From the NCBI GenBank assembly GCA_015056125.1, contig SVGW01000017.1:1-45066 (forward strand): DNA of 45,066 nucleotides, written 5' to 3'. Below, piece after piece: positions 1-45,066 of the stretch. Below the pieces are notes generated by a model. It made no database searches. It was not told where the DNA came from and worked only from the letters and a program-made list of their open reading frames with translations. The stretch's first letter is position 1. Each line of letters opens with the position of its first letter. Both the position numbers and the translations under genes were made by a program. The DNA is from Clostridiales bacterium. Lineage in GTDB: Bacteria > Bacillota > Clostridia > Christensenellales > Aristaeellaceae.

Positions 1-23
1 TGCGGTCGTAAATTGATATAGGA

Positions 24-281
24 AGCGGAATGCTTCCGCTCCTCGCCGCCGCACATGTCGCCGGCTGCGGATTACAGTCGAAGGGCAGCGGCCCTTCGAC
101 GCATCCCAGGGGTTTTTTGACAGTCTGCGCAGGAGAAAATACATTTTCTCCTGCGCCTTTTTTCTGTTTTCATTGTGCCCGTGAAATTGCTATTCCGTTT
201 TCTCAAGCCTCTTGCGGAAAAAACAGGGCATTTTAAGTTTATGCCGTCGCATACCGGAATCCAGAGGAGAATCTCCTCTGG
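24..281. other. Gene-free leader with three hairpins
   Basis: No convincing gene is seen between the window start and the cotJC stop at 331. Inverted repeats lie at 24-30/34-40 (7 bp), 78-86/91-99 (9 bp, 4-nt loop) and 261-270/272-281 (10 bp). None of these is followed by a T-run on either strand, so they are not called terminators. A further GGGGGC/GCCCCC pair at 293-298/311-316 lies just downstream of cotJC on the minus strand. Confidence 0.4.
127..163 (+). terminator. Rho-independent terminator
   Basis: A perfect 14-bp stem (127-140 with 143-156) with a 2-nt loop is followed on the plus strand by a C and a T-run. It would end a plus-strand transcript entering from the left of the window; that gene is not visible. 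Confidence 0.7.
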
Positions 282-330
282 CGAGGGATACAGGGGGCGA
301 GAAGACCCCTGCCCCCGTCAAGCAAATTCC

Positions 331-517
331 TCAGTCAAAAGCAGGATTGAAAGCATAGAAATTCTTGCTGTCCAAGCGCTCCTGCACAATGCGCATCAAT
401 TCGCCAAAGCGCTGATAATGCACGATTTCACGGGCGCGAAGGAACTTCATCACCTGGTTCACATCGGGATTATCGCTCAGGCGCAGAATATTTTCGTAGG
501 TGGTGCGGGCCTTTTGC
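331..517 (-). CDS. cotJC, C-terminal part (split gene)
   Basis: These 61 codons encode the C-terminal third of CotJC, a manganese-catalase-like spore coat protein. Read on the minus strand from 516 they give QKARTTYENIL, then the typical FLRAREIVHYQRFGELMRIV stretch, and end NPAFD followed by TGA at 331-333. There is no start codon or ribosome site of its own. The first codon is shared: its first two bases are 11819-11818 and its third is 517, giving GAG (Glu) after excision of the intervening element. The joined gene has 197 codons, a normal CotJC length. As it stands the fragment should not be translated. The split position, not decay, explains the truncation: no stop or frameshift is seen inside. 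Confidence 0.9.
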
Positions 518-542
518 TCTGGTACGATCTCATAAGCACAAC
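511..542. other. attL-like junction (cotJC 3' half / element)
   Basis: Left boundary of the 11.3-kb element. The host side ends at cotJC codon Q137 and the crossover lies in TCTG at 518-521, which also occurs at 11818-11821. The element side (525-542, cgatctcataagcacaac) is the near-perfect inverted partner of 11795-11812 at the other end. When the two ends are joined the arms flank a 12-bp centre whose middle dinucleotide is the TC at 518-519. A 2-bp crossover with little shared homology is characteristic of serine recombinases. The recombinase stop codon is 36 bp away. Confidence 0.85.
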
Positions 543-557
543 ATACAGCCTCCTTTT

Positions 558-2111
558 TTAGAAATTCCAGTGGATTTCAATGGGAACATCCTTCGTTTTT
601 GGAATTCTCTTTCCTACGCAGATGTGGTCAATCAGCACTTCCACAGCATCTCGGGTCAGATGGTCCATGGTTACATACTTTTCTACAATGGACCGGCGGT
701 TGTCTCCGATGGCAATGCGTTCATCCAATGCAGCCGCCTGACATTCTGCATCCTGAATAAGCAGTTCCAAGTGTTCCCGATCTTGAAGAAAGCTTTGTGA
801 CATATCAGTATAATCCGCATCCGTAATCAGCCCCTTCACTTTATCCATATACAGATTGCGGATGCCTTTGGAATACTCTTCTATCCGTTTTCGGTAAGCG
901 GATATGTTGTTGTGAAGCTGCTTCTTTTGATCTTTCAGATTATTGGCGAAAGCGATTCCCTGCGCTACTGCATCTTCATCCAAATAGGAAGAAGATAAGC
1001 GCCGCAATTCCTCCAGTACAAGCCGTTCAAGCTTTGCCACCTGGATGAAGGAGCCTATGCAGGCATCCTTGGACAGGTGGCGGCTTCCGCATTTCAGATA
1101 ATGAATATCGCGATTTTTACAGGTGCGCATGGCATATCCGCAATTGGCGCAAACAACTTTTCGCGCAAAAATTCCCACGGTTCCGTTGCCCCAGGGCTTC
1201 GATTTCTGAACAATCAGCTTCTGAACCCGATTCCACAATTCCCTGTCAATAATCGGCTCATGGGTTCCTTCAACGATGTACCACTCGCTTTTGGGCCGGG
1301 GCTTATTCTGCTTCGTTTTATAGGATACGCTGCCGTACTTGCCCTGAACCATGTTGCCAATGTAAATTTCATTGATGAGCATATCAGAAATCGCAAAGTA
1401 TCGCCAAAGCGTGCTATTTTTCGTTTTGGGCTGCTGATACCGAAGTCCCTTCAGGCGCTTGTATTCAGTGGGGTTCGGGATTCCGCGGTCATTGAGCAGC
1501 CGAGCAATAGCGTTTTTTCCCATACCCGAAGCAAACAAGTTGAAAACCTCGCGCACAATGGCTGCTGCTTCCTCATCGATGATCAGATGCCCCTTCTGAT
1601 CAGGATCCTTCTTATACCCATACAACGCGAATGCACCGATATGAAAGCCGTTCTCCCGCCGGTTGGTCAGCACGCTACGGATGTTCTCGGACATATCCTC
1701 CAAGTACCACTCGTTGACCAGGCCGTTGATCTGGCGGGATTTTTTGTTTCCTTTATTCGCTGTATCTGCATTATCAACAATGCTGACAAAACGAATGCCC
1801 CAGATTGGGAAAAGGCCATGGATATACTTTTCAACCAGTTCCAGTTCACGGGTAAAACGGGATTGCGTTTTGCACAGAACGATATCAAACTTTCGTTGCT
1901 CTGCATCATTCAGAAGCCTTACAAATTCCGGCCGGCGGCGATCTGAACCGGTATAGTCATCGTCGCTGTATATCTGATAAACTTCCCACCCCATTTCCGC
2001 CGCATATTGCAGCAGCATTGCTTTCTGATTCTGAATGCTGTTGCTATCATCCGTTGCGCATTGCTTATTCCTGTCTTCCTCCGACAGACGACAATAAAGA
2101 GCTGCCTTCAT
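558..2111 (-). CDS. Large serine recombinase
   Basis: Site-specific DNA recombinase of the large serine family, 517 residues. The N-terminal resolvase domain has the nucleophile Ser10 in YCRLSEED and the SRFTREL stretch near residue 85. A recombinase domain follows (about 155-300: GYKKDP, ARLLNDRGIPNP), then a zinc ribbon with Cys321, Cys324, Cys341 and Cys351. A predicted coiled coil spans about 387-450. These proteins cut both strands with a 2-bp stagger and join attP to attB; excision usually needs a small directionality factor. The gene reads in the same direction as cotJC, and its stop is 36 bp from the attL core, as usual for such elements. It is the obvious enzyme for inserting and removing the element. 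No reliable SigE or SigK promoter could be recognised upstream. Confidence 0.95.
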   Translation of the reverse strand: MKAALYCRLSEEDRNKQCATDDSNSIQNQKAMLLQYAAEMGWEVYQIYSDDDYTGSDRRRPEFVRLLNDAEQRKFDIVLCKTQSRFTRELELVEKYIHGLFPIWGIRFVSIVDNADTANKGNKKSRQINGLVNEWYLEDMSENIRSVLTNRRENGFHIGAFALYGYKKDPDQKGHLIIDEEAAAIVREVFNLFASGMGKNAIARLLNDRGIPNPTEYKRLKGLRYQQPKTKNSTLWRYFAISDMLINEIYIGNMVQGKYGSVSYKTKQNKPRPKSEWYIVEGTHEPIIDRELWNRVQKLIVQKSKPWGNGTVGIFARKVVCANCGYAMRTCKNRDIHYLKCGSRHLSKDACIGSFIQVAKLERLVLEELRRLSSSYLDEDAVAQGIAFANNLKDQKKQLHNNISAYRKRIEEYSKGIRNLYMDKVKGLITDADYTDMSQSFLQDREHLELLIQDAECQAAALDERIAIGDNRRSIVEKYVTMDHLTRDAVEVLIDHICVGKRIPKTKDVPIEIHWNF

Positions 2112-2186
2112 AAATCCCTGCTCCTATCCTGGGCCATTCAGGCATGCCGTTTCACAAGATGAATATATCACTTTATATCCCTCCTG

Positions 2187-2345
2187 TCATTTCTGCCGCA
2201 ATTCGGATACGTTGGGGCATTGTTCTAACCGGTTAATCAGTTCAATCCATTTTCGGATAAACGCCTCCGATCGTTCCTCCACGGAAGTGCTTTTGAATAT
2301 ACTTTTGCATAACAGGGTGCTTTCCGCTGCCATCTGCACATTCAT
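2187..2345 (-). CDS. Small protein upstream of recombinase (possible directionality factor)
   Basis: A 52-codon ORF whose stop lies 75 bp before the recombinase start, same strand. The predicted peptide starts MNVQMAAESTLL and continues through a charged helical part (SVEERSEAFIRKWIELINR) to SELRQK. AAGGAGGG lies directly before the first ATG, so the second Met (2333) may be the real start, giving 48 residues. Composition resembles a real protein rather than a random frame. I do not recognise a family. Small genes next to the recombinase act as directionality factors in some elements (sprB of SPbeta is 58 residues). By position this is the best candidate, but that is inference. Confidence 0.5.
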   Translation of the reverse strand: MNVQMAAESTLLCKSIFKSTSVEERSEAFIRKWIELINRLEQCPNVSELRQK

Positions 2346-2818
2346 CCCTCCTTGCTATATAATCCACAATATGACGCAAAGAGAAGACACTATGACTCCT
2401 CGAATTTCTCTTTCGCCTGCCTAATAGCAATTTTCAATCATTTGTGCGTGCGCAGGCTATAACCGGCTTCAGTCATATCATAGCCCCACATATACCGCCG
2501 TCCCCCGGACAAGCGCATACCGCAGGAACTCCCCGTCAGTCAACGCGGGGCCGTGAGGAAGTATCATTATCCCATGCCGGATCATCGCGCCCTGCCTGCC
2601 ACAGCAGAGTCAATGGATTGCGTTGATCGCTCTGGCAATGCCGTCATCGCGCCGCTCCATTTGCCGCTCCCTCAACATAGGGTCTGTACCTGGGCACTGA
2701 ATGTGAAGTTGTCAAGGAACGGTGGTGCTCCGATTCTTGTAATTCATCCGGAGAGCTGCTCAAAAATCAATTTCAAAAACAGACAATCGCATTTTTTATT
2801 TCATTTTTGGACATTTCA
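2346..2818. other. Gene-poor stretch inside the element
   Basis: No gene can be supported. The first 350 bp are GC-richer and the minus strand holds two short open stretches that look like protein remnants: one at about 2610-2710 ending RRDDGIARAINAIH, and one at about 2500-2600 containing LTDGEFLRYALVRG. Neither has a usable start signal. They may be decayed pieces of genes once upstream of the recombinase. The switch to AT-rich sequence occurs at about 2750, just before the cargo promoter. Confidence 0.35.
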
Positions 2819-2847
2819 TTGACTTTATACAGCAATTTTGTTACGAT
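2819..2847 (+). promoter_or_regulatory. SigA-type promoter of the cargo operon
   Basis: TTGACT (2819-2824), 17-bp spacer, TACGAT (2842-2847). The AGGAGG ribosome site follows at 2855-2860 and the regulator ATG at 2869, so the leader would be very short. Confidence 0.6.
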
Positions 2848-2868
2848 TAAAAAAAGGAGGTGTATTAT

Positions 2869-3765
2869 ATGAAAAACTCACATTTTAAAAAGATTAATCT
2901 TTTAAGTCCTGAATGCAATGACGATTTATTATTTGAAAGGGGTTTATTCTCGATAAGTATTGCAGATGCTTTCTTTCTTGATATGCGTGATTGCGATTAT
3001 CCCTTTACACAACCAATAGACAGACACAATTTATACGAACTTGATATGGTTATAAAAGGATATTGTCATTTTGAATTCCCTGCTAAGAAAGCATTAACCG
3101 TAACACAAGGGAAATTTATTATAATACCTCCTTTTGTAAAACATAAAATCACTTTTGAAAGTAATGATTCTTCAAGAGTAAAATTTCTTTTCACCTTTAT
3201 TTCTAAAGATGGTGCAAATAACTTTTTAACAACAGCAGAAAATATCTTAAAAAATAATTATGTATTTTCGTATAATGAGCAAATGCAATCACTTCTATCT
3301 TTTATGATAGATATGTCCACTAATATGCCCTCAGAATATAAGGCAAGTATATTCTTATATGCAAATGCTTACATAATTGAAGCGTTACGTATAGTAGCAA
3401 CCGAAAAGATAGTTAAAGAAAATGAAACCACAAAAATACTAAACTCCGCAACCGAATACATCGCACTCAATGCTTCCGCAACGCTTAGTGTTCCTGATGT
3501 TGCTGATTTTGTCGGCATTTCCCCCAAACAACTTTCGAGAATTTTTTGTAAACACATAGGGATCTCACCAGGAAAATATATCAAAAATTGCAGAATATCA
3601 CGAATATCAAATTTTCTTATATTTTCCAATTTATCAATTTCAGATATAGCTGAAACAATGGCGTATCCCGACTATGCTTCTTTTGTAAACGCCTTTAAAA
3701 GAGCTAAAGGTTGTACACCTACTCAATACAGGAAAAAAATAAAATCCAATAATGCAACAACTTAA
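2869..3765 (+). CDS. AraC-family transcriptional regulator
   Basis: Predicted sugar-responsive DNA-binding regulator, 298 residues. The N-terminal half is a cupin-like sensing domain (about 30-110; YELDMVIKGYCHFEF, then GKFIIIPPFVKHKITF). The C-terminal 100 residues carry two helix-turn-helix motifs (LSVPDVADFVGISPKQLSRIF and LSISDIAETMAYPDYASFVNAF) and end with the family hallmark GCTPTQYRK. The ATG at 2869 is chosen because AAAAGGAGG sits 8 bp upstream; a GTG at 2860 overlaps that site. It is the first gene of the glycan-enzyme operon (37 bp to the next gene), so it probably controls that operon in response to a released sugar. Base composition is AT-rich like the following genes. Confidence 0.93.
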   Translation: MKNSHFKKINLLSPECNDDLLFERGLFSISIADAFFLDMRDCDYPFTQPIDRHNLYELDMVIKGYCHFEFPAKKALTVTQGKFIIIPPFVKHKITFESNDSSRVKFLFTFISKDGANNFLTTAENILKNNYVFSYNEQMQSLLSFMIDMSTNMPSEYKASIFLYANAYIIEALRIVATEKIVKENETTKILNSATEYIALNASATLSVPDVADFVGISPKQLSRIFCKHIGISPGKYIKNCRISRISNFLIFSNLSISDIAETMAYPDYASFVNAFKRAKGCTPTQYRKKIKSNNATT

Positions 3766-3802
3766 TGAAAGATGATGTATTAACAATAAGAAGGTGACTT
3801 AT

Positions 3803-5785
3803 ATGATTAAATTTGAAAATTATATCATGCCTGCAGCTTCTATTGGCAGGGAAAATCCCATGCCTGATATAAAAAACGTAAGCTATATACACGCAGGCTA
3901 TGAAATGACTGATAAGGTGAAGGAAGATGAAAAGACATACATTGGAAAAGGCATGATTTCCACAATGCTTCCTTATAAGATGCAGGACGGATACAACCGT
4001 GATAAAAAAGACCGTGCATTCAAGGCGGCAGTTTTGGAAAACGACTTTATTAAGGCTGTATTTTTGCCGGAACTGGGAGGCAGATTATGGTCGATCTATG
4101 ATAAAAAGCTGGAACGGGAGCTTTTATACGTTAACCCTGTTTTCCAGCCGGGAAATCTTGCGCTTAGAAACGCGTGGTTCAGCGGCGGTGTGGAATTTAA
4201 CGTAGGTATAAAGGGGCACAACCCTCTTACCTGCTCCCCCATGTGGTGTGCAGTGGATAAATGTGATGAAGGCGAGGTTTTGCGCCTTTATGAATTTGAA
4301 CGCATACGCGGAGTTGTGTACAGCATCAGTGCATGGCTGCCGGAAGATTCATCTGTTCTTTACATAAAAGGCAGAATAGAAAATACAACGTCTGAAGAAA
4401 AGCATATGTATTGGTGGTCTAACATTGCAGTTCCCGAAACAAAGGAAACAAGGGTGTTTGTACCGACCGATGATTCTTTTTTAAGCTTTTATAATGAAAA
4501 TCACTATATTCTTGATAAGGCAGCAATCCCTGTTCACGAGGGATTTGATGTAACATATCCCTGTAAAATCCCATCATCGCGTGACTTTTTCTATAAAATA
4601 CCTGAAAAAAATCATAAGTGGATCGCTACGGCTAATAAAGAGGGAAATGGGCTTTTGCAATGTTCAACACAAAAATTAAAAGGCAGAAAACTCTTTGTGT
4701 GGGGCATGGGACAAGGCGGAAGAAACTGGAACGAATGGCTTTCCCAGGAAGGCTCTGCGTATATAGAAATTCAGGCAGGCCTTGCACATACGCAGCTTGA
4801 GCACATACCTATGCCGGGCAACACCGTATGGGAGTGGACGGAAGCTTATACCGCGCTTGGCCTTGACGCAAACATTGCACACGGTGACTATAAAAACGCA
4901 ACCGAAGAAATTGAAAAATATATATTAAACCGCATCGGCAACCCTGACGAGCTTACATTCCCCAATCAGGAAAATGCCAAGAAATCGGAAATTATATACA
5001 AGGGTTCTTCCTGGGGTGCGGTTGAAGAGCTTGTAAGAGGCGAAAAAGTAAGCAGTATATGTCAGTTCCCCGTCAGTGCAGACAGCGAAACCGATGAATG
5101 GACAATGCTTGTTAAGGCGAATATATTCCCTGAACCCGATACAGACGATGAACCCGTAAGCTATGTTACCGGAAAATACTGGCTTGAAAAGCTTGAAGCT
5201 TTGCCCCAGCAAAGCTGGTACAGCATGCTGCACATCGGTGTTGTAAAATATGCCGGCGGCGATGTAGAGGGTGCAATAAAAGCATGGGAAAAGTCAGCAG
5301 AATTGAAAGCCTCCCCGTGGGCACTGCGCAATCTTTCAATGATTTATAAAAATGAACTTGGGGATAAAAAAACGGCAAGAGAATATATCCTGAAGGCATT
5401 TGAACTGAAAAAGGACTGCCCCGCTCTTTGCAGCGAAGTTGCCGCACAGCTTACGACAGATGGCGGTGACGAAATGTGGCTCGATATTTTCAGCGCACTT
5501 TGTGACAAAATAAAAAATCTTGGCAGAATACGTCTTTACCGTGCAGTTTCGCTTATAAATCTCGGGAAACTGAAAGAAGCCACCGAAATTGTTAACCCTG
5601 ATTTTGTGATGAGTGATATTAAAGAAGGAGAACTTTCAATTTCATATTTGTGGTTTGAACTTTATCGCAGGCTTTATGCCATGGAAAATAATGTGAAATA
5701 TGATCCTGCAAATGAAGAACTAATAAAAGAGGCAGATAAAAAATATCCTCTTCCAAAGAAACTTGACTACAGAATGCATGATTAA
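3803..5785 (+). CDS. DUF5107 / TPR protein
   Basis: About 660 residues. The N-terminal half resembles the DUF5107 family, a beta-sandwich related to aldose-epimerase and carbohydrate-active folds (LPELGGRLWSIYDKKLERELLY, GGVEFNVG, MYWWSNIAVPE). The C-terminal part (about 470-640) looks like tetratricopeptide repeats (GDVEGAIKAWEKSAELK, KKTAREYILKAFELKKD, NLGKLKEATEIV). No signal peptide is seen, so it is probably cytoplasmic. Proteins of this type occur in polysaccharide-use clusters; the substrate is unknown. The start ATG at 3803 follows AAGAAGG with about 8 bp spacing; an in-frame GTG at 3794 overlaps that site. The next gene starts 12 bp after the stop, with its own AAGGAGG. Confidence 0.8.
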   Translation: MIKFENYIMPAASIGRENPMPDIKNVSYIHAGYEMTDKVKEDEKTYIGKGMISTMLPYKMQDGYNRDKKDRAFKAAVLENDFIKAVFLPELGGRLWSIYDKKLERELLYVNPVFQPGNLALRNAWFSGGVEFNVGIKGHNPLTCSPMWCAVDKCDEGEVLRLYEFERIRGVVYSISAWLPEDSSVLYIKGRIENTTSEEKHMYWWSNIAVPETKETRVFVPTDDSFLSFYNENHYILDKAAIPVHEGFDVTYPCKIPSSRDFFYKIPEKNHKWIATANKEGNGLLQCSTQKLKGRKLFVWGMGQGGRNWNEWLSQEGSAYIEIQAGLAHTQLEHIPMPGNTVWEWTEAYTALGLDANIAHGDYKNATEEIEKYILNRIGNPDELTFPNQENAKKSEIIYKGSSWGAVEELVRGEKVSSICQFPVSADSETDEWTMLVKANIFPEPDTDDEPVSYVTGKYWLEKLEALPQQSWYSMLHIGVVKYAGGDVEGAIKAWEKSAELKASPWALRNLSMIYKNELGDKKTAREYILKAFELKKDCPALCSEVAAQLTTDGGDEMWLDIFSALCDKIKNLGRIRLYRAVSLINLGKLKEATEIVNPDFVMSDIKEGELSISYLWFELYRRLYAMENNVKYDPANEELIKEADKKYPLPKKLDYRMHD

Positions 5786-5797
5786 GGAGGAAATATT

Positions 5798-7825
5798 ATG
5801 AGAATAACAAAACCTTTTTTACCCTTAAGAGTTGAAACAAACGACCTTTCTCACAAGGTAAACGTTGCAGGAAGAAGTTATACCTTCGGTGCTGACGGCA
5901 TGATTAAATCGGTTATAGTTGAAGGTCAGGAGCTTTTAGCAGAGCCGATGAAAATTATTATGATTGAAGACGGAAAGGAATCTGTTTTTGATAATAACTA
6001 TCCGGATAATGAAAGCGAAAGCTTTATCCAAAGCAGGAGTGATGAAAAAGCCATTATTTGCGGTTGTAAGCAAAGTGACAGATTCATCATTAACTTTTGC
6101 ACCACTGTAAAATATGACGGAAATATTGATATTGACATGAGACTTATGACCAGAGGCAGAACTGTCGCTCAAATTTTCGGTCTTGATAAATTCAATGAGC
6201 TTTTGTATAAACTTGATCACTTATGGTTAGAAGTTCCACTGAAAAAAGAAATAGCAGCAATGTATCATATGTATGACAACAGTGATATTTATTTAAAGGA
6301 TGGCGGTATTATACCAAAGGGACGTACAACAACAAGCGGTATGATTCCGGAAATTGATGCAGCTGTTCCCTTTAAATCCTTGCTTTGGTTAGGCAATGAC
6401 GCTAAAGGGCTTGGTTGGTTTGCAGAAAAATGCAAAAACTGGCAACCGAAAGATGAAAATAGGGCAATTGAAATCATTCGCAAGGAAGAGAGCATTGTCT
6501 TGAGAATACATCTTCTGGATAGTCATCCAATTTCATGGAACGGTGATTTAAAGCGCGGATATACTGATTTCAAACCCATAGAATTTCAATTTGGTTTTAT
6601 TGCAACACCTGTAAAGCAATTTCCGGAGAACCCGTATATTCATAAAGCTTTCCATGTTGACTGTGGTATAAAAATAAAAGGAAATTATATGGACTTTTTT
6701 GCAAGTGAAAATAGATTTGACCGACTTGTTGAAAAAGGCGTAGATACCCTAATACTTCACGAAAAGTGGAATAAATCACAAAACTGGTTTGATCTTTCCG
6801 AATATACAGCTAAACAACTTTCTTACATTGTTGACGAATGCCATAAAAGGGGTATCAAGGTTCTTCCTTATTTTGGATACGAAATATCCACATTGTCTCC
6901 CGAGTGGACAAATCTTAAGGAAAATGTTGTTTACAGATATGAAGACGGTACAATGCTCGGTGGATGGTGGAGAGTTCCGTTCCAGAGAGACCACAAGGTA
7001 TGCTATAACAGTGAGTATGCAGATTTATTTATTGATGGCATTGCAAAGCTTATGGATACATATAACATTGACGGTGTCTATCTTGACGGTACCGCTATGC
7101 CAAGATGCTGTTATAATATTGAACACGGATGCGGTTGGTATAATGAAAAAGGCGAACTTAAGGGCACATACACAATAAAAGCAGTAAGAGATTTGTTTGA
7201 AAGATTATATAAAGAAGTCAAACATAGAGGGGGACATGTAAATGTCCATGCTTCCGGATACGTAAACTACACAGCATTACCTTATATCGACCAGTTGTGG
7301 ATGGGTGAAGATCTGCAATTTGAACTAAACAAAGGAACTGACAAAGATGTAAACATCGACTATTTCCGTGCAGAATACTCCGGACGGAATATGGGCGTAC
7401 CAGTAGAGTTTATTGCTTATGAAAATCGTCCCGTGTGGACATTTGAACAGGCACTTTCCTGCTCCATACTTCACGGAATACTGCCAAGACCGAATGATAT
7501 AGAATATCCTTTAACACTTATGAGTAAAGTATGGAAAATATTTGACAGTTTTCCAATTGCACTGTCCGAATGGATGCCATATTGGAAAAATGGTGCAGAA
7601 ACAACACATGAAAAGGTAAAAGTCAGCTATTACAAATATACAACCATTACAGGAAAGACACAGCTCTTGGCATTTTTGGTAAACATATCATCACAGGATA
7701 TCAAAAATGTAACTTTGAAAATCAATGAGAATGTATCTGATATAATCAATACAGAAACTATGGAAGCCACAGGTTTTACTTTAGATATAAACCCATACGG
7801 ATATAAAATTTTATATATTAGCTAA
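5798..7825 (+). CDS. Putative glycoside hydrolase (DUF6067/GH123-like)
   Basis: 675 residues without a signal peptide. Domains: an N-terminal beta-sandwich (to about 270), a TIM-barrel-like catalytic part (about 280-600) and a small C-terminal beta domain. Barrel features include DTLILHEKW, RGIKVLPYFGYE, the acidic YNIDGVYLDGT near residues 422-432, NVHASGYVNY, and DQLWMGEDLQF with a second acidic pair. The layout resembles DUF6067 proteins, related to GH123 beta-N-acetylgalactosaminidases, though family assignment from memory is not certain. It probably acts on imported oligosaccharides in the cytoplasm together with the GH29 and GH20 neighbours. The start is supported by AAGGAGG 7 bp upstream. 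Confidence 0.7.
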   Translation: MRITKPFLPLRVETNDLSHKVNVAGRSYTFGADGMIKSVIVEGQELLAEPMKIIMIEDGKESVFDNNYPDNESESFIQSRSDEKAIICGCKQSDRFIINFCTTVKYDGNIDIDMRLMTRGRTVAQIFGLDKFNELLYKLDHLWLEVPLKKEIAAMYHMYDNSDIYLKDGGIIPKGRTTTSGMIPEIDAAVPFKSLLWLGNDAKGLGWFAEKCKNWQPKDENRAIEIIRKEESIVLRIHLLDSHPISWNGDLKRGYTDFKPIEFQFGFIATPVKQFPENPYIHKAFHVDCGIKIKGNYMDFFASENRFDRLVEKGVDTLILHEKWNKSQNWFDLSEYTAKQLSYIVDECHKRGIKVLPYFGYEISTLSPEWTNLKENVVYRYEDGTMLGGWWRVPFQRDHKVCYNSEYADLFIDGIAKLMDTYNIDGVYLDGTAMPRCCYNIEHGCGWYNEKGELKGTYTIKAVRDLFERLYKEVKHRGGHVNVHASGYVNYTALPYIDQLWMGEDLQFELNKGTDKDVNIDYFRAEYSGRNMGVPVEFIAYENRPVWTFEQALSCSILHGILPRPNDIEYPLTLMSKVWKIFDSFPIALSEWMPYWKNGAETTHEKVKVSYYKYTTITGKTQLLAFLVNISSQDIKNVTLKINENVSDIINTETMEATGFTLDINPYGYKILYIS

Positions 7826-7879
7826 ATTATATTTTTTCACAACAACAAATATAAACATCTTATTGCAAGGAGAATTTTT

Positions 7880-9652
7880 ATGAACAACACAGGATTTAAA
7901 AAAATGCTTGATGATCGTTTTGGTATGTTTGTGCACTACGGAATATACAGTGCAATGGCAGGACGATATCAAGGAAGAGAATGTAAGGGTATAGGTGAAT
8001 GGATACAGCACACCCTTGAAATTCCCATAACTGAATATGAAGCTTTCGGCAGAAAAAATTTTCTTACGAAGCCTGATTTTGCCCAAGAACTTGTTTCAGC
8101 GGCAAAGTCCGCCGGCATTAAATATATAGTGCTTACAACTAAACATCACGATGGCTTTTGTCTTTTTAAAAGCGACTATACAGATTATTCTACATACGGT
8201 TTTTGGGGACGTGATATATGCAAAGAGCTTTCAGATGAATGCAGAAAACAAGGTCTGGAAGTGGGTTTTTACTATTCGCACGCTCTTGACTGGCACGAAA
8301 AAGATGCGGGCGGTAACTTTCATTGTATACACAGAAGATATGAACGTCACAGAAATTATTGGGATTATCCAGATGATAACATTGATTTTGAAAAATACCT
8401 TCGCAAAAAATGTTTTCCGCAGGTTAAGGAACTACTCACAAACTATGGTGACTTAAAACTCATATGGTTTGACTTTCCCCATGATATCACAAAAGAGCAG
8501 TCTATGGAACTTCGAGAACTCGTTAAAAGTATTCAACCAAACTGTCAAATAAATTCGCGTATTGCACATGACTGCAATGACTACGAATCCCTTGGTGACA
8601 ATACACTTCCGATAGCACCTGTAGGTGTAAATACCGAATGTTTAGTTACACTTAACAATACCTGGGGTTATAAGGAAGATGATCACAACTGGAAAACACC
8701 CGAGGAAAACATTGGTATTCTTTGTAGGTGTTTGTGTGCAGATTCATCGTTGCTTTTAAACGTTGGTCCAAAGGGTGATGGCACTCTTACAGAAGAAACT
8801 TTAAATATTCTCAATAAAATGGGTGAGTGGACAAGCAGAAATGCAGAAGCTGTTTATAACGGTGTAAAAGGCAATCCCTTCTCGTCGCTGTTCCCATGGG
8901 GCTATGTATCACATAAGGATAACAATATTTACCTTTACATTGAAAATGATAAAAATGATGAAATAATACTTAACATCGGCGAAAGTAACCGCATGAAAGA
9001 TATCACTATTTTAGGATACAACCACAAACCCGAATATACTTATTCAGATAATCAGCTTATAATAAAGGTATTAAAAACACCTTTTGCCGTACCTGTATAC
9101 AAAGTAGAATTTGATGATATTCCCGTCTTCCCCAAAGAACCTTTGCAAAATGGAGATACATTATCTCTTGGCGCTTTATGGGCAGGTAAAGTCTTAAAAG
9201 ACAATGAAAATTCCACACCGACAAAACTCAAATATGAAAAGAGTACGTTTATTCCCGACTACGGCAAAAACGGACTTGCAATAAACAAAAACTGTCACGC
9301 GTATTTTTGGGATGATTGCAAAGAAATTATGTGTTGGGATGCTTGTTTTGAAAAAGAAGGTGAATATTCCGCAACCCTGATTCATGCATCATTTACACCT
9401 GAGGAAGAATATAAAAAAGATAATATGTGTGACTTTAAAATTACTGTTAACGGTGTCACCAATGATGTTAATATGAAAGAAGAAACCTCCCGTTACTCAA
9501 TCAGCAGAACATCAAATGCATATAATTTAAGAATCTGCCACAATGCAGGCATATTTACAATCCCTAAACCGGGAAAATATCGTATATTGCTTGAACGCAG
9601 CGAAAATGGTGAAAGTACACCTGTAACAAGTATCGAATTCAAACAAATATAA
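7880..9652 (+). CDS. Alpha-L-fucosidase-like enzyme (GH29)
   Basis: 590 residues, no signal peptide. The catalytic barrel occupies about 1-345 and shows GH29 features: RFGMFVHYGIYS at the start, the KHHDGF motif (88-93), VGFYYSHALDWH, and the predicted nucleophile Asp198 in LIWFDFP, followed by NSRI and LLLNVGPKGDG. GH29 enzymes remove alpha-linked fucose by a retaining mechanism; the acid/base cannot be placed by eye. Two beta-type domains follow (about 350-590). The start ATG has AAGGAG 7 bp upstream, and the next gene begins 14 bp after the stop. With GH20-like and GH123-like neighbours this suggests breakdown of fucosylated, amino-sugar-containing host glycans such as mucin or glycolipid chains. 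The specific linkage is unknown. Confidence 0.9.
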   Translation: MNNTGFKKMLDDRFGMFVHYGIYSAMAGRYQGRECKGIGEWIQHTLEIPITEYEAFGRKNFLTKPDFAQELVSAAKSAGIKYIVLTTKHHDGFCLFKSDYTDYSTYGFWGRDICKELSDECRKQGLEVGFYYSHALDWHEKDAGGNFHCIHRRYERHRNYWDYPDDNIDFEKYLRKKCFPQVKELLTNYGDLKLIWFDFPHDITKEQSMELRELVKSIQPNCQINSRIAHDCNDYESLGDNTLPIAPVGVNTECLVTLNNTWGYKEDDHNWKTPEENIGILCRCLCADSSLLLNVGPKGDGTLTEETLNILNKMGEWTSRNAEAVYNGVKGNPFSSLFPWGYVSHKDNNIYLYIENDKNDEIILNIGESNRMKDITILGYNHKPEYTYSDNQLIIKVLKTPFAVPVYKVEFDDIPVFPKEPLQNGDTLSLGALWAGKVLKDNENSTPTKLKYEKSTFIPDYGKNGLAINKNCHAYFWDDCKEIMCWDACFEKEGEYSATLIHASFTPEEEYKKDNMCDFKITVNGVTNDVNMKEETSRYSISRTSNAYNLRICHNAGIFTIPKPGKYRILLERSENGESTPVTSIEFKQI

Positions 9653-9666
9653 GGAGAGATGTTGTT

Positions 9667-11514
9667 TTGATTTTTTCAAATATTGAAGAAACAAAAAAAA
9701 TGCAAATTAACCGTTTGTGGGGCAAGATTTCATTGTCCGAATGTGACAATTATATAATTGAATATTCAAAAGGTAATAATCTAATAGTTTGTAAAAAAGC
9801 TAATAGAATTACTGTTACTTATGCAAATGATTCGCAGCTTTTCCGTTCAGTTATGCTTTCTGCAGAATTAATCAGCGATGGAGTTGACAGAGAAATATGT
9901 GAGACTGAGCAATTTGAACGAAAAGGCGTAATGATTGATTTATCCCGCGCAGGGGTAATGAATATTGATACTATTAAAAATTATATTGAATATATGGCTC
10001 TTTGGGGACTTAATTCTCTTATGCTTTATATGGAGGATGTTTATGAGGTGGATGATCTTCCGTATTTTGGATATATGAGAGGTAGGTACTCAAAGGATGA
10101 ACTTAAGGAAATTGACAGATACGGTCTTTTGTACGGTGTGGAGATTATTCCCTGCATACAAACTTTAGGCCATTTTGAACAGTATATAAAGTGGAGTGAC
10201 GGAAGAAAAATATCCGATACCCCTTCTGTCATTATGCCCGGTGCTGAAGAAAGCCTTGAATTTATAGACAAGCTTTTGTCCACTGTTTCGGAATGCTTCA
10301 CTACAAGACTTATTCACATAGGAATGGATGAGGCGTGGGGTATAGGTAGCGGAAATTACCTGAAAAAATATGGATTTGAAAATCCGACGAAAATATTCTG
10401 TGATCATCTTGCAAAGGTTAAAAAATTGACTGAAAAATACAATTTCAGACCTATGATGTGGAGTGATATGTATTTTCGTCTTGCTTCCTCATCAGGACAA
10501 TATTATGATACTGAAGTTAAGTTTGATGATTTTGTCAAAAAACTTGTGCCCGATGATATAGGGCTTGTATATTGGGATTATTACAACAGCAAAGAAATAG
10601 TTTGCAATATGCTAAAAAAACACCATGAGCTTACTCATAACATAGTATTTGCAGGTGCTGTATGGCTGTGGGCAGGTTTATTGCCTGACTATAAACTTAC
10701 AGTTGATTCAACAAATGATGCTCTTAATATGTGCAAGAAAGAGGGAATAAAAAATGTATATGCAACCATATGGGGAGATGACGGTTGTGAAACGGATATA
10801 CATTTTTCTCTTCCTGGTATTATGCTGTACGGTGAACACTCATACAATAAGCATGTTGACCGTGGAATACTGAACAAAAGACTGAAGTTACTTTTTAATA
10901 CTGATATGGAAGTGTTTGAGCGTATATCCAAAGCACTTTATCCAATCGAAAACTTCTCACCCCAAAAACGAACTGTGCTTTCGGCCAAACACATTGTGTA
11001 CAACGATATTCTATGCGGTCTTGCAGACTACGAAATGAGAAATGACGAATTACCGCTGCTTTATAGAAAGCTTTATGAAGAATTTAAAGCCAATTCAGAA
11101 AAAGATGGAGTATTTAAAGAATGGTTTGAATATGTTGCAACGATATGTAATATCTGTTGTATAAAAACTGATGTATCTATTAAACTTTGCGATGGTTGCG
11201 GCAATAGAGAAGTTCTTATAAACGTGGCAGAAAATTTACTTCCAGAACTTTTAAATGAATATTCAAAGCTCAAACATATTCACTTTAAAATATGGCATAA
11301 ATCCTATCGCCCGTTCGGCTTTGAAATAGTAGACGGAAGATACGGATGGGCAATGGAAAGAATACGAACTGCAATTATGCGCATAAACGGATATCTTGAC
11401 GGAACCTTTGATTCACTACCTGAGCTATCAGTGGAAAAACTACCTTTTGCAAGTAAATCATATTTTACTAAGCACACAAGTATAGCTTCTGCATTTATGC
11501 CCAAAGGTTGGTAA
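9667..11514 (+). CDS. GH20-like beta-N-acetylhexosaminidase
   Basis: 615 residues starting at TTG with AGGAGAG 8 bp upstream. The N-terminal region (about 1-80) resembles the small alpha/beta domain before GH20 barrels. The barrel begins at ERKGVMIDLSRAG (84-96), continues with EIIPCIQTLGHFEQY, and carries the family's Asp-Glu pair in HIGMDEAWGIG (Asp221, Glu222), where Asp orients the N-acetyl group and Glu is the acid/base. VWLWAG and TIWGDDG follow. A helical C-terminal domain (about 400-600) is unassigned. No signal peptide. It is the last gene of the cargo operon and probably removes terminal beta-linked GlcNAc or GalNAc inside the cell. Confidence 0.82.
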   Translation: MIFSNIEETKKMQINRLWGKISLSECDNYIIEYSKGNNLIVCKKANRITVTYANDSQLFRSVMLSAELISDGVDREICETEQFERKGVMIDLSRAGVMNIDTIKNYIEYMALWGLNSLMLYMEDVYEVDDLPYFGYMRGRYSKDELKEIDRYGLLYGVEIIPCIQTLGHFEQYIKWSDGRKISDTPSVIMPGAEESLEFIDKLLSTVSECFTTRLIHIGMDEAWGIGSGNYLKKYGFENPTKIFCDHLAKVKKLTEKYNFRPMMWSDMYFRLASSSGQYYDTEVKFDDFVKKLVPDDIGLVYWDYYNSKEIVCNMLKKHHELTHNIVFAGAVWLWAGLLPDYKLTVDSTNDALNMCKKEGIKNVYATIWGDDGCETDIHFSLPGIMLYGEHSYNKHVDRGILNKRLKLLFNTDMEVFERISKALYPIENFSPQKRTVLSAKHIVYNDILCGLADYEMRNDELPLLYRKLYEEFKANSEKDGVFKEWFEYVATICNICCIKTDVSIKLCDGCGNREVLINVAENLLPELLNEYSKLKHIHFKIWHKSYRPFGFEIVDGRYGWAMERIRTAIMRINGYLDGTFDSLPELSVEKLPFASKSYFTKHTSIASAFMPKGW

Positions 11515-11554
11515 TAAAAAAATTTGAAACTCTGCGCTAATATGAACCAAAAGT

Positions 11555-11622
11555 GATATAGTCCCCATAGAGTAGACACACGAAAAAACAAAATTTCGAG
11601 ACTACTCTATGGGGACTATATC
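11555..11622. repeat. 21-bp perfect inverted repeat
   Basis: Arms 11555-11575 and 11602-11622 match perfectly over 21 bp, with a 26-nt loop that itself begins and ends with cgaaa/tttcg. There is no following T-run, so it is not a standard terminator. It lies 40 bp after the last cargo gene and about 170 bp inside the right end of the element. It could stabilise the transcript end, mark the ends of a lost insertion sequence, or bind a protein. Confidence 0.85.
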
Positions 11623-11624
11623 AG

Positions 11625-11789
11625 ATGCTTGAATGTAACATCAGAACAGTTCTTTCGATTTCTTACTGTCAGGGCTTGTCCTCCAGTGAAACGGCCTACC
11701 GCAGCCCATTTTTCTATGATGTTGTTCTTACAGGATCGCAGCATTCCAAAATGCTGCTTTCAGAAACCCAGTATTTTCAAGGTGTTTAG
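11625..11789 (+). CDS. Doubtful 54-residue ORF at the element's right end
   Basis: An open frame starts two bases after the 21-bp inverted repeat and encodes MLECNIRTVLSISY, with a serine- and threonine-rich middle, ending YFQGV. There is no good ribosome site and no family is recognised. It ends six bases before the attP arm. It may be the remnant of a gene or chance. Confidence 0.25.
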   Translation: MLECNIRTVLSISYCQGLSSSETAYRSPFFYDVVLTGSQHSKMLLSETQYFQGV

Positions 11790-11794
11790 GTCTT

Positions 11795-11821
11795 GTTGTT
11801 CTTATGCAATCGCAGCATCTG
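11795..11821. other. attR-like junction (element / cotJC 5' half)
   Basis: Right boundary of the element. The arm 11795-11812 (gttgttcttatgcaatcg) pairs with 525-542 at the other end: 15 of 18 positions match as an inverted repeat. The crossover lies in TCTG at 11818-11821. To the right, the sequence is cotJC coding sequence (minus strand) up to Ala135 and the first two bases of codon 136. Confidence 0.85.
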
Positions 11822-12224
11822 CCGCCATATTTTCATGCAGATCGGTGATGGGATCGCCCTTCACCTGCAAATAGGCCGCATTGAAGGGATGGCCGGCAGC
11901 GGACTGGAGATATACGCCGTTGGTGTGATCCACAAAGGAATCATCAATGCCGGCGGCTTTGATTTGAGCAATGCTCATGCGGCAGGTGAGCTGGCGCACC
12001 ACGCTGCCCACCATCTCAAGATGGGCCAGTTCTTCCGTGCCAATATCGGTGAGCATGGCCTTGGCTTCGGGATGAGGCATATGATAGCGCTGAGAAAGAT
12101 AGCGCATGGAGGCAGCCAATTCCCCATCGGCGCCGCCAAACTGAGAAATGATCACCTTGGCCAGGCGGGGATCGGTGGCATTGATATTCACAGGAAACTG
12201 CAATTGCTTTTTATAAATCCACAT
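11818..12224 (-). CDS. cotJC, N-terminal part (split gene)
   Basis: Encodes residues 1-135 and two bases of codon 136 of CotJC, a ferritin-fold manganese-catalase homologue of the inner spore coat. Visible family features: MWIYKKQLQFPV at the start, ADGELAASMRYLSQRY, then metal-ligand type acidic and histidine residues in DIGTEELAHLEMV, and DPITDLHENMAA at the break. As the DNA stands, translation would run four residues into the element and stop at 11802, giving a 140-residue truncated protein lacking the last helix. After excision, codon 136 becomes GAG and the frame continues at 516. The start has AAGGAGG 8 bp upstream and lies 15 bp after cotJB. Expression in the mother cell is expected from the family. 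Confidence 0.93.
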
Positions 12225-12239
12225 TTTCTCTTCCCCTCC

Positions 12240-12611
12240 TTACTCCGCACAATTGGGGCAGCAGCCATCCCAAGGCCAGGGATCTTCCACCCAGCTCCAG
12301 CAAATGGGGCAGCAATCCCCATTCTGACATTCGCAGCCGCAGGTGCTATCCATCAGTTCATCCAGATTGCCGCAGGAAGAGCAGGCGGCATTATCCATCC
12401 AATCCAGGGCGCTGCCGGAAAGCTCTTCGCATTCATTGGCGCAATCCAGATCAATGGAAGCATAATTGGCGCAGTTGGCCTTTTTGATCAGCTGATAATA
12501 CAGCTTAAGCGCACAGCGATCATTGGGATGGGAATTAAGATACAGGCGGATTTCCCAGGCCGCGAAGGGCAGGGTATAATCATGCAGAGACTTTTCATGC
12601 ATTCCGGCCAC
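12240..12611 (-). CDS. CotJB spore coat protein
   Basis: 123 residues. The N-terminal 60 residues match the CotJB core (LPFAAWEIRLYLNSHPNDRCALKLYYQLI). The C-terminal half is unusually rich in Cys, Asp and Trp (CGCECQNGDCCPICWSW, then WPWDGCCPNCAE), with about a dozen cysteines, and may bind metal or form disulfides in the coat. The GTG start at 12611 has GGGAGG 8 bp upstream; an ATG at 12602 is possible and would overlap the cotJA stop as ATGCATGA. It lies between cotJA and cotJC in the usual order, so the three are one operon. Confidence 0.9.
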   Translation of the reverse strand: MAGMHEKSLHDYTLPFAAWEIRLYLNSHPNDRCALKLYYQLIKKANCANYASIDLDCANECEELSGSALDWMDNAACSSCGNLDELMDSTCGCECQNGDCCPICWSWVEDPWPWDGCCPNCAE

Positions 12612-12846
12612 AGGCGCAACCTCCCCTCACGCCCGTAAAGGGCTTATCCAGTTCGGGAAACAGGGTGCCCGCGAAAAGGGCCTGCTCCAGAGAATAGGCA
12701 TTTTTCAGGCACTGCATGGGCACGTAGGCCATGGCCAGGGCCAGGTTCTGGTTATTATTGCTGCCGGTGCGAATCATCCGGCCATTATCCCGGTTCGCGC
12801 CGGAGCGATCTATGGTCATCGCATAATCCATCATGCGCAGCCTCAT
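12595..12846 (-). CDS. CotJA spore coat associated protein
   Basis: Up to 83 residues; first gene of the cotJ operon. It has the CotJA core: LALAMAYVPMQCLKNAYSLEQALFAGTLFPELDKPF, here split by position into AMAYVPMQ and GTLFPELDKPF. It ends with a Cys/Gly tail (GGCACGRNA). The second start (Met5, 12834) has a better spaced GAGG than the first. The stop overlaps the start of cotJB by 17 bases if GTG is used there. No convincing sporulation sigma promoter was recognised upstream; a short GGGTGA/TCACCC hairpin lies at about 12865-12885. Confidence 0.88.
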   Translation of the reverse strand: MRLRMMDYAMTIDRSGANRDNGRMIRTGSNNNQNLALAMAYVPMQCLKNAYSLEQALFAGTLFPELDKPFTGVRGGCACGRNA

Positions 12847-12912
12847 TTCTTTTTTCTTTTCGGGTGATTTGCCTCACCCCTTCCACTCTATGCACTGCGC
12901 TTGCCTGCGTGC

Positions 12913-12940
12913 AAAAAAAGAGCGTCCAAATTGAACGCTC
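12913..12940 (-). terminator. Rho-independent terminator
   Basis: Stem gagcgtccaaattgaacgctc at 12920-12940, followed on the minus strand by seven T (12919-12913). It ends transcription of the IS630-derived gene before it reaches the cotJ operon. Confidence 0.85.
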
Positions 12941-12956
12941 TCAGTATTTCACTTGC

Positions 12957-13940
12957 TCATCCTTTTTCATCCCGAATTTTTTTCCATATGAAGGAATGGG
13001 CATCCTGTGGATAATGAAGCAGAGCCGTAGTAAGCGGACTATACTGCCCTTTGCCATCCTTCATGGGAATCCATTCCTCCAGTGCCGCCGCGCCCTCCTC
13101 CATAGAAGCAAAGAAGGAAACGGCCACATCGGCATGGGCAGCCATCCAGCCCATCATGCCCAGCTCAGCTGCGCTGCCAAGAACCAGCACATATACCCTC
13201 TCTTCCGGCGCTCGATTCGCCAGCATATCGTTTAATAAGCCGATCATTTCCTCCTGGGGACGAATATCATTCTGCCCATCCCGCTTATATCGGGAAAGAA
13301 TTTCAATCGCATCGCATAAAAGCAGGTTTTCTCCCGGCCCGCAAGCCTCCGCCAGCGCGCTGCCCGCTTTTTTATCATGGGTAAAAATATGGGCTGGCCT
13401 TTGCTCCTGCTGCCCCTCTCTTAATACCAAAATAGCCGCAGGCGGCGCAATATATATGCCCTCCACCTCCGGATTATTCTCCTGCAATCGCTTTCCTGCC
13501 GGCACATGCCACTGCCGTTGCCGGGATAGAGCAATTCCATGCCGCCGAAGCACTCTCCACACCGCATCATCCGATGCCTGCAGCGCTTGGGCCAAAGCCG
13601 CGCCATCCCATCGATTCTGGCCGGAAGGCGGCGCCTGCTCCAGCATTTCAAATACCCTTTTTTCAAATTCCTCATCATAGATCGGCGGCTTGCCCGTACG
13701 GGGCTTATCCCGCAGCCCGGCTATGCCCTCTTTGGTATAGCGGCTACGCCACCTGAAAATCATGCTGCGGCTCACGCCGAAATTACTGGCGATTTCTTCT
13801 GCCGGAATCCCATCCAGGCATTCCAGAATAATCTTTGCCCGGCACGCCACCCGGGCGTCCTCCAATGGATTCTCCGCCAGCGTTTCCAGGCGCTTGCGCT
13901 CCTCATCGCTGCAGATCAATTCCATCATTTTCTTGGCCAT
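12957..13940 (-). CDS. IS630-derived DNA-binding protein, catalytic residues missing
   Basis: 327 residues. Residues 1-140 look like the N-terminal part of IS630-family transposases: an alpha-helical start, a helix-turn-helix (AEEIASNFGVSRSMIFRWRSRY), GIAGLRDKPRTGKPPIY, and a second winged helix (LAQALQASDDAVWRVLRRHGIALSR). The rest should be a DDE nuclease, but the usual VDE, LDN and NPIE sites are not present: the first strand reads EGIYIAPPAA and the second VYVLVLGSAAE. No terminal inverted repeats were found. The frame is intact, the gene has its own terminator, and it sits among host genes. A domesticated transposase used as a regulator or scaffold is the simplest reading; function unknown. 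Confidence 0.7.
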   Translation of the reverse strand: MAKKMMELICSDEERKRLETLAENPLEDARVACRAKIILECLDGIPAEEIASNFGVSRSMIFRWRSRYTKEGIAGLRDKPRTGKPPIYDEEFEKRVFEMLEQAPPSGQNRWDGAALAQALQASDDAVWRVLRRHGIALSRQRQWHVPAGKRLQENNPEVEGIYIAPPAAILVLREGQQEQRPAHIFTHDKKAGSALAEACGPGENLLLCDAIEILSRYKRDGQNDIRPQEEMIGLLNDMLANRAPEERVYVLVLGSAAELGMMGWMAAHADVAVSFFASMEEGAAALEEWIPMKDGKGQYSPLTTALLHYPQDAHSFIWKKIRDEKG

Positions 13941-14198
13941 CTCTTAAAACCCCGTCTGTGCAGTGATTGGCCGTGCTTCCTCTGCGCTGTCAATCACTCC
14001 ATGAATTTATACAGCATCCTTTATATAAATACCGGCGCACGGCATACCATGCGCCTTCTTTTATACCATATTATTATACAATCTTTTGTTCCTTTTGTCG
14101 CGAGGTTTTCACACAAAATAATGTGTTTCTTTGAAGAGATTTCCGCGTTTCTTGCATTTTCACAGGGGAATTATTGCATTTTCTTTGTTTCCATGCAA

Positions 14199-14876
14199 TT
14201 ATAGCAAAATAGGAACCGAAGCGTCCAAGGCCATGCTATCCGGTGTCACGCAGCAATCATAGGCCATTATGCGAACGCCCGCTTCCTGTGCTTTTTTCAA
14301 CGCATCCCCAAAGGCAGGGTGGGTTTTCCGATTGGGGGTAAAATAGCGCACATTCTTCATCTGGATCACCAGCAAGAGCACTGCCTCCCGGCCGGGGCCC
14401 ACCCATTTTTCAAGTTCTTCCAAATGGCGGATGCCTCGCTGGGTGGGAGCGTCCGGAAACAGCACCACGCCCTTTTCTTCCAGCGTAACCCCCTTTACTT
14501 CCAGATAGATTTTTCGCTCCTTCGTTTCCAGATAAAAATCCATCCGGGAATCTCCAAGCCTCACTTCGGGGTACAGCAGCGTAAGCCCCGGAAATAAATG
14601 AGGAATCGCTTCCGCTGCGGCGCGGTTGGGGGCCTGACTATCCATATTGATCAGCCTTTCCCCCTTCATTACCGCCACCAGATCGCATTTTGTTTTCCTT
14701 TTTTCATTGGATGATACGGAAAGATACACCTTTGCTCCCGGCACCAATAGTTCCCGGCATCTGCCCGTATTTTTCACATGGCAAATTTCTACGCCTTCTG
14801 CCGTTTCCACATGGGCAATAAAGCGGTTGGGGCGGGATAGAAAGGTGCCCTCCATCACCCGATCATACAGCTTCAC
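14199..14876 (-). CDS. SfsA family protein
   Basis: 225 residues, the usual length of SfsA (sugar fermentation stimulation protein A). Features: N-terminal OB-like part (FLSRPNRFIAHVE, HVKNTGRCRELLVPG), then a nuclease-like fold with DSRMDFYLE, YLEVKGVTLE and PDAPTQRGIRHLEEL, where Asp, Glu and Lys form a PD-(D/E)xK-type site. It is thought to be a DNA-binding nuclease or regulator; the cellular role is not settled. It lies 34 bp downstream of nagB on the same strand and is probably cotranscribed. The 258 bp to its left (13941-14198) hold no gene. Confidence 0.95.
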   Translation of the reverse strand: MKLYDRVMEGTFLSRPNRFIAHVETAEGVEICHVKNTGRCRELLVPGAKVYLSVSSNEKRKTKCDLVAVMKGERLINMDSQAPNRAAAEAIPHLFPGLTLLYPEVRLGDSRMDFYLETKERKIYLEVKGVTLEEKGVVLFPDAPTQRGIRHLEELEKWVGPGREAVLLLVIQMKNVRYFTPNRKTHPAFGDALKKAQEAGVRIMAYDCCVTPDSMALDASVPILL

Positions 14877-14910
14877 GCAATTTCTCCCTTATCTTCCGGT
14901 ATGCCCAGCA

Positions 14911-15648
14911 TTATTCTTTTGCCAGGATTCCGGCCGCGCTTTCTTCATCCAGATACAAAATAAAATCGGGATGCTCTTTCAGCAGAGTAGCCGGCACCAA
15001 ATTGGTGGTTTCCTTGGCCAGCACAGTATTTTTTACTGCCTCCGCCTTCACCGGATAAGGCACGCAGGAAACGATGCGCCGGCACTGCATAATCTGCCAA
15101 GGCGTCATAGAAACGGCCTGCCGGGGCACGTCCTCCAAGGTTTTAAACCATCCTTCGCCCATCTGCTGGCGCTTGCAGCGCTCATCCAGATTCACAATGA
15201 TATAAGCATCCCGCACGTCAAAATCTGCAGGCGGATCATTGAAAGCAATATGGCCGTTTTCGCCGATACCGATCAGGCCGATATCCACCGGAGATTTGCG
15301 GATTTCTTCCGTCAGCTTTTCGATGCCCTCCCGGGTGCCGTCCACAAAATGCACGGCCTTCAGGGGCCCCACCAAATCCACAAAGCGCTCCTTCAAATAT
15401 TTGCGGAAGCTGGCGCCGTGGGTTTCCGGCAGATCCACATATTCATCCAAATGGAACATTTCCACGCAGCTCCACTTGATTCCCGGTTCCTTCACCAGGG
15501 CCTTTAACGTATCAAACTGGGAGGCGCCGGTAGACAGCACAATCCTGGCGCTGCCTTGATTTTGAATGCATTCCCTGAGCACCTGGGCCACGTGCTTGGC
15601 TGCGCTGATCCCCAATGCCTCGCTGTTTTTGCAAATTCTGATTTCCAT
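14911..15648 (-). CDS. Glucosamine-6-phosphate deaminase
   Basis: 245 residues. Converts glucosamine-6-phosphate to fructose-6-phosphate and ammonia, the entry of amino sugars into glycolysis. Motifs: LSTGASQFDTL (phosphate loop), FHLDEYVDLPETHGASF with the catalytic Asp, and GIGENGHIAFNDP with the active-site Asn-His. The ATG at 15648 is chosen because homologues start MEIRI/MKVII; an upstream in-frame Met at 15690 has no ribosome site. The gene is separate from the island but could use GlcNAc/GalNAc-derived sugars released by its hydrolases; this link is inference. Confidence 0.93.
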   Translation of the reverse strand: MEIRICKNSEALGISAAKHVAQVLRECIQNQGSARIVLSTGASQFDTLKALVKEPGIKWSCVEMFHLDEYVDLPETHGASFRKYLKERFVDLVGPLKAVHFVDGTREGIEKLTEEIRKSPVDIGLIGIGENGHIAFNDPPADFDVRDAYIIVNLDERCKRQQMGEGWFKTLEDVPRQAVSMTPWQIMQCRRIVSCVPYPVKAEAVKNTVLAKETTNLVPATLLKEHPDFILYLDEESAAGILAKE

Positions 15649-15752
15649 ATTATTCACCTGCCTGTTTTTTATCATTATACCACATTTCATCCCGCTTGGA
15701 AAGAGGAAAAAGCCGGTCTACCCATGGTTTTTCTCTCTTCCAACGCCCGGAA

Positions 15753-16589
15753 TCACTTCATAGCTGTTTTTTCTTGCGCCCGTTCCACGGCGCGCAAGTA
15801 TTGCTTTTCAAATTGCTTAACGGCCTGCTTGCTGATCTTCCGAAAAGGGGTGAGCAGATCAAATGCATGAAAGCCGGTGGGATACACATCCACTTGGGCC
15901 GATATGCCGGCTTCTTTTAGTTGTTCCACATAAGCCAGCGTTTCGCAGTAAAAGGGCTCTTTACTGCCCACAAAAGTATAGCAGGGAGGAAGATGGGCAT
16001 AGTTTCTCTGCCGGGCGGGGGCAGCATAAGGCGAGGGCGAGCCAATGATGTGCGCAAGATACTTTTTCCAGGCGCAGCGATTAAAAAAGGTGTTCCAGGG
16101 CAAGCGATAATTGCGCCGGGAGGAATCGGTATCCCGATCATCCAGCATGGGATACAGGGGCATTTGGAAAGCAATTTTGATATCGCTGAAATCACGCACC
16201 GCCATGCACAGCGCTGCCGTCAGCCCGCCGCCTGCACTCTCCCCTCCCACCATGAATAGATCGGGGTTCACGCCCAATTCATCCGTATGCGCATGAAGAT
16301 ACTCAAGGGCATGATAGCAATCCTCCAGCGCCGCAGGATAGGGCGCTCTCCCCGCCAGACGGTATTCCGGCGCAATCACCACCGCCCCATACTTTTTCAC
16401 CAGGTTGACAGCGCGGGACAAATAGATCATCTCTGCCATACCGGTCACATATCCGCCGCCGTGAATCCACAAAATGCCCGGCGTTTTCTCTCGAGGCTGA
16501 GCGGCCAAAGCAGGGCGAAGGATCAGCATTTTCATCTCCCGTCCATTTGATGGAATCTGGATTTTCTGAGCAGTATATCCCTTTGCCAT
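15753..16589 (-). CDS. Alpha/beta hydrolase, hormone-sensitive-lipase type
   Basis: 278 residues. Cytoplasmic carboxylesterase-type enzyme. Motifs: oxyanion loop WIHGGGYVTG, PEYRLAGRAPYPAALEDC, nucleophile elbow GGESAGGGL (Ser), and a C-terminal FHAFDLL with the catalytic His; an acidic residue should lie in the preceding region. The start at 16589 is used because AAGGAGG lies 7 bp upstream; Met codons at 16595 and 16607 overlap that site. The substrate is unknown. The gene follows the broken EamA transporter directly and may have been cotranscribed with it. Confidence 0.88.
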   Translation of the reverse strand: MAKGYTAQKIQIPSNGREMKMLILRPALAAQPREKTPGILWIHGGGYVTGMAEMIYLSRAVNLVKKYGAVVIAPEYRLAGRAPYPAALEDCYHALEYLHAHTDELGVNPDLFMVGGESAGGGLTAALCMAVRDFSDIKIAFQMPLYPMLDDRDTDSSRRNYRLPWNTFFNRCAWKKYLAHIIGSPSPYAAPARQRNYAHLPPCYTFVGSKEPFYCETLAYVEQLKEAGISAQVDVYPTGFHAFDLLTPFRKISKQAVKQFEKQYLRAVERAQEKTAMK

Positions 16590-16603
16590 AGGCATTCCTC
16601 CTT

Positions 16604-16860
16604 TCATTCCGATTTTTCCACCCGGGAATAATACAGCACGCCGCCGATAATCAGCACGCCGCCGATAATCAGCACGCCGCCCAGCACCTGCAGCAAAGAG
16701 GGCATTTCGCCAAAGAGAAAAATCGCCAGCACCGACGCCGCCACGGGCTCACATAGCTTGCCCATCCATTCCTGCTGCGGAGCATGCTTACATAAGCGGA
16801 AAAAATTTGAATCCCTGCATTTATTATAGATGAAATCATGCGGCAGATCAAGAAAGAATC
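16604..16860 (-). pseudogene. EamA-family transporter remnant
   Basis: Only the C-terminal end of an EamA/DMT (drug/metabolite transporter) protein remains. The minus strand reads KLCEPVAASVLAIFLFGE, then SLLQVLGGVLIIGG, ending YYSRVEKSE with TGA at 16604-16606. This is the conserved last two membrane helices. Upstream, another frame (IFSAYVSMLRSRNGWASYVS) also looks transporter-like, so a frameshift near 16780 is likely. The first eight helices are missing, cut off near 16860. It contains an 18-bp tandem duplication in the last helix. Confidence 0.75.
16635..16681. repeat. 18-bp tandem repeat in EamA remnant
   Basis: agcacgccgccgataatc occurs at 16635-16652 and 16653-16670, with a third partial copy of 11 bp. 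It codes for repeated IIGGVL in the last transmembrane helix, probably by slippage. Confidence 0.9.
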
Positions 16861-16984
16861 CTTCTTCGCCTTTCTCCGTCTGGCAATAGCCTCCAAGAAA
16901 AACCCATCATTTACAGGCGATCATTCTATTTGTAGCGCATATTGGAGGACAAGCGCCGACATCCTATTTGCAAGAGGTGAGAAA

Positions 16985-18283
16985 ATGGACTCAGTATGGA
17001 CCAAAACGGCACAGCTTCCATCCTTTCAGCCGCTTAGAGAAGATATCAAAGCCGATGTGCTCATCATCGGCGGCGGGCTGGCGGGGCTTTTGTGCGCTCA
17101 TCGCCTGGCACAAGCGGGCGTGGATTATGCATTGGTGGAAGCGGACACCATTTGCAGCGGCATTACGAAGAACACCACCGCAAAAATCACATCCCAGCAC
17201 GGGCTGATATATGATGAACTGATTCGCAAAATAGGCATGGAAAAAGCAAGGCTCTATCTGGAAGCCAACCAGCATGCCATACGGCAATACAGCCATTTGT
17301 GTAGGCATATCGAATGTGATTTTGCCCAGCAGGATGCCTTTGTCTATTCCCTGGATGACCGGCGGAAGATTGACAGGGAATTGGAGGCTCTGCTCCGGCT
17401 GAATTTTGATGCAACCTTTGAGAAAGATTTACCTTTGCCATTTCCTGTTGCCGGAGCAGTACGCTTTGCGCATCAGGCGCAATTTCATCCGCTGAAATTT
17501 GTGGCCGGGCTTGCGAAAAATCTACGCATCTATGAGCATACCAAGGTGCGCCAACTGATGCCGGGAAAGGCTGTTACGAGCAGCGGAACAATCACAGCGG
17601 ACAGGATCATTATCGCCACGCATTTTCCCCTGCTGAATAAACACGGCGGTTATTTTATCAAGCTGTACCAGCACCGTTCCTATGTGCTGGCCTTGAAAAA
17701 AGCACCGGTTTTTGAAGGGATGTATCTGGATGAAAATGAAAAAGGGCTTTCCTTTCGGCATGATCAGGATATGCTGCTCCTGGGCGGCGGCAGCCACCGC
17801 ACCGGTAAGCAGGGTGGCAACTGGCAGGAGCTGGAGCAATTCGCAAAGCAGCATTATCCCCGGGCAGAAATCGACGCCCGCTGGGCCACCCAGGATTGCA
17901 TGACCTTAGACGGCATACCCTACATCGGTCAATATGCGAAACACACGCCCCATCTGCTTGTGGCCACAGGCTTCAATAAATGGGGAATCACTTCTTCTAT
18001 GGTGGCGGCGAATATTCTAAGCGATTTGGTGCAAGGAAAACAAAATCCCTATGCCGACGTATTTAATCCATCCCGGAGCATCCTGCATCCTCAGCTTTTC
18101 CTGAATGCTGCCGAAACCACCCTGAACCTCCTGACGCCCACCATCCCCAGATGCCCCCACATGGGCTGTGCTCTTCAATACAACAAAGCCGAGCATTCCT
18201 GGGACTGTCCCTGTCACGGCTCCCGCTTCTCCAAAAACGGCGCCCTCATCGATAACCCCGCGACCGATGATAAAAGGATGTGA
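16985..18283 (+). CDS. FAD-dependent oxidoreductase with C-terminal Rieske domain
   Basis: 432 residues. N-terminal DAO-type FAD fold with the dinucleotide motif [21 protein letters not shown] near residues 25-45; near the end of this part is the second FAD-contact region ([20 protein letters not shown]). The last 60 residues are a Rieske [2Fe-2S] domain: CPHMGC and CPCHGSRF, each giving one Cys and one His ligand. Such fusions are common in Clostridia and Bacilli, and the substrate is not known. The ATG at 16985 follows AGAGGTGAG; the long upstream extension of the frame covers the EamA remnant and is unlikely. The stop overlaps the beginning of the YyaL-type gene, suggesting coupled translation. 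Confidence 0.9.
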
Positions 18284-18288
18284 TCATT

Positions 18289-20250
18289 TTGTCCAACCGA
18301 TTGCTTCATGAAACCAGCCCCTATCTCCTTCAGCACGCAGAGAACCCGGTGGATTGGTATCCTTGGGGAGAGGAAGCCTTCCGCAAGGCCAAGGAGGAGG
18401 ATAAGCCGGTGTTCCTCAGCATCGGCTACAGCACCTGCCACTGGTGCCATGTGATGGCTCATGAGAGCTTTGAAGATCAGGAAATCGCTGATCTTCTGAA
18501 CCGCCATTTTGTTTCCATCAAGGTGGATAAGGAAGAACGCCCGGATGTGGACACCATCTACATGGCCGTTTGCCAGGCCTTCACCGGCAGCGGCGGCTGG
18601 CCCACCAGCATCTTTATGACGCCGGATCAGAAGCCCTTTTTCGCCGGCACCTACTTTCCCAAGCGTTCCCGCGGGCACATGATCGGCTTTCAGGAATTGC
18701 TGCAAATCATCCACGAAAAATGGACGGCCGATCGTTTTGCCCTTTTGCGGCAGGCGGATGAATGGCTCACCCATCTGAAACAAAGCGATGCTGCGGAAAA
18801 TACACCCACTGCCAATCTGCAGGAAACTGCCATTCAAATTTACAAACGCATTTATGATCGTAAAAACGGCGGTTTTGGCCGTGCGCCCAAGTTTCCGGCG
18901 CCCCATAATCTTTTCTTTCTGATGACGTATCATGAGCGATTCGGGGATGAAGAATGCATGCAGATGGCGGAGCATACCCTGATACAGATGTATCGGGGCG
19001 GCATGTTTGATCACGTCGGCTTTGGTTTTTGTCGCTATTCCACCGATGAACGTTATGTGGCGCCCCATTTTGAAAAAATGCTCTACGACAATGCACTGCT
19101 CATGATGGCGTATTGTCAGGCGTATGGTATCACAAAAAATCCGCTGTATCTGGATATTGCGGAAAAAACAGCAGCTTATATTCTCCAGGAGATGACCTCG
19201 CCAGAGGGTGGCTTTTACAGCGCACAGGATGCGGATAGCGAAGGAGAAGAAGGAAAATATTATCTTTTCACGCCCGATGAAATATTGCACGTACTTGGAA
19301 AGAAAGAGGGCCGAGCGTTCTGCAAGCACTTTGATATTACGACTTCCGGCAATTTTGAAGGCAAGAGTATTCCCAATCTGCTGCACAGCGATCCGAAGGA
19401 AAAAACGTTTGATTCATTTACGGAACAATTATATGCCTACCGGAAGGAGCGCCATTCTCTGCATCTGGACGATAAAATATTGACAGCGTGGAATGCTCTG
19501 ATGATCGCCGCTTTTTGCCGGCTGTATCAGGTCAGCGGAAAAGATCATTATCTGGATGCGGCCAAGCGAGCAGATCAATTTCTGTCAAAGAATCTCATGG
19601 AGGGTGGCACGCTGTATGTCAGCTATCGCAAGGATAAGTGTGGAGCAAGAGGGTTTCTGGATGATTACGCGGCATATATCTTTGCCCAATTGGCCCTGCA
19701 TGGGGTTACGCTGGATGGGGCTTATCTGGAAAAGGCACGGCAGATGTGCCGTGAAATAAACCGCCTATTCCGGGATGAAGAAAACGGCGGCTATTTCTTC
19801 TACGGGGCTGATCATGAACCGCTGATTCTGCGCCCCAAAGAAACCTACGATGGAGCCATCCCCAGCGGGAATTCCCTGATGGCGTGGAATCTGTGTCGCC
19901 TGTATCAGTTGACGGGAGAAGCAGCCTATGAGCAGGATGCAAAGCAACAATTGCACTTCCTGGCAAAGGAGGCAGCCCAGGCACCAACAGGGCATGCGAT
20001 GTTTCTTCTGGCATCTTTGAACTTTGAAACCCCTCCGCCTCAGGTTGTGGTTGTACAAGATATCGAAACAAAAGCGTCCAAATTGCCTTTGCAGCTGCCC
20101 CTGGATACAGCGGTAATCCTGCAGGATAAGAGCGGAAATTATCCAATGAAAAATGGAAAAACCACCTACTATATCTGCCATGGCCATCATTGCCTGCCGC
20201 CCACAAACGACCTTTCCATGCATGACCTCACTGGCAGATGGGAACGCTGA
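18289..20250 (+). CDS. YyaL-type thioredoxin/glycan-hydrolase-fold protein (DUF255)
   Basis: About 653 residues. Starts with the conserved [20 protein letters not shown] block and a thioredoxin domain whose motif is Cys50-His-Trp-Cys53 ([10 protein letters not shown]). The rest is an (alpha/alpha)6 barrel like the spermatogenesis-associated protein 20/YyaL family ([40 protein letters not shown]). The reaction is unknown; a redox or disulfide role is suggested for the N-terminal domain. TTG at 18289 is preferred (AAAGGA upstream, homologues begin MSNRLL); GTG at 18280 would overlap the preceding stop codon. Lies in a three-gene unit with the FAD-Rieske enzyme and the following small gene. Confidence 0.93.
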
Positions 20251-20265
20251 AAGCGAGGTGATTTT

Positions 20266-20526
20266 ATGGCCAAGCAAGGCATGGCAAGACCCAACTGGAC
20301 CCATACCAAACCCCAAAACGAAATGCCGCCCGTGCCCGAAATTCAGGGAAAAGCCAGGAGCGGCAAGAAAGCCGCTCCTCCCATCGTCGGCGGCACATCC
20401 GGCCCCAGCCAAAAAGTATTCCATACGGAGCGCCCCATTTCTCCAGCCTACAAAGAGCTGGATCACGATCTTGCCCGGGATAACATGGAAAACGACCTGC
20501 CAGACGCTGATTTGCAGGATTTGTAA
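20266..20526 (+). CDS. Small proline-rich protein of unknown function
   Basis: 86 residues, starts 15 bp after the YyaL-type gene with GCGAGGTG before the ATG. Rich in Pro, Lys and charged residues (NEMPPVPEIQGKARSGKK, APPIVGGTSGPSQKVFH), with an acidic C-terminus ending DADLQDL. It has no membrane segment or Cys and looks largely disordered. I do not recognise a family. Its position makes it part of the FAD-Rieske/YyaL unit, or an early gene before spoVT. Confidence 0.7.
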   Translation: MAKQGMARPNWTHTKPQNEMPPVPEIQGKARSGKKAAPPIVGGTSGPSQKVFHTERPISPAYKELDHDLARDNMENDLPDADLQDL

Positions 20527-20664
20527 CATAAGTATGATACATACCCATCCTGCTGCGCAGTTTATTTGCACCTTACTGGCAAATGATCCCTCCCTGCGGA
20601 GGCGAATAAAAGTTTCTTCCATGGAAAACCTATGGCTGACACCAGGTAAGGAGGCGCATCTATT

Positions 20665-20838
20665 TTGAGAGCAACTGGCATCGTCCGCAGAATTGATGAA
20701 TTGGGCAGAGTGGTTATTCCTAAGGAAATCCGGCGAACCCTGCGTATCCGCGAGGGCGACCCGTCACAGATAACAGGGAAAGCGTGGGAGCAGTTTTGTT
20801 TTGCAATGAGTGATCTGGCTAAGAGGGCTGGGTGGTGA
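20665..20838 (+). pseudogene. spoVT, truncated after the AbrB domain core
   Basis: The first 33 codons match SpoVT, the stage V sporulation regulator, very closely: ATGIVRRIDELGRVVIPKE then IRRTLRIREGDP. SpoVT continues with LEIF and a GAF-like sensing domain (about 180 residues in total). Here the sequence changes abruptly at about 20764 to SQITGKAWEQ and stops at codon 58. The end of the swapped-hairpin DNA-binding domain and the whole sensor are missing. The start is TTG with AAGGAGG 10 bp upstream, so it can still be translated. The missing part was not found in the window. Either a DNA insertion/deletion broke the gene, or its other half is elsewhere. Confidence 0.85.
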
Positions 20839-20982
20839 TTGTACATAGCGACGAATGAAAGGGTTCAAGCGATGCGTAAATACAGCGGGTGTGCAGAGGA
20901 TATTCCATGAACGAGCACCATTTCCATAGGAGGAAAATAAGTAACCAGGGAGAATAATATATAATAGAAAGGAGGCGTTTAC

Positions 20983-21156
20983 ATGACTTTGGTTGAGAAA
21001 ATCGCCTTTGAGGCCGGTACGCTCCAGCCTCAGACGCAACAGCAAGTGCTGGACTTCGTCGCTTTTTTGAAGCAGAAGGAACAGCAGGCCCTGGAAGCCG
21101 ACATGGACGCCATCATCGCTGAGAACCTTCCTGCTTGGAAGGAGCTTGCCAAATGA
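20983..21156 (+). CDS. Antitoxin of a Doc-type toxin pair (DUF2281-like)
   Basis: 57 residues: MTLVEKIAFEAG, then QQVLDFVAFLKQKEQQALEA, and an acidic C-terminus ending PAWKELAK. It resembles small DUF2281/VapB-like antitoxins whose C-terminus binds the toxin. AAAGGAGG lies 7 bp upstream and a TATAAT at 20960-20965. The stop overlaps the start of the toxin gene (AAATGA), the usual coupled arrangement. Not in the standard six-frame list of long frames because it is short. Confidence 0.75.
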   Translation: MTLVEKIAFEAGTLQPQTQQQVLDFVAFLKQKEQQALEADMDAIIAENLPAWKELAK

Positions 21157-21533
21157 GCTGGCTGCCAACGATTGACCACATCTTATTGCTTCACCAGAAG
21201 ATGATCACCTGCTCCGGCGGTTCCGCAGGTGTTCGCGACCGTGGCCTGATCGAAAGTGCTTTGGCCCGTGGTCAGGCTTCTTTCGGGGAAGTTGAGTTAT
21301 ATCCTGCCATTGAGCAGAAAGCCGCCGCCATTGGCTGCGGCTTGACGCAAAATCACGGTTTTGTGGATGGCAATAAGCGCATCGGTATGGCTGCTATGCT
21401 GCTGATTTTGCGCCGCAATGGTGTGAAACTTGCTTATGCACAAGAGGAACTCATCGAACTGGGATTGGCCGTTGCACAAGGAACGGCCAATGTAAAAGAA
21501 ACAACAGAATGGATACAGGCACATACTATTTAA
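21153..21533 (+). CDS. Doc-family toxin (Fic fold)
   Basis: 126 residues. Doc proteins carry a short Fic fold and phosphorylate elongation factor Tu, stopping translation. The active-site motif is NHGFVDGNKRIG (about residues 67-78): His, then the phosphate-binding loop Asp-Gly-Asn-Lys-Arg. The N-terminus (LPTIDHILLLHQKMITCSGG and VRDRGLIESALARGQ) is typical. Starts at 21153, four bases inside the antitoxin gene. It is followed at once by a bidirectional terminator. The pair sits just downstream of the truncated spoVT, suggesting it arrived with the DNA that broke that gene. Confidence 0.93.
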   Translation: MSWLPTIDHILLLHQKMITCSGGSAGVRDRGLIESALARGQASFGEVELYPAIEQKAAAIGCGLTQNHGFVDGNKRIGMAAMLLILRRNGVKLAYAQEELIELGLAVAQGTANVKETTEWIQAHTI

Positions 21534-21550
21534 ACAAAAAATTGCCCCAA

Positions 21551-21577
21551 AAAAAGAGCGGTTCGCCGCTCTTTTTT
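21551..21577. terminator. Bidirectional terminator after doc
   Basis: Stem agagcgg (21555-21561), loop ttcg, stem ccgctct (21566-21572), with six T following on the plus strand and an A-run before it, so it can work both ways. A UUCG tetraloop adds stability. Confidence 0.9.
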
Positions 21578-21594
21578 GCTATGGTTCATTTGCA

Positions 21595-21717
21595 ATGCGC
21601 AAGAGACCACGTAAGATAATACTCAATATACAACGTGCGCCGGATGCAATGGAGGATGGCATACTCTATACCGCTGCACAGATCATGGCGGCACTTGCAC
21701 CAGCCCATCTGCCCTGA
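21595..21717 (+). pseudogene. Short remnant ORF (40 codons)
   Basis: Encodes MRKRPRKIILNIQ, then a mixed helix ending ALAPAHLP. The first part (about 33 bases from 21600) is clearly similar to sequence at about 30330-30365, also read on the plus strand as KKPRKITLKIR. Both look like decayed copies of the same gene. The family is not recognised. Confidence 0.35.
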
Positions 21718-21746
21718 TATATGCCTGCAGGCAAAAAATGAAGCAA

Positions 21747-23495
21747 TCATTTCTTTTTGTACGTCTGATGGGCATTCCAGGGCAGGGTGATACAGGTGGT
21801 GAAGCCGTTTCCGGGCTGAGAATGCAGATGAATACCGTATTCCGGTCCGTAAAGCAAGCGAATCCTCGCTGCGCAGTTTTTCAGGCCTACCCCGTGCTTA
21901 TCCTGGGAAATGCCGTCTGTTTTCAGCAGCGCATTCAGCCGATCAATTTCCTTGGCATCCACTGTTTTCCCATTATCCCAGATGAGAATCACCAGTTGAT
22001 CCTTCCTGTGTTCGCTGGTGATGCAAAGCCGCTGGCCGCTCTGGGCCTCAGGAAAGCCGTGAAAAAGGGCATTTTCCACCGGCGGCTGCAGCAGAAGCTT
22101 GGGCAGGGGCATGTTCATAGCCTCTTCTGATACTTCCACCATCAATTCAAAGCTGCTGTGCTTGCGCATACGGAAAATATCGCAATAAACCTTGAGAAAT
22201 TCCAGTTCTTCCCGGAGAGTCACCGTATCATCAATTTTATCCACGCCATAATTCAGGATGCGGATCAGCTGACGGATCGTGCTCAGGGCCACTTTGGAAT
22301 TATCCCGCAAAAGATAGGTAACGGCGCAGCTTAAAGAATTGCTGATAAAATGGGGAGAAATCTGGCTCTGGAGCAATTTCATTTCCAGCCGGGATCTTTC
22401 CTCCTGGGTTTCCCTCTCCTTTTTTACATAGATATCGATACGCTTGAGCATATCTTCGATGCTGCGGCTCAGCTTTCCTATTTCATCCCGGCTCTTGGTC
22501 AGCCGGGCAGGCAGGCTGATATTATTCGTGTTCTCGATCTGGTCCAGGCTTTTGCTCAATTGGATCACCGGCCAGGAGGAACGCCGCCCGATCAACAGGC
22601 TGATGATGAATACCACAGGGAAGCAGAGGATGATCAGCATTTTTATATCGTTAAGGGGCGTGGCAATGCTGAGCGGATACCGATTGCTTTCCACCATCAG
22701 CACCATCCGCCAATTGACTTCGCTGACCGTTCCTACAAGCATCAGTATATTTTCATAGGTGTGGGGCGATACAGAGCCGTTCATGGCATAAGTGCGGGCC
22801 TCCTCAAACAGGGAATGGGACGGACGCACCCCAAGCGACCCCGGACCATGAAAGGTTTTCATGCTATCGGTATGATACATGATCAAATCGCCGTCAGTGC
22901 TGTACAAAGCAAAGGATACATTCGCCCCTACAATTTTTTTCACGCTTTCAACAAAATTGGCGCTCTTGAATTCCCCGATCAAAACAGGGCGTGAACCATC
23001 CGGGAAATTCATCTGCACAGCTGCCGCCACAGTATCCTGCTGCACCATACGGGAAAAATAAGGTGCTGTTACGGTGAAAGTAATGATGTCCGATTTGAAA
23101 TCAATCTTCGGCAATTCATATTTCATGGCGTCAAATACATACTGTTTTCCGCAGATCACCCGTCCATCCTCATATTGAAGATAGAGATTATCAAAGATCC
23201 CATTGGCATTGGCATAGTTTTCCAATGTCCGGGAAATCTTTTCTTCATCGTTGTTCTGCAGGATCCGATCCTGAGAAATAGTGGTAATGGCATTTTTCGC
23301 ATAATCCAGGTACAGATTGGTATATTCCAATGCCCCGGCCAAATCTTCCGCAATGGAATCATTCAGGGTGCTTTCCACCGCCACATCCAGGATATTATTG
23401 GTTGATATAAAAAGACCAATCACCAAAATCAGCAGTAAGCAAAGCACCAAAGAAAAGCATTTCAGGAAAAAGGAGCCTCGTTCTGTCTGTCTCAT
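21747..23495 (-). CDS. YesM-type sensor histidine kinase
   Basis: 582 residues. Two transmembrane segments (about 13-31 and 286-303) enclose an extracellular sensing domain of about 250 residues, probably dCache-like. A HAMP linker (304-356) leads to a His_kinase domain with the phosphorylated His382 in QISPHFISNSL; the family consensus is QINPHFLYNTL, so several positions differ. The ATPase part has PPVENALFHG and GVGLKNCAARIRLLYG. It senses an extracellular sugar or linked signal and phosphorylates the neighbouring response regulator. The start Met at 23495 follows AAGGAAGG and overlaps the regulator's stop by ATGA. It is the last gene of the minus-strand importer operon. Confidence 0.93.
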   Translation of the reverse strand: MRQTERGSFFLKCFSLVLCLLLILVIGLFISTNNILDVAVESTLNDSIAEDLAGALEYTNLYLDYAKNAITTISQDRILQNNDEEKISRTLENYANANGIFDNLYLQYEDGRVICGKQYVFDAMKYELPKIDFKSDIITFTVTAPYFSRMVQQDTVAAAVQMNFPDGSRPVLIGEFKSANFVESVKKIVGANVSFALYSTDGDLIMYHTDSMKTFHGPGSLGVRPSHSLFEEARTYAMNGSVSPHTYENILMLVGTVSEVNWRMVLMVESNRYPLSIATPLNDIKMLIILCFPVVFIISLLIGRRSSWPVIQLSKSLDQIENTNNISLPARLTKSRDEIGKLSRSIEDMLKRIDIYVKKERETQEERSRLEMKLLQSQISPHFISNSLSCAVTYLLRDNSKVALSTIRQLIRILNYGVDKIDDTVTLREELEFLKVYCDIFRMRKHSSFELMVEVSEEAMNMPLPKLLLQPPVENALFHGFPEAQSGQRLCITSEHRKDQLVILIWDNGKTVDAKEIDRLNALLKTDGISQDKHGVGLKNCAARIRLLYGPEYGIHLHSQPGNGFTTCITLPWNAHQTYKKK

Positions 23496-24829
23496 TTTCC
23501 TTCCTTTCTGGTGCTTTGAGGAGTGCACCCAAAGTGCGCCCGGTACTGCTGAATGAAATAACGGTAATCCGAAAGGCCCACCCAGCGCATCACTTCCGTT
23601 ACGCTCATGGATGTGGTGAGCATGTATTGATGCGCCTTTTCCAGCCTTACCTCATTGAGGTAGGCCCGAAAGCTTCTGCCCATACGCTTTTTGAAAAGAT
23701 TGCCGAAATAATTGGGCGTATATCCTGCCTGGTGCGCCGCATCCCGCAGAGTAATATTCAAATGATAATTATTGTGAATATACTGCAGCGCCTTATCCAG
23801 CACCTGATCCTGGCCCGGCCGGATCAGGGTTTTCCCAAATTCCTCCACGCATCCGATCAGGGCATTAATAGACGGGGCATGCACCACCCGGGGGATCATC
23901 TGCTCCGTTTGCCGTGCGCCGCTTTCCAGGAGCCAGCGAACCACGCCCATGCGCACATTGGCGGGATGCATCTTCTTTTCTTCCCGCAGCGCCCTCCCGT
24001 TACTGGAAAGAAAAGCAGCCAGCGCTTCCGGAGCCATGCCGCTGATCTCCCGCAGCAGCGATTCCTCCAGCAGCGTATTTTCCACCAGCAGCGTTTCATC
24101 CGGAACAGCCGCCTTCCAGGGAATGGCCTGATAAAACAGTGCCTGATGCGCCCCCTCTGCCAGGAGAGCAATTTCTTCTTTGTTCATGGCCTGCTTTCCC
24201 AGGGAAGCATAAATCTCTTGCCCAGGAAAGAGATATTGCATTTCGGACAGCGCCTTCTGAAAGAAGGAGAAGAACTCCTCCGGAGATCGGCCGGAGGAAA
24301 GAAAATAAACCGTATCCGTCTTTTCTCCGGGAAGCCAGAAAGTATCCCTTCCCAGCTTTTCTGCCAGCGCATCAAGCATTTTTTCATCTGCCCCCCAAAG
24401 CAGGGCAAAGGCGGCGGGATAAACCGCCTGCCTTTCCGCGCTTTGGGAATCAGAGGACAGAGAAGCGACCGCCCGTTCCACGGCCGCAAACAATTCCTCC
24501 TGATCAAAAAGCCCCTTGATCAGGTATTCATGCACATTTTCCCGAATTGCGACCTGAGCATAGGAAAAATCCTGATAGGCGGAAATGAGAATGACCTGGC
24601 TGGAAGGGCTTTCCTGCCGCAACGCATGGGTAAGCTGTAAGCCATCCATACCAGGCATAACGATATCCGTGATCAAAACATGGATGGGCTGCTGTTGAAT
24701 GATAGCCAACGCCTGCCGGGCGGTATTGCATAGCCCTGCCACATGGCAGCCGATCTTCTCCCATTCCAGCTGCCCCAGCCAATCCAGCATGGGAATATCG
24801 TCATCCACGATCAACACTTGATAAGGCAT
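23492..24829 (-). CDS. YesN-type response regulator (AraC output)
   Basis: 445 residues. Receiver domain 1-120 with phospho-acceptor Asp55 in ITDIVMPGMDG and the acidic start IVDDD. A linker (about 130-330) of unknown fold follows, then an AraC-type double helix-turn-helix (about 345-445: ITLRDAAHQAGYTPNYFGNLF; SVTEVMRWVGLSDYRYFIQQY). It pairs with the histidine kinase encoded next, and probably controls the importer genes upstream in the same operon. Gap to the FAD oxidoreductase gene is 31 bp. Confidence 0.95.
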   Translation of the reverse strand: MPYQVLIVDDDIPMLDWLGQLEWEKIGCHVAGLCNTARQALAIIQQQPIHVLITDIVMPGMDGLQLTHALRQESPSSQVILISAYQDFSYAQVAIRENVHEYLIKGLFDQEELFAAVERAVASLSSDSQSAERQAVYPAAFALLWGADEKMLDALAEKLGRDTFWLPGEKTDTVYFLSSGRSPEEFFSFFQKALSEMQYLFPGQEIYASLGKQAMNKEEIALLAEGAHQALFYQAIPWKAAVPDETLLVENTLLEESLLREISGMAPEALAAFLSSNGRALREEKKMHPANVRMGVVRWLLESGARQTEQMIPRVVHAPSINALIGCVEEFGKTLIRPGQDQVLDKALQYIHNNYHLNITLRDAAHQAGYTPNYFGNLFKKRMGRSFRAYLNEVRLEKAHQYMLTTSMSVTEVMRWVGLSDYRYFIQQYRAHFGCTPQSTRKEGK

Positions 24830-24860
24830 TCTCTTTTCCCCCTCTGCTTTTTATGCCTTT

Positions 24861-26087
24861 TTATGCAGGATCGGGTACATCATGCTGCCTGAGCAAATCC
24901 TGCAATTGCCCCACAGGCAATTCATCCACCTTCCATCCGTTCTGAACGCAAAGTGCCGCCGCACCGCCCACGGCCTGTCCGCCCGCCATGCAGATGGACA
25001 TAGCACGATAGCTGCCATGGGCCACATGGGTGCCCGAGATCATGCGTCCCGAGAGAAAAAGGTTATCCACTTCGTCCGTGATATAGGCGCCGTAAGGAAT
25101 GGTGTATTCCATGGGCGCCGGCCGATTGTAGGAAGACATCCCCGAGCCTTGGGTGTTATGCACATTCAGGCCCATTTTCGCCCCCGTCACCACCCAATCA
25201 TCAAATACGCGGCCCGCAAGGATATCCTCTTCCGTCAGGGTCGCCTTGCCCTTGAAATGCCGGCTTTCCCGGATGCCTGCATAGGCTGCGCTGCGCAGCA
25301 CAAAGCAATTCTCACATCCCGGTGCGTTTTCCCGGAGAAACTTTACAATAGGATACACCTGCTTGCGGCAAATCATCTGCGCCTTGGTATAATCCCAGAT
25401 ATCCGTGCCGTCTACGAAACCGCAGTTGGTCATATTGATGATGGCATTACCGGGAACGGTGGTAGGAATCACGATAATATGCCCAGCCGTGCCGGGGAGC
25501 GTTTTCCCGAATGCCTCCATTTTTTCCGGAAGGCCGGGCACCGTAGTGAGATAATGCCTGGAAGGAAGATATACATTGCTCAGCATCACCATCATGGTCA
25601 TGGGCTGCATGGCGCCGTCCGTTTCCCTGCCCAGATGGAAAGGAACCCCCGCAAGATAAGCAAGCAGGCCATCACCGGTAGCATCGATCCACATGGGTGC
25701 ACTTACATGCTCCATACCCATGGAGGTAGCGATGCTCACATCCACGATGCGCTTGTCCTCCACCTTTACATCCGCAACCTTCACGCCCAGCAGCACCCGA
25801 ACGCCCGCCTCATCCAGTTCCCGGATATAAAACTGCACCATTTCCTCCGGGTCATAGGGAAGCCGCCCCCAAGGATCATCCTTGATGATCTTTTCCCTGA
25901 GGATTTTGTTGAACAGATAGCATTTGGAAACGCCGCAAAATACATTGATCATGCCCAGGGTGGACATGCCGCCCACCGTTGCATCCTTTTCAATCAACAG
26001 GGTATCTGCCCCTGCTTTGGCTGCCTGAATAGCCGCTGCAATCCCCGCAGGGCCTGCGCCGCATACGATCACATCCGCCTTAATCAA
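24861..26087 (-). CDS. FAD-dependent oxidoreductase (FAD_oxidored family)
   Basis: About 408 residues. N-terminal dinucleotide fold (ADVIVCGAGPAGIAAAIQAAKAG), GGMSTLGMINVFCG, WIDATGDGLLAYLAG, and a C-terminal FAD contact (DNLFLSGRMISGTHVAHGSYRAM). These flavoproteins are found with sugar importers and are proposed to oxidise sugars or their derivatives; the substrate is unknown. Start: TTG 26087 (AAGGAAGG about 9 bp upstream) is preferred over GTG 26096, which touches that site. Located between the solute-binding protein and the two-component genes in one operon. Confidence 0.88.
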   Translation of the reverse strand: MIKADVIVCGAGPAGIAAAIQAAKAGADTLLIEKDATVGGMSTLGMINVFCGVSKCYLFNKILREKIIKDDPWGRLPYDPEEMVQFYIRELDEAGVRVLLGVKVADVKVEDKRIVDVSIATSMGMEHVSAPMWIDATGDGLLAYLAGVPFHLGRETDGAMQPMTMMVMLSNVYLPSRHYLTTVPGLPEKMEAFGKTLPGTAGHIIVIPTTVPGNAIINMTNCGFVDGTDIWDYTKAQMICRKQVYPIVKFLRENAPGCENCFVLRSAAYAGIRESRHFKGKATLTEEDILAGRVFDDWVVTGAKMGLNVHNTQGSGMSSYNRPAPMEYTIPYGAYITDEVDNLFLSGRMISGTHVAHGSYRAMSICMAGGQAVGGAAALCVQNGWKVDELPVGQLQDLLRQHDVPDPA

Positions 26088-26117
26088 TAATAACACCTTC
26101 CTTTATGATGGCGAAAG

Positions 26118-26143
26118 GGGGCAAGGGGAATTCCCCCTGCCCC
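26118..26143. promoter_or_regulatory. GC-rich palindrome within the importer operon
   Basis: 26118-26130 pairs with 26131-26143 (12 of 13 positions, no loop). It lies between the solute-binding-protein stop (26167) and the next gene (26087). No T-run follows. It probably stabilises or processes the mRNA so that the binding protein is made in excess over downstream genes. Confidence 0.6.
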
Positions 26144-26166
26144 GGATTTTCCGGTAATGATTTAAA

Positions 26167-27702
26167 TTATTTTTCGATGCCCGCTTCTACCAGATTGGCA
26201 TGCAGGGCTTCATTGTATTCGGCCTGGCCGTATACCTTATACAGGCTGTCGATGAAAGCATCAAATTCATCCAGAGAACGGTTGCCATAGATGAATTTCA
26301 CCACATTTTCCTGAATGTAGCGCTTCCAGTCTGCCTTGTTGAGGCCGTCCACAGCGGGAAGGAAGCTGGTGTAATCGCCGATACGGGGTTCATAGGCAGC
26401 GAATTCCACTTCTTCCTTAATATCCGCAAACTTGGTAAGCAGATATTCCTTTTCCTTGCGGTCGCAAACCTGATGCTGGGCACCGTTTTCCGTTTCACTG
26501 GCCAATTCAAGGTTCACATTGATGCTGCCATCTTCATTCACGGTGAAATGGCGGCCCTCAATGCCGTAGGAAACCAGGCGATAGCCGGGGCCATCGGAAA
26601 TATAATCCAGATACTTGAGCACGCGGGCCAGCTTCACGGGATCCTCCGCCACCTTGGCATTGACCACGTAACCAGCGGAAGTGCGGCCGGGCACCGTATA
26701 ATTTTCCAGATAGGCATGGCCTTCTGGGCCCTTTACGGTGGGCAGCGTCACCCACTGGGCATCGGGGCACAGGGTACGGAGCTGTTCGCCAAACTGGGAT
26801 TTGATGAAATTGGCCCAGCTGAAATAGAGCATACCAACCTTGTTCTTATAGATCATTTCATTGAACTGATTATAGTTGGCATAAGAAAGAACATCGGGGT
26901 CCACCAGCTTATTATCGATCATCTTCTTGATGAAGGCCAGGGCGTCCTTGGTGCCTTCCACTTCGGCAGAAAGCTTTACGCCATCATCCGTCATGATATA
27001 GCTGGTAGGAGCGCCCACGCCGTAAGCGCCGAACACGAAGGGGAACATGGCCGCTTCGCTGCCCGCCGCGCCAGCAAAGCCAGAGAAGCCGATGGTATCA
27101 TCCACGCCGTTCTTATCGGGGTCGTTGTAGGTGAAGGCATAGGCTACGTCATAGAACTCTTCCAGGGTGGTGGGAGCCTTCAGGTTCAGGGCATCCAGCC
27201 AGTCCTGGCGAATCCACAGGCAGCGATAACTGGATACATACTGGTCGGCATCGCGGTAATTCTTATTGCCGATCATATACATATGCCCGTCATAGAGAAT
27301 GCCTTCCTGCTCCGCAATGCCGGGGAAGGCAGCAGAATAGGTGGGCATATACTGGAGATAGGGCTTGAGATCCAGGAAGAGCCCGCTGGGAGCGAAGGCG
27401 TCATACTGAGTTTCGCTCACATAGAAGATATCCGCTACAGAACCGCCGGTGATGGCCAGGTTCAGGGCAGTGTCATATTCTTCCCTAGGCCGGCACACCA
27501 TATCAAAATCGATATTCAGATCCTTCTGCAGCTGCTGGCGGATGTAGTCATCCTCCAGGTCGCGTTCCGCACGGTTCTGGGCATTGGAGAAGAGGGAAAT
27601 CGTTACATGCTGGGAAAGATCATTGATATCTATTCCCGTTTCTGCAACGGCCGCAGGCGCCAGCAGCGCCAGCATCAAAACGATGGCAAGAATCTTTTTC
27701 AT
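26167..27702 (-). CDS. Extracellular sugar-binding protein of an Lpl-type importer
   Basis: 511 residues. N-terminal signal peptide MKKILAIVLMLALLAPAAVA, then ETGIDIND. There is no lipobox cysteine; cleavage after AVA by signal peptidase I is predicted, which is unusual for a Gram-positive importer binding protein. The mature part has the family 1 binding-protein look (DKNGVDDTIGFSGF, APTTLEEFYDVAYAFTYND). The start Met at 27702 follows AAAGGAG. It delivers an oligosaccharide to the permeases encoded upstream. No ATPase gene is present; a shared MsmX-type ATPase elsewhere is expected. Confidence 0.9.
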   Translation of the reverse strand: MKKILAIVLMLALLAPAAVAETGIDINDLSQHVTISLFSNAQNRAERDLEDDYIRQQLQKDLNIDFDMVCRPREEYDTALNLAITGGSVADIFYVSETQYDAFAPSGLFLDLKPYLQYMPTYSAAFPGIAEQEGILYDGHMYMIGNKNYRDADQYVSSYRCLWIRQDWLDALNLKAPTTLEEFYDVAYAFTYNDPDKNGVDDTIGFSGFAGAAGSEAAMFPFVFGAYGVGAPTSYIMTDDGVKLSAEVEGTKDALAFIKKMIDNKLVDPDVLSYANYNQFNEMIYKNKVGMLYFSWANFIKSQFGEQLRTLCPDAQWVTLPTVKGPEGHAYLENYTVPGRTSAGYVVNAKVAEDPVKLARVLKYLDYISDGPGYRLVSYGIEGRHFTVNEDGSINVNLELASETENGAQHQVCDRKEKEYLLTKFADIKEEVEFAAYEPRIGDYTSFLPAVDGLNKADWKRYIQENVVKFIYGNRSLDEFDAFIDSLYKVYGQAEYNEALHANLVEAGIEK

Positions 27703-27792
27703 GATTATTCTCCTTTCATTGATACCATTTATACATTTCAGGGTACGCATGTCAAGCCGCCTGTTTTTTCCTCCTTTTCCATTTCAGGCAGA

Positions 27793-28656
27793 TTAGCCCT
27801 TCACGCCGCCCAAAGTGACACCTTGGATGAAGTATTTCTGCAGGAAGGGGTATACCAGCATGATGGGCAGCGCCGTTACCACCACAGCCGCCATTTTCAG
27901 CGTCATGGAGGGAATTTCCACATCCACTTCAAAAAGCATGGATTCGGAAGAAGCGATGACCCGCTTAAGCAGCACCTGCAGAGTGGCCAGATTGTTATCC
28001 GAAATATAATAGACGTAAGCATAATACGTGTTCCAGTAGGAAACGGCGCCAAAGAGCCCCACCGTGCAAAGCGCGGGCAGCGAAAGCGGAAGAAGGATGG
28101 AAAAGAGTGTGCGCCATTCGCTGGCCCCGTCAATGCGGGCGGCTTCGATATATCCTACGTCCATCGTTTGGAAGAAAGACTTGAGGATCATCAAATTATA
28201 GGAAGAAACTACCCCGGGGATCACCATCGACCAGATGGAATTGAGCATTTTTACTTCCTTGACCACCAGATAGGTGGGGATCAGGCCGGCGGTAAATACC
28301 ATGGGAATGAAAACCATCATGGTGAAAAAGCCGCGGCCGGGTAGATCCTTCCGGCTCAGAGGATAAGCCATAAGCACGGAAATGAGAAGCTGAAGCGTGG
28401 TGCCCACCACCGTAATAAATACGGTTATTCCCAATGCCCGGTATACATTGGATTCTTCAAAGAAGGTTTTATAGCCATCCAGGGTGGGATTCTTGGGAAA
28501 CAGCACGATCCCATCATTTTTGAGGATCTCAATATAGGGAGTCAGGGAGGAGCTGATCACGTACATCATGGGCAGCAGCACAGTCAAAGCCATAAAAGCA
28601 AGCCCGGCATATATGAGCACATCACCCACGGAAAAGCTTCTGCGTTTTTTCACCAC
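27793..28656 (-). CDS. ABC sugar permease, LplC/YtcP type
   Basis: 287 residues, about six transmembrane helices. The ATPase-docking EAA loop reads YIEAARIDGASEWRTLFSILLPLSLPA. The C-terminus QKYFIQGVTLGGVKG is typical of this family. Overlaps the upstream permease gene by 7 bp, so translation is coupled. Works as a heterodimer with it. The 90 bp to the binding-protein gene contains that gene's ribosome site. Confidence 0.95.
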   Translation of the reverse strand: MVKKRRSFSVGDVLIYAGLAFMALTVLLPMMYVISSSLTPYIEILKNDGIVLFPKNPTLDGYKTFFEESNVYRALGITVFITVVGTTLQLLISVLMAYPLSRKDLPGRGFFTMMVFIPMVFTAGLIPTYLVVKEVKMLNSIWSMVIPGVVSSYNLMILKSFFQTMDVGYIEAARIDGASEWRTLFSILLPLSLPALCTVGLFGAVSYWNTYYAYVYYISDNNLATLQVLLKRVIASSESMLFEVDVEIPSMTLKMAAVVVTALPIMLVYPFLQKYFIQGVTLGGVKG

Positions 28657-29591
28657 AATCCCTCCTCAAAGCGCTTGGCGATCCAGTTGACTGTCATCAC
28701 CAGAACGAAGCTGATAACCGTTTTAAACAGCGAGACAGCGGTAGACAGGGAATAATTCAGCTGGGTCAGGCCCGTTCTGTATACCCAGGTATCAATGATG
28801 TCCGAAATTTCATATACCTGGATGTTATACATAACAAATACCTGATCAAACCCCGCATTCATAATGGAGCCCAGATTGAGAATCATCATGATCACGATGG
28901 TGGAACGGATGCCGGAAAGCGTAACATGCCAGATGCACTGCCAGCGATTGGCCCCATCAATACGGGCCGCTTCATAAAGCGTGGGATCGATCCCCGTAAT
29001 GGCGGCCAGATACACAATGGCGCCCCAGCCGGCCCCTTTCCAGACGGAAGAAAGAACCAGCGTCCAGAAGAAGGGAACATTGGAATTGAAAATCGCCAAT
29101 TTGACGCCGAAATGCTTATCCAGCAGCAAATTGATCAGGCCGTTGCTCTGGGAAAAAAGAGAAAGCAGAATGCCGTAAATGATCACCCAGGAAAGGAAAT
29201 GGGGCATATAGACAACGGTTTGCACCACCCGCTTGAATGCCTTATTCCTCACTTCATTCAGCAGAAGCGCCAATACAATGGAAGATACCGTATTAAAAAA
29301 CAGCTTGGTGGCGCTTAGCACCAGGGTGTTTCGCATGAGCTGCGTAAAATAGGAGGATTGGAAAAACATATAGAAATGCCTGTAAAAGGGCTTTGCCCAG
29401 GAACTCCCCCAGATCCCCTTGACAATATTGTAATTCTGAAAGGCGATCACATTGCCCAGAATAGGCAAATATTTGAAAACCACCAGGTACACGACGCAGG
29501 GGATCATCATCACATACAGGGGAAGGAATTTTTTCAGATGCCTGATTCCCCTTCTTTTTCCCACTCCGATATTTACCAATGCTCTATTCAT
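28650..29591 (-). CDS. ABC sugar permease, LplB/YteP type
   Basis: 313 residues, first gene of the operon. Six transmembrane helices; N-terminus LKKFLPLYVMMIPCVVYLV, EAA loop YEAARIDGANRWQCIWHVTLSG, C-terminus NWIAKRFEEGLW. It forms the pore with the second permease. The likely promoter is at 29677-29706, about 86 bp upstream of the ATG. Confidence 0.95.
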   Translation of the reverse strand: MNRALVNIGVGKRRGIRHLKKFLPLYVMMIPCVVYLVVFKYLPILGNVIAFQNYNIVKGIWGSSWAKPFYRHFYMFFQSSYFTQLMRNTLVLSATKLFFNTVSSIVLALLLNEVRNKAFKRVVQTVVYMPHFLSWVIIYGILLSLFSQSNGLINLLLDKHFGVKLAIFNSNVPFFWTLVLSSVWKGAGWGAIVYLAAITGIDPTLYEAARIDGANRWQCIWHVTLSGIRSTIVIMMILNLGSIMNAGFDQVFVMYNIQVYEISDIIDTWVYRTGLTQLNYSLSTAVSLFKTVISFVLVMTVNWIAKRFEEGLW

Positions 29592-29676
29592 AAATCCATA
29601 CCGCCTCTTGGGCTTCTCCTTTCTGCTTTTGAGCTTTCCTCTTTTTTATATAAACCATTTTATGTTCCCTGCATAT

Positions 29677-29706
29677 ATTTTATGGCAAAAGCATCACCTT
29701 TGTAAA
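29677..29706 (-). promoter_or_regulatory. Promoter of the importer operon
   Basis: On the minus strand TTTACA (29706-29701), 18-bp spacer, TAAAAT (29682-29677). It lies upstream of the first permease gene. By family knowledge the YesN-type regulator would act here; no repeat that would serve as its site was seen. Confidence 0.5.
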
Positions 29707-29970
29707 CATGACAAATCAATGATGAATCTGTCGGAAATCAATTATTACTGTACTCCTCCCCTCCTTCATGCTATTCGTCTTGATTTCATGTGCCGTGTTG
29801 TTGTGCATGCGCCCATGCTGTCAGCGTTCAGCAGCGAAAGCTGCGCACATTTACTTTAGATTTCAATGCCAGCTGCCGAGTGAATCTGATTGTGAAGAAC
29901 AATCAAAAACGGTATCTGCAGGTGGTGACACGGTACGAACTGCCGGAGGAAATGAAGTGAACAGAGATAA
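29707..29970 (+). other. Intergenic stretch with a gene remnant
   Basis: Left boundary of the accessory region. A plus-strand open stretch ending at 29960 encodes about 45 residues (KLRTFTLDFNASCRVNLIV, then KRYLQVVTRYELPEEMK) that look like the C-terminus of a real protein, but the upstream part is missing and no start is credible. It is followed by a terminator at 29971-30001. No family recognised. Confidence 0.35.
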
Positions 29971-30001
29971 GGAAGCCTTGCGTGTACAGAGCTTCCTTTT
30001 T
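29971..30001 (+). terminator. Terminator of the remnant gene
   Basis: GGAAGC (29971-29976) pairs with GCTTCC (29991-29996), followed by five T on the plus strand. The loop is long (14 nt). It fits the end of the remnant described just upstream. Confidence 0.6.
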
Positions 30002-30018
30002 GCTGGTTTCGGGTGAGC

Positions 30019-30231
30019 TTATTTGGCCATCTGCATAATTACTGTGTCTAATGGCAGTTTATGTACAGCTGCATATTTGAAAAGCTTGGCAGCAAGATCC
30101 GAAGGATGCAAGTTCTTCATCTCTTCTACTTCAAGATTCAGTCCAGCAGCCATATTCTTCTCTGTGTGGAAATACGTTTCGAGCATGTGAGTCCTTAACA
30201 AAGTAACGAATTTCTCTTCCGTAAGAAACAT
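30019..30231 (-). CDS. Small protein of unknown function
   Basis: 70 residues, starting at 30231 with AGGAGG about 7 bp upstream. Sequence: MFLTEEKFVTLLRTHMLE, then EVEEMKNLHPSDLAAKLFKYAAVHKLP and VIMQMAK, interrupted here for length. It is mostly helical, no Cys, no membrane segment, and shows no recognised family. It is divergent from the 372-residue gene, 250 bp away. The frame continues upstream to 30519 but without a credible start. Confidence 0.55.
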   Translation of the reverse strand: MFLTEEKFVTLLRTHMLETYFHTEKNMAAGLNLEVEEMKNLHPSDLAAKLFKYAAVHKLPLDTVIMQMAK

Positions 30232-30483
30232 ACGTATGCCTCCTGTTTTTCTTTTTTCAAGTGGGATATTCTTGCGTTGCAACACCAGCAATGCGCCTCC
30301 TTTCATTCGCTTTGTCATTAAAGCATGCAAGAAACCACGCAAGATAACACTTAAGATACGACATCTGCTGGATACGACACGTTTGATTGAAGCAAGCACA
30401 GATGATTGATAAATCACCTGCAAGGTGATAAAATGACATTGTATATAGATAGCTTCTTTCGACCTGTACATAGGGGTGATAGC

Positions 30484-31602
30484 ATGAAGAACGAAAAAAG
30501 CACTTCTGAACAGGTGCAAGAAATGAATGTTCTTTCGACAACCGGTGTAAAGGACATTCGTATTTTTGTCACCGATGCAGACAGGTATGGTTCGGTGATA
30601 GCCGATATGAGTGACTTTTTTTCTGGATATATACAGAGTCAGACAGCTACTTTGAGTAATCTCTGCGCAACAGAAGTTGTCGCTTCATTTCCGATGGCAG
30701 ACATTGCCATCATGGGCGATTTGATCCATCATGCTGAGATGCTTACTGCAGGTGAATATACGTTTCTTCCCGACTTTGACAAATTGCCCATAGCAATCAA
30801 GTCTAAGCTCAAAAAAGGACTATATACCATCGGAAAATCAAAACAGGTAGATGGAAATTGGCGTCCGGTAATTCTTGATGAAAACGGCGTGCGCGTTAAA
30901 GACATCACTTTGAAACGGGTGCTGAGTAATCCTGATGCGTTAGAAACAAGCCGTAACATTGCGAATCAAATGCAGATGCGTCAGATATATGCAAAGCTCA
31001 ACGAGATTCAGGAGATGCAGGACTATCAAATTGACATACAGCGTAATCAAGCTATCGTAGTCCCATTTTTAAATGCTCGTACCGCAATACTGGATGCGCA
31101 GAACAGCTTGACCATCGAAGAACAGCAGAAGCATTTAGAACGAGCATATGATTATCTGGATACAGCAATTAACGGCTTGTATGCTGATATGCGTTCTGTC
31201 GGCGACAGACTGGTGAAACAGATTCGCTGGCCCCTTTTCCAGAATCGCAAGCAAATCCAGACATTCATTGGTTTTATTACCACAGATCTACAGTTGGCAT
31301 CAAAATTTGTTGGTGTTCACTTGCAGGTGTGTGAGCATCTTGGTCGTCCTGATAGCGCTGCAAATTGTTTAGAACGCTATCGCCATAATATGAAATCCTT
31401 CTGTAATACAAGTGTGAATACTAAGCGACAAACGCTTGCAAATATTGTTCATTTGTATTTCCCTTATACTGAGAAAAATCGAGACTTTTGGCTTGATTTT
31501 TCTGAGGGGATAATCCCTGCTCTGGACAAGGCATCGTGTCTGACAGCAAATAGTGAGATATATCTGGTTTCTACGGAGGATGATCACAATGGCGCAGAAT
31601 GA
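30484..31602 (+). CDS. Unknown 372-residue protein, first gene of a two-gene cassette
   Basis: Starts at 30484 with AGGGGTGA before the ATG. No family is recognised, and no signal peptide or membrane helix is visible. The first 70 residues look alpha/beta (DIRIFVTDADRYGSVI, then MSDFFSGYIQSQTATLSNL). The central part (about 80-150) is beta-rich (LPIAIKSKLKKGLYTIGKS, WRPVILDENGVRVKDITLKRV). The region from about 160 on is long helices rich in Gln and Leu (QMQMRQIYAKLNEIQEMQ; SLTIEEQQKHLERAYDYLD), possibly a helical bundle. Overlaps the next gene by 14 bp, so the two are coupled. It lies between remnants of other mobile DNA and the mobilizable module. Function unknown. Confidence 0.8.
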   Translation: MKNEKSTSEQVQEMNVLSTTGVKDIRIFVTDADRYGSVIADMSDFFSGYIQSQTATLSNLCATEVVASFPMADIAIMGDLIHHAEMLTAGEYTFLPDFDKLPIAIKSKLKKGLYTIGKSKQVDGNWRPVILDENGVRVKDITLKRVLSNPDALETSRNIANQMQMRQIYAKLNEIQEMQDYQIDIQRNQAIVVPFLNARTAILDAQNSLTIEEQQKHLERAYDYLDTAINGLYADMRSVGDRLVKQIRWPLFQNRKQIQTFIGFITTDLQLASKFVGVHLQVCEHLGRPDSAANCLERYRHNMKSFCNTSVNTKRQTLANIVHLYFPYTEKNRDFWLDFSEGIIPALDKASCLTANSEIYLVSTEDDHNGAE

Positions 31603-31801
31603 AAAACAATGTCTTGTATGCAAAAGATCTCTTTCTGGAAAAGGAAAATACGGAGTGTGTCCGGATTGCATTAACAAATACGGCACCCCCATTGCAGCTT
31701 TGACATCTGTTGGTATCGTATTTGTCGGCAAAAAGCTGCTTAAGGGCGGTGGAAAGGTTGTAAAAGCTGCATGGAATATGTATAGAAACATTAAGGGATG
31801 A
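31589..31801 (+). CDS. Small zinc-ribbon protein, second gene of the cassette
   Basis: 70 residues. Two CxxC pairs (CLVCKRSL and CPDCINKYG) near residues 8-34 form a zinc ribbon. A glycine-rich hydrophobic stretch follows (IAALTSVGIVFVGKKLLKGG), perhaps a single membrane helix, with a basic C-terminus (VVKAAWNMYRN). Start at 31589 with ACGGAGGATG upstream. Overlap with the preceding gene suggests the products work together. No family name can be given. Confidence 0.75.
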   Translation: MAQNEKQCLVCKRSLSGKGKYGVCPDCINKYGTPIAALTSVGIVFVGKKLLKGGGKVVKAAWNMYRNIKG

Positions 31802-31952
31802 TTTTTGTTGCAGGGCAAAGCCATGTACAATTGTCCCAATGAAACCTGTTTCTATTACATGATTGTTGCAGCACCTCCGACAACCGCCCTTCCAAAGACG
31901 GCTCTGCCGGCTTTGCGCTGGGTCATCCAATAGGGGCGTGAGCGTCCTGTTG

Positions 31953-32000
31953 GCACACGACTTTCAATTTGAAAGTGTAGTGTGTTATACCTTTTATGCC
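31953..32000 (+). other. MobV-type origin of transfer (oriT)
   Basis: The inverted repeat 31954-31958/31980-31984 (cacac/gtgtg) encloses a second one, 31960-31967/31969-31976 (actttcaa/ttgaaagt). It is followed directly by TTATAC. The string TAGTGTGTTATAC at 31978-31990 matches the nick region of the MobV/MobM family (pMV158), in which cleavage falls between the last G of TAGTGTG and TTA; here that is 31984/31985. The family match is from memory. A MobV relaxase gene lies 3.3 kb to the right on the same strand. Confidence 0.85.
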
Positions 32001-32146
32001 CGCTGACGGCGGAAAGGGGCGCGCATGGGGCGGCGCGACGGTTTCTGACGGCAGTCGAGGTCGGGCAAAGCACGACTAACGCAGCCCATTGCTTGCAATG
32101 GGCAAGTGTAGCCAGCGCAGCCCTTGTGGCTGTGATGGCCGAAGTA

Positions 32147-32192
32147 GAAACGGGAGGGTGTGTGATCGAAAGATCGCATACCCTCCCGTTTC
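32147..32192. repeat. Large hairpin near oriT
   Basis: 32147-32159 pairs perfectly with 32180-32192 (13 bp), and the loop contains gatcgaaagatc, a further 4-bp stem. It lies 40 bp from the stop of the XRE gene, but no T-run follows on the minus strand. It might serve in single-strand replication of the mobilizable element. Confidence 0.7.
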
Positions 32193-32232
32193 GTATGTAG
32201 GCGACAGCGTCGCCGGGGGCACAAAAGGGATA

Positions 32233-33141
32233 TCATCCGCCGCAGCGATGATCCCCGCATGCTCCGTTCTGTTCATCTTCTGCGTGTGTCTGTTTCCGCG
32301 CTTCGTAGTCGGTTTTCAGATCGTTCATCACATTTCCGAAAACGCACTTCAAGTCTTGCAGTGTTTTGGTGCTGATTCCCATATCCTCGTTTAATGATGC
32401 CAGCATGGTTTCTGTAACTTGCTGTGGATCCATTTGAGGAAGGAAGGCCAGCTCGCCCTTCCCGAGACTGTTGGTAAACCGTTTCATTACCTCATCCGTG
32501 AATTGAGCAGCCTGTTCCGTGTGATTTTCTCCGACTTGCGACTTGATCTGGCGAATGGCTGTCAGAAAACTATTCTGAAGCCAGGTTTCCTCTGCCTGAT
32601 AAATGGGAACTTGCGAAGCCTCGACTGTCTGTGCCGTTTGCTGGGCGGCAGGGGTTCCCATGCCTGCCAGCAGACTGCTCAACGCTGCAATCTGCTGGTT
32701 TTGCACAGCATATCCAGCCGCAACTGTTTCGTCGAAATACAATACCAAGCGATTGATGATACCTATAAATGTTTCGTTTGTCAGCAACAGATTCACCACA
32801 TTCGGATGAACCTTGTGCGTATACAGATTCTGTGCCGCTTCATTGGTCAAGCCGAGTTCTGAAGCTGCATGGTTCATTTTGTCCTTAATGTCCGTCAAGC
32901 CCAGCAAATAATCTGTTGATACATTAAGGCGTGTCGCGATTTTTACGAGGTTCTCGTTGGTGATGGTCATCGTCTTGCCGCTCATGAAACGGCTGACGGT
33001 GCCTTCGTTGACATCCAATAGACGTGCAAGCTCCGCCTGTGTGATTCTGGCCTTTTTCGGATCTTCCACCTCGCCTTTTACAGGTCGCAGCAGATCCCGA
33101 ATGCGTTCCTGGGTAGTGCTGGCAAGATAATCTATTCTCAT
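32233..33141 (-). CDS. XRE-family regulator with long C-terminal region
   Basis: 302 residues. A helix-turn-helix at about 35-65 (ITQAELARLLDVNEGTVSRFMSG) and NVSTDYLLGLTD are typical of XRE/Cro-type regulators. The C-terminal 220 residues are unrecognised and mostly helical. Start 33141 is preferred (AGTGAGG upstream). Divergent from the primase gene; the 225-bp region between should contain both promoters. Probably controls replication or mobilization genes of this module. Confidence 0.85.
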   Translation of the reverse strand: MRIDYLASTTQERIRDLLRPVKGEVEDPKKARITQAELARLLDVNEGTVSRFMSGKTMTITNENLVKIATRLNVSTDYLLGLTDIKDKMNHAASELGLTNEAAQNLYTHKVHPNVVNLLLTNETFIGIINRLVLYFDETVAAGYAVQNQQIAALSSLLAGMGTPAAQQTAQTVEASQVPIYQAEETWLQNSFLTAIRQIKSQVGENHTEQAAQFTDEVMKRFTNSLGKGELAFLPQMDPQQVTETMLASLNEDMGISTKTLQDLKCVFGNVMNDLKTDYEARKQTHAEDEQNGACGDHRCGG

Positions 33142-33365
33142 GGTGTACCTCACTTCTTAAAGTTGTATAAGAGCATATCGCTATAAATACTAACGATTTA
33201 CAGATGTAAATTCTCCCACAAGCTCCGCTCAAACCTTGCATTTTTGCAAGAAATTTGGGCGGAGTTCTTCTTTTTTGCAATTATATCAAAAAATCAGTCT
33301 ATACGCATTTTCAAGCTACACTGATGGTGCGACGTCGTAATTCATTCACAAAGAAGACCACCATC

Positions 33366-33950
33366 ATGAGTATCTACCGAAACGTTAAACAAGCGGTCAG
33401 CGTCCCGCAGGTTGCCGACCGCTACGGCATCCCTGTTGATCGCAGCGGCAAGTGTTGCTGCTTGTTCCATCCGGACAAGCATCCCAGCATGAAGCTGAAC
33501 GATGATTACTACTACTGCTTCGGTTGTCAGGCCAAGGGCGATGTAATCAGCCTGACGGAAAAGCTGTTCAATCTGTCGCCCAGGGAGGCTGCTCAAAAGC
33601 TGGCTGCTGACTTTGGCTTGGCTCCCTCTGAAACGCTGAAACAGGCGGCTGCGAAGAAATCTGCCAAGCGTGCTGAGAGAGACGAGCGGGAGTATGTTCT
33701 CTCTCTGCTCAATAAAAACATCGATATTCTCCGGCAAATGAAGGAAAACCATGCTCCCAAGCATCCCGACGAGCCGTTCCACGTGCTCTTTGTGGAAGCT
33801 TGCAAGTATCTGGAGTTCTTCCAGTATGTGTCCGATGTGCTCAGTTTCGGCCACTCGGCGGACGTTGAGGCTGCCATGAAGTACATCAAGAAGACGCAGA
33901 TGATTCAGATGCTGGAAAAGGTGTTGGAGGTAAAGAAATGCCAGAACTGA
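33366..33950 (+). CDS. CHC2 zinc-finger primase-type protein
   Basis: 194 residues. The N-terminal zinc finger (about residues 25-62: CCCLFHPDKHPSMKL, then YYCFGCQAKGDVISL) is the CHC2 domain that begins DnaG-type and P4-type primases. The remainder is helical and has no Toprim domain, so it is a primase accessory part rather than a full primase. The start ATG has a weak ribosome site; the frame upstream to 33255 is unlikely. Overlaps the next gene by 13 bp, so the two probably form one replication unit. Confidence 0.88.
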   Translation: MSIYRNVKQAVSVPQVADRYGIPVDRSGKCCCLFHPDKHPSMKLNDDYYYCFGCQAKGDVISLTEKLFNLSPREAAQKLAADFGLAPSETLKQAAAKKSAKRAERDEREYVLSLLNKNIDILRQMKENHAPKHPDEPFHVLFVEACKYLEFFQYVSDVLSFGHSADVEAAMKYIKKTQMIQMLEKVLEVKKCQN

Positions 33951-35233
33951 ACGCAGTCCCCGACCACCCCGACTGGCTCGACCACAAAGGGCGCATCAAT
34001 GAGGTGATGTTCGCTGACCATTACCTGTGCCGCCATCCTATGAAGTGCATCAGCGGCAGGCTGTTCACTGTGGACGGCTTAGTGGAGGACGAGAATGCCC
34101 TGCGCCGGGAGATCTACGGCATGATCTGCGCCGATGTGACCACCGGCCTTGCCAAGCGCACCACCCAGCTGTTGGAAGCCATCAAGTTGGCCTGCCATGC
34201 CGCGCCGCTGCCTGTCCAGACGGACAGAATTCATGTGGCGAACGGTACCTACTTTCTGGACGGACATTTCGAACCTGTAAAGGAATTCTGTCACAACCGC
34301 CTACCGGCAGCTTATCTGCCGGAGGCCAAGCAGCCTGTGCAATGGCTCCGCTTTCTGGATGAGCTGCTGGAAGCGGAAGACATTCCTGCCCTGCAGGAGT
34401 TCTTCGGCTACGCGTTGCTGCCTGTCACCAAGGCGCAAAAAATGCTGATTCTCATCGGCAAGGGCGGCGAGGGCAAATCCCGCTTGGGACTGGTGCTGCG
34501 CTCTCTGCTGGGCGAGAACATGAACACCGGCAGCATTCAGAAGGTGGAAACCGACCGTTTTGCCCGGGCTGATTTGGAGTACAAACTGCTGATGGTGGAT
34601 GACGACCTGCGCATGGAAGCGCTGACGGAGACGCATCACCTGAAGAGCATGGTGACACTGGAGGATCGTATCGATATCGAGCGCAAGGGCGTTCAGAGCA
34701 CCCAGGGCGTGCTGTATGTGCGGTTTGCCTGCTTCGGTAATGGCACGCTCCACGCCCTCTATGACCGCTCTAATGGCTTCTATCGCCGCCAGCTGCTCAT
34801 TACCGTCAAGGAACGCAAGGCAGACCGTCAGGACGATCCGTACCTGATTGAGAAGCTTCGCTCTGAACGGGACGGAATTCTGCTCTGGGCTTTGGAGGGC
34901 TTACAGCGACTGATTGCCAACGGCTATCGGTTCACCATCAGCCCACGCATGGAGCAGAACCTTGAAGAGGCGGTCGCCGAGGGCAACAATCTGGTACAGT
35001 TCATGGAATCCACCGGCTATATTGTGCTGGAAAAAGACGCTGTGGCTTGCTCCGCCGCTCTTTACCGGGCTTATGGTCGCTGGTGCGACGATAATCTGGA
35101 AAAGCCTCTCTCGCAGAAAAGCTTCACCCAGTTCCTTCGCCAGAACGAAAGCACCTATGGCATCACCTACTCCAAGCACGCCATGGGTGATCAGCGTGGC
35201 TTCCACGGCGTCCATGTCAAATACCTGAACTAA
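33938..35233 (+). CDS. P4-type primase/helicase (DUF5906-like)
   Basis: 431 residues. A D5/P4-like N-terminal part (to about 150) is followed by a superfamily 3 helicase-type ATPase: Walker A GKGGEGKS near residue 170, Walker B LLMVDDDLRME near 220, and KSMVTLEDRIDIERKG. A C-terminal winged-helix part (about 370-431) may bind DNA. Such proteins unwind DNA at plasmid or phage origins. With the preceding CHC2 protein it suggests that the module can replicate on its own. Base composition is GC-richer than the flanking genes. Confidence 0.88.
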   Translation: MPELNAVPDHPDWLDHKGRINEVMFADHYLCRHPMKCISGRLFTVDGLVEDENALRREIYGMICADVTTGLAKRTTQLLEAIKLACHAAPLPVQTDRIHVANGTYFLDGHFEPVKEFCHNRLPAAYLPEAKQPVQWLRFLDELLEAEDIPALQEFFGYALLPVTKAQKMLILIGKGGEGKSRLGLVLRSLLGENMNTGSIQKVETDRFARADLEYKLLMVDDDLRMEALTETHHLKSMVTLEDRIDIERKGVQSTQGVLYVRFACFGNGTLHALYDRSNGFYRRQLLITVKERKADRQDDPYLIEKLRSERDGILLWALEGLQRLIANGYRFTISPRMEQNLEEAVAEGNNLVQFMESTGYIVLEKDAVACSAALYRAYGRWCDDNLEKPLSQKSFTQFLRQNESTYGITYSKHAMGDQRGFHGVHVKYLN

Positions 35234-35328
35234 CTGAAAATCATCCGCCCCTGCCGCCCAAGTGCCCACTCCGGCGTGAAGGGCGGCTCGGGCGGGTGAA
35301 TCCGACTTGATCACAGAAAGGAAACGCA

Positions 35329-36300
35329 ATGGAAAAAGGAATGTATGCGATTCTTCGGTTTGCAAAGCATCAGGGCTATCCGGCCAAGAAGATCGAAGAT
35401 CACCACGAACGCAACAAAGAGACCTACGCCAGTAATCCGGATATTGATCTGAGCAGAACAGGCGAGAACTTCCACATCATCACCCCGATACAGAAGTATT
35501 ATGCAGAGATTCAGCAGCGGATCGCTGCGGCACAATGCCGCACCCGCAAGGACAGCGTGCGGTTTGTGGACACGCTGATTGCCGCCAGTCCTGAGTTCTT
35601 CGAAGGAAAAACGAAGAAAGAAATCCTCTCCTACTACACCCACGCCTGCCGCTTCATGGAAGAGCGCATCGGGAAGCAGAACATCATTTCTGCTGTGGTT
35701 CACATGGACGAGAAGACGCCGCACATGCATCTGGTGTTCGTGCCGCTGACCAGCGACAATCGGCTTTCGGCCAGGGATATTATCGGCAATCGAAAGCAAC
35801 TGATCGCCTGGCAAGATGATTTCTGGAAGCATATGTCCCAGCGATATCCGCAGCTTGAACGCGGCGAAAGCGCCAGCGAGACCGGGCGTACGCACATCCC
35901 CACCCGACTTTTTAAGGAAATGGTGCGCCTGAACAGCATGCGGGACAAGCTGATGGAGCTGCTGACCGAGGTCACGCCTTTCAATAAGGGCAAGAAGGTG
36001 GCCGAGATTGAAAATCTGCTGAAACGGTACATCCCCGGTGTGGAGCAGATGCGCACGAAGCTGAAGAAGTACGACGGCGCATTTAAAGAAATGAAGCAGG
36101 AGAAAGAGGCACTGCTCAAGCAGATCAACGATTCCAAGGAAAGCACCCTGACCCAGCTGGCCATGCTGCAGAAGCTGCGTGATTACGAAGATCTGCGGCG
36201 CACGGTGGATTTCGTCCCTACGGAAATTCTTGAAGCTGCCAGGCAAATGCAGCGGATAAATCACCCCAAAGCGGTGGAAACTATTGCCAAAGGAGAGTGA
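35329..36300 (+). CDS. MobV-family relaxase
   Basis: 323 residues. Relaxase of mobilizable plasmids and elements (Mob/Pre family): nicks oriT and leads the DNA strand into the recipient. The family's metal-binding motif is HMDEKTPHMHL (about residues 124-134). The N-terminal MYAILRFAKHQG and the YYTHACRFMEERIG region are typical; the last 110 residues form a coiled coil. A start ATG with GAAAGG upstream is credible. No mating-pair genes are present, so transfer depends on a helper conjugative element. Its probable target is the oriT at 31953-32000. Confidence 0.95.
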   Translation: MEKGMYAILRFAKHQGYPAKKIEDHHERNKETYASNPDIDLSRTGENFHIITPIQKYYAEIQQRIAAAQCRTRKDSVRFVDTLIAASPEFFEGKTKKEILSYYTHACRFMEERIGKQNIISAVVHMDEKTPHMHLVFVPLTSDNRLSARDIIGNRKQLIAWQDDFWKHMSQRYPQLERGESASETGRTHIPTRLFKEMVRLNSMRDKLMELLTEVTPFNKGKKVAEIENLLKRYIPGVEQMRTKLKKYDGAFKEMKQEKEALLKQINDSKESTLTQLAMLQKLRDYEDLRRTVDFVPTEILEAARQMQRINHPKAVETIAKGE

Positions 36301-36305
36301 ATCAT

Positions 36306-36581
36306 TTGGAACTGAAAGTGCACGATAACACCAAGATTGTAGAGGTCTGGATGACCAACGCCGAAAAGAATGATCCGGCAGTGCAGGCAAGGATGAAGGA
36401 ACTCTATGCGAAATACAAGGAGAAAAAGTATACTGTGGCCGTTTTCCATTCCGGCGGCGGTGACTTGTACCAAAGCACCCGGGATCTGCTGGCCTACAAC
36501 AAGCGGAAGTGCGCAGAACTGGCTGCACAGCGGGCACCAAGGGCACAGATGCCGAGAAGGGCGGTGGGGATGGATAGATAA
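36306..36581 (+). CDS. Small protein after the relaxase
   Basis: 91 residues starting at TTG 36306 with AAAGGAG 9 bp upstream (GTG at 36297 overlaps that site). Middle section NDPAVQARMKELYAKYKEKK and YTVAVFHSGGGDLYQSTRDLL; basic C-terminus. No family name recognised; similar small genes commonly follow MobV genes. It may assist the relaxase. A bidirectional terminator follows. Confidence 0.7.
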   Translation: MELKVHDNTKIVEVWMTNAEKNDPAVQARMKELYAKYKEKKYTVAVFHSGGGDLYQSTRDLLAYNKRKCAELAAQRAPRAQMPRRAVGMDR

Positions 36582-36591
36582 TGGAATGCGA

Positions 36592-36616
36592 AAGGAGCGG
36601 GCGACCGCTCCTTTTC
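36592..36616. terminator. Bidirectional terminator between mobilization and restriction genes
   Basis: aaggagcgg (36592-36600), loop gcga, ccgctcctt (36605-36613). Short T-runs lie on both sides. Separates the plus-strand mobilization genes from the minus-strand mcrC. Confidence 0.75.
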
Positions 36617-36621
36617 TGCGT

Positions 36622-37908
36622 TTATAGCATTTCATGCATGATTTGCTGCACACTATTCTTGACATCAAACAAATCAACAAAACGGACTTTTACCGTTACA
36701 CCGTCCAGAGAAGAAAAGAAAATCTCTTGATCATTAGACACAAACGATGTTAGAGGATAGATAAGCGTCACATTTTGCGCACCATATTTCTTTTGGTAGG
36801 CATACATCTGATACATATCCGCTTGCGAAATATCGTAATTCGGTTTTCCTTCTGCCAACAGCTTCCATTTGGTGTCCATCACAAACACAGCACCATCAGA
36901 TTTTCTGGTAAGTACAATATCTGGCCGCAACTGAAACTGCCCACGTGGTTCATCAAATAAGTGGTACTTTTTGTCCTGAACGGATACGGAGTAAGCATCA
37001 GCATTGAATTGCTTGCGCATCAGGGTGGCAATATAGCTTTCAAACAGCGTTTCCATGGGGAACAGGAGAGCAAGCGCCACTTCCGAACCTGCAAAGGATG
37101 TGAAGCTTTTTCCCATCAGGAATATTCGGCACCAGAGCAAAGCAGTGTTGTAGTCTTTCATGTTGCGGTCGGGTATGTATCGGGAAAAATCACCCTTGTA
37201 ATCGCCAGAAACTTCCACAGATGCAAATGCATTCAGCAGCGTTTTCAAATCGCTTTTGTTGCGGGACGATGTAGTCTGCTTGTACAAATACTGTAGTGCC
37301 GCTTTCAGCAAGCGGTTCTCCGGGCGATTGGCAGTATAGGCATCGTAAGCCACATAGCTACGTTCTTTGTGGCTATGATTGTACTTGATTTGCTGATCAA
37401 ATAGCATCTTTCCTTTGAAGAAGGATGCGTTTTCCTCAATGGTTTCATAGCCACATTTCAAGCCACGTTTCACGATAAAGAAGACTTCATCGATGAACAT
37501 ACGGATGAATGCTTCCAGGATATTCAGCTTTGCGATATCCACACTGGATGTCTGAAGCGATTTGAAAGGTGTGTCACGAAGCGTGCGGAGCATATCAACC
37601 AGCAGTTTCTTGGTACGCGCGCCGCTCTCATCGTCCTCAACCGCAGAATGAATTTTCGGTAGGATCTCGATGGTCGTCCCGTCGTTCATGGTGATGATGC
37701 CAACGTAGTTTCTGGCTGTGATCACCCGACCGATGCCCTTGCGGGCAGAAAGGCCCATCAACTCCAATGCATCCGCATCCCGGTTGTTGTTGGACAGAAT
37801 AAAATCCTCCAACTGTTTGAAGGTGTGGAGAGGCAGCGTGATGCAGCCGTCAATATGCTGACCTGTGATGAAAGAACTATATTCACGGATTCGATACACA
37901 GCAGCCAT
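36622..37908 (-). CDS. McrC, nuclease subunit of McrBC
   Basis: 428 residues. Type IV restriction: McrC joins the McrB ring and cuts DNA carrying modified cytosine. N-terminal beta part (1-90; GRVITARNYVGIITM, EILPKI), helical middle, and a C-terminal PD-(D/E)xK nuclease: ETLFESY, Asp330 in LRPDIVL, and Asp345-Thr-Lys347 in VMDTKWK. AGGAGG precedes the ATG. The gene is 33 bp downstream of mcrB on the same strand and is the last gene of the unit. Confidence 0.95.
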   Translation of the reverse strand: MAAVYRIREYSSFITGQHIDGCITLPLHTFKQLEDFILSNNNRDADALELMGLSARKGIGRVITARNYVGIITMNDGTTIEILPKIHSAVEDDESGARTKKLLVDMLRTLRDTPFKSLQTSSVDIAKLNILEAFIRMFIDEVFFIVKRGLKCGYETIEENASFFKGKMLFDQQIKYNHSHKERSYVAYDAYTANRPENRLLKAALQYLYKQTTSSRNKSDLKTLLNAFASVEVSGDYKGDFSRYIPDRNMKDYNTALLWCRIFLMGKSFTSFAGSEVALALLFPMETLFESYIATLMRKQFNADAYSVSVQDKKYHLFDEPRGQFQLRPDIVLTRKSDGAVFVMDTKWKLLAEGKPNYDISQADMYQMYAYQKKYGAQNVTLIYPLTSFVSNDQEIFFSSLDGVTVKVRFVDLFDVKNSVQQIMHEML

Positions 37909-37941
37909 TCACACCGCCTCCTTTCTCAGCTGTATTTGTTA

Positions 37942-40878
37942 TCAGATCGTCCGATAAGAGTCGATGTTCTCGAATGCCTCATCATTGATCTCATAGGCGT
38001 TGCTTTCGTCCAACCCGATGTCCGTGCTGCCGAACAGATCGACATAATCGTTTTCGTGGACGGTGATGAACTGTGTGCTTATATCGGTCTTGCGGGAGTC
38101 ACCCAGCACCAACCGAATCTTCTCGTAATCCTCGTAGAAATACTCCTGCAGCAGCGGGATGATGTTGTTGCGGAAAATTTCTGCCAGCATTTCCACGGTA
38201 GAATTATCTTTGAGCTTGATGAAGTAAGCATGACCGATGGTATGTTCACGGTCATACAGTACCGCAATTCGCTTGTTCATCCGGTTCAGCATATCGCTGA
38301 TGGACACGCCTTCTACAGTGGCACCATCCAGCACCTGTGCATCAGGCTGCATTTCCCGGAACAAGAAGCGACGACGCAGCGCAGTATCAATGACTGCAAT
38401 AGAACGATCTGCTGTATTCATGGTGCCGATGATGTATACATTGTCTGGTACGCCAAACGGCTTTTGAGAATATGGCAGTCGGGCCGTCATTCCCTCAGGC
38501 TTTCCAACGCGTTTGCTTTCTTCCAGCAGCGTGATCAACTCGCCAAAAATCTTGGAAATATTGCCACGGTTGATTTCGTCGATGATGAAAACATAATTCT
38601 TCTTTTCAGGTTGTACCAGTGTCGCAGTAGGACGGTGCTTCTCAATCAGCTGATATACATCCGTTAAAGAAATGTTGTTCAAACGATACACGGATGCCAA
38701 CGTCATAGCGGTGCCGCCATTGAGAGACACAATGTTTTCCTGAATGCCTTTCACAATCCACTTCACCTTGCGCAGACGCTTGAGACGCGGATATTCATCA
38801 TGCCATTCGTAATCGCCCGTTACCACACCGATGGCATCAATAGTGGATGCGCTGTAACAGGAGAAAACGATATCACCGATCTGCATATTGTTGATGAATG
38901 CGTTCAGCACCACGCGCCCACCATGCTTGGAGAAGTCGGTGGTATCGGTGATGATTTCGCCGTACTCATCCCATGCGATACGAATATGTCCCTTCTGCAG
39001 ACACTCTGTGCGGATGGGATTATCACCCGTACCGTCCAGTGACACCTTCCAAATGGTAGGATTGTCGTTGATGCCATAGTCCGAAGTGCCCACATTTGTC
39101 GGACGTTCTGCACGCTCGCAGAAACGCTTGAAAATACCGCTCTGTACGCTGTAGCGCACATCGCCGCCGTTGTCTGTTTCATCTTCGACCGTTACTGTCG
39201 GACGAATGCCTTCAATGAATTCCTCATACCCGAAAGATTGGTGGAACGTCGTGAACTCGATGCGCCCCTGTTCTTTGTATTCGTTGTAGCGCTCAAGCAC
39301 TGCGTTGTAATCTTCTTCAGTCACCGATGCCAGTGTGCGATTTTCAATGATCGCTACCGCGTAGATGACAGTGTGATATGTTTTACCTGTGCCGGGTGGT
39401 CCGTAGAGAATAGTATTCAAACGAACATCTGTCATAGGTTTCTCATCCTCCGTAACATAGGGAGAAATACCCGAAAGGTCGATCTCCTGCAGCGCTTCCA
39501 TCAATTCAGGACGAATGCGGTAAGAATAATTGTTGCCGCCTTCAGCTCCTATCCAACGTCCTTGAAAGGGAATGATGTACACTCGGTCACGTTCATCGGT
39601 AGTATGTGTATCCAGATGAAAGTACTTTTTTGCACGCCTTCCGAAGCTGGCAGTACAGCCTACATACCGATTGTAGGTACCGCCGTATACATCTGCCAGT
39701 TTCTTGCAGGTGGCTTCTCCGCCCAGCAGCATCATGCCCTTCAGCATTTTCATAGGATCGGGATGATGCGGCAGTTCCACTTCAAGTATGTATTTCTTCC
39801 AATCATCCTTGGAAAGCTTCGGGTCAAACTCCTCGAGAGAAGGCCAGTACTCATCATCTGCAGGGGGCTGTGCAGGCTGAACCGCAGTTGTTGCGCGCCA
39901 CGCAGCATTGGACAGTTCCACAAAATTCCTTATTGAACAATTGGGATGTTCCATAGCCGCTTTGCATTCATCGATAATTCTTGTGTATTCTACCGCTGAA
40001 GGAACCTTCTTGAGTTTTTCGCTTATGACAATATCGACAGGAGGGAAAGCCTGCCCCATAGCGAGATATTTTCTGTTCCTTTCATCCAGATTGATATAGG
40101 CATAGGGACGAATCCAAAAGAGGCCCATGGTGATGTTCCAGCGAATGATACTCTGTTTCAATACAGGATCATAATGAATCTCAAAATAGGATCGATCCTG
40201 CTCACTGGAATTGTCGGCATAATTCAAAGCGAAGCGGAACAGCTGCCACAGGTTATCTATGTCATGTTCGCCACGATGCGGGTCACCCTTGAACGCAAAG
40301 AAATATGCTCTCATGTTGTTCAGAACAGGTATTCCATCGAAGTCGGACGGTATCGCAGCCTTAATCCCGAACTCTTTGGCAATGGCCGTGATGATGCGAA
40401 TACGATTCTCGTTGGAAATGCCCTTGTTGAAACAGCCAAAAACAGAGAACGGGTCCACATCATCCATGGGCTTATCTTTTTCTCTGAAAGGCGACGGCAT
40501 ACCAATACTCTGGAACATCTTGTTCAAACGTTCCAGCAGTTCATCGCGTTTATTGATGAAAGGCAGCAGCGCATCCGCGAATTCCATATAAAACGGCACC
40601 CATGTACCAGAGTGAACCGATTGTACTGCACCAGATTTATAGGCAATATAACGTTTCAGATGCGACGCCATATCGCTGCGGGACTTGATTTCCGCGGGAT
40701 CAAGATCGTTACGCTTTTTATCGGCCTCAATCCTTGCCAACAAGTCAGCACATTGGTCGCGGCCATATTCTTCATTGATATCGACAGAATAGGTCCTTTC
40801 TGCACGGGCCAATCCGCTGCAATAGCTGCTGCCGCTTTTATCGCCGACATATGCATAAAACTGCTCTCGATCAAACAT
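37942..40878 (-). CDS. McrB, AAA+ GTPase with internal EVE-like domain
   Basis: 978 residues. The N-terminal 360 residues are unrecognised and should recognise DNA. The AAA+ motor has Walker A YGPPGTGKT (492-500), Walker B VFIIDEINRG (763-772) and NTADRS (821-826). Between them (about 606-745) is an inserted domain reading IWKVSLDGTGDNPI, GHIRIAWDEYG, IGDIVFSCYSASTIDAIGVV and YEWHDEYPRLKRLRKVKW. This resembles EVE/PUA-fold domains that bind modified bases. McrB hydrolyses GTP and powers McrC. AGGAACC precedes the ATG. Confidence 0.93.
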   Translation of the reverse strand: MFDREQFYAYVGDKSGSSYCSGLARAERTYSVDINEEYGRDQCADLLARIEADKKRNDLDPAEIKSRSDMASHLKRYIAYKSGAVQSVHSGTWVPFYMEFADALLPFINKRDELLERLNKMFQSIGMPSPFREKDKPMDDVDPFSVFGCFNKGISNENRIRIITAIAKEFGIKAAIPSDFDGIPVLNNMRAYFFAFKGDPHRGEHDIDNLWQLFRFALNYADNSSEQDRSYFEIHYDPVLKQSIIRWNITMGLFWIRPYAYINLDERNRKYLAMGQAFPPVDIVISEKLKKVPSAVEYTRIIDECKAAMEHPNCSIRNFVELSNAAWRATTAVQPAQPPADDEYWPSLEEFDPKLSKDDWKKYILEVELPHHPDPMKMLKGMMLLGGEATCKKLADVYGGTYNRYVGCTASFGRRAKKYFHLDTHTTDERDRVYIIPFQGRWIGAEGGNNYSYRIRPELMEALQEIDLSGISPYVTEDEKPMTDVRLNTILYGPPGTGKTYHTVIYAVAIIENRTLASVTEEDYNAVLERYNEYKEQGRIEFTTFHQSFGYEEFIEGIRPTVTVEDETDNGGDVRYSVQSGIFKRFCERAERPTNVGTSDYGINDNPTIWKVSLDGTGDNPIRTECLQKGHIRIAWDEYGEIITDTTDFSKHGGRVVLNAFINNMQIGDIVFSCYSASTIDAIGVVTGDYEWHDEYPRLKRLRKVKWIVKGIQENIVSLNGGTAMTLASVYRLNNISLTDVYQLIEKHRPTATLVQPEKKNYVFIIDEINRGNISKIFGELITLLEESKRVGKPEGMTARLPYSQKPFGVPDNVYIIGTMNTADRSIAVIDTALRRRFLFREMQPDAQVLDGATVEGVSISDMLNRMNKRIAVLYDREHTIGHAYFIKLKDNSTVEMLAEIFRNNIIPLLQEYFYEDYEKIRLVLGDSRKTDISTQFITVHENDYVDLFGSTDIGLDESNAYEINDEAFENIDSYRTI

Positions 40879-40914
40879 GACGGTTCCTCCTATGTATAAG
40901 GGGCTTCAATCTTT

Positions 40915-42030
40915 TTAGCTTCTGCAATTCCTATACTTATTCTGTAACAATTCCGTTTTTTCCTGTATTTCAGCAATGATCTGCTTACACCCCTTCACAG
41001 ATATCCCTGCAGCCTTTCCCACCGCCAGCAAGTCCTTCGCGCTCGGATTCTTTCCGTTCCCATCAACGGTGGTCATGTGTTCACCGAAATAAGTGGTGCT
41101 CCAGGTAAGGTCATACGCTGGAGAAGGATGCCAGCAATCCTGCGCGTCATCATAAATCCAGGTGAAGTTCTTCGCGTGGTCATCGCGGTTGTGAGCAAAC
41201 ACATTGAAGCACATCCGGCGGAACATCTGCTCTGTATCAGTAGCATTGCTGCGGGAAAGGATACGGGTCAGCTTCATCAGCGTGTGATAGTCCATGGAGG
41301 CTGTGCGCCAGTCAGCTTCCAGAATAGCAGCGGCGGTAAGCATATGGCGACGTGCAGAACCGTCCCTGTCAAAGCGCCGCACAGCGAAGTAACCGCTGCA
41401 CCGTTTGGAGGGCATCAGCTTTGTTTCTGGAACAATGATGCCGCAATCGGCAGCACAGTCCATGTACTCTTTTTCCATCAGGCCGGTGTCCGGCATGTCA
41501 CCGGATACGGGGAACTTGATCACCCATTCATCGGTCATCACCTTGGGACGTGCACCGCCGGAGCTGCCGCCCATCTGGAACACATCGTCCAGATCGCTGA
41601 TATCTTCACGGTTCAGAATGGCGTGGCATTTTGCTGACAGTTCATCCAGATCGGTGAGCTTTACATCCTGATGAATATCCCATGCAGGACGATAGGTTAG
41701 CGCACCCATTCCCGATTCGCCTACGATTGCCAGCCGTTCCAGGGGCGTCACACGGGATGCATCCAGCCGTCTGCTTTTCAGCATACGATCCACCAGCAAG
41801 CGCCCCCAAGCATCAGGCAAGCTGTCCGCAAATACGCCCCATAGGCCCTGAAAAGTAGTGGAGGTGGGAACGTAAACCTTCTGCTCAACGGGCAAAGAGA
41901 AGGGGCTGATGGCGAATCCGTCTTCCAGCCATCCATCGGAATAGGCAAAAGCTACCCGGTGATCAGCGGTCTCTGCCAATGTGCCCACATGACGGTCGTG
42001 TAGGTACACTTCCACTTTACGTTCGTTCAC
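40915..42030 (-). CDS. HipA-type toxin kinase
   Basis: 371 residues. Serine/threonine kinase toxin; HipA homologues phosphorylate tRNA synthetases and induce dormancy. Features: N-terminal couple domain (VEVYLHDRHVGTLAE), ATP-site loop FQMGGSSGGARPK (151-163), catalytic FAHNRDDHAKNF (278-289), and DLTWS (307-311). The start is taken at GTG 42030, 14 bases inside hipB, with GAGGAGG 6 bp upstream. The upstream extension in the same frame has no ribosome site. Downstream, mcrB begins 36 bp away on the same strand. Confidence 0.93.
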   Translation of the reverse strand: MNERKVEVYLHDRHVGTLAETADHRVAFAYSDGWLEDGFAISPFSLPVEQKVYVPTSTTFQGLWGVFADSLPDAWGRLLVDRMLKSRRLDASRVTPLERLAIVGESGMGALTYRPAWDIHQDVKLTDLDELSAKCHAILNREDISDLDDVFQMGGSSGGARPKVMTDEWVIKFPVSGDMPDTGLMEKEYMDCAADCGIIVPETKLMPSKRCSGYFAVRRFDRDGSARRHMLTAAAILEADWRTASMDYHTLMKLTRILSRSNATDTEQMFRRMCFNVFAHNRDDHAKNFTWIYDDAQDCWHPSPAYDLTWSTTYFGEHMTTVDGNGKNPSAKDLLAVGKAAGISVKGCKQIIAEIQEKTELLQNKYRNCRS

Positions 42031-42292
42031 GGAGAACCTCCTCAATACTGCTGTACTCCACGTTGGTGAACAAGTTGCGAATTTCATCGGCACAATCAAG
42101 AGCGACACAAAGTTTGGTTAATGAGATCAGCGAGATCTGTCCGCTGGTTTCAAAACGCTTGATGCTGCCATAGCTGACATTGCTTTTTTCGCTGAGTTCC
42201 TGCTGCGACAGCTTGCGCCGTTTGCGGATGCGACTCAAACGCTGTGCCAAGGCCAAATTGATTTCTTCCGGGGTTTCCCATACAAAACTCAT
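42017..42292 (-). CDS. HipB-type antitoxin
   Basis: 91 residues with an XRE helix-turn-helix (LSQQELSEKSNVSYGSIKRFE) at about 28-48. It should bind HipA and repress its own promoter. GGAGG lies 7 bp before the ATG. First gene of the hipB-hipA-mcrB-mcrC series. Two copies of a candidate operator lie in the 70 bp upstream. Confidence 0.92.
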   Translation of the reverse strand: MSFVWETPEEINLALAQRLSRIRKRRKLSQQELSEKSNVSYGSIKRFETSGQISLISLTKLCVALDCADEIRNLFTNVEYSSIEEVLRERT

Positions 42293-42306
42293 AAAATCCT
42301 CCGGTA

Positions 42307-42360
42307 GATAAAATATGATCTGCTACTTCTCTATTATCTGATGATAGATAAAATATTATC
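42307..42360. promoter_or_regulatory. Two candidate HipB operators
   Basis: gataaaatatgatc (42307-42320) and gataaaatattatc (42347-42360) are near-identical, near-palindromic 14-mers 40 bp apart, about four helical turns. They lie directly before hipB, as expected for autoregulation with a looped or cooperative HipB-DNA complex. Confidence 0.65.
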
Positions 42361-42443
42361 CATATCAAATATAGCACATTTCTTCTGAATCATCAAGTGG
42401 TATTTGCTTGATGCTTACCTTTTTCTCTAATAGCATTTGATTT

Positions 42444-42487
42444 TGAGCAAGAGACTTTCGCATCCTATTGCGAAAGTCTCTTGCTCA
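42444..42487. repeat. 19-bp perfect inverted repeat
   Basis: 42444-42462 pairs with 42469-42487, 6-nt loop. The right arm contains the -35 region of the promoter for the XRE-hsdR unit. Probable operator of a dimeric repressor, or a transcription barrier against readthrough from hipB. Confidence 0.85.
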
Positions 42488-42509
42488 ATTGGTAAATTGG
42501 TTGTATAAT
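42481..42509 (+). promoter_or_regulatory. Promoter of the XRE-hsdR unit
   Basis: TTGCTC (42481-42486), 17-bp spacer, TATAAT (42504-42509). The -35 box lies within the 19-bp inverted repeat. The ribosome site GGAGG and ATG at 42543 follow. Confidence 0.7.
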
Positions 42510-42542
42510 AATGTCGATGTTTATACCCGGAGGTCGAAACAC

Positions 42543-42758
42543 ATGGCAATTTCATATAATAAGCTTTGGAAACTGCTTATCGATAAGAAAATGAGTAAGG
42601 CTGATCTGCGGAAAGCAGCCGGTATCGCTCCTAACACGATGACTCGTCTGCGCAGAGATGAGGAAGTGACACTGTCGGTGCTCAACAAAATTTGTACGAC
42701 TCTTGAAGTTGATATTGGAGATATCATGGAGTTCCTACCGGAGGAAGGTGAAGCGTAA
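42543..42758 (+). CDS. XRE-family regulator of the type I restriction genes
   Basis: 71 residues. Almost entirely a helix-turn-helix (MSKADLRKAAGIAPNTMTRL, then VTLSVLNKICTTLEV). Ends DIMEFLPEEGEA. The ATG has GGAGG 8 bp upstream. The stop overlaps the next gene (TAATG). Such controllers adjust restriction-enzyme level. The 19-bp repeat over its promoter is its likely binding site. Confidence 0.9.
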   Translation: MAISYNKLWKLLIDKKMSKADLRKAAGIAPNTMTRLRRDEEVTLSVLNKICTTLEVDIGDIMEFLPEEGEA

Positions 42759-45066
42759 TGACGCCCGAACAGAAAGCTCGCGAGATCATAGACAAAAAAC
42801 TCAACCAGGCTGGTTGGGTCATACAGGATATGAAGCAGCTCAATCTGTTCGCCGGGTTGGGCGTCGCGGTGCGCGAGTTTCCCACCAGCACCGGCCCTGT
42901 AGATTATGCTCTGTTTGTCGATGGGCTTCCCGTGGGTATTGTTGAAGCCAAGAAAGACGACGCTGGCGAAAACATCACTGCTGTAGAAGATCAGTCCAGC
43001 CGTTATGCAAACAGCACATTCAAATGGATTAAGAGCGATTATCGCATCCGCTTCGCTTATGAAGCCACCAGCAAGCTGACCCGTTTTACTGATTACAACG
43101 ATATCAAGTATCGGTCCCGCACGGTATTCCATTTTCATCAGCCACAGGAGCTTCAGCGCTTGCTGAAACAGGGTGATACTGTCCGCAACCGCATGAAGCA
43201 GTTCCCTGCTTTTGATACGACCGGCTTCCGCAAATGCCAGATCACAGCCATTGGGAATTTGGAGCAGTCTTTCGCTGCCAACAGACCGAAAGCGCTTATT
43301 CAGATGGCAACAGGCGCAGGCAAAACCTTTACCGCTATCACGGCTGTTTATCGTCTGCTAAAACACGCCAATGTCAATCGTGTTCTTTTTCTGGTTGATA
43401 CCAAGGGCTTGGGTGAGCAGGCTGAGCGTGAGTTCCTGGCCTACCGTCCTAATGATGACAACCGCTCTTTCTCAGAGATTTACGGCGTACGCCGTTTGAA
43501 GTCTTCCTTCATTCCTGATTCTGCCCAGGTCTGTATCAGCACCATTCAGCGCATGTACTCCATCCTTAGTGGAGAAGTGCTGGACGAATCTGGCGAAGAG
43601 ACATCTGCTTTTGAAAACCCGTCCATGGACAGGCAGGCCCCTAAGGAAGTGCTGTACAACGAAAAGTATCCGCCGGAGTTTTTCGATGTGATCATCATCG
43701 ATGAATGCCACCGTTCTATCTACAACGTATGGAAGCAGGTGCTGGAATATTTCGATGCCTTCCTGATCGGCCTGACTGCCACGCCGGACAAGCGTACTTT
43801 TGCGTTCTTTGATCAAAACATCGTCAGCGAGTATTCCAGAGAACAGGCCATTATTGATAACGTCAACGTAGGCGAAGATATTTTCCTGATTGAAACCGAG
43901 GTTGGCAAGCAAGGTGCTACCATCCTCAAACAGATGGTGGAATACCGCAACCGCCTGTCCCGTGCAAAGCGCTGGGAGCAGTTGGATGAGGATGTAAACT
44001 ACCGCCCCTCCCAGCTTGACAGGGACATTGTAAACCCAACTCAAATCCGCACAGTCATCCGTGCTTTTAAGGAGCATCTGTTTACCTCTCTGTTCCCGCG
44101 CCGCAAGGAAGTGCCGAAGACCTTGATTTTTGCCAAGACGGACAGCCATGCGGATGATATTATTCAGATCGTTCGTGAAGAATTTGGTGAGGGCAACAAG
44201 TTCTGCCAAAAGGTCACTTATGCAGCGGAAAATCCCGAATCCGTGCTCAGTTCCTTCCGTAATGACTACGATCCCCGCATTGCCGTTACGGTTGATATGA
44301 TTGCTACCGGCACGGATGTAAAGCCCATCGAATGCCTGATTTTCATGCGTGACGTGCGCAGCAAGAACTATTTTGAGCAAATGAAGGGCCGCGGCACCCG
44401 CACGCTGGGCAAGGATGACCTGCAAAAGGTGTCCCCCTCTGCCACGGAAAACAAGGATCACTTTGTGATCGTGGATGCTGTGGGCGTCACCAAGTCCAAG
44501 AAATCCGATACCCGTACCTTGGAGCGCAAGCCCTCTGTCAGCCTGAAAGAGCTGATGATGAACGTAGCCCTTGGCGCACGGGATGAGGACACCTTAACCT
44601 CACTGGCCAGCCGTATGATCCGCCTGAACAGCCAGATGACAGCTGCCGAGCGTAAATCCTTCCATGAGCATGTGGGCGTACCCGCTGGCACGCTTGCGGA
44701 AAAACTGCTGAACGCTTTTGATGAAGATGTTCTCACATCCAAAGCAAGGGCGCAGTTTGCCTGTGACGAGCCTGCGCCGGAGCAATATACGCAGGTGCAA
44801 AAGGAAAGCATCACCGAGGCTGTGAAGCCCTTCCATAACCCGGAAGTCCGCGACTTCATCGAGAACATCCGCCGGAGCCACGAACAGATCATCGACAACA
44901 CCAATATCGACGCCGTGACCTTTGCAGGCTTTGATACGCAGCAGGAGGCCAATGCCGACCGGGTGATTCAGGCCTTCCGGGAGTTCATTGAGGCCAACAA
45001 GGACGAGATCATCGCGCTGCGGATCATCTACAGTCAGACCTATAAGGATCGCCCCATGGTGATCGA
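42758..45066 (+). CDS. HsdR, type I restriction subunit (partial at window end)
   Basis: First 769 codons; the end is outside the window. The R subunit moves DNA with ATP and cuts it after it binds M2S. Nuclease site: Asp49, Glu63 and Lys65 (GPVDYAL, IVEAKK). Helicase: Walker A MATGAGKT (183-190), IIIDECH (313-319), GLTATPDKR, and TGTDVKPI. It overlaps the XRE stop by one base, so translation is coupled. The modification and specificity genes should lie to the right. Confidence 0.93.
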   Translation, partial: MTPEQKAREIIDKKLNQAGWVIQDMKQLNLFAGLGVAVREFPTSTGPVDYALFVDGLPVGIVEAKKDDAGENITAVEDQSSRYANSTFKWIKSDYRIRFAYEATSKLTRFTDYNDIKYRSRTVFHFHQPQELQRLLKQGDTVRNRMKQFPAFDTTGFRKCQITAIGNLEQSFAANRPKALIQMATGAGKTFTAITAVYRLLKHANVNRVLFLVDTKGLGEQAEREFLAYRPNDDNRSFSEIYGVRRLKSSFIPDSAQVCISTIQRMYSILSGEVLDESGEETSAFENPSMDRQAPKEVLYNEKYPPEFFDVIIIDECHRSIYNVWKQVLEYFDAFLIGLTATPDKRTFAFFDQNIVSEYSREQAIIDNVNVGEDIFLIETEVGKQGATILKQMVEYRNRLSRAKRWEQLDEDVNYRPSQLDRDIVNPTQIRTVIRAFKEHLFTSLFPRRKEVPKTLIFAKTDSHADDIIQIVREEFGEGNKFCQKVTYAAENPESVLSSFRNDYDPRIAVTVDMIATGTDVKPIECLIFMRDVRSKNYFEQMKGRGTRTLGKDDLQKVSPSATENKDHFVIVDAVGVTKSKKSDTRTLERKPSVSLKELMMNVALGARDEDTLTSLASRMIRLNSQMTAAERKSFHEHVGVPAGTLAEKLLNAFDEDVLTSKARAQFACDEPAPEQYTQVQKESITEAVKPFHNPEVRDFIENIRRSHEQIIDNTNIDAVTFAGFDTQQEANADRVIQAFREFIEANKDEIIALRIIYSQTYKDRPMVI

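Follow-up and report, generated by a model that had tools for sequence, protein, structure and literature searches.

A cotJC gene interrupted by a serine recombinase element, and related split cotJC genes in gut Clostridia

The interrupted cotJC locus

The window analysed here is a 45,066-nt stretch (contig SVGW01000017.1) of a Clostridiales bacterium draft genome (GCA_015056125.1; 122 contigs, 82% complete). It carries cotJA and cotJB and, behind them, a cotJC gene in two pieces (Table 1). Both pieces match PF05067, the CotJC/Mn catalase family, and no other match is present in the 82%-complete genome; a complete second cotJC, named in the original prediction as evidence against it, is thus absent from the available part. 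The predicted split of cotJC by an 11.3-kb recombinase element was confirmed, with the halves, the flanking cotJA and cotJB and the recombinase gene all located. As predicted, the two pieces are open and in frame with each other on one strand (minus), so that the insert lies inside a sporulation gene as a skin-like element does. TCTG occurs at 518-521 and again at 11818-11821, in agreement with the proposed positions 517 and 11818. Common to both junctions is a TC core (GA when read in the cotJC sense), at 518-519 and 11818-11819, which sets the limits of the element given in Table 1. Joining the pieces at the core gives a single 197-aa frame in which codon 136 is GAG, again as claimed. The accompanying argument, that an accidental split would not restore the frame, is weak, since any precise site-specific insertion restores the frame upon excision. 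The search for an uninterrupted cotJC in related genomes, suggested as a check, found one in three genomes of the same genus. The joined protein shows 88.8% identity, gapless over 197 aa, to the intact CotJC of two of them and 78.7% identity to that of the third. Neither a joined cotJC nor the predicted circle junction was found in the window's own genome assembly, and we therefore infer excision.

Table 1. Features of the split cotJC locus in the window
Feature	Position	Strand	Basis
cotJA	12595..12846	-	Pfam CotJA, E 2.3e-16
cotJB	12240..12611	-	Pfam CotJB, E 6.1e-12
cotJC 5' piece, codons 1-135 + GA of codon 136	11818..12224 (start 12224)	-	Mn_catalase, E 4.2e-37
cotJC 3' piece, remainder of codon 136 to stop	331..517	-	Mn_catalase, E 8.8e-10
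Inserted element, 11,300 bp	518..11817		Junction sequences; cotJC uninterrupted in same-genus G001, G017, G022
Element arm adjoining cotJC 3' piece, attP half-site, inverted match of 11795-11817	520..542		
Element arm adjoining cotJC 5' piece, attP half-site	11795..11817		
Large serine recombinase, 517 aa	558..2111	-	Resolvase, Recombinase, zinc ribbon, DUF4368 domains
52-aa gene directly upstream of recombinase, candidate recombination directionality factor	2187..2345	-	Profile match, E 5.9e-17
Sigma-E-like promoter, ATA-N17-CATATTGT	2366..2393	-	Motif match
Cargo: AraC-family regulator	2860..3765	+	Domain match
Cargo: DUF5107 protein	3794..5785	+	Domain match
Cargo: GH123-N/GHL6-like glycoside hydrolase	5798..7825	+	Domain match
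Cargo: alpha-L-fucosidase (GH29 type)	7880..9652	+	Alpha_L_fucos, E 1.6e-61
Cargo: GH20-type hexosaminidase	9667..11514	+	Glyco_hydro_20 + GH20C C-terminal domain
Perfect 22-nt inverted repeat, 26-nt loop, after cargo operon	11554..11623		Sequence

The recombinase has the Resolvase, Recombinase and zinc-ribbon domains of a large serine recombinase. The five large cargo genes encode a regulator, a DUF5107 protein and glycan enzymes; none is a prophage structural or lysis gene, and by these large genes the element does not class as a prophage. The inverted repeat behind the cargo operon is possibly a terminator or a small-repeat remnant. Consensus sequences built from 40 unique 5' junctions and 77 unique 3' junctions show arms of like kind to those in the window.

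Site-A recombinases and the small gene ahead of them

A scan of genome contigs was used to collect the best 80 relatives of the window's recombinase. Of these, 76 are accompanied by a cotJC piece that breaks off at codon 136 (site A), in MAGs and in named strains, and in 69 a cotJC piece lies within 260 bp of the recombinase. With 76 of 80 broken at the same codon, cotJC is split more often than chance would allow. The core is GA of codon 136 in all 45 five-prime pieces and in 79 of 80 three-prime pieces; in the odd piece (L165), GCAGCAGAGCA stands displaced in the alignment. In the recombinase tree, the site-A enzymes and two unassigned rows form one clade with 100/100 support. As in skin-like elements, the site-specific recombinase encoded by the element is thus tied to the junction. 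In one genome (G344) cotJC is broken at site A, but the recombinase, 8.7 kb off, belongs to another group and there is no small-gene match. Among INPHARED phages, three relatives reached E 1e-60 or better, with 29-43% identity. One "plasmid" record, whose recombinase is 65.6% identical, was considered as an excised circle and ruled out because the cotJC 3' piece is still on it.

Profile search found a homologue of the small gene (about 48 aa in the family) upstream of the recombinase in 76 of the 80 best relatives; in three of the four misses the contig begins at the recombinase. The small gene matched no family in Pfam, NCBIfam or PHROGs, and its AlphaFold model (pLDDT 69) is too weak to use. 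Its product is presumably the directionality factor of the element. A sigma-E-like promoter precedes the small gene in 43 of 57 elements tested, the window included, against 1.9 expected. None of 200 shuffled sets reached this count, the sequences being related and not independent. In a position control over 73 loci, 50 matches fell in the bin 200-300 bp before the recombinase and 0 to 4 in the other bins on that strand. The same type of motif is found at -64 of spoIVA in the window's genome; the strict motif is missing at 20 of 28 spoIVA loci. A sigma-K-like pattern was also above shuffles (4 of 57 elements, shuffle mean 0.4). Sigma-E and SpoIIID consensus sequences are available from B. subtilis, in which cotJ is expressed in the mother cell. 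Upstream of cotJC the sigma-E-like motif is at background level (12 of 77). A shared motif ahead of cotJC is therefore not supported, and the sequence does not establish co-timing with cotJ.

Other split sites and occurrence of broken cotJC

Two more split sites in cotJC, used by other recombinases, each fall at a metal-ligand motif; for the Mn ligands we assume the L. plantarum catalase numbering. In one genome the gene is in four pieces, and in a Blautia strain it is in three on a single contig. Two separate origins of the site-B recombinases were drawn and are not forced by the tree: two changes are drawn, the starred branches force one, and 22% of the bootstrap trees have one. In a sample of 396 genomes, about 81 have a CotJC-type match, and in 23 of these cotJC is broken, among the matches listed. 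One of the 23 (G105) was rejected as a split, being a contig break with overlapping ends. In the same sample the best E-value for ribosomal protein L1, used as a control, was weaker than 1e-52 (a proxy for the lack of a near-full-length copy) in 7 of 382 matched genomes.

An assembly or binning artefact would fit the draft state of the window's genome and the placement of cotJC pieces on different contigs in several relatives. It is scarcely credible, because breaks in L1 are rare and because Blautia sp. An249, Roseburia faecis M72, Clostridium fessum and Parablautia intestinalis show the same layout within single contigs. The control and the named strains together ruled out chance or contig breaks as the cause of the split genes.

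The dN/dS ratio was 0.08 for split N halves (3 pairs), 0.28 for split C halves (15 pairs) and 0.26 for intact genes (4 pairs). These ratios indicate purifying selection on the broken halves in the few pairs open to comparison. If the insertion had decayed, cotJC would be a pseudogene and the element no longer mobile. No excised form was found in the window's own genome or in the "plasmid" record, and contig C12 of genome G021 matches just the end of the window's recombinase, both in line with decay. (The integrase dS between the window and G021 was set aside, as the G021 contig stops matching within the recombinase.) Decay is nevertheless very improbable: the window has open frames for both cotJC halves and for the recombinase, the ratios of the split halves are well below 1, and the halves are open in pairs sharing most of an element at 91-95%.

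Alternatively, the insert could be an ordinary integrative element or prophage for which cotJC serves as a conserved attachment site; it would excise rarely or under stress, and its carriers would manage without CotJC. Other elements carry varied, mobile-element-like cargo (MobA/MobL, MATE, GmrSD, iron uptake), and viral contigs hold 14 relatives of the recombinase, 6 of them at cotJC. PF05067 was matched in four of 24 same-genus genomes (three full-length, one in pieces); with no match in the other 20, CotJC is often dispensable in the genus. Loss of CotJC in B. subtilis had no apparent defect, according to the available part of PMC12122855. We consider this account unlikely in view of the purifying selection on the halves in the compared pairs and the constant position of the sigma-E-like motif ahead of the small gene. 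Further, 13 of 15 additional genomes with the same split (titles without "MAG"), searched whole, have no full-length cotJC. An intact cotJC paralogue is also present in 2 of these 15 and in 6 of the 23 broken-cotJC genomes, among the matches listed.

Proposed excision and comparison with known elements

The original prediction, which named skin and SPbeta as parallels, is supported. In our judgment it is quite probable that the insert is a cotJC-intervening element operating in the manner of those two and excised in the mother cell. This reading is supported at the sequence level by the split, the core, the in-frame join, the intact cotJC of same-genus genomes, the site-tied recombinase clade, the linked small gene, the sigma-E-like motif, the purifying selection in few pairs and the 13 of 15 genomes lacking a full-length copy. 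The serine recombinase would have integrated the element at the 2-bp GA core in cotJC codon 136, and cotJC would remain split in vegetative cells. In the sporulating mother cell, the small gene ahead of the recombinase would be turned on from a sigma-E-type promoter, and the product of the small gene would switch the recombinase to excision. Recombination of attL with attR would then rejoin cotJC for coat assembly. Excision would be confined to the mother cell; the forespore would keep the element, and we propose that the element and its glycan-degrading cargo are thereby passed on.

More broadly, we lean towards viewing cotJC as a gene in which elements dock and from which they are spliced during development in gut Clostridia. 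Three recombinase lineages at least, and probably four, would use three sites, each at an Mn-ligand motif and sometimes together, so that the gene, about 197 codons long, would lie in as many as four pieces and need up to three excisions. The site-A lineage would have its own switch, a new family of directionality factors of about 48 aa under a sigma-E-type promoter. Exchangeable cargo would be safe in the germline, as the element would be removed only in the mother cell, which is doomed.

In the available parts of the literature, a small number of sporulation genes (sigK, spsM, spoVFB, gerE, yabG and kamA) are named as targets of such elements. A split cotJC was not reported in the literature searched, including the accessible text of PMC11222575 and PMC12122855; this search took in few subscription papers and no preprints. 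Phage phi027 of C. difficile was considered and rejected as a cotJC insertion: in the portions of published accounts available, the gene is downstream of phi027 attR and unsplit. cotJC is a further target gene. Several recombinase groups break it, with a shared candidate switch, both in many named gut strains and in about one quarter of the genomes that carry cotJC in one order sample. These elements may explain "broken" cotJC genes in gut genomes. The family supplies numerous new combinations of a recombinase with its attachment sites and a probable directionality factor. An old question thereby becomes testable, namely whether such elements are tolerated parasites, regulators or a general means of carrying cargo through sporulation.

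The skin element of Clostridioides difficile splits sigK and encodes the recombinase CD1231 and the directionality factor CD1234 (72 aa), as described in the available part of PMC5025042. The window element likewise splits a sporulation gene and has a serine recombinase with Resolvase, Recombinase and zinc-ribbon domains, whereas its target is cotJC, its cargo is glycan-degrading and its small protein has 52 aa (compared with CD1234 by size alone). For SPbeta/spsM of Bacillus subtilis (SprA/SprB; accessible parts of PMC6957869 and PMC4191935), the likeness lies in an integrase with a small directionality factor (here a candidate), a mother-cell promoter (here predicted) and a rejoined gene that serves the spore outer layers (the rejoining here predicted). 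SPbeta is a prophage, whereas the large cargo genes in the window are not phage genes. The gin element in gerE of Bacillus cereus (GirC, GirX) is also a sporulation-gene element without phage genes; it is excised by a serine recombinase and an additional factor, as is predicted for the window element, and differs in its three recombinase genes, its size of 28.6 kb and its target (text available of PMC5595907). The yin element in yabG of Clostridium botulinum is another clostridial sporulation-gene insert with a recombinase and a putative directionality factor. In the part of PMC10747680 available, yin is reported from one strain only, whereas the cotJC family is widespread.

Split cotJC in the window

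On the minus strand of the window, cotJA, cotJB and a 5' piece of cotJC are followed by an 11,300-bp insert and then by the 3' piece of cotJC (see table). The window is contig C34 of a draft genome (122 contigs, 82% complete) that also encodes SpoIVA. It had been predicted that the two halves form a 197-codon gene, and this was borne out: the pieces fused at the shared core encode a 197-aa CotJC. The intact CotJC of two same-genus genomes aligns with it without gaps at 88.8% identity; for a third genome the identity is 78.7%. Uninterrupted cotJC, which the original prediction proposed to look for in relatives, was found as a full-length match in three of 24 same-genus genomes; one (G021) has pieces and 20 gave no match. 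No second complete cotJC was detected in the 82% complete window genome, where PF05067 matches the two pieces and no others.

Features of the window element and of two related elements
Feature	Stretch	Coordinates	Orientation	Description
Inserted element	Window	518-11817
Serine recombinase	Window, inside insert		Towards cotJC 3' piece	517 aa
Small gene	Window, inside insert, directly upstream of recombinase			52 aa
Cargo	Window, inside insert		Strand opposite to recombinase	AraC regulator, DUF5107 protein, GH123-like enzyme, fucosidase, GH20-type enzyme
Inverted repeat	Window, just 3' of cargo operon	11554-11623		Perfect, 22 nt, 26-nt loop
Mn catalase	L204, cargo of an element splitting cotJC	7100-7765		Intact, 221 aa
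Tyrosine integrase	L077, site-A element of G132	3691-5142

Recombinase, small gene and junction at codon 136

Genome contigs were scanned with five recombinases of site A (the break at cotJC codon 136), and the best 80 of at least 565 relatives were kept, each with at least 72% identity. Within the locus stretches examined, a cotJC piece starting or ending at codon 136 is found in 76 of the 80 loci and was absent from L148, L186, L192 and L199; in 69 of the 80 it lies no more than 260 bp from the recombinase stop. A class sample of 391 genomes gave eight others with a recombinase at 63-78% identity and four more at 43-44%. Six of the eight recombinases adjoin a cotJC piece broken at codon 136, and the remaining two genomes (G623 and G571) likewise hold such pieces. 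In a tree of 79 recombinases, with named rows thinned to about a third, the 34 site-A rows and those of G623 and G571 form one clade (100/100).

The element ends make a near-palindrome with 23-bp arms flanking a GA core, which forms positions 1 and 2 of the Glu codon 136. Among the pieces scored, this codon starts with GA in 45/45 five-prime and 79/80 three-prime pieces; the sole exception (L165) has the same core sequence, shifted in the alignment. Some loci overlap; counted once each, the junctions that have GA and complete flanks number 40 (five-prime) and 77 (three-prime). When aligned with Mn catalases whose structures are known, and by their ligand numbering, the codon-136 Glu is probably a Mn ligand. 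In 12 of 80 loci (L145, L146, L149, L150, L155, L164, L191, L193, L205, L206, L218 and L220) the recombinase end adjoins the 5' piece, not the 3' piece; cotJC can therefore sit at either element end.

A profile built up from three small frames detected a protein of about 48 aa, a candidate recombination directionality factor, upstream of the recombinase in 88 loci altogether, among them the window and 76 of the 80; it usually lies 77-82 bp before the recombinase. Three of the four misses are contigs that begin at the recombinase (L148, L175, L219); none was found in L199. At E 1e-3 it was not found in the stretches of the two other break points (sites B and C) or in G344, and five more distant viral-contig relatives gave weak matches. 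A comparison of 21 members with Pfam, NCBIfam and PHROGs returned no family match better than E 0.017. The pooled dN/dS is 0.41 (21 pairs).

A sigma-E-like promoter motif (ATA-N15-18-CATA-N2-3-T) precedes the small gene in 43 of 57 elements against 1.9 expected (57 of the 88 small-gene loci entered this count); a sigma-K-like pattern occurs in 4/57 against 0.4. Where the upstream sequence was long enough (73 loci), the bin 200-300 bp ahead of the recombinase start holds 50 matches. Other bins on the same strand hold zero to four each, and the opposite strand up to 13 per bin, located inside the recombinase gene. The motif was absent within 500 bp of the site-B and site-C recombinases (0/12) and present within 400 bp of one of 18 other serine recombinases. 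It is found upstream of spoIVA in 8 of 28 loci, the window genome among them; upstream of cotJC it was at background level (12/77).

In the skin element of C. difficile, CD1234, a small factor under sigma-E and SpoIIID, is reported to make the recombinase excise the element in the mother cell (PMC5025042). As far as sequence can tell, the window element is of the skin/SPbeta kind in its structural features, and it probably works like skin (PMC5025042) and like SPbeta (PMC6957869). In the open-access literature we found no report of cotJC as the target of such an element.

Other break points and multiple breaks

Among 396 genomes of the window's order, at least about 81 have a CotJC-type match, at least 64 one or more full-length copies and at least 23 a broken cotJC, six of these 23 with a full-length copy as well. 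The count is our own and excludes the weak hits that reading frames of other proteins give near profile 17-80. A serine recombinase is present on the same analysed stretch as a cotJC piece in 18 of the 23, including G344, and none was found on the analysed stretches of G105, G113, G255, G110 and G046. G105 was ruled out as a split cotJC, being a contig break. In G344 (L088), cotJC is broken at codon 136 and the element end is of the same type; the only recombinase found there falls in another group and lies 8.7 kb away, the small gene was not found, and the contig stops before the 3' piece.

There are three break points: site A, site B at the DIGTEE motif, and site C at the GGPDSE motif, the last in one genome of the order sample. 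By the same Mn catalase alignment and ligand numbering, a Mn ligand probably lies in or next to each motif. The recombinase tree draws the site-B recombinases as two groups (8 and 3), which may still have a single origin, and the site-C recombinase alone on a very long branch. The second site-B group includes G140 (L098/L097), with L105 and L103; the cotJC pieces of G140 have about 21 bp in common at the junction, far more than elsewhere.

Several breaks can occur in one cotJC. In G571 the gene is in four pieces (profile 1-32, 26-65, 63-141 and 133-193) spread over three contigs. Pieces 2 and 3 have a recombinase no more than about 50 bp away, and some 1.8 kb past piece 3 come the site-A recombinase and its small gene. 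Blautia sp. An249 has three pieces in order on a single contig, with gaps of about 12 and 29 kb, and L203 also has three on a single contig. Whole-genome searches of 15 further genomes, chosen from the 80 loci and bearing titles without "MAG", showed cotJC in pieces in every one; a full-length copy is found besides the pieces in G800 and G802 and is missing from the other 13. Contig C11 of G803, the genome that L162 comes from, has the 5' and 3' pieces on the same strand in the wrong order, and the middle piece is on another contig; this could reflect an inversion, a misassembly or recombination between att sites. In three viral-labelled IMG/VR contigs (L225, L226 and L227) the cotJC piece spans profile 62-136 only, and cotJC there is therefore probably also split at site B.

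Selection on the halves and cargo of the elements

The pooled dN/dS is 0.08 for split N halves (3 pairs), 0.28 for split C halves (15 pairs) and 0.26 for intact cotJC (4 pairs), all small numbers of pairs. Between the window and G021, the N half gave dS 0.71 and dN 0.08, and the C half dN 0.05 with dS saturated. Most of the element is common to L185 and L207, and to L189 and L210 (91-95%), suggesting a long-standing split in these pairs.

Outside the recombinase and cotJ, the window element showed no match longer than 150 bp at E 1e-10 to other site-A loci, though the sequence of many loci covers no more than a part of their element. Cargo of other elements includes iron-siderophore uptake, MATE pumps, a relaxase, GmrSD and AlbA-type proteins, a CotH kinase with a sensor kinase, and a phosphate transporter; L204 carries a Mn catalase, as if to replace the split cotJC. 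The elements thus have their recombination unit in common, and their cargo seems exchangeable. The tyrosine integrase also encoded in the site-A element of G132 possibly marks a nested element.
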